Of a DNA stretch of 64,000 nucleotides, positions 1 to 64,000 are shown in pieces. This DNA comes from Prevotella sp. tf2-5 (GTDB lineage Bacteria > Bacteroidota > Bacteroidia > Bacteroidales > Bacteroidaceae): NCBI RefSeq assembly GCF_900115435.1, contig NZ_FOWK01000003.1, positions 248,001-312,000 on the forward strand, written 5' to 3'. Under the pieces are notes generated by a model. That model was not told the DNA's origin, did no database searches, and worked only from the letters and a program-made list of their open reading frames with translations. The translations under genes were made by a program, and so were the position numbers. Position 1 is the first letter of the stretch. Each line of letters starts with the position of its first letter.

Positions 1-714
1 ATAATGGTAATAGGTGACACTGAAGTCGTCTCCTAATGTTTTCTGGAGTCTCATATACTCCTGGTAGGCTTTGTGGAGGGTGTCCCAGTCACGCATGGCA
101 AAGGCGACGATCACCTTGAAGCCGATGGCGTCGCTATACTCATACCTCCCATTATTTGCCTTGATGATGTCAATGGCACAGTCCAGGTGCTTCATGGCTT
201 CCTGTGGCTGTGTGTCCATCTCGATATTAGCGAGGTCGAGATAGATGTTGATGAGGTTGATAGGCTGGGAGTGGTCCACCTCCTCCAATGCCCGCTCAAA
301 ATACTGGTGGGCGAGGGTGATGTTGCCCTTCAGGGAGTAGATGATGCCCCGCAGGTGTGTCGCACTATAGTACTCGTCCTCCGCCTTGCGTCTCTTCATG
401 TCGTTATGCATCGTGGTCGTCTTCCGCATGGCACGATAGAAGTGGTTGTGGTTGACATCATACAGGATCTCGTGTTCCCATCCCTTGTAGTAGAGATGGA
501 GGTTCCCTGTCTTGAGGTGATAGTCGCGATACCTCTCCGCTGCGATGTAAAACGCTCCCTCATTGTCGGAGTTGAAATACTTGCGTACCTCTTGGAGTAC
601 ATCATTGCCGGTGGTGTCGTCGCCTGATGTCTGTGCCGATGTGGTCATCGTCATACAGACAAGCACCAAAAGGGTAGTTGCCAGGAACCGATAATTGATA
701 ATAGTTGGCTTCAT
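1..714 (-). CDS. TPR-containing exported protein, 5' part only (probable TPR sensor kinase)
   Basis: Open from an ATG at 714 to the window edge (238 codons, no stop), so only the N-terminal part is visible. Residues 1-28 form a signal peptide with a hydrophobic core ending in TSAQ. The rest is helical with TPR-like stretches, for example around the residues GIIYSLKGNITLAHQYFERA. Its layout resembles the sensor region of the TPR histidine kinase at 46148 in this window (matching YY..W...I.Y and G..Y...GN...A...F.KA patterns), so a TPR histidine kinase is the best guess; the kinase half would lie outside the window. A TAnnTTTG box at 737-744 supports this start. Function beyond sensing is not visible. 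Confidence 0.75.
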   Translation of the reverse strand, partial: MKPTIINYRFLATTLLVLVCMTMTTSAQTSGDDTTGNDVLQEVRKYFNSDNEGAFYIAAERYRDYHLKTGNLHLYYKGWEHEILYDVNHNHFYRAMRKTTTMHNDMKRRKAEDEYYSATHLRGIIYSLKGNITLAHQYFERALEEVDHSQPINLINIYLDLANIEMDTQPQEAMKHLDCAIDIIKANNGRYEYSDAIGFKVIVAFAMRDWDTLHKAYQEYMRLQKTLGDDFSVTYYHY

Positions 715-736
715 ATAAACTTAGTCTATGGTTGTG

Positions 737-744
737 CAAAGATA
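737..744 (-). promoter_or_regulatory. -7 box of the TPR protein at 1-714
   Basis: On the minus strand this reads TATCTTTG, a full match to the Bacteroidetes -7 consensus TAnnTTTG, 22 nt upstream of the ATG at 714. Confidence 0.6.
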
Positions 745-810
745 ATTAAAAATCTGGATAATCCATACAAATTGGTGTCATGAAATTTCCCAATAAGTGT
801 TAACAAAGTA

Positions 811-898
811 AATTCACTGAATTTACTCACCAAATACACTGAATTTACTTACCAAATTCACTGAATTTACTCAGTAAATACACTGAATTTACTTTTTC
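811..898. repeat. 4 x 22-bp tandem repeat array
   Basis: Four consecutive 22-bp units (811-832, 833-854, 855-876, 877-898) share the core CACTGAATTTACT. Units 1 and 3 begin AATTC and units 2 and 4 begin AATAC, giving an alternating pattern. Each core sits in a palindrome of the type AGTAAATTC-ACT-GAATTTACT (807-827). A related two-unit copy lies at 62857-62900. Confidence 0.9.
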
Positions 899-1046
899 GT
901 CTCAGTGTGTTTACTCTGCCAGCGGATATTCATTTTGCAGATTCTTCTTATCTCTTTCCCATATTCTCCTTATCTCGCATGCATGTATTATTAAATAAGG
1001 TGGAAATGTTAAATATCTCCTAATCGTGAAAAAAGTGACGGAAAAG

Positions 1047-1078
1047 TTTGGTGGGAAACATTTTAATTACTACTTTTG
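1047..1078 (+). promoter_or_regulatory. Promoter of the ABC/efflux operon
   Basis: TTTG at 1047-1050 (-33) and TACTTTTG at 1071-1078 (-7), with a 20-nt spacer: a full Bacteroidetes housekeeping promoter. Transcription should start at about 1083-1086, inside the inverted repeat at 1081-1102. Confidence 0.8.
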
Positions 1079-1080
1079 CA

Positions 1081-1102
1081 GTGTACTATTAAAGTAGTAC
1101 AC
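1081..1102. promoter_or_regulatory. Probable operator of the YtrA-type GntR repressor
   Basis: Perfect inverted repeat GTGTACTA-N6-TAGTACAC directly downstream of the -7 box, covering the expected start point. GntR regulators of the YtrA subfamily are known to bind long inverted repeats with GTGTA/TACAC ends, and such a regulator is encoded in this operon at 2804. Assignment of site to protein is inference. Confidence 0.75.
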
Positions 1103-1146
1103 CGATACACTAAAGAATAGGTACTAATAATAAAAGGAAATAACGT

Positions 1147-1962
1147 ATGATTAACGTTGAGAACATCAGTTACAAGTACAAGGGTCAGAAGGCACTTGTA
1201 TTCGATGGTTTCTCTCTCCAGTTGGAGGAGAATCGTATCTATGGACTGCTCGGCAAGAACGGAACGGGTAAGTCGACACTGCTTTATCTGCTTACGGGAC
1301 TGCTGCGTCCTACGAAGGGTTCAGTATGTTGCGATGGTATTGCTACCTGCAAGCGACAGCCGGAGTTGCTGCGTGACATGTACCTCGTCACGGAGGAGTT
1401 CGACCTGCCACCTATCCGTCTGTCAGAGTTTGCCGACCTCAACCGTCCGTTCTATCCCAAGTTCTCTGACGAGGTACTGGATAGTTGCTTGAAGGACTTT
1501 GAGTTAGACCGTCATGTGAAACTCAATGAGTTGTCGATGGGACAAAAGAAGAAGGCGTATATGTCATTCGCCCTTGCCACGAATACCAAGTACCTCTTCA
1601 TGGACGAGCCTACCAATGGCTTGGATATCCCCTCGAAGTCGCAGTTCCGCAAGGTCATTGCCCAGCACATGACAGAGGACCGTACCATTATCATCTCTAC
1701 CCATCAGGTGCATGACGTGGAGCAGTTGCTCGACCACATCCTCATCCTCGACCAGCGTAGTATGCTGCTCAATGCGTCAGTGCAGGAGATTACCGACAAG
1801 TACACCTTCGAGTATCGTGCCCCTCAGGAGATGGACGACACCGTGCTCTATGCCGAGCCTACCCTACAGGGTAATGCCGTCATCGCAGAACGCAAGGCTG
1901 GTGATGCTGAGACACAGATCAACCTCGAACTATTGTTTAACTTCAAAACGCAGACAAAATGA
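1147..1962 (+). CDS. ABC transporter ATP-binding protein
   Basis: 271 aa with all ABC ATPase motifs: Walker A GKNGTGKST at 36-44, signature LSMGQ at 129-133, Walker B YLFMDE at 149-154, D-loop GLD and the switch histidine H186 (ISTHQ). It should power the membrane protein encoded immediately downstream, whose start overlaps this stop by 4 bp (ATGA). Single-domain ATPases of this type beside a short GntR regulator resemble the Bacillus Ytr and related CcmA-type systems, often linked to cell-envelope or antimicrobial stress. The substrate cannot be read from the sequence. First gene after the operator-bearing promoter. Confidence 0.9.
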   Translation: MINVENISYKYKGQKALVFDGFSLQLEENRIYGLLGKNGTGKSTLLYLLTGLLRPTKGSVCCDGIATCKRQPELLRDMYLVTEEFDLPPIRLSEFADLNRPFYPKFSDEVLDSCLKDFELDRHVKLNELSMGQKKKAYMSFALATNTKYLFMDEPTNGLDIPSKSQFRKVIAQHMTEDRTIIISTHQVHDVEQLLDHILILDQRSMLLNASVQEITDKYTFEYRAPQEMDDTVLYAEPTLQGNAVIAERKAGDAETQINLELLFNFKTQTK

Positions 1963-2807
1963 AAAACTTCGATTTCCATAGATTCGCTTTGACCTTTAAG
2001 AGTCAGTTGCTGATGGGACGCAACTTCTGGTTGAGACTGTTCCTTATCTTCTTCCTCGTGTTGTTCTTCATGGAGATGCTCATGACAGAAGTGGGGGAAG
2101 TCATTTACAATGGTCAGGATATTTATAAGATGCGAGTTGATAATGCCGTCAATTTCAGTATAACCTTCTTCGTCTTCTCCATGCTCTTTGGTGCCACAGG
2201 CATCTTCTCCGTATTGAAAGACACTCGCAAGCGTATTGCCTATCTGATGTTCCCAGCCTCCAACTTGGAGAAGTATATCAGTTGCTGGGTCATGTCGACC
2301 GTTGTCGTCGCTATCGTGACCTTTGTCGCTTTCTTCTGTGCTGATACCATCCGCACGTTGATGGCACCAGCATTCGGACGTGAGATGATTTGGGGAGTCC
2401 CCTCTTTCCTAAGTCAGATAACACCAGACATCCATGGACTGGTGACAACTACCAATACCGATCAAGTCTGTCACTGGTGGGATGTATTCTTCTTAGTGAC
2501 TGGGTGCGTTCTCTTTTTCCATTCCCTGTATATGCTGGGAGGGACGGCATTCCGTCGTCAACAGTTCTTGATGACTACATTGTTCATAGTGTTGTGCTTT
2601 ATCATCATCGTGAACGTACTTCATCACATCGACTTTGAAGGTAATATTAACCTCTTGAGCTACGATGAGCAGAACGGTCTCCAGGTACATCCGGCAACGT
2701 ATGTCATCATGGTGTGTCTGTATCTCTTGACTTGTTTCAACTACTGGTTGAGTTACCGTATCTTCTGCCGTGTACAGGCGATTAACAATAAATGGTTGAA
2801 CGTATGA
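1959..2807 (+). CDS. ABC transporter membrane (permease) subunit
   Basis: 282 aa, strongly hydrophobic with about six membrane segments (roughly residues 23-41, 66-88, 102-126, 172-192, 203-220, 248-268). No signal peptide or enzymatic motif is seen. It overlaps the ATPase gene upstream (ATGA) and the GntR gene downstream (ATGA), so the three are translationally coupled. It is the probable membrane partner of the ATPase at 1147. I do not recognise a named family; the role comes from context and topology. Confidence 0.75.
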   Translation: MKNFDFHRFALTFKSQLLMGRNFWLRLFLIFFLVLFFMEMLMTEVGEVIYNGQDIYKMRVDNAVNFSITFFVFSMLFGATGIFSVLKDTRKRIAYLMFPASNLEKYISCWVMSTVVVAIVTFVAFFCADTIRTLMAPAFGREMIWGVPSFLSQITPDIHGLVTTTNTDQVCHWWDVFFLVTGCVLFFHSLYMLGGTAFRRQQFLMTTLFIVLCFIIIVNVLHHIDFEGNINLLSYDEQNGLQVHPATYVIMVCLYLLTCFNYWLSYRIFCRVQAINNKWLNV

Positions 2808-3163
2808 CATTTAATAACGAGAAAGCGATATACATCCAGATGGCGGACCGCCTCTGTGATGAGATCCTTGCCGGCACCTATAAGGATGACGACCGTATCC
2901 CATCTGTCAGAGAGTATGCTGTGATGCTGGAGGTGAATACCAATACCGCTGTCAAGGCTTACGACGAGCTGGCACGCGCGAACATTATATATAATAAAAG
3001 GGGACTCGGCTATTTCGTGACCCCTGGTGCGAAGGAGCAGATCCTCCAGGCTCGCAAGAAGGAGTTCATGGACGACAAACTGCCAGAGCTCTTCCGACAG
3101 ATGAGACTTTTGGGAATAAATAAGGAGGAGGTCTGCAACCTTTTCGATAAGTATAACGTCTAA
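2804..3163 (+). CDS. GntR-family transcriptional regulator, YtrA-type
   Basis: 119 aa when started at 2804, where ATGA overlaps the preceding stop; an upstream in-frame ATG at 2792 is less likely. Residues about 5-75 form the GntR winged helix-turn-helix (AIYIQMADRLCDEILAG; DRIPSVREYAVMLEVNTNTA). The C-terminal part is only about 45 residues, as in the YtrA subfamily, which lacks a large effector domain. It sits third in the operon and probably represses it through the inverted repeat at 1081-1102. Confidence 0.9.
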   Translation: MTFNNEKAIYIQMADRLCDEILAGTYKDDDRIPSVREYAVMLEVNTNTAVKAYDELARANIIYNKRGLGYFVTPGAKEQILQARKKEFMDDKLPELFRQMRLLGINKEEVCNLFDKYNV

Positions 3164-3172
3164 GAGACAGAT

Positions 3173-3859
3173 ATGATACATTTAAAAGACATCAACAAAA
3201 CCTATCAGGGAGCCCAGCCGCTCCATGTGCTGAAAGGTATCTCACTCGATATCAAGAAGGGGGAGTTCGTCAGCATCATGGGAGCATCAGGCTCTGGCAA
3301 GTCTACCTTATTGAATATATTAGGTATTCTTGACAACTACGACTCTGGGGAGTATCTGCTCAATGGGGTACCCATCTGGAACCTCTCCGAGTCGAAAGCG
3401 GCTGAGTATCGTAACCATATGATTGGATTCATCTTCCAGTCATTTAACCTGATCTCTTTCAAGACAGCAGTAGAGAATGTGGAGTTGCCGCTCTTCTATC
3501 AAGGGGTGTCGCGTAAAAAGCGACACACCCTTGCGCTGGAATACCTGGACCGTCTGGGTCTATTGGACTGGGCGGAGCATTACCCCAACGAGCTCTCTGG
3601 TGGACAGAAACAGCGTGTCGCCATTGCCCGTGCCTTGATTACCAAACCACAGATCATCCTTGCCGACGAGCCGACAGGAGCACTTGACTCGAAGACGAGC
3701 GTGGAGGTGATGCAGTTGCTCAAACAACTGAATGCTGACGAGGGAATGACACAGATTATCGTGACCCACGATCCTAATGTGGGTGCGCAGACTAACCGTA
3801 TTATCAGAATCAAAGATGGAGTTATTGAAGGAAATATGGCAGACGGCGCAACGCAATAA
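3173..3859 (+). CDS. MacB/LolD-type ABC ATPase
   Basis: 228 aa. Walker A GASGSGKST at 37-45, Q-loop FQSFN near 88-92, signature LSGGQKQR at 141-148, Walker B IILADEP at 161-167, and switch region VTHDPNVG. Length and the ADEPTGALD text are typical of the MacB/LolD/FtsE group, which drives mechanotransmission rather than classical import. It begins 9 bp after the GntR stop, and the downstream permease start lies inside its 3' end. It probably energises the two permeases at 3816 and 5069. Confidence 0.93.
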   Translation: MIHLKDINKTYQGAQPLHVLKGISLDIKKGEFVSIMGASGSGKSTLLNILGILDNYDSGEYLLNGVPIWNLSESKAAEYRNHMIGFIFQSFNLISFKTAVENVELPLFYQGVSRKKRHTLALEYLDRLGLLDWAEHYPNELSGGQKQRVAIARALITKPQIILADEPTGALDSKTSVEVMQLLKQLNADEGMTQIIVTHDPNVGAQTNRIIRIKDGVIEGNMADGATQ

Positions 3860-5069
3860 GTTGCGAACGGGCTTGACAGGCTTCGCTGTGGCATGGGGTA
3901 TCTTCATGCTCATCGTCCTGTTGGGTGCTGGTAACGGACTCATCAATGCCAATATGCAACAGAGCGAGCGTTTCCTCTCCAATTCTATGGTGGTCTTCGG
4001 CGGTCAGACGTCAAAGCCCTATCAGGGAATGAAAGAGGGCCGTAATATCAGTTTGCAGACAAGGGACTTGGATGCCACGTCTGATGACTTCAAGGAGCAT
4101 GTCGATGAGGTGGGAGCACGTTACAGTATCTCGGCAACGATAACTAATAACCAGGAGTATCTCAGCACAACCGTCCTTGGTGTCTATCCTAACCATCCGA
4201 AGATTGACAAGATGGAGATGCTGTATGGTCGTTTTATCAATGATATCGACCAACAGCAGAAACGTAAGGTCTTGGTATTGAGCAACAAGCAGGCAAAGGA
4301 ACTGGAGCCCAAAGACTATAAGTCACTATTAGGTCGTCACGTGAAAGTGAATAATTTCATGTTCCAGGTAGTAGGTATCTATAAGGACGAGGAGGACAGC
4401 CAGGCTTCTGCCTTCTCCACCTATTCTGCCATCAAGAGTATCTTCGGAGCTAATACGGATGATGCCGGCAATATCGAGTTCACCTTCCATGGGCTGAGTA
4501 CGGAGAAGGAGAATGAGGACTTCGAGGAGGAATACCGTCATCGTATCAATGCCAACCATCAGGCTCATCCTGAGGATGAGAGTGCGGTCTGGTTGTGGAA
4601 CCGTTATACGCAGAACCTGCAGATGCAACAGGGTATCGGTATTATCCGTACTGCCCTATGGATCGTGGGACTGTTTACTTTGCTGAGTGGTATCGTAGGT
4701 GTCTCGAATATCATGTTGATCACGGTCAAGGAACGAACCCATGAGTTCGGTATCCGTAAGGCAATAGGTGCCAAACCATGGAGCATCCTTAAGCTGATTA
4801 TCACAGAGAGTGTGATCATCACTACTTTCTTTGGGTATGTGGGTATGGTGCTGGGTGTCCTTGCCAACGAGTATATGGATGCGACAGTGGGGCATGACAC
4901 CATTGACACGGGACTTTTTAAAGCGACCATGTTCCTGAACCCCACAGTGGGACTTGATGTGTGTTTCGAGGCTACTATGGTGATGGTTGTCGCGGGAACT
5001 GTCGCAGGACTTATACCTGCCTTTAAAGCAAGTCGAATCCGCCCTATTGAGGCATTAAGAGCTGATTGA
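3816..5069 (+). CDS. MacB-type ABC permease 1
   Basis: 417 aa from the ATG at 3816 (MELLKEIWQTAQRNK); the reading frame extends 13 codons upstream but that text lies inside the ATPase gene. One N-terminal membrane helix (about 18-38), a large periplasmic MacB_PCD-type domain (about 40-265), then three C-terminal helices of an FtsX domain (about 285-410), with the conserved GIRKAIGAKP cytoplasmic loop. It overlaps the ATPase gene by 44 bp. With the paralogue at 5069 it probably forms a heterodimeric MacB-like pump. Confidence 0.9.
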   Translation: MELLKEIWQTAQRNKLRTGLTGFAVAWGIFMLIVLLGAGNGLINANMQQSERFLSNSMVVFGGQTSKPYQGMKEGRNISLQTRDLDATSDDFKEHVDEVGARYSISATITNNQEYLSTTVLGVYPNHPKIDKMEMLYGRFINDIDQQQKRKVLVLSNKQAKELEPKDYKSLLGRHVKVNNFMFQVVGIYKDEEDSQASAFSTYSAIKSIFGANTDDAGNIEFTFHGLSTEKENEDFEEEYRHRINANHQAHPEDESAVWLWNRYTQNLQMQQGIGIIRTALWIVGLFTLLSGIVGVSNIMLITVKERTHEFGIRKAIGAKPWSILKLIITESVIITTFFGYVGMVLGVLANEYMDATVGHDTIDTGLFKATMFLNPTVGLDVCFEATMVMVVAGTVAGLIPAFKASRIRPIEALRAD

Positions 5070-6325
5070 TGATGAGAGTAGATTTAGATAGTTACAGAGA
5101 GATACTGGACACGTTGACTCGTAATAAGTCACGTTCGTTCCTTACAGGCTTTGGCGTGTTCTGGGGTGTCTTCATGCTCATCGCCCTGATAGGTGGTGGA
5201 CAAGGACTGAAGGAGATGCTGGAAAGGAATTTCGAGGGCTTCGCCACGAATACGGTCATGATATGGTCACAACAGACAACGAAGCCTTATAAGGGTTTCC
5301 GTAAGGGACGCTGGTGGACTATGGACGAGAAGGATATCAACCGCTTGCGTCAACGGGTGCCGGAACTGGATGTGGTGGCTCCCATCCTGTTTACTCCTTG
5401 GGGTACCTCCAATACCGCTTATTATGGAGAGCAGAAGACCATCCCACGTGTACAGGGCGTAACTCCGGAATATGCTGAAGTGGTTGCTCCAAAGATGTAT
5501 TATGGACGATTCATCAATGAGATGGATGTCCTGGAGCATCGGAAGGTGTGTGTGTTGGGTAAGAAGATATACAAAGATCTCTTCAAAGAGGGGGGTGACC
5601 CCTGTGGCAAGAGTATCCGTGTGGACTCTACCTATTATGAGGTCATTGGTGTGGATTATAGTGCTGCAGGCATCAATTTCAACGGTCGTGCGGAAGAGAA
5701 GATCACATTGCCACTGACACTGGTGCAACAGACCTACAACCGAGGCTCCCAGGTGGATCTCATCGCAGCAACGGGTCGTCCTGGTGTCGTGATGAGTAAG
5801 TTGTCACCTCGTATCCGTGAAACCATCGCCAGAGCCCATTTTGTGGATCCTACTGATGAGCAGGGGGCAATGGTGTTTAATACAGAGGTGCTCTTCCAGA
5901 TGCTTGATAACCTCTTTAAAGGTGTCAACTTCCTCATCTGGCTGGTAGGACTGGGAACACTTCTCGCAGGTGCTATCGGTGTGTCGAACATCATGATGGT
6001 GACAGTGCGTGAGCGGACGACAGAGATAGGTATTCGTCGTGCTATCGGTGCTACACCAAGGATGATCCTCTCGCAGATTATCTCAGAGAGTATCGTGCTG
6101 ACCTTGGTGGCAGGTATGAGTGGTATCCTCTTTGCCGTGCTGATCTTACAGATGCTTGAACTGGGTAATACGGAGGACGGTATTTTAACGGCGCATTTCC
6201 AGGTAGGCTTCTGGACTGCCATCGTAGCGGCATTGATGGTTAGCCTGATGGGAGTACTGGCAGGACTAGCCCCAGCGGCACGTGCGATGAGCATCAAACC
6301 TGTTGATGCCATGCGAGATGAGTAA
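5069..6325 (+). CDS. MacB-type ABC permease 2
   Basis: 418 aa from the ATG at 5069, which shares a base with the preceding TGA stop; a second ATG follows at 5072. Same architecture as the upstream permease: first helix near residues 25-45, periplasmic domain, and FtsX helices after about residue 288, with the loop GIRRAIGATPRMI. The two permeases are clear paralogues (both start with a TRNKSRSFLTGF / QRNKLRTGLTGF-like first helix). Two different MacB-like half-transporters per ATPase are common in Bacteroidetes operons. Confidence 0.9.
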   Translation: MMRVDLDSYREILDTLTRNKSRSFLTGFGVFWGVFMLIALIGGGQGLKEMLERNFEGFATNTVMIWSQQTTKPYKGFRKGRWWTMDEKDINRLRQRVPELDVVAPILFTPWGTSNTAYYGEQKTIPRVQGVTPEYAEVVAPKMYYGRFINEMDVLEHRKVCVLGKKIYKDLFKEGGDPCGKSIRVDSTYYEVIGVDYSAAGINFNGRAEEKITLPLTLVQQTYNRGSQVDLIAATGRPGVVMSKLSPRIRETIARAHFVDPTDEQGAMVFNTEVLFQMLDNLFKGVNFLIWLVGLGTLLAGAIGVSNIMMVTVRERTTEIGIRRAIGATPRMILSQIISESIVLTLVAGMSGILFAVLILQMLELGNTEDGILTAHFQVGFWTAIVAALMVSLMGVLAGLAPAARAMSIKPVDAMRDE

Positions 6326-6363
6326 AGCATCGAAATATCGAAACAACAATAAAACATAACAAT

Positions 6364-7476
6364 ATGAAAAAGTACAAAAAACTGATTATCGCAACAATCA
6401 TTGCTTTGATTTTCATAGGAACCTTCGTGTTCCTGTGGCAGAAGTCACAACCTAAAGAGGTAGTGTATAACGAGTTCACTCCAGAGATGAATGAAGTGAA
6501 GAAGACGACCATCATCACTGGTAAGATAGAGCCTCGTAATGAGGTGAATATCAAACCTCAGATTGGTGGTATTATCACACAGTTGATGAAAGAGCCTGGT
6601 GACTATGTGCAGGCTGGTGAAGTCATTGCCAAGGTGAAGGTGATTCCTGATATGGCGCAACTTTCCTCTGCTGAGAGTCGTGTGCGTCTTGCCGACTTGA
6701 ATCTCCGGCAGGCGAAGATAGACTATGAGCGTGAGAAGAACCTTTACGAACAGAAACTCGTTTCTGCGGATGAGTATGACAAGGTGGCTCAGAAATTGAA
6801 GCAGGCGAAAGAAGAGTTGCTCGCTTCTGAGGATGCGCTTCAGGTAGTGCGTGATGGTGTTTCGAAATCGAACGCTAATGCGTCAAGTACCCTCGTCCGT
6901 TCAACTATTAGTGGTGTTATCCTTGATGTCCCGGTGAAGGTTGGTAACTCTGTGATCAATACCAATACGTTTAATGAGGGTACCACTATCGCCTCTGTGG
7001 CAAATATGAACGACCTTATTTTCCGAGGGAATATTGATGAGACAGAGGTGGGACAACTCTATAGCGGTATACCTATGAAGATTACCATTGGTGCCTTGCA
7101 GGACTTGAAGTTCGACGCCTCTCTGGAGTATATCTCCCCCAAAGCGGTAGAGAACAATGGTGCCAACCAGTTTGAGATAAAAGCGGCTGTCAAGGTCGCG
7201 AAAGACGATAAGATTCGCTCTGGCTATTCTGCCAATGCGGAGATTGTGCTTGCGCAAGTCAATAAAGCATTGACAATTCCTGAGAGTGCCATCGAGTTCT
7301 CTGGTGACTCCACCTTTGTTTATCTGATAAAGGGAGAGGGAGCCCAGAAGACGTATGAGCGGCATCAGATAACGACAGGTTTGAGTGATGGGGTGAATAT
7401 TGAGGTGAAGAAAGGACTGACTACTAAGGATAAGGTACGTGGTCCGCAGATTGTAGCTGAAACGAAGGAGGAATAA
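6364..7476 (+). CDS. MacA/HlyD-type periplasmic adaptor (membrane fusion protein)
   Basis: 370 aa. An N-terminal membrane anchor (residues about 7-25) is followed by the biotinyl-lipoyl-like half-motif GGIITQLMKEPGDYVQAGEV, a coiled-coil hairpin rich in charged and Leu residues (about 95-165), the second lipoyl half (STISGVILDVPVKVGNSV) and a beta-barrel domain. It should bridge the inner-membrane MacB pair and the TolC-like channel encoded next. A 38-bp gap separates it from the permease; 3 bp separate it from the TolC gene. Confidence 0.92.
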   Translation: MKKYKKLIIATIIALIFIGTFVFLWQKSQPKEVVYNEFTPEMNEVKKTTIITGKIEPRNEVNIKPQIGGIITQLMKEPGDYVQAGEVIAKVKVIPDMAQLSSAESRVRLADLNLRQAKIDYEREKNLYEQKLVSADEYDKVAQKLKQAKEELLASEDALQVVRDGVSKSNANASSTLVRSTISGVILDVPVKVGNSVINTNTFNEGTTIASVANMNDLIFRGNIDETEVGQLYSGIPMKITIGALQDLKFDASLEYISPKAVENNGANQFEIKAAVKVAKDDKIRSGYSANAEIVLAQVNKALTIPESAIEFSGDSTFVYLIKGEGAQKTYERHQITTGLSDGVNIEVKKGLTTKDKVRGPQIVAETKEE

Positions 7477-7479
7477 ACG

Positions 7480-8817
7480 ATGAGGAATATTTTATCAAAT
7501 ACCATAGTTCCTATAGTCACTATAGTTACTATAATTACTATATCCCAGCCCGTCTCTGCCCAACAGCAGTGGACGCTCCGGCAGTGTGCCGACTATGCCA
7601 TCAGTCATAATATCGGTATCCAGCAGAAGAACCTGGTACGCCAGCAGATGCAGTTACACCTGTCTACGGCTAAGAACAGCCGGTTGCCCGATCTGACAGG
7701 AGCGGTGGGAGAGACCTTCTCTTTCGGACGTGGTCTCACCATGGACAATACCTATACCAATCGCAGCACCAGTTCCACATCCTTCAGTATTAACACCAGT
7801 GTACCCTTGTTTACTGGTTTCCGCATTCCCAATAACATCCAGCTCAACCAGTTGAACTTAGAGGCAGCTACTGAGGATCTGGAGAAGGCAAAGAATGATA
7901 TCCGCATGCAGGTGGCGAAGGCTTATGTGCAGATACTCTATGATATGGAGATGGCTGATGTCGCTTGGCGACAAGTAGCTATCGACTCGATGCAGGTGGC
8001 ACGTCTGGAGGCGTTCTTTCATAATGGAAAGGCGAGTGGAGCAGAGGTGTCACAACAGAAGGCTACCCACGCCCAGAGTGTCCTTACCGCCACACAGGCA
8101 GACAATAATCTCCAGTTGGCACTGCTCACTCTGACACAGTTGTTGGAGCTGCCTACTCCTGAGGGCTTTGAGATTGTGCGTCCCAGTGCTCCTTTTAATG
8201 CCGTTGTACTGCCCAGTCCTGAGGTGGTCTTCGAAGAGGCACTCCTGTTCAAACCAGAGATCAAGGCTGAGCAAATCCGTCTGGATGCCACTGCAAGGAG
8301 TATCAAGATAGAACAGGCAGCCCGTTATCCGCAACTCGCACTCAATGGTGGTCTGCAGACCAACTACTATAAGACCAGCGGAATGCAGTCGGATAACTTT
8401 GGAACTCAAATCAAGAATAATTTCTCCCAGTATATCGGTCTGAACCTGAGTGTTCCGCTCTTCAACCGTTTCTCGACACGTAACAAAATCAGCTTGGCAC
8501 GTCTCGACCGTGAGAACCAGCAGCTGAAACTGGACAATGTGAAGAAGACCCTCTACAAGGAGATCCAGCAGGTCTATTATAATGCGGTAGCTGCCAAGGC
8601 GAAATACGAGAGTAGTATGGCAGCCCGCCAGTCGAGTCAGGATGCTTTTGTGTTAGCACAGGCAAAATACGAGAATGGCAAGGCAACGATCACGGAGTTC
8701 AATGAGGCGAAGAACCGTTACCTAAAAGCGGAGAGCGATCTGGTGCAGGCACGTTATGAACACCTTTATCAGATCACTCTCTTGGATTTCTACCGGGGAA
8801 AGGAGTTGAACTTTTAG
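7480..8817 (+). CDS. TolC-family outer-membrane efflux protein
   Basis: 445 aa with a signal peptide ending near PVSAQQQ, followed by WTLRQCADYAISHNIGIQQ, the usual start of TolC/OEP proteins. Two repeats of long amphipathic helices and the GLNLSVPLFNRFSTRNKI strand text are typical. It provides the outer-membrane duct for the MacAB-type pump. The signal peptide region (codons 8-22) is encoded by five 9-bp tandem repeats (7501-7545) that give the odd IVPIVTIVTIITI core. It ends 4 bp inside the converging GH53 gene. Confidence 0.93.
   Translation: MRNILSNTIVPIVTIVTIITISQPVSAQQQWTLRQCADYAISHNIGIQQKNLVRQQMQLHLSTAKNSRLPDLTGAVGETFSFGRGLTMDNTYTNRSTSSTSFSINTSVPLFTGFRIPNNIQLNQLNLEAATEDLEKAKNDIRMQVAKAYVQILYDMEMADVAWRQVAIDSMQVARLEAFFHNGKASGAEVSQQKATHAQSVLTATQADNNLQLALLTLTQLLELPTPEGFEIVRPSAPFNAVVLPSPEVVFEEALLFKPEIKAEQIRLDATARSIKIEQAARYPQLALNGGLQTNYYKTSGMQSDNFGTQIKNNFSQYIGLNLSVPLFNRFSTRNKISLARLDRENQQLKLDNVKKTLYKEIQQVYYNAVAAKAKYESSMAARQSSQDAFVLAQAKYENGKATITEFNEAKNRYLKAESDLVQARYEHLYQITLLDFYRGKELNF
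7501..7545. repeat. 5 x 9-bp repeat inside the tolC-like signal peptide
   Basis: Units of 9 bp, consensus ACTATAGTT, encode the repeating T-I-V/I core of the signal peptide. The same 9-bp family occurs as a 45-bp array in the spacer at 10805-10849 and as a shorter run at 41779-41806. Confidence 0.8.
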
Positions 8818-10571
8818 TTCACTACCTTTTTCCCTTGGTGGATATAGATACCTCTCTTGGTGGGTTTACTTGTCAACCTCTGTCCACCTAGCGTATACCA
8901 GGCATTGTCGTTGATGGCAGGTTGCCATTTGGTATTGATGATACCAGTTGTAGTCTTCTTGACTAACTTGAAATTGTCAAAGTTGACCCATGTGGCAGTT
9001 GTATTTAGAAGTTTAAGCCCTATCTTGACAGATGATTCAGAAGAAACAGTAAATTCAACGGAGAAAGTCTCAACATTTCCTGTTCCTGTCATTTCCTTAC
9101 TTTGATCTCCTGCAATGAGGAAGATACCCTTTGAACCATTATTTGAGGCACAGTTGACAGTAAGTTTGTAAGTACCCGCTGGCAGAGTAGGTGTCTGAAC
9201 TACTTCCTGATTTACAATAGCATTGCCAGTCCATGCAAATTCGCAGTAATTGGAAAGGGGTGCCCATGTGTTTTGTTTCCATTGCGCTGTACCTCCAGTA
9301 TTGGTCCATCCGCTGATATTACTGTCGAATGAAGCATTGACGATAAAATCGTCGGTGACATCTTGCTCTTGTGGCTCATCACCACCACTGAGGAAAGTCT
9401 TCAGTGTCATCAAAGCGGTGGAACTGTTCAAGGTGTGTGTTCCGCTTTTCCACGTAATCTGCCAGAATCCTCGGTTGTCCCAGTTGCCCATCACACGGTT
9501 GTTTCCTTCTTTATCAGCTCCGTTTCCACACTCTTCGGGTTGCCAGTAGTAGAGACCTGTTACCTTTTCGTAGGTATTCAGTGCAGCGATAAGATCCTTT
9601 AGAAAAGCAGCTTGTCCGGCAGGAGAGTATGGCCATATGCTGCGGGTGTCTATTTCGCCTGATCCTGGTGTGAAATCTGTATGATGATAGCCAGCCTCCA
9701 CGATATGTATCTCCTTAGCAGGGAATGTCGTAATCAGTGTGTTGAGTGTTGCCTTTAGCTTGCTGAGGTCACCGTGCCAGATGGGATAATAGCTTAGTCC
9801 GATAATATCGTAATCGGTAAAACCAGCTTTCTCGACCCAGCTATAGAAATTCTGGCAATGTGTGTTGTTATTAGTGCGCTCGCAGTGGAGAATGATTTTT
9901 GCTGAAGAGCAGTCAGAGGCTCTCACACCTTCTGCAGCAGCTTTCAGCAGGGTTGCAAAACGGGTGATGTTGGCAGTCTGAGCCTCATAGGTACTGCTAG
10001 TGACAAACCAGTTGTTCTTACTTGCTCCAGAGGCATTGTCCCAAAGCATGCCATAGCTTACCTCGTTGCCAATTTGGATGTAGTCGGGTTTGGCACCGTA
10101 AGTGTTTAGTGCATTCAAAACCTCTGTTGTATAGCTCTTCACTTTGGCTGCCAGTGTTGCCGTCTCAGTATTTCTGTTATAGCCCCAACTAGTGGGAATC
10201 CACTGTTGACTGACATCTGTCCAAGTGTCGCTGTAGAAGATATCGAGCAGGAAACTCATTCCCGCATCTTTGATACGTTTACCCAACTTCTTTACATAGT
10301 CAAGATCCTGACAAGTGGCAGGGGCGTCATCCTGAGATGGGTCTACCAACAACCTTACACGTATTGCGTTCCATCCGGCAACTTCATGGACATAGGTTAT
10401 CATGCCGTCGTTGTAATAGGTGTTAATCTCATTCCCCTCAGAGTCTAGCCATTTGTCACCAGCCTGTTCGTAGGCAGGGACAAGACTAAGGTCACCACCA
10501 ACGAGCTTTTGTGCTGAGACCGTCAGTGTGACCATAAAGAGGGTCAATAAGGTAAATACATGTTTTCTCAT
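8814..10571 (-). CDS. Secreted GH53 arabinogalactan endo-beta-1,4-galactanase
   Basis: 585 aa. Signal peptide 1-20. Residues about 25-400 are a GH53 TIM barrel: WNAIRVRLLVDP, the acid/base glutamate in IQIGNE (E170) and the nucleophile in HIVEAGYHH (E292). The family cleaves beta-1,4-galactan side chains of pectin. Residues about 410-545 form a beta-rich carbohydrate-binding-like domain (DDFIVNASFDSNISGW). The end, with WYTLGGQRL and GIYIHQGKKVV, matches a tail often seen on exported Prevotella proteins. No polysaccharide-utilisation transporter genes are adjacent. Confidence 0.9.
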   Translation of the reverse strand: MRKHVFTLLTLFMVTLTVSAQKLVGGDLSLVPAYEQAGDKWLDSEGNEINTYYNDGMITYVHEVAGWNAIRVRLLVDPSQDDAPATCQDLDYVKKLGKRIKDAGMSFLLDIFYSDTWTDVSQQWIPTSWGYNRNTETATLAAKVKSYTTEVLNALNTYGAKPDYIQIGNEVSYGMLWDNASGASKNNWFVTSSTYEAQTANITRFATLLKAAAEGVRASDCSSAKIILHCERTNNNTHCQNFYSWVEKAGFTDYDIIGLSYYPIWHGDLSKLKATLNTLITTFPAKEIHIVEAGYHHTDFTPGSGEIDTRSIWPYSPAGQAAFLKDLIAALNTYEKVTGLYYWQPEECGNGADKEGNNRVMGNWDNRGFWQITWKSGTHTLNSSTALMTLKTFLSGGDEPQEQDVTDDFIVNASFDSNISGWTNTGGTAQWKQNTWAPLSNYCEFAWTGNAIVNQEVVQTPTLPAGTYKLTVNCASNNGSKGIFLIAGDQSKEMTGTGNVETFSVEFTVSSESSVKIGLKLLNTTATWVNFDNFKLVKKTTTGIINTKWQPAINDNAWYTLGGQRLTSKPTKRGIYIHQGKKVVN

Positions 10572-10600
10572 GATTTCATTATTAGTATTATAGTTTTAGT

Positions 10601-10795
10601 TTACTTATGCCTGTTTCTCCGTTGCTCACGGTATTTGGCTTTCTGCCTTGCAGAGCCGCTACCGTGAGCACCAGTGATGTATTTTTTCTTCTTCGCCTTG
10701 GTCTTGACTTTGTCGTCCTCCTTATGAGAACCACCGCCGCGACCAAACGAGATACCATTCTCCAGAATTGACTGGAAATCGTCTTCTTTACTCAT
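10601..10795 (-). CDS. Small basic protein, unknown function
   Basis: 64 aa, highly charged: acidic N-terminus (MSKEDDFQSILENG), then a Gly-rich stretch and a Lys/Arg-rich tail (KTKAKKKKYITGAHG, KYREQRRNRHK). No membrane segment. The basic tail suggests nucleic-acid or ribosome contact, but that is inference. The start is 54 bp downstream of the formyltransferase stop, with a 45-bp array of 9-bp repeats between. Confidence 0.65.
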   Translation of the reverse strand: MSKEDDFQSILENGISFGRGGGSHKEDDKVKTKAKKKKYITGAHGSGSARQKAKYREQRRNRHK

Positions 10796-10804
10796 AGTTT
10801 TTTA

Positions 10805-10849
10805 ATTATAGTTCCTATAGTGCCTATAGTATCTATAGTACCTATATTA
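10805..10849. repeat. 5 x 9-bp tandem repeat in spacer
   Basis: Five 9-bp units, consensus CCTATAGTA, fill the spacer exactly up to the stop codon of the formyltransferase gene (10850). Same family and same copy number as the array inside the tolC-like gene at 7501-7545. Confidence 0.85.
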
Positions 10850-12037
10850 TTAATGATGGAAAAGACGAACACCTGTGAATGCCATTGCGATACCATATTT
10901 ATCGCAGGTCATGATGACGTGGTCGTCGCGGACGGAGCCACCAGCCTGGGCAATGAACTCCACGCCACTCTTATGGGCACGCTCGATGTTATCACCGAAG
11001 GGGAAGAAAGCATCAGAGCCCAAAGCGACTTTCGTGTTCTTGGCAATCCACTCTTTCTTCTCAGCAAGGGTGAGTACTTCAGGCTGCTCGGTGAAGAACT
11101 GCTGCCAGGCTCCATCGCGCAATACATCGTCGTGCTCGTCCTCTGAGATATATACATCAATGGTATTGTCTCTGTCAGCACGACGGATTCCCTCCTTGAA
11201 AGGCAGGCTCATCACTTTCGGATGCTGTCGTAACCACCAGATGTCTGCTTTGTTTCCTGCCAGACGGGTGCAATGGATGCGGCTTTGCTGTCCAGCACCG
11301 ATGCCGATAGCCTGTCCGTCCTTCACATAGCAGACGGAGTTAGACTGGGTATACTTTAAAGTGATCAGTGCGATAATCAAGTCGCGCTTTGCCTCTGCGG
11401 TGAATGTCTTGTTCTGTGTGGGGATGTTCTCAAACAGGGCGGGGTCGTCGAGTTTGATCTCGTTACGTCCCTGCTCGAAGGTTATGCCGAATACTTGCTT
11501 GCGCTCTACAGGCTCAGGCTGGTAGGTGGGATCAATCTTAATCACATTATACGTACCCTTGCGCTTGTCTTTCAGTATCTCAATAGCTTCGGCAGTATAG
11601 TCAGGAGCAATCACACCATCGCTCACTTCTCGCTTCAACAACAATGCTGTCGTTGCGTCACAAGTGTCAGAGAGTGCCACGAAATCACCATACGATGACA
11701 TGCGGTCGGCGCCACGGGCTCTGGCATAGGCACAGGCAATGGGGGAATCGTCGAGTCCTTTTACGTCATCCACGAAATAGATGCGTTTCAAGGTGTCGCT
11801 CAAAGGTAGTCCGACAGCGGCACCAGCAGGTGATACGTGCTTGAACGAGGCTGCGGCAGGCAGGCCAGTAGCCGCCTTCAGCTCCTTCACCAGCTGCCAG
11901 GCATTGAAGGCATCGAGGAAATTGATATATCCAGGACGACCGTTAATCACTTCAATAGGTAACTCTCCCTCTGTCATGAAGATGCGTGAGGGCTTTTGGT
12001 TCGGATTACATCCGTACTTCAGCTGTAGTTCTTTCAT
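10850..12037 (-). CDS. Stand-alone AICAR transformylase (C-terminal half of PurH)
   Basis: 395 aa from the ATG at 12037 (MKELQLKYGCNPNQKPS); an upstream in-frame ATG at 12067 lies inside the promoter box and is rejected. The protein matches the AICAR formyltransferase domain only: residues K66-H67 in FKHVSPAG correspond to the catalytic Lys-His of PurH, and there is no IMP cyclohydrolase domain. It transfers a formyl group from 10-formyl-THF to AICAR in purine synthesis. The matching cyclohydrolase domain is a separate gene at 33785. TACCTTTG at 12065-12072 is the probable promoter. Confidence 0.9.
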   Translation of the reverse strand: MKELQLKYGCNPNQKPSRIFMTEGELPIEVINGRPGYINFLDAFNAWQLVKELKAATGLPAAASFKHVSPAGAAVGLPLSDTLKRIYFVDDVKGLDDSPIACAYARARGADRMSSYGDFVALSDTCDATTALLLKREVSDGVIAPDYTAEAIEILKDKRKGTYNVIKIDPTYQPEPVERKQVFGITFEQGRNEIKLDDPALFENIPTQNKTFTAEAKRDLIIALITLKYTQSNSVCYVKDGQAIGIGAGQQSRIHCTRLAGNKADIWWLRQHPKVMSLPFKEGIRRADRDNTIDVYISEDEHDDVLRDGAWQQFFTEQPEVLTLAEKKEWIAKNTKVALGSDAFFPFGDNIERAHKSGVEFIAQAGGSVRDDHVIMTCDKYGIAMAFTGVRLFHH

Positions 12038-12064
12038 TCTATTAATACTATTTGTTACTGGGTA

Positions 12065-12072
12065 CAAAGGTA
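12065..12072 (-). promoter_or_regulatory. -7 box of the AICAR transformylase gene
   Basis: Minus-strand TACCTTTG, 27 nt upstream of the ATG at 12037. It excludes the longer in-frame start at 12067. Confidence 0.65.
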
Positions 12073-12124
12073 CAACTTTATTTTAAATCATCTGCAAAGA
12101 TACGCATAATTCTAGAAAATTGAC

Positions 12125-12132
12125 TATCTTTG
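12125..12132 (+). promoter_or_regulatory. -7 box of the GNAT gene
   Basis: TATCTTTG, followed by a leader of about 85 nt. A minus-strand copy of the same octamer lies at 12095-12102, so the two form a TGCAAAGATA...TATCTTTGCA inverted pair. Confidence 0.55.
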
Positions 12133-12221
12133 CATCAGTTTAATCAGAAAAAAATAGGGATCGTAGTTCTCGAATCATTCGGACTCGTTGGATAGGTGTT
12201 ATAGCCAAAGCTTAGATAATA

Positions 12222-12734
12222 ATGATACGAAAGAAACGAATCATACGTGAGACAAGGCTGCCTGATGACGCAGAGCGCATCATGAAGGTGTTCTCTGCCG
12301 CTAAGGGTATAATGCGTGCCTCGGGGAATATGAATCAGTGGGGTGAAGGATATCCCTCATTGGAGATTGTCAAGGCTGACGTGGAGCGTCTCGGTAGTTT
12401 CGTGATAGAGGATGATGGTGTGGTTGTTGCCTATTTTGCTTTCCTTCCCTCTCCAGATCCCACCTATTTTAATATATATAATGGGAAATGGACCAATGAC
12501 ACGATGTCTTATCATGTCATCCATAGGATTGCCAGTGTGCCAGAGACTCATGGCGTATTCAGGAGTATCATGGACTATTGCTTTACCCAAGAGCGGTATA
12601 TCCGCATCGACACCCATAGAGACAACCACATCATGCGTCATAACATAGTGAAATATGGTTTTTCCTATTGTGGTATTATCTATCTTGCCAATGGCGATGA
12701 ACGATTGGCGTATGATATGATCAAGGCAGGGTAA
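12222..12734 (+). CDS. GNAT-family N-acetyltransferase
   Basis: 170 aa. Acetyl-CoA-dependent transferase fold inferred from the pattern RRETRLPDDAERIMKVF-like N-terminus, the central strand VVAYFAFLPSPDP, the helix region ASVPETHGVFRSIMDYC and the late strand-helix IRIDTHRDNHIMRHNIVKYGFSYCGII, typical of Bacteroidetes GNAT proteins that act on small molecules or protein N-termini. The substrate is unknown. It is a single gene with its own promoter and converges on the exported protein gene at 12750. Confidence 0.8.
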   Translation: MIRKKRIIRETRLPDDAERIMKVFSAAKGIMRASGNMNQWGEGYPSLEIVKADVERLGSFVIEDDGVVVAYFAFLPSPDPTYFNIYNGKWTNDTMSYHVIHRIASVPETHGVFRSIMDYCFTQERYIRIDTHRDNHIMRHNIVKYGFSYCGIIYLANGDERLAYDMIKAG

Positions 12735-12749
12735 TAGATCGGGAATTTA

Positions 12750-13529
12750 TTAAAACATTCTCGGCATGTATTTTGTAGAAAAATCGGCTTCCATAGAAAT
12801 ACGTTTGGAGTTCGCTTTTTTATAGGCCTCTGATTGAGTGCTAGTAAGAAGAATATGATGGATGTGTGACATAATATAAGAGTTACATGCGCTGATTTTT
12901 ACAAAAAAAGTTAGATAGCCTTCTGAATGATTATAATAATATGCATCCAGATTCTCCAATCCCCAATACTCACGTTCGTCTCCAGAGTAAACTACCAACG
13001 CTAAATTACTGCGATGAGGCAGATTGTCATACGCTACTTTTGCTCTGATAGATACTTTCTCATAAATACCTGCATAAGCTCCTGCCGTACCACTGGCTGT
13101 GAACCCGACAACATGGAATTCCTCCGCTAACTTCAAACCTAAATCAGCATCTGTGGTAGTAGATATAACAGCACCAGGGAAATGATTCTGAAGTTCCTTT
13201 GATTTAGAGATATATTCTGCACAAAGTTCTCCGTAAGGTCTTCCTGCGTATAGTTTGTTCTGCCCTGTGGATCCTTCGTAGGCATTCCAAATAGGCATCT
13301 GATAGTCAGCTATCAATGAGGGTAAAGCCCCAAAAGGATTCTGCCCCGTTTGCGCAAATCTTTCAAAAAGTGTATCCATTGAAGTCGGACGCTTCTTCCC
13401 TTTGTTCAATTGGGAGGATGTTGTCGTTGTCTTTTTAACCACTCTTTTTTTTGTACGGTGTGTCTGTCCTAAAACAATTGTCTGTGAAATTAACAGCATT
13501 GTCAGACACATAAGCAGAATCTTTTTCAT
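12750..13529 (-). CDS. Exported protein, unknown function
   Basis: 259 aa. Signal peptide of about 21 residues (MKKILLMCLTMLLISQTIVLG), then a basic Lys/Thr-rich linker (KKRVVKKTTTTSS) and a globular part of mixed alpha/beta character. I recognise no family. The linker resembles that of the 527-aa protein just upstream (KHTVTHTTTTNR), and the two genes are 29 bp apart, so they are probably co-transcribed and act together in the periplasm or at the surface. Confidence 0.7.
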   Translation of the reverse strand: MKKILLMCLTMLLISQTIVLGQTHRTKKRVVKKTTTTSSQLNKGKKRPTSMDTLFERFAQTGQNPFGALPSLIADYQMPIWNAYEGSTGQNKLYAGRPYGELCAEYISKSKELQNHFPGAVISTTTDADLGLKLAEEFHVVGFTASGTAGAYAGIYEKVSIRAKVAYDNLPHRSNLALVVYSGDEREYWGLENLDAYYYNHSEGYLTFFVKISACNSYIMSHIHHILLTSTQSEAYKKANSKRISMEADFSTKYMPRMF

Positions 13530-13558
13530 AATTATTTATATAATATTTAGTATACTTT

Positions 13559-15142
13559 TTATTTCCTTTCCTCTTCTATAGTAAAAGTGCAATGTACTAC
13601 CTCATATTCGTGAGAGGTGACTTCCTCCAGTTCTACTTTTTTGCTTCCTTGCTCATAATAGTAATAGTGGAAACTCTCCAAATCAGTCTTTTTCCGTGGT
13701 GCGGTCTTATATCCCAATTTCTCCAGTTCCTCTTGAATATTGGAAACCGATCTCTTTCGTATAGTAACCTTGAGGATTTTGAGTTCCTTTGACTTTTTAT
13801 TCTTGCTTTTCACATATATGTCACAATTGGAATACTTGCCATTAAAGCCTTCCATACCTGACCCAAATAACTCTTTTGACAGTCTAAAGCCTCCAATCTT
13901 TGTTAGCTCACTTTGAATTTGTTCTGTATCATTGTTCCTTAGGACGTAGTCACATAGTTGTATCAGAGTTGGATTCCAGGCAACACCATCTTCTACAACT
14001 CCACCTGGTGTTGGTGGAACAGGTCTCCTGTCTGGGATGGGTGTCTCTGTTTTCTCTTGTTCCTTAGGCTGTGGCTTTTCTTGTGATAGAAAATAAAATA
14101 GATAGTCAATGCTTCCTTCTTCAACAATCATACCGTCGTTTTCTCCTTCAAAAAAACAGAGAGCACTTCCTTTACGTAACCGTCTGTTACCTTTCTGCCA
14201 CTCATCGTCCTTTCCAGGAACGGCTACATATCCATGTTTTTTCAGAAGTGAAGGAAAATCTTGTACATAAACTTTGTTTAAGGTAAACATGGTGGCACGT
14301 ATGTTAGAATTGGGTATTTTCTTATCAAAAGGATAAACTTTGCAATCTACAAAATCGCACGACTCGGTTTTCATCTGGAATTTTGCATTATTCTCGTCAG
14401 CCCATTGGTAATGGAAACCATTCTTCTCCAAGAAAGATTGAACACGGTCTTTATCATTGATGTCCATTATTTCCTCACCCCATGCAACCACATCAATGGG
14501 ATCATAGTGTTTTTTATTTCCTTTGTGCGTTTTGGCTTCCTGATTGACCAACAAGAAGGAGTATGTATCAAGATAAGAGAGCAGAATGCCATATTCGCCT
14601 ACAAGTCCTTCGGTTATTGTTGCGGAAAATTCTCCGTTCTTCCAGACCCATATATTATCATTGTGTGGACATTTCCCCATCTTTATACCATTGTCGTTGC
14701 GAGCTTGATTAGTCAGGGTTTTGATGCGCATATTGGCCTCTGATTTTGACTTGAACCCATTTTCTGTATAGTAGATCCGATAGACATATTTTCCCTGATA
14801 TGTGGAATGAACCATCAACGTTATATTGTGTTCACCACGCTTTAGGTTGAATGTCAGGAAAGGATAGTCATCTTTAAGATTACCGCAATCGAACTCATAG
14901 CCTTGACGGATAAGGGTCTCTTTGAAACTCTTGGCTGTGACGCGCATTTTTATTTGTTGGAAAATAAACGGTTGGGTTGCCGCCAAGGATTGAAGGCTAA
15001 CGGTGGATGACTGCCTGTTAGTAGTTGTTGTATGTGTCACAGTGTGTTTAGTCGTGGTAGTATTCTTGCGTACTGTCTGACCACAGACTCCTGTGTAAAT
15101 CATTACAAACATTAATATAATAATGTGGCGTGTTTTATTCAT
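13559..15142 (-). CDS. Exported repeat-containing protein, unknown function
   Basis: 527 aa. Signal peptide (about 1-22, ending near VCGQ), a Thr-rich linker, then recurring segments with the pattern helix-L--G-/x-hydrophobic: SFKETLIRQGYEF, RVQSFLEKNGFHY, DFPSLLKKHGYVA, NIQEELEKLGYKT and a weaker copy IQSELTKIGGF. Each is followed by charged strands, suggesting at least four or five related modules of about 90-110 residues. A Pro-rich linker (PIPDRRPVPPTPGG) separates the last pair. No known domain is recognised. Confidence 0.7.
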   Translation of the reverse strand: MNKTRHIIILMFVMIYTGVCGQTVRKNTTTTKHTVTHTTTTNRQSSTVSLQSLAATQPFIFQQIKMRVTAKSFKETLIRQGYEFDCGNLKDDYPFLTFNLKRGEHNITLMVHSTYQGKYVYRIYYTENGFKSKSEANMRIKTLTNQARNDNGIKMGKCPHNDNIWVWKNGEFSATITEGLVGEYGILLSYLDTYSFLLVNQEAKTHKGNKKHYDPIDVVAWGEEIMDINDKDRVQSFLEKNGFHYQWADENNAKFQMKTESCDFVDCKVYPFDKKIPNSNIRATMFTLNKVYVQDFPSLLKKHGYVAVPGKDDEWQKGNRRLRKGSALCFFEGENDGMIVEEGSIDYLFYFLSQEKPQPKEQEKTETPIPDRRPVPPTPGGVVEDGVAWNPTLIQLCDYVLRNNDTEQIQSELTKIGGFRLSKELFGSGMEGFNGKYSNCDIYVKSKNKKSKELKILKVTIRKRSVSNIQEELEKLGYKTAPRKKTDLESFHYYYYEQGSKKVELEEVTSHEYEVVHCTFTIEEERK

Positions 15143-15179
15143 ATCATTTAACTATGGTTATTTCTTTTAAGTTCTCCTT

Positions 15180-15284
15180 TCAATACTTTTTAGATTCATG
15201 ACGATAGATACTTCCGTCTTGCAGGGTAACATAATACTTGTCACATCTGTGGGTCTCCTGATAGTCGTTCCTATAGTCTTTCAT
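15180..15284 (-). CDS. Possible 34-aa small protein
   Basis: ATG at 15284 to TGA at 15180: 34 residues beginning MKDYRNDYQETHRCDKYY and ending RHESKKY. It is preceded by a TATCTTTG box on the same strand (15310-15317), with a leader of about 20 nt, and lies 37 bp upstream of the 527-aa gene, so it may be first gene of that transcript. The text CDKYYVTLQDGSIYR reads like a single beta-hairpin. The short length leaves real doubt. Confidence 0.4.
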   Translation of the reverse strand: MKDYRNDYQETHRCDKYYVTLQDGSIYRHESKKY

Positions 15285-15309
15285 GTCTTAACTATTTACT
15301 ATTCATAGG

Positions 15310-15317
15310 CAAAGATA
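15310..15317 (-). promoter_or_regulatory. -7 box for the 15284-12750 gene group
   Basis: Minus-strand TATCTTTG upstream of the 34-aa ORF and the two exported protein genes. Confidence 0.55.
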
Positions 15318-15434
15318 ATAATTTCTACTGAATTACACAAATATAATTGAGAAAATGATTCTCTTTCCAACCTTTTCGTATGATTGGCATAAATAACGAA
15401 AATACCCCATCTCGGCAAAAAAAGAATAAATTCT

Positions 15435-15465
15435 TTTGTTCAGCTCTCGATTTTTCGTTTCTTTG
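15435..15465 (+). promoter_or_regulatory. Promoter of the putative ncRNA
   Basis: TTTG at 15435-15438 and TTTCTTTG at 15458-15465 with a 19-nt spacer. The -7 box differs from TAnnTTTG by one base. Confidence 0.5.
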
Positions 15466-15470
15466 CAATC

Positions 15471-15736
15471 GTAATAACTTTATTGTCTAATTCTAAAATA
15501 GATTTGCCAATGACATAAAAACAGGACGAACAACGCTTCCGACCTTATTGATGAGGCTCAGCCTTTCGAGGTCACAGAGAGATTTTAATTTAATTATTAA
15601 CTTACAGATTAGCGTTTCTGTTCGTACTTATACATAGATATTGAGCTTTTGCTCTTTGTTCTCGTAACTCGAATACCGCCAATATTCATCTATAATTATG
15701 GCGACTGGCAGAGCAACGTTTTTGCCAGTCGTTTTT
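15471..15736 (+). ncRNA. Putative structured non-coding RNA, about 266 nt
   Basis: Lies between a promoter (15435-15465) and an intrinsic terminator (15703-15736), with no ORF of note. Visible pairing: ATAGAT 15498-15503 with ATCTAT 15688-15693; a long stem ACGAACA-ACGCT 15526-15537 with AGCGT-ttc-TGTTCGT 15611-15625; inside it GACCT 15541-15545 with AGGTC 15569-15573 capping an AGGC/GCCT hairpin; and GAGC-TTTT-GCTC 15643-15654. A long stem with internal loops between closing helices is compatible with a 6S-like RNA, but I cannot assign a family. Confidence 0.55.
15703..15736 (+). terminator. Intrinsic terminator of the putative ncRNA
   Basis: GACTGGCA at 15703-15710 pairs perfectly with TGCCAGTC at 15723-15730, followed by GTTTTTC. 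Confidence 0.8.
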
Positions 15737-15818
15737 CTGTCTCTATGTGTAAAAACAAAATAATCCTGCTATCCCTGCTATAATGTGGCTGAAATGCTGA
15801 TAAATAAAGGGCGGAGCC

Positions 15819-15881
15819 TGTAGCACAATCAGGATTTATCCTGCTACAATCGTGCTACAACCCTGCTACCATCCCCCTACC
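15819..15881. repeat. Palindrome plus 4 x 11-bp array
   Basis: TGTAG...CAGGAT-TT-ATCCTG-CTACA (15819-15848) overlaps the first of four 11-bp units at 15838-15848, 15849-15859, 15860-15870 and 15871-15881, consensus ATCCTGCTACA. The same palindrome-then-11-mers layout is seen at 62641-62703 with unrelated sequence. Confidence 0.8.
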
Positions 15882-15915
15882 AGATGACATTTTGAGACAA
15901 CGACTATTGTTTGAG

Positions 15916-15981
15916 CGGTTTGAAAACGGCTATAGGCGTTCAGTTGTTTGGCTGGAGCCGTTCAGTCGTTTGGCTATAGCC
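15916..15981. repeat. 3 x 22-bp array
   Basis: Units 15938-15959 and 15960-15981 share GTTCAGT-GTTTGGCT-AGCC. A degenerate unit at 15916-15937 keeps GGCTATAG in the same phase. Confidence 0.75.
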
Positions 15982-16149
15982 GAACGGTTGAAAGGATGCT
16001 TCTAACTCCCTCGAAGGGCGTACCTAATACCCCATCACCCGTAATCTGTTACCCCTGTGTAAGGCACCTTTAACGGCGGTCGGAGATATCGGAATGAGGG
16101 ATTGAATCAAATAAATTTGCATTCTCTTCACTAAATCGAAATTTTGCAC

Positions 16150-16157
16150 TACCTTTG
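16150..16157 (+). promoter_or_regulatory. -7 box of the small gene at 16176
   Basis: TACCTTTG. It overlaps an in-frame ATG at 16155, which therefore cannot be the start; the ATG at 16176 is preferred. Confidence 0.6.
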
Positions 16158-16175
16158 CAGGGACTAACGGAACAG

Positions 16176-16379
16176 ATGACGATGGAGAAAAAGAGACACG
16201 CATTACGAAAATTGCTGGAGGCTGTGGAGCACGAACTGTTGAGGAAGCCCAACAAGAAGACGCTTGACAGGCTCTCGTTGTTGGCTGGCTTTCAGGACTG
16301 GGAGTCGTTCCAGGAAGCCCTGCATGGTGAGGATGATGGAGAGTCGAACTACGAGGTAGGGGAGAAAGTCAAGAAATAA
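16176..16379 (+). CDS. Small helical protein, unknown function
   Basis: 67 aa from 16176 (MTMEKKRHALRKLLEAVEHELL). Predicted mostly alpha-helical and charged; the segment KKTLDRLSLLAGFQDWESFQEALHGE looks like a short helix-turn-helix-like or protein-interaction unit. No family recognised. It has its own promoter and a strong bidirectional terminator shared with rplS. Confidence 0.6.
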   Translation: MTMEKKRHALRKLLEAVEHELLRKPNKKTLDRLSLLAGFQDWESFQEALHGEDDGESNYEVGEKVKK

Positions 16380-16408
16380 AAAGAGACATCCACGGGGAAT
16401 GTCTCTTT
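16379..16408. terminator. Bidirectional terminator between the 67-aa gene and rplS
   Basis: AAAGAGACAT pairs with ATGTCTCTTT around a GC-rich loop; A- and T-tracts on either side allow function on both strands. Confidence 0.85.
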
Positions 16409-16431
16409 TTATGTTGTGCAGGTCGATGGGA

Positions 16432-16791
16432 TTACTCACCCACGTTGTGGCGCTTCTCCTTAATACGAGCAGCCTTACCAGTGAGCTTGCGCAGATAGTA
16501 AAGCTTAGCGCGACGAACCTTACCAACCTTGTTCACCTCAATGGAGTCGATGTTCGGAGACTCGATAGGGAAGATACGTTCTACACCTACGGTACCAGAC
16601 ATCTTGCGAACAGTGAAGCGTTTCTTCTCACCATGACCGCAGATCTTGATGACTACGCCACGATAGAGCTGGATACGCTCCTTGGAACCCTCGATAATTT
16701 TGTAAGCGACAGTGATGGTGTCACCAGCTTTGAACTCTGGGAACTTCTTGCCGGTTGCAAATGCTTCTTCAGCAACTTTAATTAGATCCAT
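16432..16791 (-). CDS. rplS: 50S ribosomal protein L19
   Basis: 119 aa, full length for L19. Recognised by [31 protein letters not shown], the [28 protein letters not shown] core and [22 protein letters not shown]19 sits at the 30S-50S interface of the ribosome. It is monocistronic here, with TACCTTTG at 16881-16888 and a leader of about 85 nt containing short complementary segments (CAGG...CCTG). An autoregulatory leader is possible but not shown. Confidence 0.98.
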
Positions 16792-16880
16792 TTCTTTTCT
16801 TATTAAATTGTTGTATCGTTCCTACGCAACATAACAGGCAACTCGTTACTTCCTGACAGCGATTACGCGGAAAGCGGGTG

Positions 16881-16888
16881 CAAAGGTA
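16881..16888 (-). promoter_or_regulatory. -7 box of rplS
   Basis: Minus-strand TACCTTTG, about 90 nt upstream of the rplS start. Confidence 0.65.
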
Positions 16889-17005
16889 CGAATAAGTAAG
16901 CAAACTACAAAATAAAATTTGATTTATTTGCATTTTTTTCGAACATGAGTCTTTTAAGCGAAGTTACAGGTTTGTACACAAAAGTGGGAAGTAGAAAGAG
17001 AATAA

Positions 17006-17037
17006 TTTGCTTGAAACATGTTTTTTTTGTACCTTTG
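17006..17037 (+). promoter_or_regulatory. Promoter of the split 5'-nucleotidase pair
   Basis: TTTG at 17006-17009 and TACCTTTG at 17030-17037, 20-nt spacer. Confidence 0.75.
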
Positions 17038-17055
17038 CCCATATAAGATAAGACA

Positions 17056-17814
17056 ATGACTAGGAATTTATGTGTTTTGACAGTGATAGCTGTGGTGATG
17101 GTATCATGCAAGAGCAGCTATCAGGTGGTTAACGTCGAACGCTCCCGTATCTTGGTGGACGCACGCTATGACTCGCATTACGATATGGAGGCATCGAGGT
17201 TCTTGGATACCTATAGACATGTGATTGACAGTATTACAAGTCCGGTGGTGGGGCATATGGCAAGGTATATGCATGTCCAGCGTCCTGAGAGTGAGTTGTC
17301 AAATTTGCTTGCTGACATCATGGTGTGGGCGGCAAAGGACTATGGGGAGCATGTCGACTTCGGTGTTTATAACATGGGAGGTATCCGTGCGGACTTACCG
17401 GCGGGTGCGGTAACCTATGGAGATGTGTTGGATATAGCTCCCTTTGAGAATAAAATAGCTTTTGCCACGCTATCTGGTGCTGACGTGTTGGAGCTGTTCT
17501 CGGAAATGGCATCCGTAGGTGGCGAGGGCGTCAGTCATGCCGTCAGGATGGTAATCACAAAGGACGGCAAACTGGTAAGTGCCGCCATCAACGGACAAGT
17601 TGTTGATCCTCAACGTGACTATCGGATTGCCACCATTGACTACCTGTTGGATGGAACGGACAAGATGTCGGCATTCCACAAGGCGAAGGATGTCAATTCT
17701 CCTCTGTCGGATGAGAACAACAGCCGGTTTGTTATCATGAACTATTTCCGTGAGATGGACCGACAGGGTAAGCTGGTGGATTCGCAAATGGAAGGAAGAG
17801 TCGTAGAACAATAG
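17056..17814 (+). CDS. 5'-nucleotidase C-terminal (substrate-binding) domain lipoprotein
   Basis: 252 aa. Lipoprotein signal with lipobox VMVSC (Cys about 18). The body matches the C-terminal domain of UshA-type 5'-nucleotidases: ELSNLLADIMVWAA, VDFGVYNMGGIRADLPAGAVTYGDVLDIAPFENKI in pieces, and DYRIATIDYLLDG. That domain binds the nucleotide base; the metal-dependent catalytic domain is absent and is encoded by the next gene, 19 bp downstream. The domain order is thus reversed relative to the usual single polypeptide. Confidence 0.88.
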   Translation: MTRNLCVLTVIAVVMVSCKSSYQVVNVERSRILVDARYDSHYDMEASRFLDTYRHVIDSITSPVVGHMARYMHVQRPESELSNLLADIMVWAAKDYGEHVDFGVYNMGGIRADLPAGAVTYGDVLDIAPFENKIAFATLSGADVLELFSEMASVGGEGVSHAVRMVITKDGKLVSAAINGQVVDPQRDYRIATIDYLLDGTDKMSAFHKAKDVNSPLSDENNSRFVIMNYFREMDRQGKLVDSQMEGRVVEQ

Positions 17815-17833
17815 ATAACTTAAGATTTCAAGT

Positions 17834-18682
17834 ATGAGGCGTGTACATATTCTCTTTTTCTTTTTACTTTTATTACCTTTAACGGTTTCGGGTCAAAAAC
17901 AGAAACAGTTGGTTGTCCTGCATACCAACGACATCCATAGTACGATTGTCCCCATCAACAGTCAACTGCCTGACACGATGAAGGCAGGTAGGGCAGGTGC
18001 CTTGCGTTGTATCGAAATGCTGAAAGAAGAGCGGGAGAAATGTCCGGACCTTTTGTTGTTTGACAGTGGTGATTTCTTTCAGGGGTCTTCCTATTATACC
18101 TTTTTCAAAGGTGAGGTCGAGATCGGAATGATGAACCGGATGGGGTATGATGCTGTGACCATAGGTAATCATGAGTTCGATTTTGGGGTAGAGGAAATGG
18201 CTCGTGTGTTCCGTCTTGCCACATTCCCCATCGTCTGTGCCAATTATGATTTTACGGGAACCCCTTGTGAGGGATTGGTGAAACCTTATGTCATCATAAA
18301 ACGTAACGGGTTGAGAATCGGGGTGTTCGGGGTGTCCCCCAAGTTGGAAGGACTGGTTGCTGCCAGGAATTGCGTAGGTGTGAAGTATCTGGATCCGGGG
18401 GAAACCGCCTTGAAGACGGCAACGATGCTGAAGAAGGAAAAGAAATGTGATGTGGTCATCTGTCTCTCTCATCTGGGATGGAACAGTAACCGTGGGGAGG
18501 ACGACCAGTATATGGTTCCTCGCAGTCGTTATATTGACCTTGTCTTAGGAGGACATACTCATACTTATTTTAAGAAGTTAGAGTATCTGACTGATATGGA
18601 TGGCAAACAGGTACCTGTCGACCAGAACGGGAAACATGCGATTTTCGTGGGAAAGATGATCCTAAACTTAATAAAAAAGTAG
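17834..18682 (+). CDS. 5'-nucleotidase N-terminal metallophosphatase domain
   Basis: 282 aa. Signal peptide ending near VSGQ. Calcineurin-like metallophosphatase motifs in order: LHTNDIHST (D-x-H), DSGDFFQGS (GD), IGNHEFDFG (GNHE), CLSHLGWNS and GGHTHTYF (GHxH). These ligate the dinuclear metal centre of UshA-type nucleotidases. The C-terminal substrate domain is missing, but the partner gene just upstream encodes it. The two products probably assemble in the periplasm to dephosphorylate nucleotides or a similar phosphate ester. Confidence 0.92.
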   Translation: MRRVHILFFFLLLLPLTVSGQKQKQLVVLHTNDIHSTIVPINSQLPDTMKAGRAGALRCIEMLKEEREKCPDLLLFDSGDFFQGSSYYTFFKGEVEIGMMNRMGYDAVTIGNHEFDFGVEEMARVFRLATFPIVCANYDFTGTPCEGLVKPYVIIKRNGLRIGVFGVSPKLEGLVAARNCVGVKYLDPGETALKTATMLKKEKKCDVVICLSHLGWNSNRGEDDQYMVPRSRYIDLVLGGHTHTYFKKLEYLTDMDGKQVPVDQNGKHAIFVGKMILNLIKK

Positions 18683-18694
18683 GCGTTTGACGCT

Positions 18695-19444
18695 TTACTC
18701 GAAATAGAAAGAGAGCATAATCATTTTCGATTGTGCACTGCTGACACTACCCGCATAGGCTCGTTTGTTGGCGTCGCGCAACTCATTGATATGGTTGGTG
18801 TTGAGACTGTTTCCCAAACCATAGCAGAACTTCAGCTCAGGAATGAGTTTGAAAAAAGGTAAGTAGAAATCACAACCAATACCTACTTCTATCATCGACG
18901 AGAAACGTTTCAAGGCGATATAGTCGTCATCACCACCTGTGAGGTTGATCATCCCACTGATACCGGCAGAGATGAAAGGACGGTAGTTGTTGAAGCGGGG
19001 AGCACTGAACTTAATGTTCACAGGTAATCCGACATATGTGTTTTTAAGGTCTTGTGTTACTTTATGGGGATTACCTTCCTCATCCAAATCGGTCATGTTG
19101 ATGAAACTGAGATGCTTGGCACCAAAATGCATGGATGGGGAGAAACGTAAAGCGAAGTTCTCATGAAGGCGTAATTCCGCAAGAACACCTACGGAGAACC
19201 CAGGATTCCACTTATCTGCATCTGTCATAATCAGGTAATCGTTGACATTCCCCTCCTCGTCGACAATTGTCTGTAAACCAACGTTCTCAAACTCAATGTC
19301 TTGCAAGTGGGTGCCTACTACGATACCAAAATGCAAAGGGCGCAAGTCGATGTAGGGCTTGTGCTGTACACGACGCTGTTGGGCTTGTGCGTAAAGAGCA
19401 CCGACAAACAACAGCATCAGGAGTATAAACCGTTTCTTATTCAC
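18695..19444 (-). CDS. porT: PorT-family outer-membrane beta-barrel protein
   Basis: 249 aa. Signal peptide about 1-21 (ending YAQAQ), then alternating amphipathic strands ending in SKMIMLSFYFE with a terminal aromatic/charged pair typical of outer-membrane barrels. DLRPLHFGIVVGTHLQDIEF, FALRFSPSMHFGAKHL, YVGLPVNIKFSA and YRPFISAGISG match the PorT family, which in Porphyromonas is needed for type IX secretion. Homologues also occur in species without full T9SS, so the symbol is by family resemblance. Confidence 0.75.
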   Translation of the reverse strand: MNKKRFILLMLLFVGALYAQAQQRRVQHKPYIDLRPLHFGIVVGTHLQDIEFENVGLQTIVDEEGNVNDYLIMTDADKWNPGFSVGVLAELRLHENFALRFSPSMHFGAKHLSFINMTDLDEEGNPHKVTQDLKNTYVGLPVNIKFSAPRFNNYRPFISAGISGMINLTGGDDDYIALKRFSSMIEVGIGCDFYLPFFKLIPELKFCYGLGNSLNTNHINELRDANKRAYAGSVSSAQSKMIMLSFYFE

Positions 19445-19543
19445 ATTAAATATAACGTAGGAAGAAAGCCCTTTATTATTTCGACGTCGTATAAATTATG
19501 AAAATATTCTACCCATAGTTAGGTATATATCGAAAAATATTCC

Positions 19544-19551
19544 TATCTTTG
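19544..19551 (+). promoter_or_regulatory. -7 box of the ferredoxin gene
   Basis: TATCTTTG, 49 nt upstream of the ATG at 19601. Confidence 0.6.
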
Positions 19552-19600
19552 CATCATAAATAATGAGTATTTAGTATTAACTTTTTAAACGAAAAGAATT

Positions 19601-19771
19601 ATGGCATACGTAATTGGTGACGACTGCATCGCATGTGGAACATGTATCGATGAGTGCCCCGCAGGAGCTATCTCTGAGGGCGATAAGTATTCTATCAACC
19701 CTGATGTTTGCACAGAGTGCGGCACATGTGCTGACGTTTGTCCGTCAGAGGCTATCAGCCTTCCTGCATAA
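19601..19771 (+). CDS. 2[4Fe-4S] ferredoxin
   Basis: 56 aa: two CxxCxxCxxxCP clusters, DCIACGTCIDECPAGAI and VCTECGTCADVCPSEAI, each binding one [4Fe-4S] centre. Length and spacing are those of clostridial-type bacterial ferredoxins, low-potential electron carriers in the cytoplasm. Monocistronic, with its own promoter and a strong terminator. Confidence 0.97.
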   Translation: MAYVIGDDCIACGTCIDECPAGAISEGDKYSINPDVCTECGTCADVCPSEAISLPA

Positions 19772-19798
19772 AGCAAGGCAATGTTAGTAAGAACATAG

Positions 19799-19825
19799 GG
19801 CTTTCCCATAAGGAAAGCCTTTTTT
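19799..19825 (+). terminator. Terminator of the ferredoxin gene
   Basis: GGCTTTCC-CATA-GGAAAGCC-type hairpin followed by T6. It also touches the stop codon of the converging kinase gene and may serve both. Confidence 0.88.
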
Positions 19826-21860
19826 ATGCTTCGTCGGGAATGGTGAAAACGAAGCGCGCACCTCCTTGATAACTGGTGTCAAGGTAAATGTTACCACCCA
19901 GACGAAGGGCAATACTGCGGGCTACACTGAGTCCGATACCCGTTCCTTCGTAGTAGGGATCCAGTTGGAAGAACTCTTCGAAGATATGCTCTGCCTCGTA
20001 TGGTGGGATGCCGATACCCGTATCTGTGACCGTATAGACTACCATATGGTTTTTTGTGTCGAGGGTGATACTTAGCTCAATACTTCCTTGTTTAGTAAAC
20101 TTGACAGCATTGTTCAATAGTAATGCGAGGGCACGGGAAGCTGCTTGGAAATTGGTGCGTATGATCTTTTCAACGGAAGGATTGTATTCCAGATGGAAAG
20201 TGACATGTTTGGCATTGGGGATGTCTGACTTTTCAACTGCCTGAGTGGCAATATGAACGGTGGTCATTTTATCGGAACGTTCGATGATACTCTTGCTGTG
20301 CATATCAGAGAGTTCCAGCATTTTGTTGACCAGTTCGATAATCCGGTTTGTGTTCTTGGTGATACGCTCGTTGATATCCTTGCGCTCCTCTTGTGACAAT
20401 TCAGAATCTGTCGAAGTTAAGACCTGTGTGAAACCACTGAGGACGTTTAGGGGAGTGCGGATCTCATGGGAAATCTGTTGGATAAAGTCTGTCTTCATGC
20501 GTGATGATTCTTCCGCACGAGCGTTGGCGTTGGTTAGCTCTTTGTTTTTCTGTTGCAACTCCTTATTCTTGTCTGACAACTTTTTGGCATTGCGGAGACG
20601 GAGTAGGGTGATGATGACAAAAGAGATAAGAATGAGCAGAATAGCGATGAATACCGCGATATAACGTTGATATTTCAGCATTGACTGTTGCTCGGAAATC
20701 TGTTTTTCCTTCTCTTGTGTCTCATACATGATAGCTAACTCTGCTGCATTATGTAGTTGCTCATAGGTATAGATGGAGTCGATGGAGTTGACGACACGTT
20801 CTGCCATTTGGAGAGCTTGTTCCGAATGTCCGGTCTTGATATAAGCTTTCAGGTAAGGGGTAAGGTAGGACTTCAGATAATATAATGACAGGGGGATATC
20901 CCACGACTGGATAACGGAGTCGACTTTAGGAATCAGTAGTGCTAAGTCGTCCCATCGCTCGGCAAGTTGGAGGTATTCATAATGCTCAATAAGTCCTTGA
21001 CTGGTTTTAGAATAGTTGGTACCTATAAAACGCTGGTATGCCTGTCTGGCATCAGCGCGCTGCCCTGTCTTTACATATACAAGGGCTTTGTGGGTGTCAA
21101 GACCTGCTGAGAATTCTTCAGCGGTGGTCGCAGGACACTCTGGAGAGACGGACAAATGATTGATGGCTTCCTCGGCTTGTGGTAACCACTCTTTTGCCTC
21201 CACAAACTGTTCGGTACTTGTATAGGCATCAATGATATTATAAGTGATTCTTGCCCAAGTATAGAGATTGTCGAACGTGGGTCTTTTGTTGGCAATCTCT
21301 TTAAGGGTTTTCCATGCTTGTGTGAAATTCTTTTTGGCTTCTTGGTAATGCCCTAATTGCATCTCACTATATCCGATGTCATGGAGTAGGATAGCTGACC
21401 AATATTGTCCTTCTTGTGTGGTGTCTTTCTGAACAATGGAATAGGCTTCTGTTGCTGTCTTGACGGCACCATCCTGGTCACCTTTGACAGTGAGGATAGT
21501 TGAAAGTTGGTCGGACACGAAATAGTAGAGTGAGGGACGATCCTTATATAGCTCGTTAGTGGTAAGTGCCCTCTTGTAATAGAGCTCTGCAGTGAGCTCT
21601 TGTCCTAATCTATAATGAATCTGTCCCCGGAAGTAGTTGGCTTTATACTCTGGTAGGAGATGTTGGTCCTTGAGACTGTCTATCAAGAGGAGGGCGCTAT
21701 CCATATCCTTGTCAATTAAAGCTTGGATGATGGAGTCTTGCTCGCTCTTAAGGGTACTTCTATTGGAAACTTGCTTGTCATGGGATTGACAGGATGTTAA
21801 TGTGATACTCATTACACCCCAAATCCCAAATACAAATAGTGTGAGTTTCCTCAGATTCAT
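19824..21860 (-). CDS. TPR lipoprotein sensor histidine kinase
   Basis: 678 aa from 21860 (MNLRKLTLFVFG); a longer in-frame start at 21887 falls in the upstream terminator region. Lipoprotein signal with lipobox TLTSC (Cys24). Residues about 40-385 carry TPR repeats in the periplasm, a membrane helix spans about 400-421, followed by a coiled-coil, HisKA with FIQQISHEIRTPLN (H465), and HATPase_c with N-box ALALLLNNAVKF, G1 DTGIGIPP and G2 GTGIGLSV. No receiver or HTH domain and no response regulator beside it, so its partner is elsewhere. Confidence 0.9.
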   Translation of the reverse strand: MNLRKLTLFVFGIWGVMSITLTSCQSHDKQVSNRSTLKSEQDSIIQALIDKDMDSALLLIDSLKDQHLLPEYKANYFRGQIHYRLGQELTAELYYKRALTTNELYKDRPSLYYFVSDQLSTILTVKGDQDGAVKTATEAYSIVQKDTTQEGQYWSAILLHDIGYSEMQLGHYQEAKKNFTQAWKTLKEIANKRPTFDNLYTWARITYNIIDAYTSTEQFVEAKEWLPQAEEAINHLSVSPECPATTAEEFSAGLDTHKALVYVKTGQRADARQAYQRFIGTNYSKTSQGLIEHYEYLQLAERWDDLALLIPKVDSVIQSWDIPLSLYYLKSYLTPYLKAYIKTGHSEQALQMAERVVNSIDSIYTYEQLHNAAELAIMYETQEKEKQISEQQSMLKYQRYIAVFIAILLILISFVIITLLRLRNAKKLSDKNKELQQKNKELTNANARAEESSRMKTDFIQQISHEIRTPLNVLSGFTQVLTSTDSELSQEERKDINERITKNTNRIIELVNKMLELSDMHSKSIIERSDKMTTVHIATQAVEKSDIPNAKHVTFHLEYNPSVEKIIRTNFQAASRALALLLNNAVKFTKQGSIELSITLDTKNHMVVYTVTDTGIGIPPYEAEHIFEEFFQLDPYYEGTGIGLSVARSIALRLGGNIYLDTSYQGGARFVFTIPDEA

Positions 21861-21872
21861 GTTTGTTGAATG

Positions 21873-21909
21873 AAAAAAGGGGCGCAAGCCAATACTTGCG
21901 CTCCTTTTT
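21873..21909 (-). terminator. Terminator of the TonB operon
   Basis: GCGCAAG-N6-CTTGCGC hairpin with an A-tract at its left end (T-tract on the minus strand), between the stop of the TPR gene (21920) and the start of the kinase gene (21860). Confidence 0.8.
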
Positions 21910-21919
21910 ATAGTGATGT

Positions 21920-23347
21920 TTACTTCAATGCCTGAATCTCCAGTGCAGCCTTATATTCTGGGTCAATCTGGAGGATCTTCTCTGCGAATGCCTTTGCACC
22001 ATCCACATTCTTATTAATGTATGCGTTGAACATCAGATAGTGATAGGCAGTCTTCAGCATGGTGTCTTGACCTTTAGTACGGTCGTTACGCCCACTCAGC
22101 AAGGAGGCTAGCTTCTCATAATAAGGCTTGGCAAGTGCTTTCTCCATATTATTGTCGAGCTTGTTGTTGAGGTTGGCACGCATATAGGTGGAATAAACCT
22201 CCTGAGTCGGATATTTCTGGATGAGTGCAGCATAGACCTCGTCAGCCTTCTTGATCATCTCTATCTTCTTGGCGGGATCTGCAGAGGCATCACCTTCCTT
22301 CGTGTAAATATTGGCAAGTCCTTCTTCATCATCGTAGGTCAGGTCTTTCTTGGCGGCAAGCATCTGCTTGTAATAATCGGTAGCCTTGGTATAGTCTTTG
22401 TTCTTCAGGTAGGCGTCAGAGAGGGTCTTTAGAATAGCCCATTTCTTAATCATAGAAGAGTCGTTGACCAGAACAAGAGCTTTGTCATATTCGCTGAACG
22501 CATTCTGCTGTTCGCCTAAAGCGTCATAAATCAAAGCAGAATAATAGTGGTCGTACTCAGAGAACTTGGCACTATCAGTCTCATTGAAATATCTGTGGAT
22601 ATACCCCTTGGCGGCTTCGTAGTTCTTCAACTCATAGTTGCTGAACATGGCAAGACGGGTAAAGGTGGCATTGCGAGGCTTGTCTTTCAGACCCTGCTCA
22701 CAGGCTGCCAACGCATCCTCAAAGTGACCCTGGAAATAGCTGGCACGGGCGAACTCATTCAGATAGCTCTTGTCCAACTGGTCGATGGGCACTTTCTTAA
22801 ACTCGTTGTAGGCATTCTTCTCGTCGCCAGCAACCATGAAAATGTGTCCCTTGATAGCGTCAACATTCACCTCAGGACAATTTGCTTTTAACTCATCGAG
22901 CTTCTGAGCGGCACCTTTGGGGTCAATCTTACGGTAAACCATGGCATATTTACGATATGCCTCGGCAAGTTTCTTATCATAGTAAATGGCATTGTCGTAA
23001 TATGCGGCAGCACCACCACCATCGTCTGCAAGGGCAGCGATGTCTCCCAGCAGCACATAAGCAGGTGCGTATTTGTTCTTGGAGGCATCCAGTGCAAACT
23101 GAGCATATTCATGGGCACGTGCAGTATCTTTTGCCTCATAGAACGCACGACCTATGGCGAGCAAGTTCTCTGGATTCTTCCTGTTTGCCTTGTAGAAAGG
23201 CTTCATCTGCTTGTCGAGATCAGCGGGTTTACTACTAATAATCTTTTTTACGGCATCAACGTCGGCCTTGGAACCGTCCTGTGCCATCACTGGAGTGCCG
23301 AATCCTATCATCAGCGCTCCCATCACGAGGTATTTAATTGCTTTCAT
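21920..23347 (-). CDS. Exported TPR protein of the TonB operon
   Basis: 475 aa. Signal peptide about 1-22 (ending PVMAQ). The mature part is almost entirely TPR-like helical repeats (for example YAPAYVLLGDIAALADDGG, KLAEAYRKYAMVYRKIDPKG, AFSEYDKALVLVND). No catalytic motif. Last gene of the exbB-exbD-exbD-tonB-lipoprotein group, 73 bp after the lipoprotein gene and followed by a terminator. A periplasmic scaffold for the TonB machinery is a reasonable inference. Confidence 0.82.
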   Translation of the reverse strand: MKAIKYLVMGALMIGFGTPVMAQDGSKADVDAVKKIISSKPADLDKQMKPFYKANRKNPENLLAIGRAFYEAKDTARAHEYAQFALDASKNKYAPAYVLLGDIAALADDGGGAAAYYDNAIYYDKKLAEAYRKYAMVYRKIDPKGAAQKLDELKANCPEVNVDAIKGHIFMVAGDEKNAYNEFKKVPIDQLDKSYLNEFARASYFQGHFEDALAACEQGLKDKPRNATFTRLAMFSNYELKNYEAAKGYIHRYFNETDSAKFSEYDHYYSALIYDALGEQQNAFSEYDKALVLVNDSSMIKKWAILKTLSDAYLKNKDYTKATDYYKQMLAAKKDLTYDDEEGLANIYTKEGDASADPAKKIEMIKKADEVYAALIQKYPTQEVYSTYMRANLNNKLDNNMEKALAKPYYEKLASLLSGRNDRTKGQDTMLKTAYHYLMFNAYINKNVDGAKAFAEKILQIDPEYKAALEIQALK

Positions 23348-23420
23348 AATTCTTTTTTTATTAAAGTTAAACTTCTAAATTCTTTTCTCTATCATTATGA
23401 CGTGAATACGCCCATTTGGT

Positions 23421-24377
23421 TTATTCTTTATTGACAATAACCTGTCGGACATTCATATTTGCTGTACGAGGCAAGAGACCTGAACGGAGGATAATCATTT
23501 GTCCCTTGGGTAGCTGACAGTAATGTGCGAAGGCTGACGGAGTACCATTACGGGTATCATTTAATAACGCATAGATGGTGCGACGTAATGGGTAATTGCC
23601 ATTATATAAATAATATTGATAGGGCTTCCAACTGTTTGCCTTGGTGGCTGAGTCAAGTTTTGAGACCCCCATCACTGTTATGTTCTTTTTAAAGGTGACA
23701 TTCGTGGTATCACGCTTGTCATTTAACCAGTTGGAACCGATAATACCGAGGGAATTCTTGTGGTTCTCCACATAATCGATTACTGCTGCACTGGTCTTGA
23801 CGGCTCCGATGTTGGGATTAGTGAACTCTTTCCCTCCAAGGATGGAGTCCACACACCAGCGAACCGTACTGGATAATGGATTGTCGAAAACGACATCAAT
23901 AGCTCCCAATTTGGAACTGGGATAGATTTCGCCCCATTGGGTTACCTCTCCACGAAGTACACGTGCAAAATCCTTAATGGTAATGCAAGTGTCGGGATTG
24001 GAATTGTTGACGATAATAGAGAGACCGTCGTAGGCGATGGGAATCGCACGGGGCAGGAACTTCTGGTCTTGCAGACTCTTCTTCTCCTTCGCAGTGAAGT
24101 CACGGGTGGTGAAAGCAAGCCATGTCTCTTGTTTCATCAGTTTTGCAACGGCGTCCTGCTCGTTCATATATTCTACACCAATCGTGTCTAAACGCTGGCT
24201 GTTGAAATAGAAGAGCTCTTCGTCTAGAATAGGATAGAAACTCTCATCAGCTACGATTTTTTCAGCGGCCTTCAGATATGCTTCCTCCTTTTCAGGATTA
24301 GGCTTGCTCCCACATGATGGGAGCAAGCCTAAGATAAGTGTTAATCCAACGAGTTTGTTGAATACGCTCTTCGTCAT
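23421..24377 (-). CDS. PstS-like substrate-binding lipoprotein
   Basis: 318 aa. Lipobox LLPSC with Cys about 22. Periplasmic binding protein of the PstS/PBP-like type: KFLPRAIPIAYDGLSIIVN, ITIKDFARVLRGEVTQWGE, FDNPLSSTVRWCVDSILGG and NSLGIIGSNWLND fit the phosphate-binding family pattern. No PstC/A/B transporter genes are nearby; it lies 3 bp after tonB. It may therefore sense or deliver a ligand to the TonB system rather than serve an ABC importer. Confidence 0.82.
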   Translation of the reverse strand: MTKSVFNKLVGLTLILGLLPSCGSKPNPEKEEAYLKAAEKIVADESFYPILDEELFYFNSQRLDTIGVEYMNEQDAVAKLMKQETWLAFTTRDFTAKEKKSLQDQKFLPRAIPIAYDGLSIIVNNSNPDTCITIKDFARVLRGEVTQWGEIYPSSKLGAIDVVFDNPLSSTVRWCVDSILGGKEFTNPNIGAVKTSAAVIDYVENHKNSLGIIGSNWLNDKRDTTNVTFKKNITVMGVSKLDSATKANSWKPYQYYLYNGNYPLRRTIYALLNDTRNGTPSAFAHYCQLPKGQMIILRSGLLPRTANMNVRQVIVNKE

Positions 24378-24380
24378 AGA

Positions 24381-25214
24381 TTACTGAAGTCTGAAGGTTA
24401 CGGGAACAGTGTACTTAACACGTACAGCTGAACCGTTCTGCTTACCAGGAATCCATTTAGGCATAGCCTTGAGCACACGCACAGCCTCTTTGTCCAAAGA
24501 GGGGTCAACACCACGGACGACTTTCACGTCTGTGATAGAACCGTCGCGCTCCACCACAAAGGTACAAACGACGCGACCCTGTACACCATTCTCCTCAGCT
24601 ACTACAGGATACTTGATGTTGCTGCCAAGCCATGACATCAAGGCACCCTGTCCACCGGGGAACGATGGCATCTGCTCTACCACGTCGAAGACTTTGGTCT
24701 CCTCCACCTTTGGCGGCTCTGGCTCTGCAATAACTTCCTTGGCTTTCAATACCTCACCAGCAGTTTCGTCATTACCCTCAACGTTGAAGGCACCGATAGC
24801 GGTATTGGTCTCCTGAAGTTCTTCCTGTGACTTCATCTCCTGCTCTTCCTTCACCTCATTATCCTTCTTAATCTCAGGAACGGTGAAAGCTACAGAGCTC
24901 TTGACGCGCTCAATCTCAACTTTCTCAACTTCCGGCTCGTCTTTCTTTTCAACCTTAGCCTCTTTCTTCTCAGCAAGACTCTGGAGCTCTACATCTGCCT
25001 CAATAGCAGCATTCTGCGATGCGATGTAGTTCTCAATAGAGACTTTAGCGATAACGATGGCTGCAATGATAGCAAAACCAACGAACATCGTGATAAGAGC
25101 CTTCAGGTTACGAGTACCAGTATTCTTACGCAGTTGATAAGCTCCATATGCTTGGTTTTTACCTTCGAATACGAGGTCAACCCAGCCATTGTCTATAAGA
25201 TCTATTTTTGCCAT
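24381..25214 (-). CDS. tonB: TonB energy-transducing protein
   Basis: 277 aa. Cytoplasmic N-terminus with LVFEGKNQAYGAYQLRK, one membrane helix (about 38-58), an acidic/Lys-rich periplasmic linker (about 80-170) and the C-terminal TonB domain (YPVVAEENGVQGRVVCTFVV, then MPKWIPGKQNG and VPVTFRL). Transmits proton-motive force from ExbB/ExbD to outer-membrane TonB-dependent receptors. In an operon with exbB and two exbD genes. Confidence 0.95.
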   Translation of the reverse strand: MAKIDLIDNGWVDLVFEGKNQAYGAYQLRKNTGTRNLKALITMFVGFAIIAAIVIAKVSIENYIASQNAAIEADVELQSLAEKKEAKVEKKDEPEVEKVEIERVKSSVAFTVPEIKKDNEVKEEQEMKSQEELQETNTAIGAFNVEGNDETAGEVLKAKEVIAEPEPPKVEETKVFDVVEQMPSFPGGQGALMSWLGSNIKYPVVAEENGVQGRVVCTFVVERDGSITDVKVVRGVDPSLDKEAVRVLKAMPKWIPGKQNGSAVRVKYTVPVTFRLQ

Positions 25215-25240
25215 AGTTCTTTTTGCATTTTAGGGGTTAA

Positions 25241-25906
25241 TCACTTGACACCAGCCTTCTGGATGAGTGCCTTGTCATCGTCACTCATCTTGTCGACATT
25301 GTCAATGACATACTTATCAACATTGCTTATCAGCATCTCGTCGAGGGCTGCTACCATGTTCTCATAGGTAGCAGTGTTCAGAGGACGGATAATGACGGTC
25401 ATCGTAGGAACCTTCTCGCCATTGGGGAGTTCACCCTTCTTCAACTTTTTGAGAGCTTCCTGATATTGCTCGTCAGTCATCTTTGAGTTATACTCATTCT
25501 TCTTGGCATCAAGTTCCTTCTTTGCCATCTTTATTTTGGCAATAGGGTTGATACCTTCCTCGGTGGTATGCTCATTGAGAACTTTCTCAATACCATCTTT
25601 GCCATAGGTGGTCTCCTTTACGCATGAAGGATCATCGTAATTGGGCAGACCGGCAATATACCATACCTTGTCATTAGAGCCAAGGTAAAGAGTAATGGTG
25701 TGAGAAGCCTTTGTAACCTGCTTCTGTTCTTCATTCAGATTCTTCGTGTCATCGTTTGACGGCATGGTCAACTGCATAGCCTGCGGCTTAGCCAGTGTAG
25801 TACACAGCATGAAGAACGTGATCAAAAGCATCATCATGTCTACCATTGGCGTGAAGTTCACGCGGGTATCCATCTTCTTCTGCTTGGATAGATTCTTTTT
25901 TGCCAT
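25241..25906 (-). CDS. exbD: ExbD/TolR-family protein 2
   Basis: 221 aa. Short basic N-terminus, then MVDMMMLLITFFMLCTTL with the conserved membrane aspartate of ExbD. The periplasmic part (about 45-221) is longer than in Escherichia ExbD and contains a Lys-rich helical insertion (about 110-155). Forms the proton channel with ExbB. Second of two unequal exbD genes, 4 bp after the first. Confidence 0.93.
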   Translation of the reverse strand: MAKKNLSKQKKMDTRVNFTPMVDMMMLLITFFMLCTTLAKPQAMQLTMPSNDDTKNLNEEQKQVTKASHTITLYLGSNDKVWYIAGLPNYDDPSCVKETTYGKDGIEKVLNEHTTEEGINPIAKIKMAKKELDAKKNEYNSKMTDEQYQEALKKLKKGELPNGEKVPTMTVIIRPLNTATYENMVAALDEMLISNVDKYVIDNVDKMSDDDKALIQKAGVK

Positions 25907-25910
25907 AATA

Positions 25911-26528
25911 CTAGTCGTTTAAACGTTTAACATCGAGATTCGTAATGAGCTGGAAACGGTTCTCGTTCATGTCTTGTAGCTCTGACATCAACTTCTTAAT
26001 AGATGCATAAGGAGTCTTTGAGTCGCACTTGATAGCAAGTTTGATGTCAGGATTTGCTTCGCGGGCCGCAGAGACCCACTCCTGGAACTCGCTCTTACCT
26101 CCCTTGATACTGTCAAGTGGAAGACCGAGCTTCTGGACTTCCTCTGCCATTTTCTCAGGCTCGAGGTTGAGGTACGCTGCCATTTGCGACATGCTAGCAC
26201 CAACCATAGCATCCTCGCGGAAATGCTTGATCTGATTTGGATTGAGCTGAACGCCGAACTTGTCGGTCATGATGTCCAGCATCGCCTGCATGTTGTTCTT
26301 GTTTTCTGTACCGCAGTAGACACGACCCTCTGGGGTTACCAAAATGTTCAGAACGTCCTGCTCGGGAATCTTCAACTCTGACACAGAGTTTGGCGCAGTA
26401 ACCTGTACCGGCTCTGGGGTCAGGAATGTTGAGGTCAACATGAAGAAACACAGAAGCAGTGTCATCACGTCTGACATAGGCGTCATGTCAATCCAGATGT
26501 CTTTTTTCTGTATCTTAATTTTAGCCAT
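25911..26528 (-). CDS. exbD: ExbD/TolR-family protein 1
   Basis: 205 aa. MTPMSDVMTLLLCFFMLTSTF carries the conserved Asp of the proton path, followed by a periplasmic domain ending FQLITNLDVKRLND. Paired paralogous ExbD subunits are usual in Bacteroidetes. Starts 36 bp after exbB. Confidence 0.93.
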   Translation of the reverse strand: MAKIKIQKKDIWIDMTPMSDVMTLLLCFFMLTSTFLTPEPVQVTAPNSVSELKIPEQDVLNILVTPEGRVYCGTENKNNMQAMLDIMTDKFGVQLNPNQIKHFREDAMVGASMSQMAAYLNLEPEKMAEEVQKLGLPLDSIKGGKSEFQEWVSAAREANPDIKLAIKCDSKTPYASIKKLMSELQDMNENRFQLITNLDVKRLND

Positions 26529-26564
26529 ACTAAAACTGTTTTTTTAAGTTTTAAATGGTAAAAA

Positions 26565-27392
26565 TTAAGCCTCGTTGTGGTTAGAATCGTATGTAGCTGC
26601 GATGGTGAAACCAATCTCGTCGAGAGCGTAAGTCAGCTTGTCGATCTTGTTAGAGAAGAAGTTGTAAACAACGGTAGCAACCCAAGAGGTCAAAATACCA
26701 GATGCTGTGTTCACAAGGGCCTCAGAAATACCGGCAGACAGAGCCATAGAGTCAGCACCACCACCAGCAGACAGAGCCTGGAAAGATCCGATCATACCGA
26801 GCACAGTTCCGAACAGAGCGGTCAGAGTACCCAGAGATACGATGGTAGCAACCATAGGCATGTTCATCTGAAGAGTAGGCATCTCCAGCTGAGTAGCCTC
26901 CTCGTGAGCCTGCTGGATCTTTGCAATCTTAGCGGCCTTCTTCAGAGTAGTGTCGCCTTCAACTGACTGGTACATGCTGATGGAAGCCTTTACAACGTTA
27001 GCTACAGAACCCTGCATCTTGTCGCAGAGAGCGTCAGCCTCAGCAAACTTCTGAGCCTTGATGAGATCCTTAACCTGAGCTGTGAACTTGGCGAGGTTGA
27101 TCTTACCAGAAGCACTCTTGATGGCGAAGAAACGTTCGATGCCCAAGCAGATAACGGTGAAGAGCAGTGTCAAGATCAGACCTACTACGAAACCTCCTTT
27201 ATAAACTGTACCTAACAGATTTGCGGGGTGTCCAGCACGGTCGCCACCAACGAAGTTGTCGGGGTTACCCATTACGAAATACCATACGCCATAACCTGCA
27301 GCGCAGCAAATAGCGAGAATAATCCACGCAGCTTTAACACCTTGGAAGCCCGATTTCTTGGCTGGGGCTGCAGCCTTTTGTGTAGTTGCCAT
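26565..27392 (-). CDS. exbB: MotA/TolQ/ExbB proton channel protein
   Basis: 275 aa with three membrane regions (about 24-42, 68-88, and the conserved pair about 175-215 and 225-255). The C-terminal MotA_ExbB signature is seen as MVATIVSLGTLTALFGTVLGMIGSFQALS in pieces and GISEALVNTASGILTSW. First gene of the TonB operon; promoter box at 27514-27521, leader about 115 nt. Confidence 0.95.
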   Translation of the reverse strand: MATTQKAAAPAKKSGFQGVKAAWIILAICCAAGYGVWYFVMGNPDNFVGGDRAGHPANLLGTVYKGGFVVGLILTLLFTVICLGIERFFAIKSASGKINLAKFTAQVKDLIKAQKFAEADALCDKMQGSVANVVKASISMYQSVEGDTTLKKAAKIAKIQQAHEEATQLEMPTLQMNMPMVATIVSLGTLTALFGTVLGMIGSFQALSAGGGADSMALSAGISEALVNTASGILTSWVATVVYNFFSNKIDKLTYALDEIGFTIAATYDSNHNEA

Positions 27393-27513
27393 AATTTTGA
27401 AAGTTTAAATTTTAGTTATTAAATGAATTAAATTATAATATATCTTTCTGATTTATTGCGTTTTGCCTTTTTTTAGGTCGCAGACAGTGCATTTTCATGC
27501 GCCTATCATTTGG

Positions 27514-27521
27514 CAAAGATA
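27514..27521 (-). promoter_or_regulatory. -7 box of the TonB operon
   Basis: Minus-strand TATCTTTG; the leader to the exbB start is about 115 nt. Confidence 0.6.
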
Positions 27522-27581
27522 ACAATTTACCTCGGTTAAACGACCTATTTAAGAACTTTTAACTTGATATTCGTCAATTTT

Positions 27582-28775
27582 TCAATGAAGTTGTTCCAAT
27601 ACTTCTTTGATACGACGCATCGCCTCAATGATGTTATCATCACTTGTGGCATAGCTCATACGGAAACACTCGGGATCTCCAAAAGCATCTCCTCCAACAG
27701 TTGCCACGTGACCTTTCTCTAGAAGGTAGAGTGCTAGATCGGTGGAATTATTGATGGTTTTCTCGCCATCACTCTTGCCATAAAAACTGCTACATTTAGG
27801 GAATAGGTAGAAGGCTCCTTCGGGGACATTGACTTCCAAGCCAGGAATCTCCTTGGCGAGTTTGACAATCAAGTCACGGCGACGCTCAAAGGCTTTACGC
27901 ATCTCCTCTACACATTCCTGACTGGAGGTGTAGGCAAACTCGGCGGCTTTCTGACTAACAGAACAGGGACCACTTGTGTATTGTCCTTGCAGTTTGTTAC
28001 ATCCTTTGACAATCCACTCGGGGGCAGCAATGTAGCCGATACGCCAACCTGTCATGGCATAAGCCTTGCTGACTCCATTGACGATGATGCTACGTTCCTT
28101 CATTCCCTCAAACTGGGCGATGCTCTCGTGTTTCCCTACGTAATTGATATGCTCGTAAATTTCGTCGGCAAGGACAAAAAGATCGTCATGGCGTTTGATA
28201 ACATTGGCAAGTCCCGCCAGTTCTTCTTTGTTATATACACTGCCAGTAGGGTTGCTGGGTGAACAGAGGATTAATAGGCGGGTCTTAGGTGTAATGGCAG
28301 CCTCCAATTGCTCTGGAGTCATTTTGAAGTTCTGTTCGAAGCCTGCTTCTACAATGACGGGTTTTCCTCCCGCCAAAAGTACCATCTGGGGGTAGCTGAC
28401 CCAATAAGGAGCAGGGATGATGACCTCGTCGCCTGGGTTGACCAGTGCCATAACGGTATTGCACACGCTCTGCTTGGCACCGTTGGATACCAGAATTTCT
28501 GCTGGCTGATAATGCAAATGGTTCTCACGTTCCAATTTGCGGGCAATGGCCTGACGGAGATCAGGATAGCCAGGAACTGGTGAGTAGCGCGAGTAATTCT
28601 CGTCAATCGCTAACTTGGCGGCTTGCTTGATATGATCGGGGGTGTTGAAGTCGGGCTCTCCGACACTCATGTTAATGACGTCGATGCCCTGTGCTTTCAT
28701 TTCTGAACTTTTCTGTGACATTGCCAGCGTGGCAGAAGGTGCCAGGCGCTGTAAGCGATCAGATAATTGTGCCAT
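27582..28775 (-). CDS. PLP-dependent aminotransferase (aspartate aminotransferase type)
   Basis: 397 aa from the ATG at 28775 (MAQLSDRLQRLAPS); the frame extends to 28808 but that codon lies inside the promoter box. Class I fold: MSVGEPDFNTPDHI at the N-terminus, SNGAKQSV phosphate loop, CSPSNPTGSVY, DEIYEHINY, and the PLP lysine in NGVSKAYAMTGWRIGY. Closest to the Bacteroidetes/Thermus aspartate (or aspartate/prephenate) aminotransferases. Exact specificity is not readable. Confidence 0.93.
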   Translation of the reverse strand: MAQLSDRLQRLAPSATLAMSQKSSEMKAQGIDVINMSVGEPDFNTPDHIKQAAKLAIDENYSRYSPVPGYPDLRQAIARKLERENHLHYQPAEILVSNGAKQSVCNTVMALVNPGDEVIIPAPYWVSYPQMVLLAGGKPVIVEAGFEQNFKMTPEQLEAAITPKTRLLILCSPSNPTGSVYNKEELAGLANVIKRHDDLFVLADEIYEHINYVGKHESIAQFEGMKERSIIVNGVSKAYAMTGWRIGYIAAPEWIVKGCNKLQGQYTSGPCSVSQKAAEFAYTSSQECVEEMRKAFERRRDLIVKLAKEIPGLEVNVPEGAFYLFPKCSSFYGKSDGEKTINNSTDLALYLLEKGHVATVGGDAFGDPECFRMSYATSDDNIIEAMRRIKEVLEQLH

Positions 28776-28805
28776 ATTTGTTTGTTGGTGTTTTATAATT
28801 AGTTG

Positions 28806-28813
28806 CAAAAGTA
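28806..28813 (-). promoter_or_regulatory. -7 box of the aminotransferase gene
   Basis: Minus-strand TACTTTTG, 30 nt upstream of the ATG at 28775. Confidence 0.65.
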
Positions 28814-28879
28814 ATCATTTTATTCTTTTTGAAGAAAGAAATATACCATTTTTTAACTTAAACCATCAAAAAACTGACA

Positions 28880-30091
28880 CTATTTCAGGTGAAGGATATG
28901 TCCCATGCGGTTTTTTTTGGTTTCTAAGTAACGCAGGTTATATGGATTGGGAGTGACCTCTATGGGGACATTTTCGACAATCTCCAGTCCGTAAGCTTCC
29001 AGTCCAACCCGTTTGACGGGGTTGTTTGTCAACAAACGCATTTTATGGACACCTAAATGACGGAGCATCTGTGCACCACAGCCGTAGTCGCGCTCGTCAG
29101 GCTTGAACCCCAGGTGTACATTGGCGTCCACTGTGTCTAGTCCTTCTTCTTGTAACTTATAGGCGGCGATTTTGTTCATCAGTCCGATACCGCGTCCCTC
29201 CTGTTGCATATATATGAGCACTCCCTTACCTTCTTTCTCGATGGCCTGCATTGCCTTATGGAGTTGTTCCCCGCAATCACAGCGCTTCGACCCGAGGATG
29301 TCGCCTGTCATACAAGAGGAATGGACACGGACGAGGATAGGTTCTTCCTCTTCCCATTCTCCTTTGATAAGTGCTATATGCTCTAATCCGTTGCTAACTT
29401 GTCGGAAGGGTATCAATTTGAAATGGCCATAATCAGTGGGCATATCAACTTCTTCTCCCACCTCAATGAGTGACTCCTTCTTCAAACGGTAGGCGATCAT
29501 GTCCTTGATGGTGATGATCTTCATGCTGTGTTTCTGGGCAAATTCCATCAACTGGGGCATACGCGCCATGGTACCGTCGTCATTCATAATCTCCATGAGA
29601 GCACCAGCAGGGTAAAGACCTGACAGTTTGCAGAGGTCAATAGCGGCCTCTGTATGTCCACTTCGGCGTAGCACGCCATTATCTTGAGCATAGAGCGGGT
29701 TCACATGTCCTGGTCGTCCGAAAGTCTTGGGAGTCGAACTGGGATCAGCAAGGGCACGGATAGTTGCAGCACGGTCGTGGGCGGAGACTCCCGTAGTGCA
29801 TCCCTCGATCTTGTCAATGGTGACGGTAAAGGGAGTACCCAATAGTGAGGTGTTGTCCTGCACTTGATGGGGTAGGTCCAGTTCCTGACTACGACTGATG
29901 GTGATAGGGGCGCAGAGTAGCCCTCTTGCGTATTTCAGCATGAAGTTCACCATCTCTGGTGTGATTTTCTCTGCCGCACAGATGAGGTCTCCCTCATTCT
30001 CACGATCCTCGTCATCCACAACAATAACGAATTTCCCCTCACGGAAATCCTCTAAAGCCTCTTCAATGGTATTAAGCATGAAATTCTCCAT
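28880..30091 (-). CDS. ribBA: Bifunctional DHBP synthase / GTP cyclohydrolase II
   Basis: 403 aa. Residues about 1-205 are 3,4-dihydroxy-2-butanone-4-phosphate synthase ([31 protein letters not shown]); about 210-400 are GTP cyclohydrolase II with the zinc cysteines in [19 protein letters not shown] and [11 protein letters not shown]. The two activities start the two branches of riboflavin synthesis. Starts 24 bp after the LptF/G-type gene, so the two are co-transcribed. No FMN riboswitch is seen. Confidence 0.97.
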
Positions 30092-30115
30092 ATCTTTATT
30101 GATAGCAGTTACACA

Positions 30116-32083
30116 TTATTTATTATTAATAAGATCTATAATCAATGGCATTTTCTGCAATTCCTCCAGCGTTATCGGGGTGCCGGGATAGCACTCCGCA
30201 ATTCTCTGTACCATCAACTGGTTGGTCTGTGTGATGGTATGCAGGTCCTTACGCAGACGCAGTCGGAAGCGGCACATCCTCAGGTAGAAGAATATGCCAA
30301 CGGGAATCACCAGTCCCGTGATGACATTCAACCATTTCTGGCGGAAAGGCCGGGTATGTGCGTGCGTTGCTACGATAGGGTAACGGTTGAGGTAAGTGAG
30401 GACACCCCTGTCCTTGGTGTTCGACAGATCCTCTATCACCTCCTCCAATTCTTCACTGATACGCTGGATGGTATGGTCGTCACCAGGACGGAAGAACACC
30501 TTGATAGGGCTGGGCAAGTGCAGTAGTTGATGCTCCATACTGTATTGCTCGATTTCCTGATTGATGCGTAGCAGATGATAAGCGTCTGCCATATAGATTG
30601 GATCCTCAATGATGACCTCTTTCCTACTAATATGGCGCTTTCCGCGGATTCCCAGCATATTGAATAAAATCTGCTTGTAGAGGTCGATGTTGAAGACAAC
30701 AGAATCATTGTTTGCCTTATAGGTGAAGAATACGGCAATGGGGGTCAGTACACAAGTCCCCAGCATTTTCCCGAACCATACTGTCCAATTGTCGTCTCGC
30801 GCCATCTTCATACCAGTGTTCTCTAAGATATAATAGACGATAAACACTAGGACGGAGATAATCACGGGTACTCCCAATCCCCCCTTGCGGATAATGGCTC
30901 CCAAGGGTGCTCCGATGAAAAAGAAAATGAGACAAGAGAGGGAAAGCGTCACCTTGTTAATCGCCTCTATCATATGGAGACGGTCGTTAGTGTTCAGCGC
31001 ATCGGAATAATCACCCTTAAACTCCAAGTCGACAGAAGCTGTCTGGGCTTCGTTCACTGCAGCTTTCATCACACGCTGTTTTGCTTCCGGAGGTAGTTTG
31101 GCATATAGGGAATCAAAGTTGAGACTGTCCTTCTGTATCTCCGCGAGAATTTTGGTGGAGTCTTTCTTGCTGATGCTGGGAAGGTAGAACGCTGTCTGCT
31201 TCGCCTCTTTATAGAACTGGTGTCCTACGGAGTCGTTGAATTCACGGATAGAGTCGAGGTCATGCAGGATTTTCCCCATACTCTTCGAACGGGCATCGCC
31301 GGAAATCCAGTCAGCGTCAGCCATGTTGAAATCTCCATCAAAATCGAGGACGATACGTTTGGTGGAGAAGGTTTCGCGGCGATAGGGTACATTGGCGGAT
31401 CCTGCCACATCCTGTGACCGCATGTTCTCAAACCATTCACCGCTATAGAGGGTCAGTAACAAATGCTTTTTCTCCTCAGTTGTCTGCATCCTTCCTGAGT
31501 CGGCAAGGATGACGGCAGCGTCTTCATAGCCTCCGTTCATACGGTAGATCATGATGCCATAGAGAACTCCCGTATTCATGTCTTTCTTCTGGACATAGAT
31601 GTTCGATCCGCTGATACCATCGTAGAAGATTCCCTCTGGTATCTCCACCTCAGGGTTCTTCTGTTGCATGGAGATTAACAATTGGCGGAAGGCGATGAAT
31701 GATTTCGGACCGATCACCTCTTGGAAATAAAAGGAGATGCACGAGATCACGATGACGATAGCTATCAGGGAACGCATCGCTTGCAGCAAGGAGATCCCAG
31801 CCGCTTTGATGGCAGTCAACTCAGAACTCTCACCCAAATTTCCGAAAGCGATCAGTGAGCTCAGCAGAATGGCGAGAGGGAAAGCCTGGGGCATCAGCAT
31901 CAGTCCCATATAACAGAAGAATTGTGCCATCACCTCCAGTGAGAGTCCTTTTCCAATCAACTCGTCGACATAACGCCATAGGAACTGCATCATCAGCACA
32001 AATTGGCAGATGAAGAACGTTCCGATGAAAAGCAGTCCAAACTGCTTCGTGATGAATATGTCTAATTTCTTGATCCGAAACAT
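30116..32083 (-). CDS. LptF/LptG (YjgP/YjgQ) family LPS export permease
   Basis: 655 aa from the ATG at 32083 ([16 protein letters not shown]); an ATG at 32092 is also in frame. Three N-terminal membrane helices (to about 120), a large periplasmic beta-jellyroll region (about 125-370), three more helices (about 375-455), then an extra C-terminal region of about 200 residues with one or two more hydrophobic segments. That makes it much longer than the roughly 360 residues of Escherichia LptF/G. It should extract LPS from the inner membrane with LptB. Confidence 0.9.
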
Positions 32084-32106
32084 CAGCAACATGCTTAATG
32101 GGCATG

Positions 32107-32114
32107 CAAAGTTA
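32107..32114 (-). promoter_or_regulatory. -7 box of the LptF/G-ribBA operon
   Basis: Minus-strand TAACTTTG upstream of the LptF/G start; the leader is very short (about 15-24 nt). Confidence 0.6.
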
Positions 32115-32168
32115 GCATAAAAAATTCAGAGCACGGCAAATATTTCGTTTTTTTATCAATTCATTGTC

Positions 32169-32576
32169 TTATAGTAAGAATCCACTGACACGGTGCAGTC
32201 GCTCCATATTGGCATCCCAGAGTCCACTCAGGTCTTCAAGATCCTCAGCGTCGGCATAGTCCGTAATCAGCAAGTTCAGGTTGCCTGTCAATTCGCTTTG
32301 CTCGATGCGCATCTCCCAGTAGGCATCAGGGTCATCCTCCTGATAGTCCCATTTCAGTTTGATATGATCGTATTTCTCAAGCTCCAAGACTTTCGAAACC
32401 TTGGTGTCACGCTCAGTCCATGGATGTCCCCAGGTGAACGTCCACTCATCTCCATTCTCTGTCACTACGTCGGCGAGCCATTTCTGCAATCCTGCGGCGT
32501 TGCTGATCATTTCCCAAACAATCTTGGGAGACTTCGCTGAAAGCGGGTATTCTTTCTTTAGAATGTGTTTACGCAT
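32169..32576 (-). CDS. START/SRPBCC-like domain protein
   Basis: 135 aa. Text such as YPLSAKSPKIVWEMISNAAGLQKWLADVV in pieces, WTFTWGHPWTERDTKV and HIKLKWDYQEDDPDAYWEMRIE is typical of the Bacteroidetes START-like (AHSA1-related) family, a helix-grip fold that binds hydrophobic ligands or proteins. No enzymatic role can be given. Monocistronic; a TATTTTTG box lies at 32603-32610. Confidence 0.8.
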   Translation of the reverse strand: MRKHILKKEYPLSAKSPKIVWEMISNAAGLQKWLADVVTENGDEWTFTWGHPWTERDTKVSKVLELEKYDHIKLKWDYQEDDPDAYWEMRIEQSELTGNLNLLITDYADAEDLEDLSGLWDANMERLHRVSGFLL

Positions 32577-32650
32577 ATCCTAAGAGGTTAGTTTCTGTTT
32601 TGCAAAAATACAAAAATTATTCGAAATACAATGTTTTTTCTGAAAAAAGT

Positions 32651-32681
32651 TTTGTGAATTAAAAAGTTTATATTACCTTTG
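32651..32681 (+). promoter_or_regulatory. Promoter of the tRNA gene
   Basis: TTTG at 32651-32654 and TACCTTTG at 32674-32681 with a 19-nt spacer; start expected near 32687. Confidence 0.75.
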
Positions 32682-32712
32682 CACCCGATTTCAAGGAATC
32701 ATCCCTTGTGTT

Positions 32713-32786
32713 GGCGGGATAGCTCAGCTGGTTAGAGCGCATGATTCATAATCATGAGGTCCCCAGTTCAATCCTGGGTCCCGCTA
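32713..32786 (+). tRNA. tRNA-Met (CAT)
   Basis: Cloverleaf read by eye: acceptor GGCGGGA/TCCCGCT (with a terminal G-U pair), D-arm GCTC...GAGC, anticodon stem CATGA...TCATG with loop TTCATAA (anticodon CAT), T-arm CCCAG-TTCAATC-CTGGG, discriminator A, no encoded CCA. Elongator Met is most likely; a tRNA-Ile2 whose CAT is modified by TilS cannot be ruled out by eye. Confidence 0.93.
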
Positions 32787-32787
32787 C

Positions 32788-32830
32788 AAAATCCTCCTTA
32801 CATCATCAGACGTAAGGGGGATTTAAATTT
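32788..32830 (+). terminator. Terminator of the tRNA gene
   Basis: AAATCCTCCTTAC pairs with GTAAGGGGGATTT around a 9-nt loop, followed by an AT-rich run. Confidence 0.75.
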
Positions 32831-32896
32831 TTAAGCTATTCTGTCTCGTGCTCATTGTGACAGGTTTTCTTCACGTTCATTCAGGTTCAAACCTAT

Positions 32897-32940
32897 GAGG
32901 TGTTAGTGAGGTGTTAGTGAGGTGTTTGGCAAACATCTCA
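32897..32940. repeat. 3 x 11-bp repeat plus palindrome
   Basis: GAGGTGTTAGT at 32897-32907 and 32908-32918, GAGGTGTTTGG at 32919-32929, then CAAACATCTCA at 32930-32940, which pairs back on the third unit. Confidence 0.85.
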
Positions 32941-32945
32941 CTGCC

Positions 32946-32973
32946 CTCAAGCCCTTTGTGCAAGGGCATTTGA
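32946..32973 (-). repeat. 28-bp dispersed motif, copy 1
   Basis: Reads on the minus strand TCAAATGCCCTTG-C-ACAAAGGG-C-TTGAG; 26 of 28 bases match the copy at 62616-62643. It contains the hairpin GCCCTT-N5-AAGGGC. Confidence 0.85.
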
Positions 32974-33009
32974 ACTGTCTCTGTTGAGATGTTGAGGTGT
33001 TTTCGCGAA

Positions 33010-33141
33010 TTCATTTACCCATTCCTCTTTCCAATATCTGTTATTCCTCATAGTAATATTTACTTACCCCTTATAGGAGATACTGCCATAACTCTTAAGA
33101 GATATTCTCTCGCCCCTTAGGAGATACTGGGATATCCCATG
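33010..33141. repeat. 6 x 22-bp degenerate array
   Basis: Units start at 33010, 33032, 33054, 33076, 33098 and 33120. Shared in-phase text includes AATAT/AGATA at the left and CCTCTT/CCCCTTA-type text at the right; GGAGATACTG recurs at 33076 and 33120, exactly 44 bp apart. 132 bp in total, the same length as the array at 63288-63419. Confidence 0.75.
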
Positions 33142-33144
33142 TTC

Positions 33145-33603
33145 TTAGTCCTTCATGTATTTCTGTTTGAAGGCAGCGATATTGTTGCCGATCTCAGACT
33201 GAAGGATCATGTGCTTACCCCAGTAACGGTCCAATGAGGTGGATTGTGTGTTGAGGAGTTTGTAGTGTTCCTCCAGGGATGCCTGCAAGTGAATGATGTC
33301 GTTGTACCATTCGGGGCTGGCTTCCTTTAATACTTTCACTTCCGTACCTAAAGAATCAAGATATTGCTTGACATGCTGGCAGTTGCCGTTATAGGCCTCC
33401 TCCGTCTCCTTGAGTTTCTGTTCGTCATTAATAACGGGGTTGATCTTTTCCGACCAGAGCTTGTATCTTGCCGAGGCTGCTGTTTTTGTGTACTTCTCAC
33501 CCTGTTCGATGAGGCTGATACAATGTTGCTTCTGCTCGTCGTAGTTCTTACGCTGGCAGCCAACAATCATGGAGATTAGGAACAATAATAGAATTTTCTT
33601 CAT
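33145..33603 (-). CDS. Small lipoprotein, unknown function
   Basis: 152 aa from the ATG at 33603 (MKKILLLFLISMIVGCQRK); the frame extends 50 codons upstream through the promoter and is rejected. Lipobox MIVGC with Cys16. The mature part is helical and charged, probably coiled-coil (KLWSEKINPVINDEQKLKETEEAY). No family recognised. The start codon lies only 4 nt after a TATCTTTG box (33608-33615), suggesting a leaderless mRNA. Confidence 0.75.
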   Translation of the reverse strand: MKKILLLFLISMIVGCQRKNYDEQKQHCISLIEQGEKYTKTAASARYKLWSEKINPVINDEQKLKETEEAYNGNCQHVKQYLDSLGTEVKVLKEASPEWYNDIIHLQASLEEHYKLLNTQSTSLDRYWGKHMILQSEIGNNIAAFKQKYMKD

Positions 33604-33607
33604 GCTG

Positions 33608-33615
33608 CAAAGATA
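33608..33615 (-). promoter_or_regulatory. -7 box 4 nt from the lipoprotein start codon
   Basis: TATCTTTG-N4-ATG on the minus strand, the same geometry as at tadA and birA. Confidence 0.65.
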
Positions 33616-33742
33616 TGAAAAATATGGTAAAGTTGCAAAAATTTCACAGGAAAATGAAAGGTCATTTTCTTGATATACATTATTTATTTTAAGGTGTGGA
33701 TTTTTTTTTGTTAAAACGTGATGTGATGTGCGGTCTTTTTCG

Positions 33743-33750
33743 TACCTTTG
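33743..33750 (+). promoter_or_regulatory. -7 box of the purH-N/mre cluster
   Basis: TACCTTTG, 34 nt upstream of the ATG at 33785. A matching -33 TTTG at the right distance is not seen. Confidence 0.6.
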
Positions 33751-33784
33751 CAACCTAGTTTAGAAATTATATAACGTTATATTT

Positions 33785-34378
33785 ATGGCAGATACAAAGA
33801 AGATTAAGACAGCGCTCATCTCCGTGTTTCATAAGGATGGGCTGGAAGAGTTGTTGAAGAAGCTGCATGCTGAAGGTGTGAAGTTCTTGTCAACAGGTGG
33901 TACACAGACCTTTATTGAAAGTTTGGGCTACGAGTGTGAGAAAGTGGAGAATGTAACCACTTATCCCTCTATCTTGGGAGGTCGTGTGAAGACCTTGCAT
34001 CCGAAAGTGTTCGGAGGTATTCTGGGTCGTCGTGAGAACGAGGGTGACCGCGAGCAGATGACTCAGTATGAGATTCCGGAGATAGACTTGGTAATCGTCG
34101 ACCTCTATCCTTTCGAGCAGACCGTTGCAAGTGGTGCCTCTGAGGAAGATATCATCGAGAAGATTGATATCGGCGGTATCTCACTGATTCGTGCGGGAGC
34201 CAAGAATTTCAATGATGTCGTTATCGTCCCCTCCAAGGCAGAATACGGTATTCTGCTGGACATCCTGAACAAGCAGGGTGCGGAGACCACTAAGGCTCAG
34301 CGTCGTGATTTCGCTACTCGTGCCTTTGGTGTCAGCAGTCATTATGATACAGCTATTCATAATTGGTTTGAAAAGTAA
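33785..34378 (+). CDS. Stand-alone IMP cyclohydrolase (N-terminal half of PurH)
   Basis: 197 aa, ending exactly where the cyclohydrolase domain of PurH ends (family boundary about residue 200). Motifs: STGGT at 36-40, GGRVKTLHPKVFGGIL with the GRVKTLHPK core at 66-74, IDLVIVDLYPFEQTVA and IDIGGISLIRAGAKN. It closes FAICAR to IMP, the last step of purine synthesis. The transformylase domain is missing here and is encoded separately at 10850. Directly upstream of mreB, the place where a full-length purH is found in some Bacteroides (from memory). Confidence 0.93.
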   Translation: MADTKKIKTALISVFHKDGLEELLKKLHAEGVKFLSTGGTQTFIESLGYECEKVENVTTYPSILGGRVKTLHPKVFGGILGRRENEGDREQMTQYEIPEIDLVIVDLYPFEQTVASGASEEDIIEKIDIGGISLIRAGAKNFNDVVIVPSKAEYGILLDILNKQGAETTKAQRRDFATRAFGVSSHYDTAIHNWFEK

Positions 34379-34407
34379 TTAGTACAAAACAAATAGGTAG
34401 AAAAGAT

Positions 34408-35430
34408 ATGGGATTTTTTAGTTTTGTCCAGGAGATAGCCATGGATCTTGGAACGGCTAACACGATTATTATCAGTGATGATAAGATCGTGGTGGATGAG
34501 CCGTCGGTTGTTGCTCTCGACCGCCGTACCGACAAGATGATTGCCGTCGGTAACGAGGCGAAGATGATGTATGAGAAGACACATGATAATATCCGTACAA
34601 TCCGTCCATTGCGTGATGGTGTGATTGCCGACTTCTCTGCTTGTGAGCAGATGATGCGTGGATTGATTAAGATGGTGCATACAGGTAGTCGTCTGTTTTC
34701 ACCATCCCTTCGTATGGTGATTGGAGTGCCCTCTGGTTCTACGGAGGTGGAGCTTCGTGCCGTTCGTGACTCAGCAGAGCACGCTGACGGACGTGATGTG
34801 TATCTGATTTTCGAGCCGATGGCAGCAGCTATTGGTATAGGTATCGATGTAGAGGCTCCAGAAGGTAATATGATTGTCGATATCGGTGGTGGCTCTACGG
34901 AGATTGCTGTCATCTCATTGGGTGGTATCGTCTGCAACAATTCCATCCGTACGGCTGGTGACGACCTTACGGCAGACATCCAGGAGTATATGGCACGCCA
35001 GCATAACGTAAAGGTCAGTGAGCGTATGGCTGAGCGTATCAAGATTAATGTGGGCTCGGCATTGACAGACCTTGGCGACGAGGCTCCCGACGATTTCATT
35101 GTACATGGACCTAACCGTATCACAGCACTACCAATGGAGGTACCGGTATGCTACCAGGAGATCGCACATTGTATCGATAAGACTGTGGCAAAGATTGAGA
35201 ATGCTGTTCTCTCCGCATTGGAGAACACCCCTCCCGAGTTGTATGCCGACATCGTGAAGAACGGTATCTGGCTCTCTGGTGGTGGAGCTTTGCTGCGTGG
35301 TCTTGACAAGCGTCTGACAGACAAAATCAATATCCAGTTCCATATTGCGGAAGATCCGTTGCGCTCTGTGGCAAAAGGTGCGGGTATTGCCTTGAAGAAT
35401 GTGGATCGTTTCAATTTCCTGATGCGATAA
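34408..35430 (+). CDS. mreB: Rod shape-determining protein MreB
   Basis: 340 aa, usual length. Actin-like ATPase: phosphate-1 AMDLGTANTIII, phosphate-2 NMIVDIGGGSTEIAV, adenosine motif WLSGGGALLRGLD, plus IGVPSGSTEVE and EPMAAAIG. Polymerises on the inner membrane and organises lateral wall synthesis with MreC, MreD, PBP2 and RodA, all encoded downstream in order. Confidence 0.98.
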   Translation: MGFFSFVQEIAMDLGTANTIIISDDKIVVDEPSVVALDRRTDKMIAVGNEAKMMYEKTHDNIRTIRPLRDGVIADFSACEQMMRGLIKMVHTGSRLFSPSLRMVIGVPSGSTEVELRAVRDSAEHADGRDVYLIFEPMAAAIGIGIDVEAPEGNMIVDIGGGSTEIAVISLGGIVCNNSIRTAGDDLTADIQEYMARQHNVKVSERMAERIKINVGSALTDLGDEAPDDFIVHGPNRITALPMEVPVCYQEIAHCIDKTVAKIENAVLSALENTPPELYADIVKNGIWLSGGGALLRGLDKRLTDKINIQFHIAEDPLRSVAKGAGIALKNVDRFNFLMR

Positions 35431-35437
35431 GTGAACG

Positions 35438-36304
35438 ATGCAGAACCTGCTGGAGTTCCTACAGAAATACCATCACTGGTTTCTTTTCGTCTTGTTGGAA
35501 GTCATCAGTCTGGTGCTGTTGTTCCAGTACAACAGCTACCAAGGCAGTGTGTGGCTGTCCTCCGCCAATGCGGTGTCCGGCAAGGTGAACGAGGGGAGGG
35601 CAGAAGTGGAGTCGTTCTTCTCCTTGAGGCAGATGAACGAAGGTCTGACGTTGCGTAATTTCTATATGGAGCGACAGCTCAGTCAGTTGCGCCGTCTGTA
35701 TAGTGAGGCGACGGAGGACACAGCAGGGTTATGGGCGAAAGAGATGTCTTTCCTCAAGCAATACCGTATGATTCCTGCGAAGGTTGTCACTAATGAGTTG
35801 AACCGTCAGGACAACCTGCTCACAATTGACCGTGGTACCAAAGATGGTGTCGAAGTGGGTATGGGTGTTGCTTGTGGACAAGGAGTGGTGGGAGTGACCT
35901 ATCTGGTGTCTGATCATTATGCGGTGGTGATGCCTGTGCTGAACACAGCCTCACGTATCAGTTGTGCTATCCGTGGTCATAACTATTTCGGCGTGCTACG
36001 GTGGAATGGTAAGGACGCTGGTGTCGCTTATCTGGAGGATATCCCCCGTCATGCTCGTTTCAAACGGGGTGACTGGGTGGAGACTAACGGATACTCCTCG
36101 ATTTTCCCTCCTGGTGTGCTAGTTGGTAAGATAGAGACGGTGTATAACTCTGACGATGGATTGTCTTACCGCGTGAAAGTACGCTTGTCGACGGATTTCG
36201 GTCATTTGCGTGATGTTGTTGTTGTCAACGACCCCACGATAGTTGAGCGTACCCGATTATTACAATCTGCACGTGACTCATTGAAACTAAATGTGAAAGA
36301 ATAA
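35438..36304 (+). CDS. mreC: Rod shape-determining protein MreC
   Basis: 288 aa. One N-terminal membrane helix (about 12-30), a coiled-coil (about 50-90) and a periplasmic beta-barrel domain (NRQDNLLTIDRGTKDGVEVGMGV in pieces, GVVGVTYLVSDHYAVVMPVL). Links MreB to the periplasmic synthases. Seven bp after mreB. Confidence 0.95.
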   Translation: MQNLLEFLQKYHHWFLFVLLEVISLVLLFQYNSYQGSVWLSSANAVSGKVNEGRAEVESFFSLRQMNEGLTLRNFYMERQLSQLRRLYSEATEDTAGLWAKEMSFLKQYRMIPAKVVTNELNRQDNLLTIDRGTKDGVEVGMGVACGQGVVGVTYLVSDHYAVVMPVLNTASRISCAIRGHNYFGVLRWNGKDAGVAYLEDIPRHARFKRGDWVETNGYSSIFPPGVLVGKIETVYNSDDGLSYRVKVRLSTDFGHLRDVVVVNDPTIVERTRLLQSARDSLKLNVKE

Positions 36305-36307
36305 GGG

Positions 36308-36814
36308 ATGTCATCAGATATTTTCAAACGGGCAGGTCTGTTCATCGCCTTTGCGTTGGCACAGGCGTTGGTGTTGGGACGTATCCATCTGTTTGGATGC
36401 GCCACTCCGTTGTTCTATGTCTATTTCGTCCTCCTCTTTCCACGAAACTATCCCAAATGGGGTGTGTTGTTATGGAGTTTCGCACTGGGACTCATAGTTG
36501 ATATGTTCTACAATACTCCAGGAATGGCAGCAGCCTCGATGACATTGATTGGTGCCATCCAACCCTATTATTTCGAGATGTTTATATCCCGTGATGCTGC
36601 AGAGAACCTGCAGCCTTCTATGGATAATATCGGATGGGTGAAGTATTTCTACTACTCGTTGGTGTTGGTGATCATCTATTGTCTGGTGTTCTTCACACTT
36701 GATGTCTTTACCTTCTACAACTGGTTGGAATGGATTAAGTGTGTGGTGGGAAGCTCTGCTATTACTTTGTTGATGATATTGACGTTTGAGACTGTTCGTG
36801 GCAGACAGGAATGA
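36308..36814 (+). CDS. mreD: Rod shape-determining protein MreD
   Basis: 168 aa, about five membrane helices (for example LFIAFALAQALVLGRIHL, YSLVLVIIYCLVFFTLDVF). Small, poorly conserved membrane protein identified by position between mreC and the PBP2 gene and by topology. Overlaps the PBP2 gene by 4 bp (ATGA). Confidence 0.9.
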   Translation: MSSDIFKRAGLFIAFALAQALVLGRIHLFGCATPLFYVYFVLLFPRNYPKWGVLLWSFALGLIVDMFYNTPGMAAASMTLIGAIQPYYFEMFISRDAAENLQPSMDNIGWVKYFYYSLVLVIIYCLVFFTLDVFTFYNWLEWIKCVVGSSAITLLMILTFETVRGRQE

Positions 36815-38667
36815 AGGACTATGAGATAGACTACCGGCGTTATGTGATTAGCGGGATAGCTGTTGCTATTGTCGTGATTTATATTATTCGCCTGTTTACC
36901 TTGCAGATCATGAGTGATGACTACAAGAAGAACGCTGACTCTAACGCCTTTTTGAAGAAGATTGAGTATCCCTCCCGGGGAATCATCACTGACAGAAACG
37001 GGAAACTACTTGTCTATAACCAGCCGTCATACGATATCATGGTAATCATAAACGAGGCAAAGGATCATCTTGATACCCTTGAGTTCTGTGAGGCACTGAA
37101 CATCACGAAGGCTGAGTTTGACAAGCGTATGGCGGAAATCAAAGACCGCGTCAAGAATCCTGGTTACAGCCGTTTTACTCAGCAGATATTCATGAGTCAG
37201 TTATCCGACAAAGACTTCTCTGTCTTTCAGGAGAAGATGTTCCGTTTCCCTGGTTTCTATATACAACGTCGTAGTATCCGACAATATCAATACCCCTTTG
37301 CCGCCCATGTCTTGGGTGATGTGGCAGAAGTCTCTCCTGCTGATATTGAGGCAGATGACTATTATATCCCTGGCGACTATATCGGGAAATTAGGAGTGGA
37401 GCGTAGCTACGAGAAACAACTGCGTGGCGAGAAAGGTATGCAGATATTGTTGCGTGATGCTCATGGCAGGATACAGGGACGCTATCAGAATGGAATCTTC
37501 GACCGTAAACCCGTCCCGGGAAAGAATCTGACACTTAGCTTGGATGCTGACCTGCAGGCATTGGGTGAACGGCTGATGGAGGGAAAGATAGGCAGTATCG
37601 TGGCGATAGAGCCCTCTACAGGGGAAATTCTCTGTATGGTATCGTCTCCCTCTTACGACCCTCGTATGATGGTGGGACGTGCCCGCTCAAAGAATCATCG
37701 CCTGTTGAGTCAGAACGTATGGAAGCCTCTGCTTAACCGCAGTATCATGGGACAGTACCCTCCAGGCTCTACCTTCAAGACCACACAGGGTCTTACCTTT
37801 ATGAGCGAGGGTATCCTTCATCCTACTCAGACAGCCTATCCTTGTGGACATGGCTTTAACTTCAGAGGTTTGCATGTCGGATGTCATGGTCATGCCTCTC
37901 CCTTATCACTCGTACCAGCACTCTCTACTTCCTGTAACGGCTATTTCTGTTGGGGATTGTACTATATGATCAACCAGAATATCTCCAAGTATGGTAGTGT
38001 CCAGAATGCTATGAATAAATGGCGTGACTATATGGTGAGTATGGGTTTCGGCTATAAACTTGGAGTCGACTTGCCTGGCGAGAAACGGGGTCTGATACCT
38101 AATGCCGACTATTACGACCGTGCCTATAAAGGGTCGTGGAACGGATTGACAGTAATCTCCATTTCCATCGGACAGGGTGAGGTAAATGCCACTCCTCTGC
38201 AAATTGCTAATCTTGGTGCGACGATAGCCAATCGCGGCTTTTTCTATACTCCTCATGTGGTGAAGAAAGTACAAGGAGAGCCACTTGACACGACCTTTAC
38301 CAAAAAACACTATACCTTGGCGAAGAGGGAAGCTTATGATTATGTGGTGGCTGGAATGAGAGCTTCAGCGACAGGAGGTACGTGTCATGCTTTGGCAAGT
38401 TATGACTTCATGGCATGTGGTAAGACTGGTACGGCACAGAACCGTGGTCATGACCACTCGGTGTTTATGGGATTCGCTCCGATGGACAAACCGAAGATCG
38501 CCGTCGCTGTCTATGTGGAGAATGGCGGATGGGGTGCCACGTATGGTGTACCCATTGGTGGCTTGATCATGGAACAGTATATTCACGGAAAACTCTCAGA
38601 AGCCTCGGAGAGAAAGGCGACGGAGTTTCAAAACAGACATATCTCGTATGGTAACACAATCAGGTAA
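36811..38667 (+). CDS. mrdA: Penicillin-binding protein 2 (elongasome transpeptidase)
   Basis: 618 aa. One N-terminal membrane helix (about 12-32), the dimerisation/pedestal domain (YPSRGIITDRNGKLLVYN) and the transpeptidase domain with SxxK in PPGSTFKTT (catalytic Ser), SxN in STSCNGYF and KTG in CGKTGTAQNRG. Cross-links peptidoglycan in the rod complex with RodA. Overlaps rodA by 20 bp. Confidence 0.97.
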   Translation: MKDYEIDYRRYVISGIAVAIVVIYIIRLFTLQIMSDDYKKNADSNAFLKKIEYPSRGIITDRNGKLLVYNQPSYDIMVIINEAKDHLDTLEFCEALNITKAEFDKRMAEIKDRVKNPGYSRFTQQIFMSQLSDKDFSVFQEKMFRFPGFYIQRRSIRQYQYPFAAHVLGDVAEVSPADIEADDYYIPGDYIGKLGVERSYEKQLRGEKGMQILLRDAHGRIQGRYQNGIFDRKPVPGKNLTLSLDADLQALGERLMEGKIGSIVAIEPSTGEILCMVSSPSYDPRMMVGRARSKNHRLLSQNVWKPLLNRSIMGQYPPGSTFKTTQGLTFMSEGILHPTQTAYPCGHGFNFRGLHVGCHGHASPLSLVPALSTSCNGYFCWGLYYMINQNISKYGSVQNAMNKWRDYMVSMGFGYKLGVDLPGEKRGLIPNADYYDRAYKGSWNGLTVISISIGQGEVNATPLQIANLGATIANRGFFYTPHVVKKVQGEPLDTTFTKKHYTLAKREAYDYVVAGMRASATGGTCHALASYDFMACGKTGTAQNRGHDHSVFMGFAPMDKPKIAVAVYVENGGWGATYGVPIGGLIMEQYIHGKLSEASERKATEFQNRHISYGNTIR

Positions 38668-40111
38668 GCAGACCAGCATCTTCCGTTCTATTGACTGGTG
38701 GACGATACTTATCTATATCGCCCTGTTGTCTTTTGGCTGGATCAGTGTGTGTGGTGCCAGTTACTCATACGGCAATACGGATATCTTCAGTCTCGACACC
38801 CGCTCTGGCATGCAGATTGTATGGATTGGCACGTCTATCGTCCTGGGATTTGTCATCTTGATGTCTGACGACCGCTTTTACGATACTTTTGCCTATATCA
38901 TCTATGGACTCTTGCTGATCCTGTTGTTCCTCACCATTTTCAACACGCATACTATCAAAGGGTCCCGGTCATGGCTGGTATTAGGTCCTCTGCGCATCCA
39001 ACCGGCGGAATTCGCTAAGTTCGCGACTTCTCTCGCCTTGGCGAAATTCATGTCAACCTATGGGTACAATATTCATCAGTGGAAACATTTTGGGGCGACT
39101 TTGGCGATTATCTTCCTGCCTATGGTATTCATCATCCTGCAACGTGAGACAGGATCAGCACTGGTGTATTTAGCCTTCTTCCTGATGTTCTATCGGGAGG
39201 GTATGCCAGGTTCCGTGTTGTTCACGGGAATTGCTGCCGTTGTCTATTTCGTGGTAGGTATTCGTTATGCGGAAGTGTATCTGGCTGACACTCCTACTTC
39301 CATAGGAAAATTCTCTGTCCTGTTGTTGATACAGTTGTTCACGGCAGGACTGGTATGGGTGTATGGCACGAACAAGCGACTGGCATGGCGTATAGGTTTT
39401 TATTGTTTGGGTATAACTTTCGTCTCTCTTCTGATGTTGAAACTGTCTTTTGACATCTGTTATGTACAACTTGCTACGATTGTTGTGCTGGTAGGTTTTA
39501 TGATTTGGGAAGGACTGAGCTCGCGAATCCACAACTATTTCTATATTGCTCTTTTTACTTTAGGTTCCGTGGGATTCTCTTATGGTGCTGATTTCATCCT
39601 GAACAATATGATGGAACCCCATCAGCGTACTCGTATCAATGTGTTGCTGGGATTGGAGGAAGACTTGAGAGGTGCCGGCTATAACGTCCATCAGAGTGAG
39701 ATAGCCATCGGCTCCGGTGGTCTTGAGGGAAAGGGATTCCTGAATGGTACACAGACTAAGTTGAAGTTTGTACCGGAGCAGGATACCGATTTTATTTTCT
39801 GTACGGTAGGTGAGGAAGAGGGATTCTTAGGCTCTGCTGGCGTGTTGCTGCTGTTCCTTGCCTTAATTCTCCGATTGATTCACTTGTCGGAGCGTCAACC
39901 GTTCCGCTTTGGTCGTGTCTATGGCTATAGCGTACTGAGTATCTTCCTTTTCCATGTCTTTATCAATGTCGGAATGGTGTTGGGACTCACTCCCGTGATA
40001 GGTATTCCGCTGCCTTTCTTCAGTTATGGTGGCTCGTCACTGTGGGGCTTTACCATTCTGTTGTTTATCTTCTTGCGGATTGATGCCAGTCGTAATTTCC
40101 TCAGGTCTTAG
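38648..40111 (+). CDS. rodA: RodA peptidoglycan glycosyltransferase
   Basis: 487 aa, about ten membrane helices of the SEDS family. Family text includes GSRSWLVLGPLRIQPAEFAKFA, RETGSALVYLAFFLMFYREG, VPEQDTDFIFCTVGEEEGFLG and IPLPFFSYGGSSLWGF. It polymerises lipid II for elongation. Somewhat longer than Escherichia RodA (370 aa), mainly in the central loop/helix region, as in other Bacteroidetes. Confidence 0.97.
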   Translation: MVTQSGKQTSIFRSIDWWTILIYIALLSFGWISVCGASYSYGNTDIFSLDTRSGMQIVWIGTSIVLGFVILMSDDRFYDTFAYIIYGLLLILLFLTIFNTHTIKGSRSWLVLGPLRIQPAEFAKFATSLALAKFMSTYGYNIHQWKHFGATLAIIFLPMVFIILQRETGSALVYLAFFLMFYREGMPGSVLFTGIAAVVYFVVGIRYAEVYLADTPTSIGKFSVLLLIQLFTAGLVWVYGTNKRLAWRIGFYCLGITFVSLLMLKLSFDICYVQLATIVVLVGFMIWEGLSSRIHNYFYIALFTLGSVGFSYGADFILNNMMEPHQRTRINVLLGLEEDLRGAGYNVHQSEIAIGSGGLEGKGFLNGTQTKLKFVPEQDTDFIFCTVGEEEGFLGSAGVLLLFLALILRLIHLSERQPFRFGRVYGYSVLSIFLFHVFINVGMVLGLTPVIGIPLPFFSYGGSSLWGFTILLFIFLRIDASRNFLRS

Positions 40112-40117
40112 TAAAGA

Positions 40118-40585
40118 CTATTGCTTGGTGAGTATCATCCCGATGTTCGCCACCCCAGGGAGTATCTCCCTTTTCATGTCATGACGGATATGGATACTCA
40201 GTGAGTCTCCTTTATGTAGTGTAACTGTGTTCAGGGGGTAATTATACTGGTAATGGCTGATACCTTGTCCAACCGCGTTTCCGTCGTTGTCAATTACATT
40301 GCAACTCAGTGTGTCTGTATAGGTATCTAACGAGGGAAAGACAGTCTGTTCGACAATCAAGGAGAGTCCCATGAAAGGGTAGGCATTGCTGATGCGTACC
40401 CCGATGGATTCCTGATAGGTACCGTCTTGCTGAATAGGTGGGACGGCAAAGGAGATGGCATCGTTTTTCTCCCAGCCCGCGATAGTGATATGCTGGTAGT
40501 TGCTATAGATGATCTCGCTGTCGCAGGCGATACAGAGTAAGACCAGTCCTATATAATATAATAAGGTGTGACTATTCTTTCGCAT
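40118..40585 (-). CDS. gldH: GldH-family gliding motility/T9SS lipoprotein
   Basis: 155 aa from the ATG at 40585 (MRKNSHTLLYYIGLVLLCIAC). Lipobox LCIAC with Cys21. The mature part is beta-rich (YQHITIAGWEKNDAISFAVP, VRISNAYPFMGLSLIVEQ, GKGISHYQYNYPL-like GQGISHYQYNYPL) and matches GldH. Its start lies 14 bp inside the 3' end of the PSP1 gene, and the gldH-PSP1-holB order is a known Bacteroidetes neighbourhood. Confidence 0.88.
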   Translation of the reverse strand: MRKNSHTLLYYIGLVLLCIACDSEIIYSNYQHITIAGWEKNDAISFAVPPIQQDGTYQESIGVRISNAYPFMGLSLIVEQTVFPSLDTYTDTLSCNVIDNDGNAVGQGISHYQYNYPLNTVTLHKGDSLSIHIRHDMKREILPGVANIGMILTKQ

Positions 40586-41762
40586 CCCTAGGTTTCTGAT
40601 TGCGTCGCTGGGGCTGGCTACCATTTTTGGCATTGGTGTTACCACCACCGTTACCATTGACAGGCTTCTTATGTTTCTTCTTTTTCTTCTTCGCCTTGTC
40701 AAAGCGGTTGATATTCTCCTGTGTGGCAAGATCAAGCGGACGTTCTGGCTCCAGCTTCCTGCCGTCTTCCTGCAGGGAGAGGGGCTTTTCTCCTTTCTTG
40801 TTCATCTCGATAATCTGCTTGGCGCGCTCTGCCGTAATTGTCTCCAGATTGGCTGCAATATTCTTGTCCGTAGAGTAGGAGACGAGTCCTGCTAGGATAT
40901 CGGACTTGAAGAAATGGTATTCCGCATCTTGTGTCAACAGGGTGGTATCCTTGGAAGGCAGTTTCCTGCCAGCCTCCACATAGTCATCCACCTCATAGTT
41001 CAGACAGCATTTCAATTTGGCACACATTCCCGCTAGTTTCTGTGGGTTAAGAGAGATATCTTGGAAACGTGCAGCACTGGTACCCACGCTTACGAAGTTC
41101 TTCATCCATGTGGCACAACAGAGTTCCCGTCCACAAGGTCCTGTACCACCGATACGCCCAGCTTCCTGACGGGCACCGATTTGTTTCATCTCGATACGAA
41201 CATGGAAAGTGGCTGCAAGATCCTTGATCAACTGGCGGAAGTCCACTCGCTCATCAGCGATATAATAGAAAATAGCCTTATTACCATCCCCTTGGTATTC
41301 CACATCTCCGATTTTCATCTGTAGTCCCAATCCCTTAGCAATCTGTCGGCTCTCTATCATTGTTGAATGCTCGCGACGTTTTGCCTCTTGATATTTCTCC
41401 ATGTCCATGGGACGTGCAATACGGTAGATGCGTTTGATGTCGTCTGCACTTTTGAGGTTCGCTTTCTTAATCTGCAACTTGACCAAGCGTCCTGTCAGAG
41501 TCACCACACCGATGTCATGTCCGGGGTTTGCCTCTACGGCAACAATATCCCCTTTCTTCAGGTCGAGGTTGTTGACATTATGGTAATAGCCCTTGCGGGT
41601 ATGTTTGAACTGCACCTCCACCAAATCAGTGGTGTCAGTATTGCCCGGAACATCGGCAAGCCAGTCGTAGGTGTTCAACTGCTTGTCCTGTCGTCCCACA
41701 GCCTGATGGCAGAGTCCTCGGTCACATCCGATTTTTATCTCAAGGTCTTTTGTTTTTTCCAT
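40572..41762 (-). CDS. PSP1-domain protein (RicT/YaaT-like)
   Basis: 396 aa. Core residues about 30-310: TDLVEVQFKHTRKGYYHN, DIVAVEANPGHDIGVVTLTGRLV, VEYQGDGNKAIFYYIADERVDFRQL in pieces, then a cysteine cluster GPCGRELCCATW and CAKLKCCLNYE. In Bacillus RicT such cysteines hold Fe-S clusters in the Y-complex. The C-terminal 80 residues are a basic, low-complexity tail (KKKKKKHKKPVNGNGGG). Follows holB by 41 bp. Confidence 0.9.
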   Translation of the reverse strand: MEKTKDLEIKIGCDRGLCHQAVGRQDKQLNTYDWLADVPGNTDTTDLVEVQFKHTRKGYYHNVNNLDLKKGDIVAVEANPGHDIGVVTLTGRLVKLQIKKANLKSADDIKRIYRIARPMDMEKYQEAKRREHSTMIESRQIAKGLGLQMKIGDVEYQGDGNKAIFYYIADERVDFRQLIKDLAATFHVRIEMKQIGARQEAGRIGGTGPCGRELCCATWMKNFVSVGTSAARFQDISLNPQKLAGMCAKLKCCLNYEVDDYVEAGRKLPSKDTTLLTQDAEYHFFKSDILAGLVSYSTDKNIAANLETITAERAKQIIEMNKKGEKPLSLQEDGRKLEPERPLDLATQENINRFDKAKKKKKKHKKPVNGNGGGNTNAKNGSQPQRRNQKPRDAKE

Positions 41763-41778
41763 AATTCTTTTTTGTTTT

Positions 41779-41806
41779 TTATAGTTCCTATTAGTCCCTA
41801 TAGTTA
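41779..41806. repeat. Short CTATAGT-type repeat run
   Basis: TTATAGTTCC-TATTAGTCCC-TATAGTTA, three imperfect units in the holB/PSP1 spacer; same family as the 9-bp arrays at 7501 and 10805. Confidence 0.5.
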
Positions 41807-42925
41807 TTTCGTTATTAATAGTACAATCATCTGTAGAGCGAAGTCAAAGAATACGATCTTCGCATTGGCGTTCTGCCCAATATCCCTGATGGCACGGTCA
41901 GCAAGCTCGCTGATAGGGATGACATTCGCCTCGTTGATGAACCGTGCGAAGTTCTTGGCGAACTCCTCCTCTCGTTGTGTCATATAGCAGAGATCCGGTT
42001 TTTGGAAGTTATACATGAAATTCTCCCGGATGAGACGCAGGAAGTATTCCAGAAACCGTTTCTGTTTCTCACGTCCCACTGTCGCCATGCGCTCACTCCA
42101 TGTCTTCAGTTCTTTCACCTTACGCTGATAGCTGAGTCGCATCAAGGTCTGGAACAAATCCAGGAAGAATTCATTCTCCGAGTCTGCGCTTAGCATCTCC
42201 AGTGCTTTCAGCCAACTGCCGTTTGCCATGCGTGCCACTCGTTGGGCATCCTCCTCAGTAAGTCCTCGTTTGCTGATGAGAGCCTGTTGGATATCCTCAT
42301 CGGCAATACGTTTGATATCAATTCTTTGTACACGACTACGGATGGTTTCCAGGAGTTTTTCTGGTTCCTCGCATACCAATAGGAAGATTGTTTGCTGAGG
42401 AGGCTCCTCCAAGAGTTTCAGTATCTTGTTGGCACATTCGATATTCATTCGCTCAGGAAGCCAGATGAGACTGACCTTGTAACCACCCTGACTCGACTTG
42501 AGTGACAGCTTGCGTATCAAAGCATCGCTCTCCCCAGCAGTGATAATCGCCTGTTGGTTTTCCCCGCCCATCATCTCCAACCATTCATTCATGGTGAAAT
42601 AAGGACCAGCCATAATCAATTCGTGCCACTCTTGTGCGAAATCATCAGAGACGGGCTTGTGGTCCGTGCTCATTGATGGCAGCTTGATAGTGGGGTATGT
42701 GAAATGTAAGTCCGGATGCTCCCATTTGGCAAGCATCGCCTCTGCATTAGCTGTCGGCTGCTTACCGTTGCTTTTTAGCAGATAGGCGGCAAATGCCATG
42801 GCGAGTGCCATCTTACCACTGCCCATGGGACCACATAGCATCAAGGCATGTGGCAATCGCTGCTCCTCTACCAATTGCAGCAATCGCTCCTTAACTTCTT
42901 GTTGTCCTATGACCTGGTTGAACAT
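41804..42925 (-). CDS. holB: DNA polymerase III delta' subunit
   Basis: 373 aa. Clamp-loader AAA+ subunit: FNQVIGQQEVKERLLQLVEEQ, P-loop LCGPMGSGKMALAMAF and the sensor region ANKILKLLEEPPQQTIFLLV ending near a TIRSRVQRIDI box. The SRC sensor-2-like motif reads SRVQ rather than SRC, as usual in delta'. Loads the beta clamp. Operon with the PSP1 and gldH genes. Confidence 0.93.
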   Translation of the reverse strand: MFNQVIGQQEVKERLLQLVEEQRLPHALMLCGPMGSGKMALAMAFAAYLLKSNGKQPTANAEAMLAKWEHPDLHFTYPTIKLPSMSTDHKPVSDDFAQEWHELIMAGPYFTMNEWLEMMGGENQQAIITAGESDALIRKLSLKSSQGGYKVSLIWLPERMNIECANKILKLLEEPPQQTIFLLVCEEPEKLLETIRSRVQRIDIKRIADEDIQQALISKRGLTEEDAQRVARMANGSWLKALEMLSADSENEFFLDLFQTLMRLSYQRKVKELKTWSERMATVGREKQKRFLEYFLRLIRENFMYNFQKPDLCYMTQREEEFAKNFARFINEANVIPISELADRAIRDIGQNANAKIVFFDFALQMIVLLITK

Positions 42926-42958
42926 CCTTTTTACAATATTGTATTGTTAATTATATTT

Positions 42959-43918
42959 TTATAGAAGCCTTTTAGCTACTTCCACTACTGAGTCAACTGC
43001 GGAGACCGTGTAGAAGTGAATATTCTTCACGCCATGCTCATAAAGCTCTTGACATTGCTGGGTGGTCCATTCAATACCCAGTTGGCGGGCCTGCTCATCT
43101 GTCTTACATTTCACAATCTCCTTGGTAAGTGCCTCTGGGATATCACAATGGAACGTCTTAGGTACAACGGTCAACTGACTCAGTTTCGCCATGGGCTTGA
43201 TACCTGGGATGATAGGGATGGTGATGCCCATCTGCCGTGCCTTCTTTACAAACTCGAAATATTTCTCGTTGTCGTAGAACAGCTGGGTTACAGCATATTG
43301 AGCCCCTAAGTCCTGTTTCTGTTTGAGGTATTCCATATCCCTTTCCAGATTAGGAGCCTCCTCATGCTTCTCTGGATAGCAGGCGACACCGAAGTCGAAC
43401 TTCGGTCCCGGGTGTTTGATAGGTGTGCCATCGGCAAAGAAACCCTCGTTGAAACGTACCACCTGCTTAATCAAGTCAGTGGTATGGGCATGACCTCCAG
43501 GGGTAGGAGTGAAACGACTGTCTTCCTTCGCCTTGTCGCCTCTGAGTAACATCAGGTTGCGGATGCCCAAGAATTGCAGGTCGAGCAGTTCGTATTCTAT
43601 CTGTTCAACCGTTGTGCCACTACAGATCACATGAGGTTCCACAGGGATGTCATAACGCTGTTGGATGGCGGCAGCTATGGCAATAGTGCCAGGACGGCGA
43701 CGGATGCGCTGCCGTTCAAACTGTCCGTTCTCCAACTCCTTATATACATATTCGGAGTGGTGTGTCGTGATATTGATAAACGCCGGATTGAACACCACGA
43801 GCTTGTCTATCGTCTCAAACAACGCCTCTGTGCCGTTACCCTTCAAGGGTGGCAGCACTTCAAACGAGAAACGTCTCTCACCTGTATCTTGTTTTTTTAT
43901 ATAATCTGCTACTGTCAT
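42959..43918 (-). CDS. metF: Methylenetetrahydrofolate reductase
   Basis: 319 aa from 43918 (MTVADYIKKQDTGERRFSFEVLPP); 12 extra in-frame codons upstream include the leader and are rejected. FAD-dependent TIM barrel: FSFEVLPPLKGNGTE, NITTHHSEYVYKE, PHVICSGTTVEQIEYEL, NLMLLRGDKAKED and QYAVTQLFYDNEKYFEF. Makes 5-methyl-THF for methionine synthesis. Own promoter (43944-43951) downstream of the GH51 terminator. Confidence 0.96.
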   Translation of the reverse strand: MTVADYIKKQDTGERRFSFEVLPPLKGNGTEALFETIDKLVVFNPAFINITTHHSEYVYKELENGQFERQRIRRRPGTIAIAAAIQQRYDIPVEPHVICSGTTVEQIEYELLDLQFLGIRNLMLLRGDKAKEDSRFTPTPGGHAHTTDLIKQVVRFNEGFFADGTPIKHPGPKFDFGVACYPEKHEEAPNLERDMEYLKQKQDLGAQYAVTQLFYDNEKYFEFVKKARQMGITIPIIPGIKPMAKLSQLTVVPKTFHCDIPEALTKEIVKCKTDEQARQLGIEWTTQQCQELYEHGVKNIHFYTVSAVDSVVEVAKRLL

Positions 43919-43943
43919 AACCGCATAGATATACAATATTTTG

Positions 43944-43951
43944 CAAAAGTA
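43944..43951 (-). promoter_or_regulatory. -7 box of metF
   Basis: Minus-strand TACTTTTG, 25 nt upstream of the metF ATG. Confidence 0.6.
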
Positions 43952-43992
43952 CAAAAAAAAAGCGGCATTATCTAAAAAATGCCGCTTTTTTT
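43952..43992 (-). terminator. Terminator after the GH51 gene
   Basis: AAGCGGCAT pairs with ATGCCGCTT around a 10-nt loop, with A8/T7 tracts on both sides; can act on either strand. Confidence 0.9.
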
Positions 43993-44001
43993 AATATTCT
44001 C

Positions 44002-45990
44002 TTACTTCCTGATACGGTAGATGCGGAAGGACATGGGGGGCAGGTCGTCGAGGAGAAGGGATGCCCCTTTGCCTTCATCCACTTGTGTCGTACCCTTTTG
44101 TGGCGTGATGAGCTCTGGTTTGCAGATCGTGTTCTCGTCGTCCATGCCGTTATGGAAGAGCGTAAGTGTCTGTGCCGTACGTGTTCCCTTCATGCCGGTG
44201 AGGTTGAAGGATACGGGCTGACTCGTCTTCGAGGTATTGGCGATTTTGATGATGACCTCGTCCGTCTTGCTGTCGTAGGCGGCAGAGGCGAAGAGCCCGT
44301 TCTGTCCTGCCTGGTTAGCAACAGGCTTCTTGTCCATTGTCAAGGAGAGGACGTTGGTACCGGCATTGGTGCTGTACATCTGCTGTACGTAGTAGCTGAC
44401 GGTCTTGAACATGTCCGTATTGTCATACCATATCTGGTCAGGACGCCATTGCCATCCGTCGACATGGGCGAAGAGTGGGGCAGGAGTCGTCATGTGTACG
44501 ATATCCGCATTACGCTCGAAACCTGTCATGAAGGCAGCCTCAAGGATGGCAGCCTCGTAGTGGTTCCATTTCTTGCCCTTGCCGTGACAGGCATACTCGC
44601 CAGCGAACACCTTCGGACCCTTACGGTCGTAGGTGTCGTAACGCAGACCATGGGTTAGGAACCATTCCTCGTCACGGTAATAGTGCTCATCCACCAGGTC
44701 AGCCTTCTGGGCTTTCATTGCCTTCCATCCGTCCTCGAAACGGTAGGTGTTGTCTGGTACGTCCTCAGGTACAGGACCACTGGTACCTACAATCTTAATG
44801 TCGGGATATTTAGCACGAATGGCAGCCACGAATGGCTTTAGGCGTTCATAGTAGAACTCACCCCACTGTTCATTTCCAACTCCAATATATTTCATATTGA
44901 AAGGAGCAGGATGCCCCATGTCTGCACGGACCTTTCCCCACTTGCTGGTCACGGGACCATTGGCAAATTCGATGAGGTCGAGACAATCGTCAATATACGG
45001 TTGTAACTCGTCCATAGGAACATGGGCAGACTCGTCGTTCCAGTTCTGGTACTGGCAGGCAAGTCCTACGCTGAGGATGGGCAATGGCTCGGCGCCGATA
45101 TCCTCAGAGAGTTGGAAGAACTCGAAGAACCCCAGTCCGTAGCTCTGGTAGTAATCAGGGTAATAGCGGTAGTCGAAGGTGTGTTCCCAGCGGTTACCGT
45201 TCAGAGGGCGGTTCTCCACAGGGCCTAATGTGTTCTTCCACTGGTAACGAGTAGCAAGGTCAGTACCTTCTACGATACAACCGCCAGGAAAACGGAAGAT
45301 ACCGGGTTTCAGGTCGGCAAGAGCCTGTGCGAGATCACGACGCATGCCATTCTCACGGTTCTTGAAGGTGTTAACAGGGAAGAGAGAGATGTGCTCCAAG
45401 GCGACACTATTGGTGCCTTTGAGGAAGATGCGCAGCTTTGCCTGTTTCTCTGTTTGGGGAGCGTTCAGCGTGACAGTATATTTCTTCCATTGCGAGGAGG
45501 TGATATTGATTTCCTCCTCTACGAACTCCTGTTTCTCATCCATGGAGTTCTCCTTGATGAGTTGTACGCGGATGACGGCAGTGCCCTTAGGAGCCTTTGC
45601 CCATACAGAGAAGCGATAAGCCTCACCTTTCTCTATGCCAATGCCAAAATAACCCTCGTTGACCAGTCCAGAGCGACGGTCCTTATGGCCAGGGTCGGAG
45701 AGGATGACATAATGCGGACAACGCTCGAAAGGAGCGTTATCATCCTCCACATCGACACAGCCAAAGGCTTGCCATCCCATCAGGTGTTGTGGAAACTCAA
45801 ACGAACGGTTCTTGACAAGTTCGCCATACAAGCCGCCATCCGCAGCGTAGTTGATGTCTTCAAAGAAAATACCGTACATGGTAGACTGGATAGGCGCACC
45901 AATCTTTTTAGTATTAACCTCGATGGTGTTGTTTTGTGCCATAGCGGAAACGCAAATAGCAAACAGACAGAGTGTGATAGTTCTTCTCAT
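44002..45990 (-). CDS. Exported GH51 alpha-L-arabinofuranosidase
   Basis: 662 aa. Signal peptide about 1-19 (SAMAQ). Residues about 20-210 include a beta-sandwich/CBM4-like region; about 215-560 are the GH51 TIM barrel with acid/base E374 in GVGNEQWG and nucleophile E465 in VFAGEYACHG; the rest is the C-terminal beta domain. Removes alpha-L-arabinofuranosyl side chains from arabinan or arabinoxylan. Divergent from the sensor kinase and sugar symporter genes (46148 onward), consistent with an arabinose module. Confidence 0.95.
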   Translation of the reverse strand: MRRTITLCLFAICVSAMAQNNTIEVNTKKIGAPIQSTMYGIFFEDINYAADGGLYGELVKNRSFEFPQHLMGWQAFGCVDVEDDNAPFERCPHYVILSDPGHKDRRSGLVNEGYFGIGIEKGEAYRFSVWAKAPKGTAVIRVQLIKENSMDEKQEFVEEEINITSSQWKKYTVTLNAPQTEKQAKLRIFLKGTNSVALEHISLFPVNTFKNRENGMRRDLAQALADLKPGIFRFPGGCIVEGTDLATRYQWKNTLGPVENRPLNGNRWEHTFDYRYYPDYYQSYGLGFFEFFQLSEDIGAEPLPILSVGLACQYQNWNDESAHVPMDELQPYIDDCLDLIEFANGPVTSKWGKVRADMGHPAPFNMKYIGVGNEQWGEFYYERLKPFVAAIRAKYPDIKIVGTSGPVPEDVPDNTYRFEDGWKAMKAQKADLVDEHYYRDEEWFLTHGLRYDTYDRKGPKVFAGEYACHGKGKKWNHYEAAILEAAFMTGFERNADIVHMTTPAPLFAHVDGWQWRPDQIWYDNTDMFKTVSYYVQQMYSTNAGTNVLSLTMDKKPVANQAGQNGLFASAAYDSKTDEVIIKIANTSKTSQPVSFNLTGMKGTRTAQTLTLFHNGMDDENTICKPELITPQKGTTQVDEGKGASLLLDDLPPMSFRIYRIRK

Positions 45991-46022
45991 TATTAGTAGT
46001 TTTATTGTTATAATTTATGGTG

Positions 46023-46030
46023 CAAAGATA
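46023..46030 (-). promoter_or_regulatory. -7 box of the GH51 gene
   Basis: Minus-strand TATCTTTG; leader about 28 nt. Confidence 0.65.
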
Positions 46031-46089
46031 AGTAAAAAAGTTGACTTGAGGAAACATTATTTAAAAATGTCGGATAATTAATGATAATT

Positions 46090-46121
46090 TTTGGAGGTTT
46101 CATGGAAAAACGTTATATTTG
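46090..46121 (+). promoter_or_regulatory. Promoter of the kinase-symporter-regulator operon
   Basis: TTTG at 46090-46093 and TATATTTG at 46114-46121, 20-nt spacer. Confidence 0.75.
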
Positions 46122-46147
46122 CAAAGTTTTTCTAAAAACCTGAACGG

Positions 46148-47977
46148 ATGAATCTAAGCCCTCGTCTCAGACTATTGCTCGTGGCAATAGTTTTCCTGTC
46201 GGTATCACAAGTGTCGGCAGAGACTCCGCAGTGTAAGGACACATTGGAACACAAGCGGTTACAGAAAGAGATGTGGGGATCTTGTGGACAGGAAGACACG
46301 GCAGTCGTTTACAATGCTTGCAAAGCCTACCAGCAACATGCCAAGGCTGATGGTGATAATGATGCATATTATAACGCATGGGTCTGTCGTATTGTCTATA
46401 ATCTCGACCGTATGAACATCCGAGATGCCTATCATGACGTACAGCTGATGAAAGAGGACCTGCTTTATGGTCAGAAGGGAAAAGACGAGCAGTTCCTCTT
46501 TCCCAATATGTTAGGGCAGGTTTATAATGCTTGTGGCAATGTCAGTGGTGCCAGCAGAGAATTTATCAAGGCAATCGAACTTATCAAGGGTACGAGATAT
46601 GAGAAGACAGGTCTGAGCACCCTCTACCTTGGTATGGCGCATATCTACATGAACTCTAAATACAGGGAGTCGATGCATTGGATAAACGAGGATATTGAAG
46701 AGGTGGAGCGGCATAAGGAATTGCCCCGTTACCATCGTAACCTTGCCAATGCCTATGCTTTTAAGGCGATGACGTGTTTCAAGTTGCATGATATCAGTCA
46801 GTTCTGGGCATGTCAGAAACTCGCATTGGAGCATGACGCCCTGAACAATACGGGGGAAAAAGGATCCTTTATGCTTTATCTCTCCATATATCAGATGGCT
46901 CTTGAGAACCAGTACGACAGTGTCTATGTCGCCATAGAGCGTATCCCAAACCACAAAGACCGTTATATCGTTAAGTCGGATATTCTGCGCTATCAGGGTA
47001 ACTATGAAAAAGCGTTTACGACTCAAAGGCGCTTGATGCATATCCGTGACTCCGTGACTGGTATCACCATTGCGGAGAATATCGAGAATATGGATGAGGA
47101 GATTAATCTTATCAAGGCGGAACAGGCAGCCACGAAACGTGCGAATATCATCCTAACCATCGCTTTTGTGTTGGCTCTGCTGATGGTAATAGCACTTGTG
47201 ATGGCATTTATCCTGCGTATGAGGTATCAACGGAAACTAGTGGAGAAGAACCGTCAGTTGGAGATAGCTAACCGTCAGGCACGGGCAGCGGATGAGATGA
47301 AGACGGAGTTTATCCGTAATGTCAGTCATGAGATCCGTACACCGCTTAATATTATCAATGGCTTCACCCAGGTGATGATGGGAGATGTGAATGCCGTGGA
47401 ACCTGAGGAGCGACAAAAGGTTGTCGAGACCATTGGTGACAATACACGTCAGATCACATCACTCGTGAACAAGATGTTGGCGCTGGCTAATGAGAGCTCC
47501 AAGGACTTGCTGAAGGAGGTGGAGGATACGGATGCCCTTGACATCTGTCGGAAGGCTATAGAGGCAATGCCCAGTGTGGATCCTGACAAGGTGAAGGTGA
47601 TGCTTGAAGACCAGACAGGTGGTATGGGTACTATTCTTTGTACCAATGGCGACAGTCTGTTGCAGATGTTGGATTGCCTGTTGGATAATGCTGCGAAATT
47701 CACAGAGCAGGGATATGTGAAACTGACACTGAGAAAGAAGGAGGAACACATGCTCTTCACTGTTGAGGACACCGGTTGCGGCATTCGTGCCGATAAGGTG
47801 GACTCTATCTTCGACCGTTTCATGAAGGTAGATGAGTTCAAACAGGGTTTGGGACTCGGACTGGCATATTGCAAGGAGACGGTTGGGAAACTGGGTGGTA
47901 CACTTACGCTTGACAAGACATCGGAGGAGGGTACCGCCTTTACATTAACTTTGCCCATTAAACTAAAAACACAATAA
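46148..47977 (+). CDS. TPR sensor histidine kinase
   Basis: 609 aa. Signal peptide about 1-24 (QVSAE), periplasmic TPR region (about 50-310), membrane helix 333-357, linker coiled-coil, HisKA with FIRNVSHEIRTPLN (H394), and HATPase_c with N-box LLDNAAKF, G1 DTGCGIRA and G2 GLGLGLAY. No receiver or HTH domain. Co-transcribed with the sugar symporter (3 bp) and the single-domain response regulator at 49511, its probable phosphorylation partner; so it may sense an arabinose- or xylose-related state. Confidence 0.93.
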   Translation: MNLSPRLRLLLVAIVFLSVSQVSAETPQCKDTLEHKRLQKEMWGSCGQEDTAVVYNACKAYQQHAKADGDNDAYYNAWVCRIVYNLDRMNIRDAYHDVQLMKEDLLYGQKGKDEQFLFPNMLGQVYNACGNVSGASREFIKAIELIKGTRYEKTGLSTLYLGMAHIYMNSKYRESMHWINEDIEEVERHKELPRYHRNLANAYAFKAMTCFKLHDISQFWACQKLALEHDALNNTGEKGSFMLYLSIYQMALENQYDSVYVAIERIPNHKDRYIVKSDILRYQGNYEKAFTTQRRLMHIRDSVTGITIAENIENMDEEINLIKAEQAATKRANIILTIAFVLALLMVIALVMAFILRMRYQRKLVEKNRQLEIANRQARAADEMKTEFIRNVSHEIRTPLNIINGFTQVMMGDVNAVEPEERQKVVETIGDNTRQITSLVNKMLALANESSKDLLKEVEDTDALDICRKAIEAMPSVDPDKVKVMLEDQTGGMGTILCTNGDSLLQMLDCLLDNAAKFTEQGYVKLTLRKKEEHMLFTVEDTGCGIRADKVDSIFDRFMKVDEFKQGLGLGLAYCKETVGKLGGTLTLDKTSEEGTAFTLTLPIKLKTQ

Positions 47978-47980
47978 AGT

Positions 47981-49489
47981 ATGGAATATCAAAAGAGAGG
48001 TAGCTCGTCCTACCTGTTTTCTATTGTACTGGTCGCCGTACTGGGCGGTCTGCTTTTTGGTTATGATACCGCAGTAATCTCTGGAGCGGAGAAAGGTCTT
48101 CAGGCTTTCTTCTCGGAGGCAAAGGACTTTACCTACACCGATGGTTGGCATGGCTTCACTTCAGCCTCAGCATTGATCGGCTGTATTATCGGTTCTGCTT
48201 TGTCTGGATATCTTGCCACCAATTTCGGTCGTAAGCGTTCATTGGTCATCGCAGGAATCCTGTTCTTCATATCAGCCTTAGGCTCGATGGATCCGGAGTT
48301 CTTGTTCTTTACGTATGGTGAGCCCACTTACTCACTGCTCATCATGTTTAATTTCTATCGTGTGATAGGCGGTATTGGTGTTGGACTCGCCTCTGCCATC
48401 TGTCCGATGTATATCAGTGAGGTGGCTCCGTCGAACATCCGTGGTATGCTGGTGAGCTGTAACCAGTTTGCAATTATCTTCGGACAGTTGGTCGTGTATT
48501 TTGTGAATTTCTTCATACTGGGCGATCATATCCAGCCACTGGTGGAAGATATGGGTAAGGGCTTTGCTGCCTTTGCTCCTGCTGCCCAATGGACGGTGAC
48601 GACAGGTTGGCGTTATATGTTCGGAAGCGAGGCTATACCTGCAGGACTCTTCGCCCTGCTCATCAGTCTTGTGCCTGAGACACCTCGTTATTTGGTTTCT
48701 GTGGGTAAAGATCAGCAAGCCTTGGAGGTCTTGGTTAAGATTAACGGTACGGACCGTGGTGAGTTCATCCTGAATGCCATCAAGGAGACACTGGTGCAGA
48801 AGACGGAGAAGCTGATGACCTATGGCGCGTTGTGTATCTTCATAGGTATTATGCTCTCTGTATTCCAGCAGGCAGTGGGTATTAATGCTGTTCTTTACTA
48901 TGCACCTCGTATCTTCGGTGATATGGGAATGGAGAACCCGATGGTCATCACCGTCTTTATGGGTATCGTGAATATCGCATTCACCCTCGTCGCCATATTC
49001 ACGGTAGAGCGTTGGGGACGTAAGCCTTTGCTGATCTGGGGTTCGTTAGGAATGGCGTTGGGCGCTTTCGGTGTTGCCGTTACTTTCGGCAAGGCAGGTA
49101 TGGAGATGGTTACTGCTATCAGTATCATGGTGTACTCCGCCTCGTTCATGTTCTCGTGGGGACCTATCTGCTGGGTACTCATCGCAGAGATATTCCCCAA
49201 TACCATCCGTGGTGCCGCTGTGGCTATCGCTGTCGCGTTCCAATGGATCTTCAATTTCATCGTCAGCTCTACCTTCGTGCCGATGTTCAATATGCATCTG
49301 ACAGAGGGTGACGACTTCGGTCACTGGTTCACCTATGGGCTTTATGGCGTGATTTGTGTGATTGCTGCCATCTTCGTATGGAGACTTGTTCCTGAGACCA
49401 AGGGTAAGTCTCTGGAGGATATGACAAAGCTATGGCGTTGGAAGGGTTATGTACCTGGTGAGGAGCCTCATGAGGGTGCTACCTATTAA
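47981..49489 (+). CDS. Sugar/H+ symporter, MFS sugar-porter family (XylE/AraE type)
   Basis: 502 aa, twelve membrane helices. Sugar-porter signatures: GGLLFGYDTAVISGAEKGL, GRKRSL, RVIGGIGVGLASAICPMYISE in pieces, VPETPRYLV, QQAVGINAVLYYAP and VPETKGKSLEDM. Imports a pentose or hexose with a proton. Closest in feel to XylE; arabinose is favoured only by the GH51 neighbour. Lies between the kinase and its probable response regulator. Confidence 0.93.
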   Translation: MEYQKRGSSSYLFSIVLVAVLGGLLFGYDTAVISGAEKGLQAFFSEAKDFTYTDGWHGFTSASALIGCIIGSALSGYLATNFGRKRSLVIAGILFFISALGSMDPEFLFFTYGEPTYSLLIMFNFYRVIGGIGVGLASAICPMYISEVAPSNIRGMLVSCNQFAIIFGQLVVYFVNFFILGDHIQPLVEDMGKGFAAFAPAAQWTVTTGWRYMFGSEAIPAGLFALLISLVPETPRYLVSVGKDQQALEVLVKINGTDRGEFILNAIKETLVQKTEKLMTYGALCIFIGIMLSVFQQAVGINAVLYYAPRIFGDMGMENPMVITVFMGIVNIAFTLVAIFTVERWGRKPLLIWGSLGMALGAFGVAVTFGKAGMEMVTAISIMVYSASFMFSWGPICWVLIAEIFPNTIRGAAVAIAVAFQWIFNFIVSSTFVPMFNMHLTEGDDFGHWFTYGLYGVICVIAAIFVWRLVPETKGKSLEDMTKLWRWKGYVPGEEPHEGATY

Positions 49490-49510
49490 TTCTTTTTTGA
49501 AGACTGAGTC

Positions 49511-49861
49511 ATGAAACGTGTCTTAATAGCAGAAGATAATGACAGCAATTACCTGCTGATGACGTATATCCTGAAAAACCGTTACGAGTTCGATAGGGCT
49601 CGTAACGGTCAGGAAGTGGTGGATATGGTGGAGAGCTATGCTCCCGACCTCATCATCATGGACTTGAAGATGCCCGTTATTAACGGTATTGAGGTTTCTC
49701 GCCGAATCAGGAAGAATCATCCGGATATTCCTATCATTATCTTGACGGCAAGTGCTTTCGAAAGTGACAGGGAAGAGGCAGAGTCAATAGGATGTAACGA
49801 GTTCCTGACGAAACCCGTTAGCGGTCAGAAGTGCTTGGAAATCATCAATCGTCTTATCTGA
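49511..49861 (+). CDS. Single-domain response regulator
   Basis: 116 aa, only a receiver domain: acidic pair E8-D9, phosphoacceptor D51 in LIIMDLKMP, switch Thr in IILTAS and Lys in FLTKPV. No output domain, so it works by protein contact or in a phosphorelay. Third gene after the TPR kinase and symporter. Its stop overlaps the converging tadA gene by 8 bp. Confidence 0.93.
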   Translation: MKRVLIAEDNDSNYLLMTYILKNRYEFDRARNGQEVVDMVESYAPDLIIMDLKMPVINGIEVSRRIRKNHPDIPIIILTASAFESDREEAESIGCNEFLTKPVSGQKCLEIINRLI

Positions 49862-50312
49862 CTCGCTTATTACGAAAAAAATCCTGTATCAGTTGGCGGC
49901 ATTCCTCTTCCAGAATGCCGGAAGTGACAATCGTCTTGGGATGAGGCGCATGCGGGGCATACTGATGGTAGCCCCGTTTCTCGTCTTCTGCCCCATAGAC
50001 GATACGACTGATCTGTGACCATCCGAGGGCACCGGCACACATCGTACAAGGCTCTATGGTGACATAGAGGGTGCAGCTCGTGAGGTATTTCCCTCCTAAT
50101 TCGTTGGCTGCAGCGGTGATTGCCTGCATCTCAGCATGTGCCGTAACATCGTGCAGGGTCTCTGTGAGGTTATGGGCTCTGGCAATGACACGGTCCTGAC
50201 ATACGATAACGGCACCAATGGGAATCTCACCTTCTTCCAATGCCTGTCGCGCCTCCGCAAGTGCTTTGCGCATATACTGCTCGTCTTTTTTTTGTTGTTC
50301 TTCTGCTGTCAT
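49854..50312 (-). CDS. tadA: tRNA-specific adenosine deaminase
   Basis: 152 aa. Zinc deaminase motifs: H59-A-E61 in TAHAEMQAI and C89-x-x-C92 in EPCTMCAGAL. Converts A34 to inosine in tRNA-Arg(ACG). ARQALEEGEIPIGAVIV is the standard TadA N-terminus. TAACTTTG at 50317-50324 ends 4 nt before the ATG, so the mRNA should be leaderless or nearly so. Divergent from birA, with only 36 bp between the two start codons. Confidence 0.95.
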   Translation of the reverse strand: MTAEEQQKKDEQYMRKALAEARQALEEGEIPIGAVIVCQDRVIARAHNLTETLHDVTAHAEMQAITAAANELGGKYLTSCTLYVTIEPCTMCAGALGWSQISRIVYGAEDEKRGYHQYAPHAPHPKTIVTSGILEEECRQLIQDFFRNKRVR

Positions 50313-50316
50313 GTTG

Positions 50317-50324
50317 CAAAGTTA
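50317..50324 (-). promoter_or_regulatory. -7 box of tadA
   Basis: TAACTTTG-N4-ATG on the minus strand; overlaps the upstream region of the birA promoter. Confidence 0.7.
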
Positions 50325-50336
50325 CGAAAAAAATTG

Positions 50337-50344
50337 TATATTTG
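50337..50344 (+). promoter_or_regulatory. -7 box of birA
   Basis: TATATTTG-N4-ATG on the plus strand, back to back with the tadA promoter. Confidence 0.7.
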
Positions 50345-50348
50345 CACC

Positions 50349-51086
50349 ATGGAATGGAAAATCATACATATTGCTGAGACGGACTCTACCAACCGCTTGC
50401 TCACCTCACACGGGGACAGTCCCCTTGTGAGCGCCCCCCTCACAAAGGGACTGTCCCCGTGTGAGGTCGTTTGGGCTGATTACCAGACAGCAGGCAAGGG
50501 ACAGGGTACCAACTCTTGGGAGTCAGAGCGAGGAAAGAACCTGTTATTCTCCATTCTTTATCATCCCCAGGATATTCCAGCCAATCGTCAGTTCCAGATC
50601 TCTATGGCTGTGTCGTTGGCAATAGCTGACGCCTTGGGGGAGCAGATTGGTGACGTGAGTATCAAATGGCCCAACGATATTTATTGGCGTAACGCAAAGA
50701 TCGGTGGGATATTGATTGAGAACCGTTTGATGGGTCAGACGATCAAGGACAGCATCATCGGGGTGGGTATTAATGTCAACCAGCGCCAGTTCCATAGTGA
50801 TGCGCCCAACCCTATCTCCCTATGGCAGATCCATGGGCATGAGACAGACAGGGAAACGCTGTTGAGGAGTATCCTCGACAGGTTCTCCTTATATATTAAT
50901 AAGGATGTCAAGTCGCGATATGTCAATATGCTTTATCGTCGCAAGGGGTTCCATCCCTACTGCGACAAAGACGGAGCATTCATGGCGGAGTTCAAGGATG
51001 TGGAGGACGACGGGCATCTGGTGCTCAGCAAAGAGAACGGTCAGCAATGCCGCTATGCGTTTAAAGAGATTCAATTCGTCATCTGA
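50349..51086 (+). CDS. birA: Biotin-protein ligase, catalytic domain only
   Basis: 245 aa from the ATG at 50349; the frame is open for 71 codons upstream but that lies across the divergent promoter and tadA. No N-terminal HTH, so it is a ligase and not a repressor. HIAETDSTNRLL, ADYQTAGKGQGTNSW (biotinyl-AMP loop), SIKWPNDIYWRNAKIGGIL and GVGINVNQ are the family motifs. Between the first two, residues about 19-38 are encoded by a 61-bp near-perfect palindrome (50405-50465), an insertion not expected in the family. Confidence 0.93.
   Translation: MEWKIIHIAETDSTNRLLTSHGDSPLVSAPLTKGLSPCEVVWADYQTAGKGQGTNSWESERGKNLLFSILYHPQDIPANRQFQISMAVSLAIADALGEQIGDVSIKWPNDIYWRNAKIGGILIENRLMGQTIKDSIIGVGINVNQRQFHSDAPNPISLWQIHGHETDRETLLRSILDRFSLYINKDVKSRYVNMLYRRKGFHPYCDKDGAFMAEFKDVEDDGHLVLSKENGQQCRYAFKEIQFVI
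50405..50465. repeat. 61-bp inverted repeat inside birA
   Basis: Arms of 27 bp (50405-50431 and 50439-50465) with one mismatch and a 7-nt loop CGCCCCC. Core GGGGACAGTCCC. In frame with birA, encoding a Gly/Ser/Pro-rich loop. Confidence 0.9.
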
Positions 51087-51097
51087 TGTCGTCATCC

Positions 51098-51123
51098 CGA
51101 AATATCGAAATATCGAAATATTA
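51098..51123. repeat. 3 x 8-bp repeat upstream of pyrH
   Basis: GAAATATC repeated three times, then an A-tract. A shorter ATCGAAATATCGAAA run lies at 6328-6342 in the MacB-MacA spacer. Confidence 0.75.
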
Positions 51124-51137
51124 AAAAAAAAAGTATT

Positions 51138-51848
51138 ATGGCAAGATTTAAGAGAATCCTCCTGAAGCTCTCTGGTGAGAGTTTGATGGGAAAACAGGGC
51201 TATGGCATCGACCCGGAGCGTTTGAGTGACTATGCCCGTCAGATCAAGGAAGTGAGTGAGATGGGTGTCCAGATTGGTATAGTCATCGGCGGTGGTAATA
51301 TCTTCCGCGGACTAAGCGGCTCACAGAAGGGCTTCGACCGTGTGAAAGGCGACCAGATGGGAATGTGCGCCACAGTGATTAACTCCCTTGCCCTTAGTTC
51401 GGCATTAGGGGCTATTGGTGTGAAAAACAAGGTGATGACGGCTATCCGTATGGAGCCGATTGGTGAGTTCTATACCAAGTGGAAGGCTATCGAGGCGATG
51501 GAACAGGGTTATATCTGTATCTTCTCCGCTGGTACGGGTAATCCTTACTTCACGACAGATACGGGCTCTAGTCTGCGTGGTATCGAGATAGAGGCTGACG
51601 TGATGCTGAAAGGTACTCGTGTGGATGGTGTCTATACGGCTGACCCAGAGAAAGATCCCTCCGCTACCAAGTTCAATGAGATTACTTACAAGGAGGTGCT
51701 GGCACGTGGTTTGAAGGTGATGGACCTTACTGCTATCTGTATGTGTCAGGACAATAACCTGCCTATCTATGTGTTTAACATGGATATCGTGGGTAACTTG
51801 AAGAAGGTGATGGCGGGCGAGGATATCGGAACGCTGGTGCATCCCTAA
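51138..51848 (+). CDS. pyrH: Uridylate kinase (UMP kinase)
   Basis: 236 aa, full length. Amino-acid kinase fold: KRILLKLSGESLMG, GVQIGIVIGGGNIFRG, the uridine site AEQGYICIFSAGTGNPYFTTD-like EQGYICIFSAGTGNPYF and DVMLKGTRVDGVYTADPEKDP. Phosphorylates UMP to UDP. Downstream lies a 4 x 22-bp array, then the converging DUF4834 gene. Confidence 0.98.
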   Translation: MARFKRILLKLSGESLMGKQGYGIDPERLSDYARQIKEVSEMGVQIGIVIGGGNIFRGLSGSQKGFDRVKGDQMGMCATVINSLALSSALGAIGVKNKVMTAIRMEPIGEFYTKWKAIEAMEQGYICIFSAGTGNPYFTTDTGSSLRGIEIEADVMLKGTRVDGVYTADPEKDPSATKFNEITYKEVLARGLKVMDLTAICMCQDNNLPIYVFNMDIVGNLKKVMAGEDIGTLVHP

Positions 51849-51902
51849 GCCTAAGCACGGTGAAGAGCCGTTGTTCGTAAGTGTTTGAAGCATCCTAAAC
51901 GG

Positions 51903-51990
51903 TTGTCGACTCCAGTCAACAGACTTGCTGACTCCAGTCGACAACATTGTTGACTCCAGTCGACAGGGTTGCTGACTCTAAGTCAGCAGC
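51903..51990. repeat. 4 x 22-bp palindromic array
   Basis: Units at 51903, 51925, 51947 and 51969, each starting TTG. Each is a palindrome of the type TGTTGACT-CC-AGTCGACA followed by a 3-nt linker. The array begins 54 bp after pyrH and ends one base before the stop codon of the converging gene (51991). Confidence 0.92.
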
Positions 51991-52368
51991 TTATTCCTCG
52001 CTGAATTCCACATACTCGCCTTCAGCTTCCTCGTAGATCTTCTTATTCTCCCGTCTCGTACGACGGTCGATAATGGTCTCACCAGTAGCAGTTCTGGTGT
52101 GTACCTCTATAGGCTCCTCCACAGTCTCTTTCTCCTGTTCGGCACGAGGCTTGGCTTCTCCCTTAGGAGTAGCCGTCTGTCCACTATAGTGATACTGGCG
52201 TTGCTGGCGTCCTGTCTCATCACGATAATTCTGCTCTTTCTCGTCAGCGGCTTTCTTCGCATCCAGCTTTGCCTTCTTGAGATAACGGATGATTTTCCCA
52301 CCTGTCAGCAAGAGGATGAAGACAATGACAAAAAACGCGAAGACAAGGACTCCCATATTCTCCTTCAT
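51991..52368 (-). CDS. DUF4834-type small membrane protein
   Basis: 125 aa. N-terminal membrane helix (about 6-24, MGVLVFAFFVIVFILLLTGG) followed by a charged, mostly disordered cytoplasmic tail with a conserved-looking end (TIIDRRTRRENKKIYEEAEGEYVEFSEE in pieces). Resembles the DUF4834 proteins usually encoded next to pssA and psd in Bacteroidetes. Function unknown; its place 20 bp after pssA suggests a link to phospholipid synthesis. Confidence 0.78.
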   Translation of the reverse strand: MKENMGVLVFAFFVIVFILLLTGGKIIRYLKKAKLDAKKAADEKEQNYRDETGRQQRQYHYSGQTATPKGEAKPRAEQEKETVEEPIEVHTRTATGETIIDRRTRRENKKIYEEAEGEYVEFSEE

Positions 52369-52387
52369 AGTATGTAGATTTTAGTTA

Positions 52388-53065
52388 TTAGAGTCGTTTT
52401 GATGCCATGATCGACAAGATGATATACCATGCGATGATGGCGGCAAGTCCACTGATCTGTAAAAAGATGAGGAGTGGAATACAAGTGAGCAGGAAGATGT
52501 ACTTGATATCATTACCCTTCCATCCCCAATGTTTGAACTTCAGGGCGAACATAGGTATCTCGCTGATTAGTAGATAACAGCTGATGAATGTTCCCAGCAA
52601 GATCAGGTATGGGGCATATGGTATGTTTGCGATCCATTCACCGCTTCCTGCGATGAGTGACCCCCAGAAGAGGGCATTGGCAGGGGTGGGCAGTCCGATG
52701 AACCCTAACGCCTGGCGCTCGTCCAGATTGAACTTGGCAAGACGTAGTGCGGAGAATGCCGCCATGATAAAAGCCAAAAAGGGAACATACGGCAAATGGA
52801 TATGAGAAGAGCAAAGAAAACTGAACACGATGGCAGAGGGCGCAAAACCGAAGGTGATGCAATCGGCAAGGGAGTCGAGCTCTTTGCCAATGGGAGAGGA
52901 TACTCCTAACAAACGAGCACTCATACCGTCGAAGAAGTCGAAGACGGCACCAATCACGATGAACAGCAATGCCATCTGGTAGTCAGACTGGAATGCCCAA
53001 AAGGTAGCGATGCACCCAGAGATGAGGTTGCAACAGGTAATCGTATTGGGGATATGCTTTTTCAT
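52388..53065 (-). CDS. pssA: CDP-diacylglycerol-serine O-phosphatidyltransferase
   Basis: 225 aa from 53065 (MKKHIPNTITCCNLISGC). CDP-alcohol phosphatidyltransferase signature DG-x2-AR-x8-G-x3-D-x3-D visible as FFDGMSARLLGVSSPIGKELDSLAD. About six membrane helices. Makes phosphatidylserine, the substrate of Psd encoded 17 bp upstream in the same operon. Confidence 0.95.
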   Translation of the reverse strand: MKKHIPNTITCCNLISGCIATFWAFQSDYQMALLFIVIGAVFDFFDGMSARLLGVSSPIGKELDSLADCITFGFAPSAIVFSFLCSSHIHLPYVPFLAFIMAAFSALRLAKFNLDERQALGFIGLPTPANALFWGSLIAGSGEWIANIPYAPYLILLGTFISCYLLISEIPMFALKFKHWGWKGNDIKYIFLLTCIPLLIFLQISGLAAIIAWYIILSIMASKRL

Positions 53066-53081
53066 GATGATCAACAATCGT

Positions 53082-53798
53082 TTATTTCAGTTTCGCGATA
53101 ACAGTCTGGTCACCTGTCGTGGGCTGGTTCATGATGACACAGGGCTTCGCGTCAACAGGAAGGAACACGTCCACGCGGGAGCCGAGCTTGATAAACCCTA
53201 AATGCTCGTCGATATAACACTCTTCCTCGGGTTTGGCATAGGTGACGATGCGACGAGCCATAGCACCAGCGATCTGACGCACCAGGATGTCTTCTCCATT
53301 GGGTGTGGTGATCATGATGTCGGCATGCTCGTTCTCCTCACTCGCCTTGGGAAGCCAGGCCTTGTGGTAGTTGCCGTTGAAGTGCTTGACAAACTTCACC
53401 TTGCCGTCAACAGGGAACCAGTTGGCATGCACGTTAAGCGGACTCATGAAGATGGATATCATAAGACGCTTGTCGTGGAAATACTCATGCTCCTCTGTTT
53501 CTTCTATCACCACGATCTTTCCATCGGCAGGGGCTACGACGAGATTCTCCGTGTCTCCATTGAAATATCGTATAGGACAACGGTAGAAGTTCAGCGTCAT
53601 CAGCCATGCAGCCACCAGAACGGCACAGACAAAAGGCATGACAATATGGCTGGTCATTGGACTGATGGCATATAGCAGATACCATAATCCTGTACATATA
53701 ATAAGGATGGCAATGGCACTGTAAAACAGTTCGCTAGTGCCTTCGCGATGTATTCTGATTTTCTTAAGTCTCTTAATCTTCTGGATTCTTTCTCCCAT
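53082..53798 (-). CDS. psd: Phosphatidylserine decarboxylase
   Basis: 238 aa from the ATG at 53798 ([20 protein letters not shown]); the in-frame ATG at 53834 overlaps the promoter box. Two membrane helices (about 24-65), then [29 protein letters not shown] and the self-cleavage site LGSR that yields the pyruvoyl subunit. This is the shorter archaeal/Bacteroidetes-type Psd. Makes phosphatidylethanolamine. Confidence 0.95.
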
Positions 53799-53831
53799 GA
53801 GTAGTAATATGGTTTGTTTCCATTCAACATG

Positions 53832-53839
53832 CAAAGATA
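53832..53839 (-). promoter_or_regulatory. -7 box of the psd-pssA operon
   Basis: Minus-strand TATCTTTG. It overlaps the in-frame ATG at 53834 and so decides for the start at 53798. Confidence 0.65.
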
Positions 53840-53903
53840 CGAAATAATTCTTAATTCATAATTCATAATTGGATTTTTTTTTGGATATTTCATTTTTTCA
53901 CAG

Positions 53904-53911
53904 TATCTTTG
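53904..53911 (+). promoter_or_regulatory. -7 box of dnaE
   Basis: TATCTTTG, overlapping an in-frame ATG at 53909; true start at 53939. Confidence 0.65.
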
Positions 53912-53938
53912 AACCTCAAAACTTGCAAGAATATCTTT

Positions 53939-56900
53939 ATGGAAGACTTCATACATTTACACGTACATACTTATTACTCGATACTGGATGGTCAGTCGAG
54001 TATCAAGAAACTGGTGGACAAGGCGATTGGTAACGGCATGCGAGGCATGGCGATTACCGATCATGGTGACATGTTCGGTATCAAGGAGTTCCATGATTAT
54101 GTAGGAGGTATCAACAAAGGGCGTAAGAAGGAGGGCTTGGAGCCTTTCAAACCCATCTTTGGCTGTGAGATGTATGTGTCTCGTAACGGTGCCAAGGAGT
54201 TGAGGCGTGGCAAGGAGGATATGAGTGGCTATCACCTGATCGTGCTTGCCAAGAACTATAAAGGCTATAAGAACTTGATCAAACTGGTCAGCAACTCCTG
54301 GGTGGACGGCTATTATATGCGACCTCGTACTGATCGTGCCGACTTGGAGAGATACCATGAGGGACTGATTGTCTGCTCTGCCTGTATCGCTGGTGAGGTG
54401 CCTCATAAGATTCTGAATGGTGATATCGCTGGAGCCCGTGAGGCGATAGAGTGGTATCATGGTCTCTTTGGTGATGACTATTATCTGGAACTCCAGCGTC
54501 ATGAGGTGACGGACCCCAACATCCGTGCCAATCGTGAGACGTTCCCTTTGCAGCAGAAAGCCAATAAGGTGTTGATAGAACTGGCACGTGAGTATGGTAT
54601 CAAACTCGTCTGTACGAATGATGCTCACTTTGTGGATCAGGAGAATGCGGAGGCACATGACCATCTGCTGTGCTTGTCGACTGGCAAGGACTTGGATGAC
54701 CCGACGCGAATGTTGTACTCTAAACAGGAGTGGTTTAAGACAAAGGAAGAGATGAATGCGGTCTTCTCCGATGTTCCTGAGGCACTCTCTAACACACTGG
54801 AGATTCTCGATAAGGTAGAGATCTATAGTCTGGATCATGACCCGATCATGCCTTTCTTCCCCATTCCGGAGTCTTTCGGAACGGAGGAACAGTGGCGTCA
54901 GAAATTCACGGAGCAGCAGCTCTATGATGAGTTCACCAGTGATGAGAATGGGGAGAACCCCTTGTCACCAGAGGAGGGCGAGAAGAAAATCAAGAAGCTG
55001 GGTGGGTATGACAAGCTATATCGTATCAAGTTCGAGGCTGACTATCTGGCGAAACTCGCTTATGAGGGGGCTGCCAAGCGTTATCCTCAGCCTTTGTCAA
55101 AAGAGGTGGATGACCGTATCCGCTTTGAGTTGCATATCATGAAGACGATGGGTTTCCCTGGCTACTTCCTCATCGTACAGGACTTTATCAATTCTGCACG
55201 TGATGAGTTGGACGTGATGGTGGGACCTGGTCGTGGATCTGCCGCAGGCTCTGTAGTCGCTTATTGCTTGGGTATCACGAAGATAGACCCGCTGAAATAC
55301 GACTTGCTGTTCGAGCGTTTCCTGAATCCTGACCGTATCTCGTTACCTGATATTGATACGGATTTCGATGATGACGGACGTGGCAAGGTGTTGAAATGGG
55401 TAGAGGATAAGTATGGTCATGAGAACTGTGCTCATATCATCACCTATGCTACGATGGCGACTAAGAACTCCATCAAGGATGTGGCACGTGTGGAGAAAGT
55501 ACCTATTGCCGTATCAAATGATTTGTGTAAAGCTATTCCAGACCGTTTGCCTGATGTGGACGGTAAGACTCCGAAAATGAATCTTGTCAATGCCATCAAG
55601 GCTGTACCTAAACTTCGTGAAGCTGAGGCGTCACCTGATAAGGCTCTGAGCAATACCATCAAGTATGCCAAGATGCTGGAGGGCACAGTGCGGGGAACGG
55701 GTATCCATGCTTGTGGTTTTATCATCTGTCGTGATCCTATCAGCGACTGGGTACCTGTGTCTACTGCTGATGACCCGGATTTCAAAGACCAGAAGACGAA
55801 CTGTACCCAATATGATGGTCATGTCATTGAGTCAACGGGATTGATCAAGATGGACTTCCTGGGTTTGAAGACTCTCTCGGAGTTGAAGGAGGCATGTGCC
55901 AATATCAAACTGCACAGAGGTATCGACATCGATCTCGACCATATTCCCATTGATGATCCTAAGACCTTTGAACTGTACCAGCAAGGACGCACGGTGGGTA
56001 CTTTCCAGTTTGAGTCGAACGGTATGCAGAAGTACTTACGTGAGTTGAAGCCTACTGTCTTTGAGGATCTCATAGCGATGAATGCGCTTTATAGACCAGG
56101 ACCAATGGGATATATACCGGATTTCATTGACCGTAAACATGGACGGAAGCCGATAACGTATGATATCCCTGTTATGGAGAAATACCTGAAGGATACTTAT
56201 GGTATCACGGTCTATCAAGAGCAGGTGATGCTACTCTCTCGTCTGCTCGCTGACTTCACCCGTGGTGAGAGTGACGCCTTGCGTAAGGCGATGGGTAAGA
56301 AAAAGAAGGATATCGTCGATGCTATGAAACCTAAATTCATCGAGGGTGGAAAGAAAAATGGCCACGATCCTAAAATCCTTGAGAAGATATGGGCAGACTG
56401 GGAGGCTTTCGCCTCTTATGCCTTTAACAAGTCGCACGCCGCCTGTTATTCATGGGTAGCGTATCAGACGGCTTATCTGAAAGCGAACTATCCTGCGGAG
56501 TTCATGGCGGCAATTATGAGTCGTCGTCGTGACCAGATTACGGAGATCACCAAGCTGATGGATGAGTGTAAGGCAATGGGTATTGCCACGTTGGGTCCTG
56601 ATGTCAATGAGTCATACCTGAAGTTCGGTGTGAATAAGAAAGGGGAGATCCGTTTCGGACTTGCCGCGATCAAGGGAATGGGTGACAATGTGGCACAAGC
56701 CATCATTGATGAGCGTGAGAAGAATGGTCCTTACAAGAGTATCTTCGATTTTGCCCAGCGTATCAATTTCTCTTGTGTCAACCGCAAGGCGTTTGAGAGT
56801 CTTGCCTTGAGTGGTGGCTTCGACAGCTTTGGTATTCCCCGTGAGAATTTCTTCGGGGAGAATAGTAAGGGTGAGGTGTTCCTCGATACCTTGGTGCGTT

Positions 56901-57661
56901 ATGGACAGGTATACCAGATGGAGCAGCAGGAGATGCGTAACTCTTTGTTCGGTGGGGAAAATGAGGTGGATATCGCGACACCTCCCATCCCGGAAGCTCC
57001 ACGCTGGAGTGATATCGAACGGTTGAACAAGGAACGTGACTATGTGGGAATCTATCTTTCTGCCCATCCGTTGGATGAATACAAGATTGTGCTTAATAAT
57101 CTGTGTAACACTCGTTGTGCCGAGTTGGCAGACCGTTGTGCGGCGATGACTGATCGTGACGATGTCACAATGGGGGGTATTGTCACTAATGTACAGACAC
57201 GTATCGGAAAGAACAACAAGCCATGGGGTATTATCACGTTGGAGGATTTTGAGGGCTCAGGGGAACTGATGCTCTTTGGAGATGACTGGCTGAACCTCAA
57301 CGGTAAGTTCCTTCTTGGTGCAGCTGTCTATGTCACGGGTAAGATGGCTCCCCGCTTCCAGTTTAGTGATCAGAAAGAGTTGAAGGTGTCAAATGTGGAA
57401 CTGTTGCAGTCTGTCAAAGAGAAAGCAATAGACCGTATCACTATTATGATGACCACGGATTTGCTGGACGATCAGATCGTTATGGATTTGGGAGAACTGA
57501 TCAACTCCAACCCGGGGAGGACCAAACTGTATTTCCAGATGGCGGACAGTACAGGTAAGAATCATGTGCTGATGAGGAGCACATCTAAGTTCGTGGATGT
57601 CAAGAGTGTCCTTGTGAACTTCATCGAGCAGACACCGGCACTGGACTATAAGATAAACTAG
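53939..57661 (+). CDS. dnaE: DNA polymerase III alpha subunit
   Basis: 1240 aa from the ATG at 53939 (MEDFIHLHVHTYYSILDGQ). PHP domain (HLHVHTYYS; ITDHGDMFG), polymerase domain with VGPGRGSAAGSVVAYCLGIT in pieces and LPDIDTDFDDDGRG, which carries catalytic aspartates, then the finger and beta-clamp regions, HhH (GLAAIKGMGDNVAQAI), and an OB fold near the end (TMGGIVTNVQTRIGKNNKPWG). Replicative polymerase. Followed by trxA 68 bp later. Confidence 0.98.
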   Translation: MEDFIHLHVHTYYSILDGQSSIKKLVDKAIGNGMRGMAITDHGDMFGIKEFHDYVGGINKGRKKEGLEPFKPIFGCEMYVSRNGAKELRRGKEDMSGYHLIVLAKNYKGYKNLIKLVSNSWVDGYYMRPRTDRADLERYHEGLIVCSACIAGEVPHKILNGDIAGAREAIEWYHGLFGDDYYLELQRHEVTDPNIRANRETFPLQQKANKVLIELAREYGIKLVCTNDAHFVDQENAEAHDHLLCLSTGKDLDDPTRMLYSKQEWFKTKEEMNAVFSDVPEALSNTLEILDKVEIYSLDHDPIMPFFPIPESFGTEEQWRQKFTEQQLYDEFTSDENGENPLSPEEGEKKIKKLGGYDKLYRIKFEADYLAKLAYEGAAKRYPQPLSKEVDDRIRFELHIMKTMGFPGYFLIVQDFINSARDELDVMVGPGRGSAAGSVVAYCLGITKIDPLKYDLLFERFLNPDRISLPDIDTDFDDDGRGKVLKWVEDKYGHENCAHIITYATMATKNSIKDVARVEKVPIAVSNDLCKAIPDRLPDVDGKTPKMNLVNAIKAVPKLREAEASPDKALSNTIKYAKMLEGTVRGTGIHACGFIICRDPISDWVPVSTADDPDFKDQKTNCTQYDGHVIESTGLIKMDFLGLKTLSELKEACANIKLHRGIDIDLDHIPIDDPKTFELYQQGRTVGTFQFESNGMQKYLRELKPTVFEDLIAMNALYRPGPMGYIPDFIDRKHGRKPITYDIPVMEKYLKDTYGITVYQEQVMLLSRLLADFTRGESDALRKAMGKKKKDIVDAMKPKFIEGGKKNGHDPKILEKIWADWEAFASYAFNKSHAACYSWVAYQTAYLKANYPAEFMAAIMSRRRDQITEITKLMDECKAMGIATLGPDVNESYLKFGVNKKGEIRFGLAAIKGMGDNVAQAIIDEREKNGPYKSIFDFAQRINFSCVNRKAFESLALSGGFDSFGIPRENFFGENSKGEVFLDTLVRYGQVYQMEQQEMRNSLFGGENEVDIATPPIPEAPRWSDIERLNKERDYVGIYLSAHPLDEYKIVLNNLCNTRCAELADRCAAMTDRDDVTMGGIVTNVQTRIGKNNKPWGIITLEDFEGSGELMLFGDDWLNLNGKFLLGAAVYVTGKMAPRFQFSDQKELKVSNVELLQSVKEKAIDRITIMMTTDLLDDQIVMDLGELINSNPGRTKLYFQMADSTGKNHVLMRSTSKFVDVKSVLVNFIEQTPALDYKIN

Positions 57662-57729
57662 TATTCATGGCATGCTTTTTGCAGTAGATATTCTATACAT
57701 TATTAATATTATATTAAAGCAATCAGACT

Positions 57730-58044
57730 ATGGAAGTAACAATCACAGCTGAGAATTTTGAGAACCTGAAGAATGGCAATCAGCCATTAGTAGTTGATTT
57801 CTGGGCAACTTGGTGTGGTCCCTGCCGTATGGTAGGTCCTGTCATCTCCGAGTTGGCGGAGGAGTACGACGGCCGTATTACCGTTGGTAAATGTGACGTA
57901 GAGGAGAATGAGGATCTTGCCTTGGAGTTTGGAGTCCGTAACATCCCGACAATCGTGTTTATCAAGGGTGGTCAGGTCGTTGATAAGATAGTCGGTGCTC
58001 AACCTAAAGCGAAGATCCAGGAGAAATTTGAGTCTCTGTTGTAA
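57730..58044 (+). CDS. trxA: Thioredoxin
   Basis: 104 aa, the usual length. Active site WATWCGPCR (WCGPC), cis-proline in RNIPTIVF, and the FIKGGQVVDKIVGAQPK end. Cytoplasmic disulfide reductant. Followed by a strong terminator. Confidence 0.98.
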   Translation: MEVTITAENFENLKNGNQPLVVDFWATWCGPCRMVGPVISELAEEYDGRITVGKCDVEENEDLALEFGVRNIPTIVFIKGGQVVDKIVGAQPKAKIQEKFESLL

Positions 58045-58047
58045 GAG

Positions 58048-58077
58048 AAAAGGCGAGGAACCCACCTCGCCTTTTTA
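58048..58077. terminator. Bidirectional terminator between trxA and tsaE
   Basis: AAAGGCGAGG pairs with CCTCGCCTTT around a short loop, followed by a T-tract. Confidence 0.9.
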
Positions 58078-58079
58078 TT

Positions 58080-58523
58080 TTACCAAGATACCAACCGGCT
58101 CCCGTCTGCTTGTTCTTCTATAGTGACGCAAACAGCATCATCGGGTAGGATATCTTCTATCAGCTCTGGCCATTCTATCAGACATAATGCTCCGCTATAG
58201 AAATACTCCTCATAGCCCATATCATAAACTTCCTCCAGTTTTTTGATACGATAGAAGTCAAAGTGGTAAATAGGCCCTCCAAAATCCTCCCTGTTGAGGG
58301 AGGACTTTTTATGATTGGAAATCCCATACTCATTGACGATGGAAAAGGTTGGACTGGTTATCACGTCCTCACTCCCCAGTTCTTCGCAGATAGCCTTCAC
58401 AAAGGTCGTCTTCCCAGCTCCCATTTTACCATAGAAAGCGAAGACACGTGCCTCTCCGATATGATTGATAAACTCGCGAGCAGCCTCTCGGATGGTGTCT
58501 AAACTGTTTATTCTGATTTCCAT
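58080..58523 (-). CDS. tsaE: tRNA threonylcarbamoyladenosine biosynthesis ATPase TsaE
   Basis: 147 aa. P-loop YGKMGAGKTTF (K38, T39), SPTFSIVNEY, PIYHFDFYRIKKLEE and the acidic LIEWPELIEDILPD motif. Needed with TsaB/TsaD for t6A on tRNAs. Residues about 66-83, between NEY and PIYHFD, are encoded by a palindromic stretch (58281-58308) and are longer than in typical family members. Four bp after porX. Confidence 0.94.
   Translation of the reverse strand: MEIRINSLDTIREAAREFINHIGEARVFAFYGKMGAGKTTFVKAICEELGSEDVITSPTFSIVNEYGISNHKKSSLNREDFGGPIYHFDFYRIKKLEEVYDMGYEEYFYSGALCLIEWPELIEDILPDDAVCVTIEEQADGSRLVSW
58281..58308. repeat. Palindrome inside tsaE
   Basis: TCCTCCCT (58285-58292), loop GTTG, AGGGAGGA (58297-58304), extended by A/T pairs on both sides. 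In frame with tsaE. Confidence 0.8.
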
Positions 58524-58526
58524 AGA

Positions 58527-60068
58527 TTATCTGTTTTTTCCTTTTAGTGTGATGAATGGTATGATCATCTCCTCCATCGATATACCTCCGTGCTGGAAGG
58601 TGTTCCGGTAGTAGGTGACGTAATAATTGTAATTGTTGGGATAGGCGAAGAACTTGTCACCCGTGGCAAAGACATAACTTGTAGAGATATTCGGAGAAGG
58701 CAGGAAAGCCTTTTGTGGATCCTTGATGACGAAAAGGTCTTTGTCGTCATAGGAAAGATTCTTTCCGAGCTTGTAGCGCAGATTGGTATTGGTATTGCGG
58801 TCTCCGATAATCTTAACGGGAGAATTAGTACGGATAGAACCGTGATCTGTCGTGATAATGACCTGATAGTCGGTTTGCGCCAGTTGTCGCAACAGTTGTG
58901 ACATGATGGAGTGACGGAACCACGACACGGTCAGTGATCGGTAGGCGGCTTCATCGTGTGCTAGTTCACGTACCATCTTGGACTCCGTACGGGCATGTGA
59001 CAACATGTCGATAAAGTTGACGACCAGCACGTTGAGGTCGTTCTTCTCCAAAGAGGGAAACAGGTTCATATAGCGTTCCGCATCATCCGTCGTGTTGATC
59101 TTATGATAGGAGAACGTGTCGTGTCGTCTGTATCGGTCTATCTGTGTCTGGATAAGGGGTGCTTCATTGAGGTTCTTACCCTCTTCCTCATCCTCATCCA
59201 CCCAGAGGTCAGGAAACATGCGCGCTATCTGGTCTGGCATCAGACCGGAGAAGATAGCGTTTCGTGCATATTGTGTTGCCGTAGGCAGGATACTGCAATA
59301 GAGTTGCTCGTCAATTTCAAAGTCTGAGAGTTCTGTTTCTATGGTCTTCCATTGGTCGTAACGGAAATTATCGAGGACGATGAAGAAGACTTTCTTTCCT
59401 GTGGAGAGGGTGGGGAATACTTTCAGTTTAAAGACATCGGGACTCATCATCATCTCCCGCTGTCCCAGCCAACTCATATAGTTCTTCTTCACAAACTTGG
59501 CAAAGCCGATGTTCGCTTCTTCTTTCTGCATCCGCAACATATCCGCCATAGCAGAGTCGGTGGCAGAGAGTTGCAGTTCCCAACGTACCAGTTGTCGATA
59601 CATTTCCGTCCAATCGTCCCATGTCCTACAGTCCATCATCTGCATACTCATCTGTTGGAACTGCTGTTGGTATGCTGTCTGGGTCACCTCTGCCACTATT
59701 TCCCTTCTATGGATAAACTTCTTGAGTGTGAGTAATATCTGATTGGGATTGACAGGTTTGATGAGGTAGTCAGCGATATTCTGTCCTACTGCTTGGTTCA
59801 TGATGTCCTCCTCTTCACTCTTGGTTACCATCACGATGGGAACGGTAGGTTGGATTTCCTTGATTCGTTGAAGGGTCTCCAATCCTGTTAAGCCCGGCAT
59901 CATCTCATCGAGCAAGACCAAGTCAAAAGTGTGTTGGCGACATTCCTCAATAGCATCTGTTCCATTGGTGACAGTGACGACCTCATAGCCTTTCTTCTCC
60001 AAGAAAAGAAGGTGTGGACGGAGCAGCTCCATCTCGTCGTCAGCCCAAAGTAATAGTCCGTTTGTCAT
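58527..60068 (-). CDS. porX: PorX-type response regulator with PglZ phosphatase domain
   Basis: 513 aa. Receiver domain 1-120 with D10/D11, phosphoacceptor D54 in LVLLDEMMPG, and Lys in YLIKPVNP. The rest is a PglZ/alkaline-phosphatase-like domain (FFIVLDNFRYDQWK with the metal Asp, NVLVVNFIDMLSHARTE, VIITTDHGSIR). This architecture is PorX, which in Porphyromonas controls T9SS genes with PorY and SigP and acts on oligonucleotides. porX-tsaE adjacency is typical of Bacteroidetes. Its kinase is not in this stretch. Confidence 0.95.
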   Translation of the reverse strand: MTNGLLLWADDEMELLRPHLLFLEKKGYEVVTVTNGTDAIEECRQHTFDLVLLDEMMPGLTGLETLQRIKEIQPTVPIVMVTKSEEEDIMNQAVGQNIADYLIKPVNPNQILLTLKKFIHRREIVAEVTQTAYQQQFQQMSMQMMDCRTWDDWTEMYRQLVRWELQLSATDSAMADMLRMQKEEANIGFAKFVKKNYMSWLGQREMMMSPDVFKLKVFPTLSTGKKVFFIVLDNFRYDQWKTIETELSDFEIDEQLYCSILPTATQYARNAIFSGLMPDQIARMFPDLWVDEDEEEGKNLNEAPLIQTQIDRYRRHDTFSYHKINTTDDAERYMNLFPSLEKNDLNVLVVNFIDMLSHARTESKMVRELAHDEAAYRSLTVSWFRHSIMSQLLRQLAQTDYQVIITTDHGSIRTNSPVKIIGDRNTNTNLRYKLGKNLSYDDKDLFVIKDPQKAFLPSPNISTSYVFATGDKFFAYPNNYNYYVTYYRNTFQHGGISMEEMIIPFITLKGKNR

Positions 60069-60084
60069 AACTTATTATTTTTTA

Positions 60085-61662
60085 TTAAGAGGTGATAATC
60101 TGTGCTTTATTAATTCGTGAGCGGTAAGAGCGTATCGTGTTCTGGCTGATAGCCATTATGTGCTGCAGTTCTTCATCAGTCTTCCCTAAGTGTTCCATTA
60201 GTGCAAAGAATATGTACTTGGAAGATAAATGGCGGTAGTCTTGTTCCATGTGAGTGACAAAGGGAGCGTCCACAGTCCTGTAATATTCTATGCAGTCATC
60301 GAAGTCGCTGCGACTCCATCGTAGGGTGGTACCCCCTTGCTCAATCTCCTCGTAGCGTTCTTTCCCATTCTGTAACAAAGCTCCCTGTCTCGCTTGCAGC
60401 TCTGCTATTTTCTGATGCAGCCTCTCTACCTCTTTGCTGTCTGGTTTTCCTTCTTGCTCCAACACTTTAAGTTGGTGACGATATCCTTCAAGATGCCGTA
60501 TTGTCTCTGCGAGCTTTTTCTTTCCTTTTGTGTTGCGATAGAGAAGGTAAACAGAAATAGCAGTAGCTATCGACAAGAGTATGCAGATAGCAGAGACGAC
60601 AACATAGAAAAGATGTTTCTCTGATTTCCGTTTCTGCTCTTGCTCAAACTGTTCCTGTAGTCCCCGGATATCCTCGTCTTTCTCTTTCTGGGCAATACTG
60701 TCTTTCAGTTCGGCAATTTGCATTGCCGTCTCACTTGCTTCTTTATAAGCTCCTTCCTCCCGTTGACTATTGTAAAATGCCTGAAGTATTTCCGTCTTCA
60801 GATATAGGTTGTCTGTCTGTAGAGCCTTGTGCCACATCTCAACAGCCTTGTCCCGTTCTCCTTTTTTATAATAGATACGGGCAAGACCTCTGTAAGCAAA
60901 TTCATTAGGTTTGATTTCCACAGACTTGTTAAGATAATCTTCTGCTAGTTTTATGTCTTTGTCGATGAAAGCATTGCCAATGTTTGCGTAAAAAGGGGAA
61001 CGATTACTTTCTGGTATGTCATTGAGTTGGTAAATACATCTTTGTAGATAATAATTGGAAGAATCTTTATTATCTATATCAGCGTAAATATTATAAATCC
61101 CCATCAATGCATATGCCATATTGTGTTTACTATTCATTTGGTAGGAAGCCTTAAGTGATAGTTTACAATATTTGAGGGCTAAATCATATTCTTTTGCCTT
61201 ATAATTTATGTTACCTAAGTTATAATATATGTAGTTTGCTAATTCAGGATTGTTTGGCAAATGCTTAATTAATAATTCTGCCTCTTTAAGTGATGTTGAT
61301 GCATTCTTTAAATCACCTATGTTAGTTAATATTTGGGCTTTATAGCCATAAGCACATACCAATTTACTATAGTTATGATAATGCTTGTAATAATTAATAG
61401 GTATTTCTAAAGGGTCTGCTGACTTAATCCTTTTTTGGAGTCTAATCTCTGATCTTATTTTAAGAAACCAATAATAGGCGAGGCATTCCTCGTTGTCAAT
61501 CATTTCTGGCTCTATTTTATTAATAAGTTCTAATGCTTTTGTGTCCCCTTCTTTGTTAGCAATGCTGTCTATTTCTACTAATTGCTGTATCATGCTGTCT
61601 TGTTGACAGCAGGTGGTTATAAAGCAAAATAGTGCAGTTAAAAGATATATCGTTATTCTCAT
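60085..61662 (-). CDS. TPR membrane-anchored HTH regulator
   Basis: 525 aa. Lipoprotein-like N-terminus (FITTCCQQD, Cys about 18-19), TPR repeats (about 40-330, for example FAYRGLARIYYKKGERDKAV), a membrane helix (about 345-368), a coiled-coil (about 380-430) and a C-terminal LuxR-like helix-turn-helix (TDEELQHIMAISQNTIRSYRSRINKA in pieces). Such one-piece sensors are common in Bacteroidetes and couple a periplasmic signal to DNA binding. Divergent from the small outer-membrane protein gene at 61940, its likely target. Confidence 0.85.
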   Translation of the reverse strand: MRITIYLLTALFCFITTCCQQDSMIQQLVEIDSIANKEGDTKALELINKIEPEMIDNEECLAYYWFLKIRSEIRLQKRIKSADPLEIPINYYKHYHNYSKLVCAYGYKAQILTNIGDLKNASTSLKEAELLIKHLPNNPELANYIYYNLGNINYKAKEYDLALKYCKLSLKASYQMNSKHNMAYALMGIYNIYADIDNKDSSNYYLQRCIYQLNDIPESNRSPFYANIGNAFIDKDIKLAEDYLNKSVEIKPNEFAYRGLARIYYKKGERDKAVEMWHKALQTDNLYLKTEILQAFYNSQREEGAYKEASETAMQIAELKDSIAQKEKDEDIRGLQEQFEQEQKRKSEKHLFYVVVSAICILLSIATAISVYLLYRNTKGKKKLAETIRHLEGYRHQLKVLEQEGKPDSKEVERLHQKIAELQARQGALLQNGKERYEEIEQGGTTLRWSRSDFDDCIEYYRTVDAPFVTHMEQDYRHLSSKYIFFALMEHLGKTDEELQHIMAISQNTIRSYRSRINKAQIITS

Positions 61663-61680
61663 TGCTTACATATTTAGTGC

Positions 61681-61688
61681 AAAAGTAC
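61681..61688 (-). promoter_or_regulatory. -7 box of the TPR-HTH regulator
   Basis: Minus-strand TACTTTTG, 18 nt upstream of the ATG at 61662. Confidence 0.6.
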
Positions 61689-61724
61689 GACTTTTTTGTT
61701 TAAAGATGGCATTTTTTGCAGTTT

Positions 61725-61849
61725 TTAGCGTTGAAAGTGTTGCAAAATAGTGTATTTCAAATGCGTTGCATTTAATGCAACACGCTGATTCGTAATCTGT
61801 TATTATCGATTCTTGCTTGCAACATCAAGGACGTTTTGCAACGCTAAAT
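61725..61849. promoter_or_regulatory. Cluster of GTTGCA/TGCAAC half-sites (possible operators)
   Basis: GTTGCAAAA at 61740-61748, palindrome GTTGCAT-tta-ATGCAAC at 61766-61782, TTGCAAC at 61818-61824 and TTTTGCAACGCTAAA at 61835-61849. TTTAGCGTTG (61725-61734) and CAACGCTAAA (61840-61849) form a perfect outer inverted repeat. It lies between the divergent regulator and its likely target gene, just upstream of that gene's -33 box. Confidence 0.6.
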
Positions 61850-61851
61850 GT

Positions 61852-61883
61852 TTGGAATCTCTGTCCTCCGTTCTTAATTTTGC
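61852..61883 (+). promoter_or_regulatory. Promoter of the small outer-membrane protein gene
   Basis: TTTG at 61852-61855 and TAATTTTG at 61876-61883, 20-nt spacer. Confidence 0.7.
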
Positions 61884-61939
61884 ACTCGGAAATCAAAATC
61901 TAAGTAATCAAATAAACAAGTAAACTAAAAGAAAAAGAG

Positions 61940-62482
61940 ATGAAAAAAATAGCCATCATATCATTAATGACCATACTATCTTCTGTGGCTTGTCACGCTG
62001 GTGATGAAGTTTGTACATCTGGTGCATGTGGACAAGGAAGCCCAGGTTCTGTAAGGTTGAACTTAGAAGTGAATGCACTCACGGCTTTTCGTAATAAGGG
62101 GATGACGATGCATGGTTATAACTTTGACGCTGCCATCAGTATTTATAGAAATATCTATGCATTGGGAAGTTTCGAGATGTTGTCTTATCATGCAAATAAA
62201 AGTAAAACTTACTTTAATAGTACAGGCTTATCCGGAGGCTTGGTCTATAACATCATAGATAGGGATAATACCACGATTCCTTTAAAAGTAAAAATGGGAG
62301 GAACTTTGGGTAATCCGGACTGGAAATACACATTCTATGACCTCTCTCTTGCCCTTAACCAAAGACTTGGAAAGTCAAATTTTGCAGGTGTTGTCGGAAT
62401 TGGCTATAGATATGAATACTCACGAGTTGAAGCAATGTCAAGTCACGGGTTCGTTTATGTTTTTTTCGGAATTAAGATATAA
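61940..62482 (+). CDS. Small outer-membrane beta-barrel protein
   Basis: 180 aa. Signal peptide about 1-20 (SSVACHAGD), a Cys-containing segment (EVCTSGACGQGSPGS), then about eight amphipathic strands (for example VRLNLEVNALTAF, AAISIYRNIYALGSFEMLSY, GVVGIGYRYEYSRVEA) and a final strand GFVYVFFGIKI. No family recognised. Probably controlled by the divergent TPR-HTH regulator. The first 50 bp of its leader and start are duplicated at 63191. Confidence 0.7.
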   Translation: MKKIAIISLMTILSSVACHAGDEVCTSGACGQGSPGSVRLNLEVNALTAFRNKGMTMHGYNFDAAISIYRNIYALGSFEMLSYHANKSKTYFNSTGLSGGLVYNIIDRDNTTIPLKVKMGGTLGNPDWKYTFYDLSLALNQRLGKSNFAGVVGIGYRYEYSRVEAMSSHGFVYVFFGIKI

Positions 62483-62615
62483 CCCTTGTAAGGGCAAATA
62501 TTCTGAGCATGATAGCATACCATCTGTATACTCTTCATCCATATCCTGTCTGAAGAAGGCGGCACCTTCCGACTTTTTCCCAGCATGGGAATCTATCATT
62601 CCCACTGGATGTGGC

Positions 62616-62643
62616 TCAAATGCCCTTGTACAAAGGGATTGAG
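62616..62643 (+). repeat. 28-bp dispersed motif, copy 2
   Basis: TCAAATGCCCTTG-T-ACAAAGGG-A-TTGAG; 26 of 28 bases match the minus-strand copy at 32946-32973. In both places a locus-specific palindrome and 11-bp repeats follow. Confidence 0.85.
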
Positions 62644-62703
62644 AATAGTTGGAGGTTGACTCAACCTCCAACTATTCTCTCACTAACCTCCAACTAACCC
62701 CTC
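62641..62703. repeat. 39-bp perfect palindrome plus two 11-bp units
   Basis: Arms of 19 bp (62641-62659 and 62661-62679, core TTGGAGGTTGA/TCAACCTCCAA) around a single C. Then ACTAACCTCCA (62682-62692) and ACTAACCCCTC (62693-62703). Confidence 0.9.
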
Positions 62704-62824
62704 CCTACATGAAATTTTTAAAACCCTTGCAATCGTTGCCGCCTTGCAAAACTGTTTAATAATCAGGTGATTACAGGTGACAAGGACGAAAAATCGTTGC
62801 CGCTAGTTGCCGCTAAATGCCGTT
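62702..62824 (+). repeat. 123-bp inverted repeat, arm A
   Basis: Starts TCCCTACA and ends TAAATGCCGTT. Aligns without gaps to the reverse complement of 63501-63623, with about 15 mismatches counted by eye. Contains GTTGCCGCTA twice in tandem. Confidence 0.92.
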
Positions 62825-62856
62825 CCCTTTTGACGCCACTATCTCCTATGAAAGTA

Positions 62857-62900
62857 AATTTTAGTGAATTTACTCACCAAATTCAGTGAATTTACTGAGA
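62857..62900. repeat. 2 x 22-bp array, relative of 811-898
   Basis: Units 62857-62878 and 62879-62900 share AGTGAATTTACT; the linker ACTCACCAAAT also occurs at 825-835. Confidence 0.85.
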
Positions 62901-62948
62901 TAGGAGGCATCGGAATAAAAAGCTAATCCCCTGTGTCTATCTCGCAGG

Positions 62949-63188
62949 ATGAATGTTGAACTTTTCGCCCTATTGTTTGGAGTTGTAAACATAGAAAACG
63001 TTAATCGTAAAGCTCCCTATTCTGTTGTTCAAATAGAAGGATTTCCCCATTTGTACTATTTCCATACAGACTATGGAGTAGACTATGAGATAAGTATCAA
63101 GGCTAGTGATATTGTAAGGAAGGACAACCCTAAGTTGAGGATGGCAATTGATGAGTTTGAAGAGACTGTGAGGTTCTTATTTGAATAA
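62949..63188 (+). CDS. Orphan small protein inside the inverted-repeat cassette
   Basis: 79 aa (MNVELFALLFGVVNIENVN ... EETVRFLFE). Mixed alpha/beta text with many aromatics (GFPHLYYFHTDYGVDYEI). No signal peptide and no family recognised. No clear TAnnTTTG box is seen directly upstream. It is the only ORF between the two 123-bp inverted repeats. It could be a domain remnant rather than a complete gene. Confidence 0.45.
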   Translation: MNVELFALLFGVVNIENVNRKAPYSVVQIEGFPHLYYFHTDYGVDYEISIKASDIVRKDNPKLRMAIDEFEETVRFLFE

Positions 63189-63190
63189 TA

Positions 63191-63296
63191 AATCAAATAA
63201 ACAAGTAAACTAAAAGAAAAAGAGATGAATAAAATAGCCATCCATCTGTATTCACCTTACTCCCACGGAGGTGCCACCTTCCTGTTTGTTCCATAG
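63191..63296 (+). pseudogene. Duplicated 5' end of the 61940 gene, truncated
   Basis: About 50 bp (63191-63241) nearly identical to 61907-61957, that is the leader, the presumed ribosome-binding stretch AAAGAAAAAGAG and the first six codons (MNKIAI for MKKIAI). Identity then stops, and the frame ends at TAG 63294-63296 after 23 codons, inside the first 22-bp unit. Confidence 0.75.
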
Positions 63297-63441
63297 GGTG
63301 GAACACTTTGTTCCATGGGGTGGAATAACTTGTTCCATAGGGTGGAACAAGTTATCCCCTTAGTTCGGATAAAAGATCCCTATGCCTGGGATGGTTGATC
63401 CCAATGCTTGGAATAATCGATCGGAGTGCCTTCTCTCTCCC
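63288..63441. repeat. 6-7 x 22-bp palindromic array
   Basis: Units at 63288, 63310 and 63332 have the form GTTCC-N7-GGAAC plus 5 nt. Units at 63354, 63376 and 63398 keep the 22-bp phase but switch to an ATCCC-N7-GGGAT-type palindrome plus 5 nt. A seventh unit (63420-63441) is degenerate. Confidence 0.92.
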
Positions 63442-63500
63442 AAAAACAATCATCAGTATGGGGGTACAACCACGTTTTTTTACTCCATTTTAGGGGCAAA

Positions 63501-63623
63501 AACGGTATTTAGCGGCAACTAGCGGCAACGATTTTTCGTCCTTGTCACCTGCAATCGCTTGACAATCAAATACTTTTGCAAGGCGGCAACGGTGACAAGG
63601 GTTTGAAAAATTACGTGTAGGGA
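63501..63623 (-). repeat. 123-bp inverted repeat, arm B
   Basis: Reverse complement of arm A (62702-62824), same length, ungapped, about 88% identical by eye. The outer ends (TCCCTACA) point away from the enclosed 676 bp. Confidence 0.92.
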
Positions 63624-63672
63624 GAACGACGGGTAAATCTTCCCCTATTATGGTGTACTTTTTCCCTAAAAA

Positions 63673-64000
63673 CTATCTGAAGAAATCGTCAGGGAAGTCG
63701 ACAGGCTCTACGTTCTGTGGAGGTGCGTCTGAGTTGAAGAGGTCGTCATCGTCATTCTGTTGTTGCTGAGGCGGTGCGTCCTCTTCGTCAGGTTCCTCCA
63801 CAATGGTGTCAGGTTGTAGGAGCAATTGTTGCTTGGTGACCTCCACGGGAGCCAGTTCTTCATGGAAGAAGATGTCGTAGTCGTCGTAACTGAAGACCGT
63901 ACCCAGCAACGGCAGGTTCTGGTCGCTGATGATAATTTGCCTACATCCGGCAAGCCGTTGCTTCATCTGTAAGTTGGCGAAGAGCTGGTGGGCATACTGC
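63673..64000 (-). CDS. C-terminal part of an unidentified protein (runs off the window)
   Basis: The frame is open from 64000 to the stop at 63673, and the residues before the first ATG (QYAHQLFANLQ) read as coding, so the true start is outside the window. The visible part has a globular end (GCRQIIISDQNLPLLGTVFSYDDYDIFF) and a low-complexity acidic, Pro/Gln-rich tail (EEPDEEDAPPQQQQNDDDD). No family recognised. Confidence 0.6.
   Translation of the reverse strand, partial: QYAHQLFANLQMKQRLAGCRQIIISDQNLPLLGTVFSYDDYDIFFHEELAPVEVTKQQLLLQPDTIVEEPDEEDAPPQQQQNDDDDLFNSDAPPQNVEPVDFPDDFFR

Follow-up and report, generated by a model that had tools for sequence, protein, structure and literature searches.

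We found that the intergenic regions of Prevotella sp. tf2-5 harbor short tandem arrays whose units nearly always keep one length, 22 bp, across several families of unlike sequence, and that these arrays are often parts of dispersed elements. The observation, first made in a preliminary description of the 64,000-nucleotide stretch analysed here (the window), is thereby confirmed, and its kind is already known; what is new is the lineage, the dispersed elements that also carry partner modules, and a unit structure of cores and linkers, measured here, in which half-sites follow an 11-bp ruler. The families are dispersed, their spacing is fixed, their units divide into cores and linkers and, within our sample, the arrays are restricted to one lineage. 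We give about an even chance to the reading as a whole, namely that these are MITE- or REP-like dispersed elements whose dyad cores, two helical turns apart, are probably bound by a protein. The source genome (3.51 Mb in 23 contigs, 99.95% complete) finds its top dnaE matches among rumen Prevotella species, at identities of 91% or less, and we thus regard it as a rumen-type Prevotella.

The 22-bp period and its distribution

Periodicity was scored with a lag-k test, in which at least 17 of 22 bases equal the base k positions further along, while "intergenic" refers to a crude mask comprising whatever the longest ORFs of 80 aa or more leave uncovered. The window holds seven intergenic clusters at lag 22 and four at lag 44, with at most one at any other lag between 12 and 60. 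The genome-wide excess predicted in the preliminary description is borne out by 800 kb of the same genome fetched blindly, i.e., without regard to repeats, and counted after removal of short-period runs: it yields 18 intergenic clusters at lag 22, 12 at lag 44 and 5 at lag 66, against no more than three at each of the other lags from 13 to 65. By the ORF mask, 18 of the 21 lag-22 clusters in this sample lie outside ORFs and are hence mostly non-coding. Scaling from 18 per 800 kb, some 80 arrays would be expected genome-wide. Plain autocorrelation without the cluster threshold is much weaker; in the intergenic part of our first own-genome sample (457 kb, partly centred on matches to family A, see below, and therefore biased), lag 22 stands 3.1 sd over the mean of lags 5–100 and is second to lag 8.

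Tandem Repeats Finder (TRF) analysis of all the own-genome DNA (1.257 Mb) identified 32 intergenic arrays of period 22, compared with two of period 21 and two of period 23, so that the unit lengths are far from an even spread over 18–26 bp. Period 11 is represented by 21 intergenic arrays, period 10 by nine and period 12 by seven, and the 11-bp half-period runs described earlier in the window were recovered at 15838, 32896 and 62663. A second favoured tandem period in these genomes is 7 bp, with 36 intergenic TRF arrays in the 1.257 Mb and 89 in the relatives' loci described next, where 8 bp follows in rank.

Among the relatives, we examined 80 loci around dnaE, one per species and all from other species, of at most about 24 kb each (1.68 Mb). 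Here 24 intergenic clusters at lag 22 are spread over 20 loci, accompanied by 18 at lag 44, 15 at lag 21, 9 at lag 42 and 3 at lag 23, and the remaining lags from 13 to 66 give at most five each. The class as such is therefore best defined as 21–23 bp with a peak at 22, and the earlier claim of a period of exactly 22 holds for the genome of origin only. The unit sequences are unlike between these species. Outside the genus we surveyed the order Bacteroidales through 20 of the 59 genomes that had a pyrH match (19 from other families and one from another genus of the same family), taking one stretch of 10–20 kb around pyrH from each. In these 383 kb, of which 34 kb are intergenic, we detected no intergenic cluster at lags 20–23 or 44, while the relatives' rate predicts about seven lag-22 clusters in this amount of DNA.

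Unit families and the elements that carry them

Merging lags 22 and 44 gave a list of 47 arrays in the 1.257 Mb, and 37 of them could be sorted by eye into seven unit families, each present at two to nine unlinked loci:

Family A, GTTCCA-N5-TGGAAC, nine loci
Family B, GGCTNNAGCC, four loci
Family C, GACTCCAGTC, three loci
Family D, AGTAAATTCASTGAATTTACT, seven loci
Family E, GAAGGYGSCRCCTTC, eight loci
Family F, AGATACTGG.ATA, four loci
Family H, TTTCCTACCGACAAAC, two loci

The arrays range from 2 to about 12 units; some have 4–12 and many have two or three. A whole-genome pattern scan placed family A at nine loci, and among 149 congeners, which were searched for this family alone, it was found in four, usually at several loci each. 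The window itself contains the following arrays and associated elements:

800–899, unstranded: array of family D (AGTAAATTCACTGAATTTACT), about four units, with a 44-bp higher-order period (lags 22 and 44; TRF periods 22 and 44)
932–977, unstranded: weak AT-rich two-unit lag-22 run outside the sorted families (lag test)
15762–16070, plus strand: dispersed element holding array B, with a copy at L166:12205-12499, 83.5% identical over 309 bp (alignment)
15927–15985, plus strand: array of family B (GGCTNNAGCC core), about three units, identical in the L166 copy (lag test, alignment)
33069–33140, unstranded: weak array of family F (AGATACTGG.ATA), detected at lag 44 alone (lag test)
51849–51898, plus strand: leader of the family C element, partly common to L011, L144 and the orthologous site of L091 (alignment)
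51899–51990, plus strand: array of family C (GACTCCAGTC core), four units, between pyrH and a DUF4834 gene (lag test, Pfam)
62662–62708, unstranded: short lag-22 run, also with an 11-bp period (AACCTCCAACT) (TRF, lag test)
62701–62824, minus strand: partner module, inverted copy, an imperfect hairpin of about 120 bp adjoining array D (alignment; fold computed on another module copy)
62855–62900, unstranded: array of family D, two units, flanked by CTCCTATG/GATAGGAG (sequence reading, lag test)
63280–63441, plus strand: array of family A, GTTCCA/TGGAAC half-sites alternating every 11 bp (TRF, lag test, unit statistics)
63501–63624, plus strand: partner module adjoining array A (alignment)

Five of the six arrays originally described pass the lag-22 test (at 800–899, 15927–15985, 51899–51981, 62855–62900 and 63280–63360), whereas the sixth, placed at 33010–33141, is weak, since only its part at 33069–33140 passes and does so at lag 44 alone. 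Two further lag-22 runs, at 932–977 and 62662–62708, came on top of the 22-bp arrays described. The array at 63280–63441 begins with three clear units, which are followed by drifted ATCCC/GGGAT units in phase. Its change from GTTCC/GGAAC to ATCCC/GGGAT had been reported to leave the phase intact, and the 22-bp phase is indeed kept over seven units counted by eye; yet the second type does not look like an unrelated family, its units having, as judged from sequence, the appearance of drifted members of family A.

We found that the arrays often lie inside dispersed non-coding elements of about 100–370 bp. The flanks of family B are common to the window (15762–16070) and locus L166 over 309 bp, and the array is identical in this pair although the whole alignment reaches 83.5%. 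Family F flanks are shared by L152 and L171 (231 bp, 91%), and the flanks of E together with D by L160, L168 and L173 (219–240 bp, 87–91%); shared flanks extend over 371 bp for an E locus and 108–130 bp for C. In another genome (G056), all six fetched family A arrays lie in mutually alignable elements, most pairs over about 280–300 bp at 70–83%. Flanks common to several loci indicate that the arrays travel as parts of dispersed elements. The preliminary description held that period, not sequence, defines the arrays. The spacing is indeed kept while parts of the sequence change; in contrast, 37 of the 47 arrays fall into seven recurring families, many with common flanks at unlinked loci, which means that sequence is copied too. 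A leader or partner module is common to loci in families A, C and D, the ends of the elements are not sharply defined, and a 9-bp inverted repeat (ATCTCCTAT/ATAGGAGAT) bounds one D element. As separate observations, E and D arrays stand side by side in one compound element of 219–240 bp at L168, L173 and L160; a dyad centre CTNNAG recurs, by eye only, in several otherwise unrelated units, namely those of families B and C and of L046, L053 and L083; and a further palindromic insert, a long inverted repeat centred on GGGGGACGGTTCTTTTGTGAC, is found in L039 in and near its biotin ligase-like ORF.

A second repeat is found near many family A arrays. Five of the nine own loci have it within about 0.3 kb, as a module of about 120 bp with the potential to form an imperfect hairpin, and copies of this module also adjoin D arrays in the same genome. 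The window array A together with its partner module aligns with L024 over 331 bp at about 82.5%. Repeated modules of about 80–130 bp occur near seven of the eight family A loci fetched from G142 and near all six from G056, with a different module sequence in each species, while in G035 the module of the window genome was recognised at two of the six family A loci fetched. RNA fold z-scores, computed on one module copy each, were −1.9, −3.5 and −4.4. In each of three species, family A arrays have beside them a hairpin module that agrees in size but not in sequence between the species; it is conceivable, though unlikely, that array and module together make up a single element. Within the window, the inverted 120-bp module copies at 62701–62824 and 63501–63624 (88% identical) flank arrays D and A and enclose about 0.9 kb. 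The start region of the ORF at 61940–62482 is also duplicated here (61906–61977 and 63191–63261, 89% over 72 bp); the second copy ends at the start of the array A element and is perhaps an insertion scar.

The fate of the arrays over time can be followed beside pyrH, where array C lies between pyrH and the convergent DUF4834 gene (Pfam). At this site the window genome and L091 share the leader and four units, but the unit measures 22 bp in the former and 23 bp in the latter, with loop and linker changed in all units. The corresponding spacer is 22 bp long in L029, 16 bp in G149 and an unrelated 49 bp in G035, while that of L094 holds a 21-bp array of other sequence, and in L087 an array with 23-bp units follows pyrH at a distance of a few hundred bases downstream. 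Elsewhere, an orthologous array is common to one species pair (L036 and L033). Arrays thus come and go rapidly, and they evolve in a concerted manner. That one spacer bears unrelated arrays, or none, in other species is unlike what a site needed by the neighboring genes would show.

Anatomy of the unit and readings of its fixed length

The internal structure of family A was analysed by whole-genome scans of five genomes with the pattern GTTCCA-loop-TGGAAC-linker-GTTCC, counting both strands and overlapping units and leaving loop and linker each free at 1–12 bp. Loop and linker were 5 and 5 bp in 74 of the 76 listed matches; one of the five genomes gave no match. Cores were also located irrespective of offset; among the 81 steps of no more than 120 bp that separate neighboring cores, 79 were multiples of 22 (71 of 22, seven of 44 and one of 66), the other two being 45 and 50. 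With a 5-bp loop, a 5-bp linker and 22-bp core steps, the family A half-sites alternate every 11 bp. The rate of change per site, pooled for 126 units from 35 loci, amounts to 0.069 in the arms, 0.365 in the loops and 0.397 in the linkers. The pooled arm rate is biased low, as units were chosen by their arms, and we replaced it by a one-arm selection test: among units chosen by the left arm alone, the right arms are changed at 17 of 390 bases. Loops drift most in G142 (0.49 per site). That short dyad cores stay at a constant distance from one another although the intervening sequence drifts is a new detail.

Unequal conservation is not confined to family A. In 34 arrays of at least 3.5 units, which represent many families, the variable columns lie close together within the unit (z 8.3), and this clustering exceeds that of simulated arrays passed through the same detection, a check for edge artefacts (29 arrays, z 3.1–6.9; 4.1–6.6 with ends trimmed). 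The statement that most units are short palindromes proved too strong, for a significant dyad (consensus shuffle, p ≤ 0.05) is present in 12 of 37 own arrays and, by the same test, in 7 of 30 intergenic arrays of the relatives; we accordingly rejected the idea that every unit is built on a dyad.

We propose that the satellites sit in dispersed non-coding intergenic elements (about 100–370 bp, MITE- or REP-like) that a putative copying activity would spread around the genome, while whole units would be gained, lost and homogenised inside the element, so that arrays change in concert. The family A unit may be described as a dyad core of two 6-bp half-sites, 11 bp centre to centre; this spacing places one half-site per helical turn and makes the unit two turns. 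The fixed length would most likely stem from a putative DNA-binding protein that needs neighboring sites on one helix face. Such a protein, its cooperative binding, a mobiliser and any function for the cell are what we infer. Three causes had been proposed for the arrays before, namely phased protein binding, hairpins and a repeat-generating activity; each retains some probability, and conservation that is specific to positions along the unit favors protein binding. Several results count against bound cores as the best explanation. Significant dyads are confined to a minority of arrays, arrays of three families fold well as RNA (see below), and the spacer beside pyrH is occupied differently from species to species. 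In addition, 16 grid positions between recognised family A cores lack a core, their arms deviating at 108 of 192 bases, and loops in G056 change only slightly more often than arms (0.042 vs 0.031 changes per site), so that the linker alone drifts there. Moreover, unequal conservation along the unit can also come from shared recent descent.

The main rival would be a ruler in the duplication process itself, whereby slippage or recombination duplicates DNA in a preferred two-turn step and the arrays are neutral, their length being set by the machinery. We consider this doubtful, though a serious contender. It would account for the many unrelated units of one length, including arrays without a clear dyad, for the commonness of 11-bp half-period arrays (21 intergenic TRF arrays vs nine at 10 bp and seven at 12 bp), for the speed at which spacers acquire and drop arrays and for the 44-bp higher-order units; the 7-bp arrays common in these genomes suggest that tandem growth is easy there. 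What it explains poorly is the position-specific conservation along the unit and the occurrence of families with their flanks at unlinked loci, which means that the arrays were not all born in place, and the empty Bacteroidales sample would require the machinery to be lineage-specific. Protein binding, to which we give about an even chance, is the best supported reading, and a duplication ruler is its main rival. Unlikely, but consistent with a ruler of 11/22 bp kept while the sites fully turn over, is a lineage-specific element in which spacing is the heritable trait, maintained through one or more putative proteins of fast-changing specificity that would assemble on alternating half-sites one turn apart.

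Arrays that are transcribed into RNA hairpins, with units acting as stem-loops in 3' end protection, termination or as sponges, make up a quite unlikely alternative. Three arrays, one each from families A, C and D, fold well as RNA (z −6.1, −4.5 and −7.9), as expected of palindromic arrays, own arrays are enriched between convergent genes (10 vs 4.7 expected; 7 vs 4.9 in the relatives), and 52-nt satellites are reported to be transcribed in Bacillus coagulans (PMC8161180). The array at 63288 does have a pair of compensating substitutions between its units, from GTTCC/GGAAC to ATCCC/GGGAT, a change already described in the preliminary account. Yet family A overall shows five paired changes against a shuffled mean of 2.3 and a maximum of 9, beside 90 other changed pairs; for family D the figures are three against 2.3 expected, with 50 one-sided changes. 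With no clear excess of paired changes in families A and D, selected RNA stems lack support, and 8 of 35 own arrays lie between divergent genes. A role as terminators was considered on account of the convergent enrichment and rejected, as arrays occur in all gene orientations. At the gathering score, Rfam recognised no RNA family except tRNA in the window and seven array loci.

That the arrays are REP elements mobilised by the genome's own RAYT, a Y1 tyrosine transposase, is very improbable and largely refuted. Small intergenic palindromes in dispersed copies would fit it, and one family is REP-like (GAAGGYGSCRCCTTC), but the genome has just two Y1 transposase loci. Neither of them (3.2–3.4 kb) contains a lag-22, 23 or 44 run, and families A, D, E, F and H are absent from both when up to two mismatches are allowed. 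The cores of B and C, being short, match there with one or two mismatches, as expected of such words, and the broken Y1 locus has one lag-21 run. The intact Y1 gene is flanked by another palindrome, GGGGACAGTCCC, and RAYT-driven REPs are not supported, the RAYT gene having no array repeats in its flanks. At this locus (L177; G000:C7, about 176 kb), CTCACA-GGGGACAGTCCC-TGTGAG palindrome pairs occur beside the intact RAYT-like Y1 gene and downstream of it.

Known systems and significance

A 2020 Journal of Bacteriology paper by Subirana and Messeguer reportedly gives satellite sizes of 22/44 and 52. These authors describe bacterial tandem repeats of constant size (20–23 or 52 nt) and variable sequence (PMC8161180, also PMC6749651), with several families per species that are mostly non-coding, species-specific and without known function, and with short words common to the repeats of one species; the authors propose a protein polymerising on DNA, about 21 nt being two helical turns (PMC8161180). 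The Prevotella arrays agree with these satellites in having one preferred length (22 here, 21–23 in relatives), several unrelated families in one genome (seven, by eye, from 37 of 47 arrays), a family restricted to few species (family A, 4 of 149 congeners) and a mostly non-coding location (18 of the 21 clusters at lag 22 in the blindly chosen 800 kb). They differ in their 2 to about 12 units, many being below the search threshold of 4 used for the satellites, in their placement within dispersed elements with common flanks, and in the core-and-linker structure with 11-bp alternating half-sites that we measured. The satellite paper covers Bacillus, and the passages compared here do not name Prevotella (PMC8161180).

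BrickBuilt of Porphyromonas gingivalis, a related member of the order, is described as tandem 23-nt units without spacers in a dispersed intergenic MITE with leader and tail, the unit number differing between strains at conserved loci (PMC4596501). By description, it resembles our arrays in placing tandem units inside a dispersed intergenic MITE-like element, but BrickBuilt is one 23-nt family at 19 loci of one species, whereas the present Prevotella has at least seven families in one genome and a unit of 22 bp. The REP/BIME sequences associated with RAYT transposases are small intergenic palindromes in dispersed copies and mosaics (PMC2817692, PMC3733652, PMC3116915); unlike them, the Prevotella arrays have no RAYT beside them, and different palindromes surround the RAYT that the genome encodes. 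In the part of the Prevotella literature covered, we recognised no earlier report describing such arrays.

Fixed-size satellites are known in many bacteria, without a function or cause having been found. The present genome offers short arrays at many loci, a core that is separable from the linker, and an orthologous array shifted as a whole from 22 to 23 bp, which together open to experiment the choice between a protein that reads the spacing and a copying machinery that sets it.
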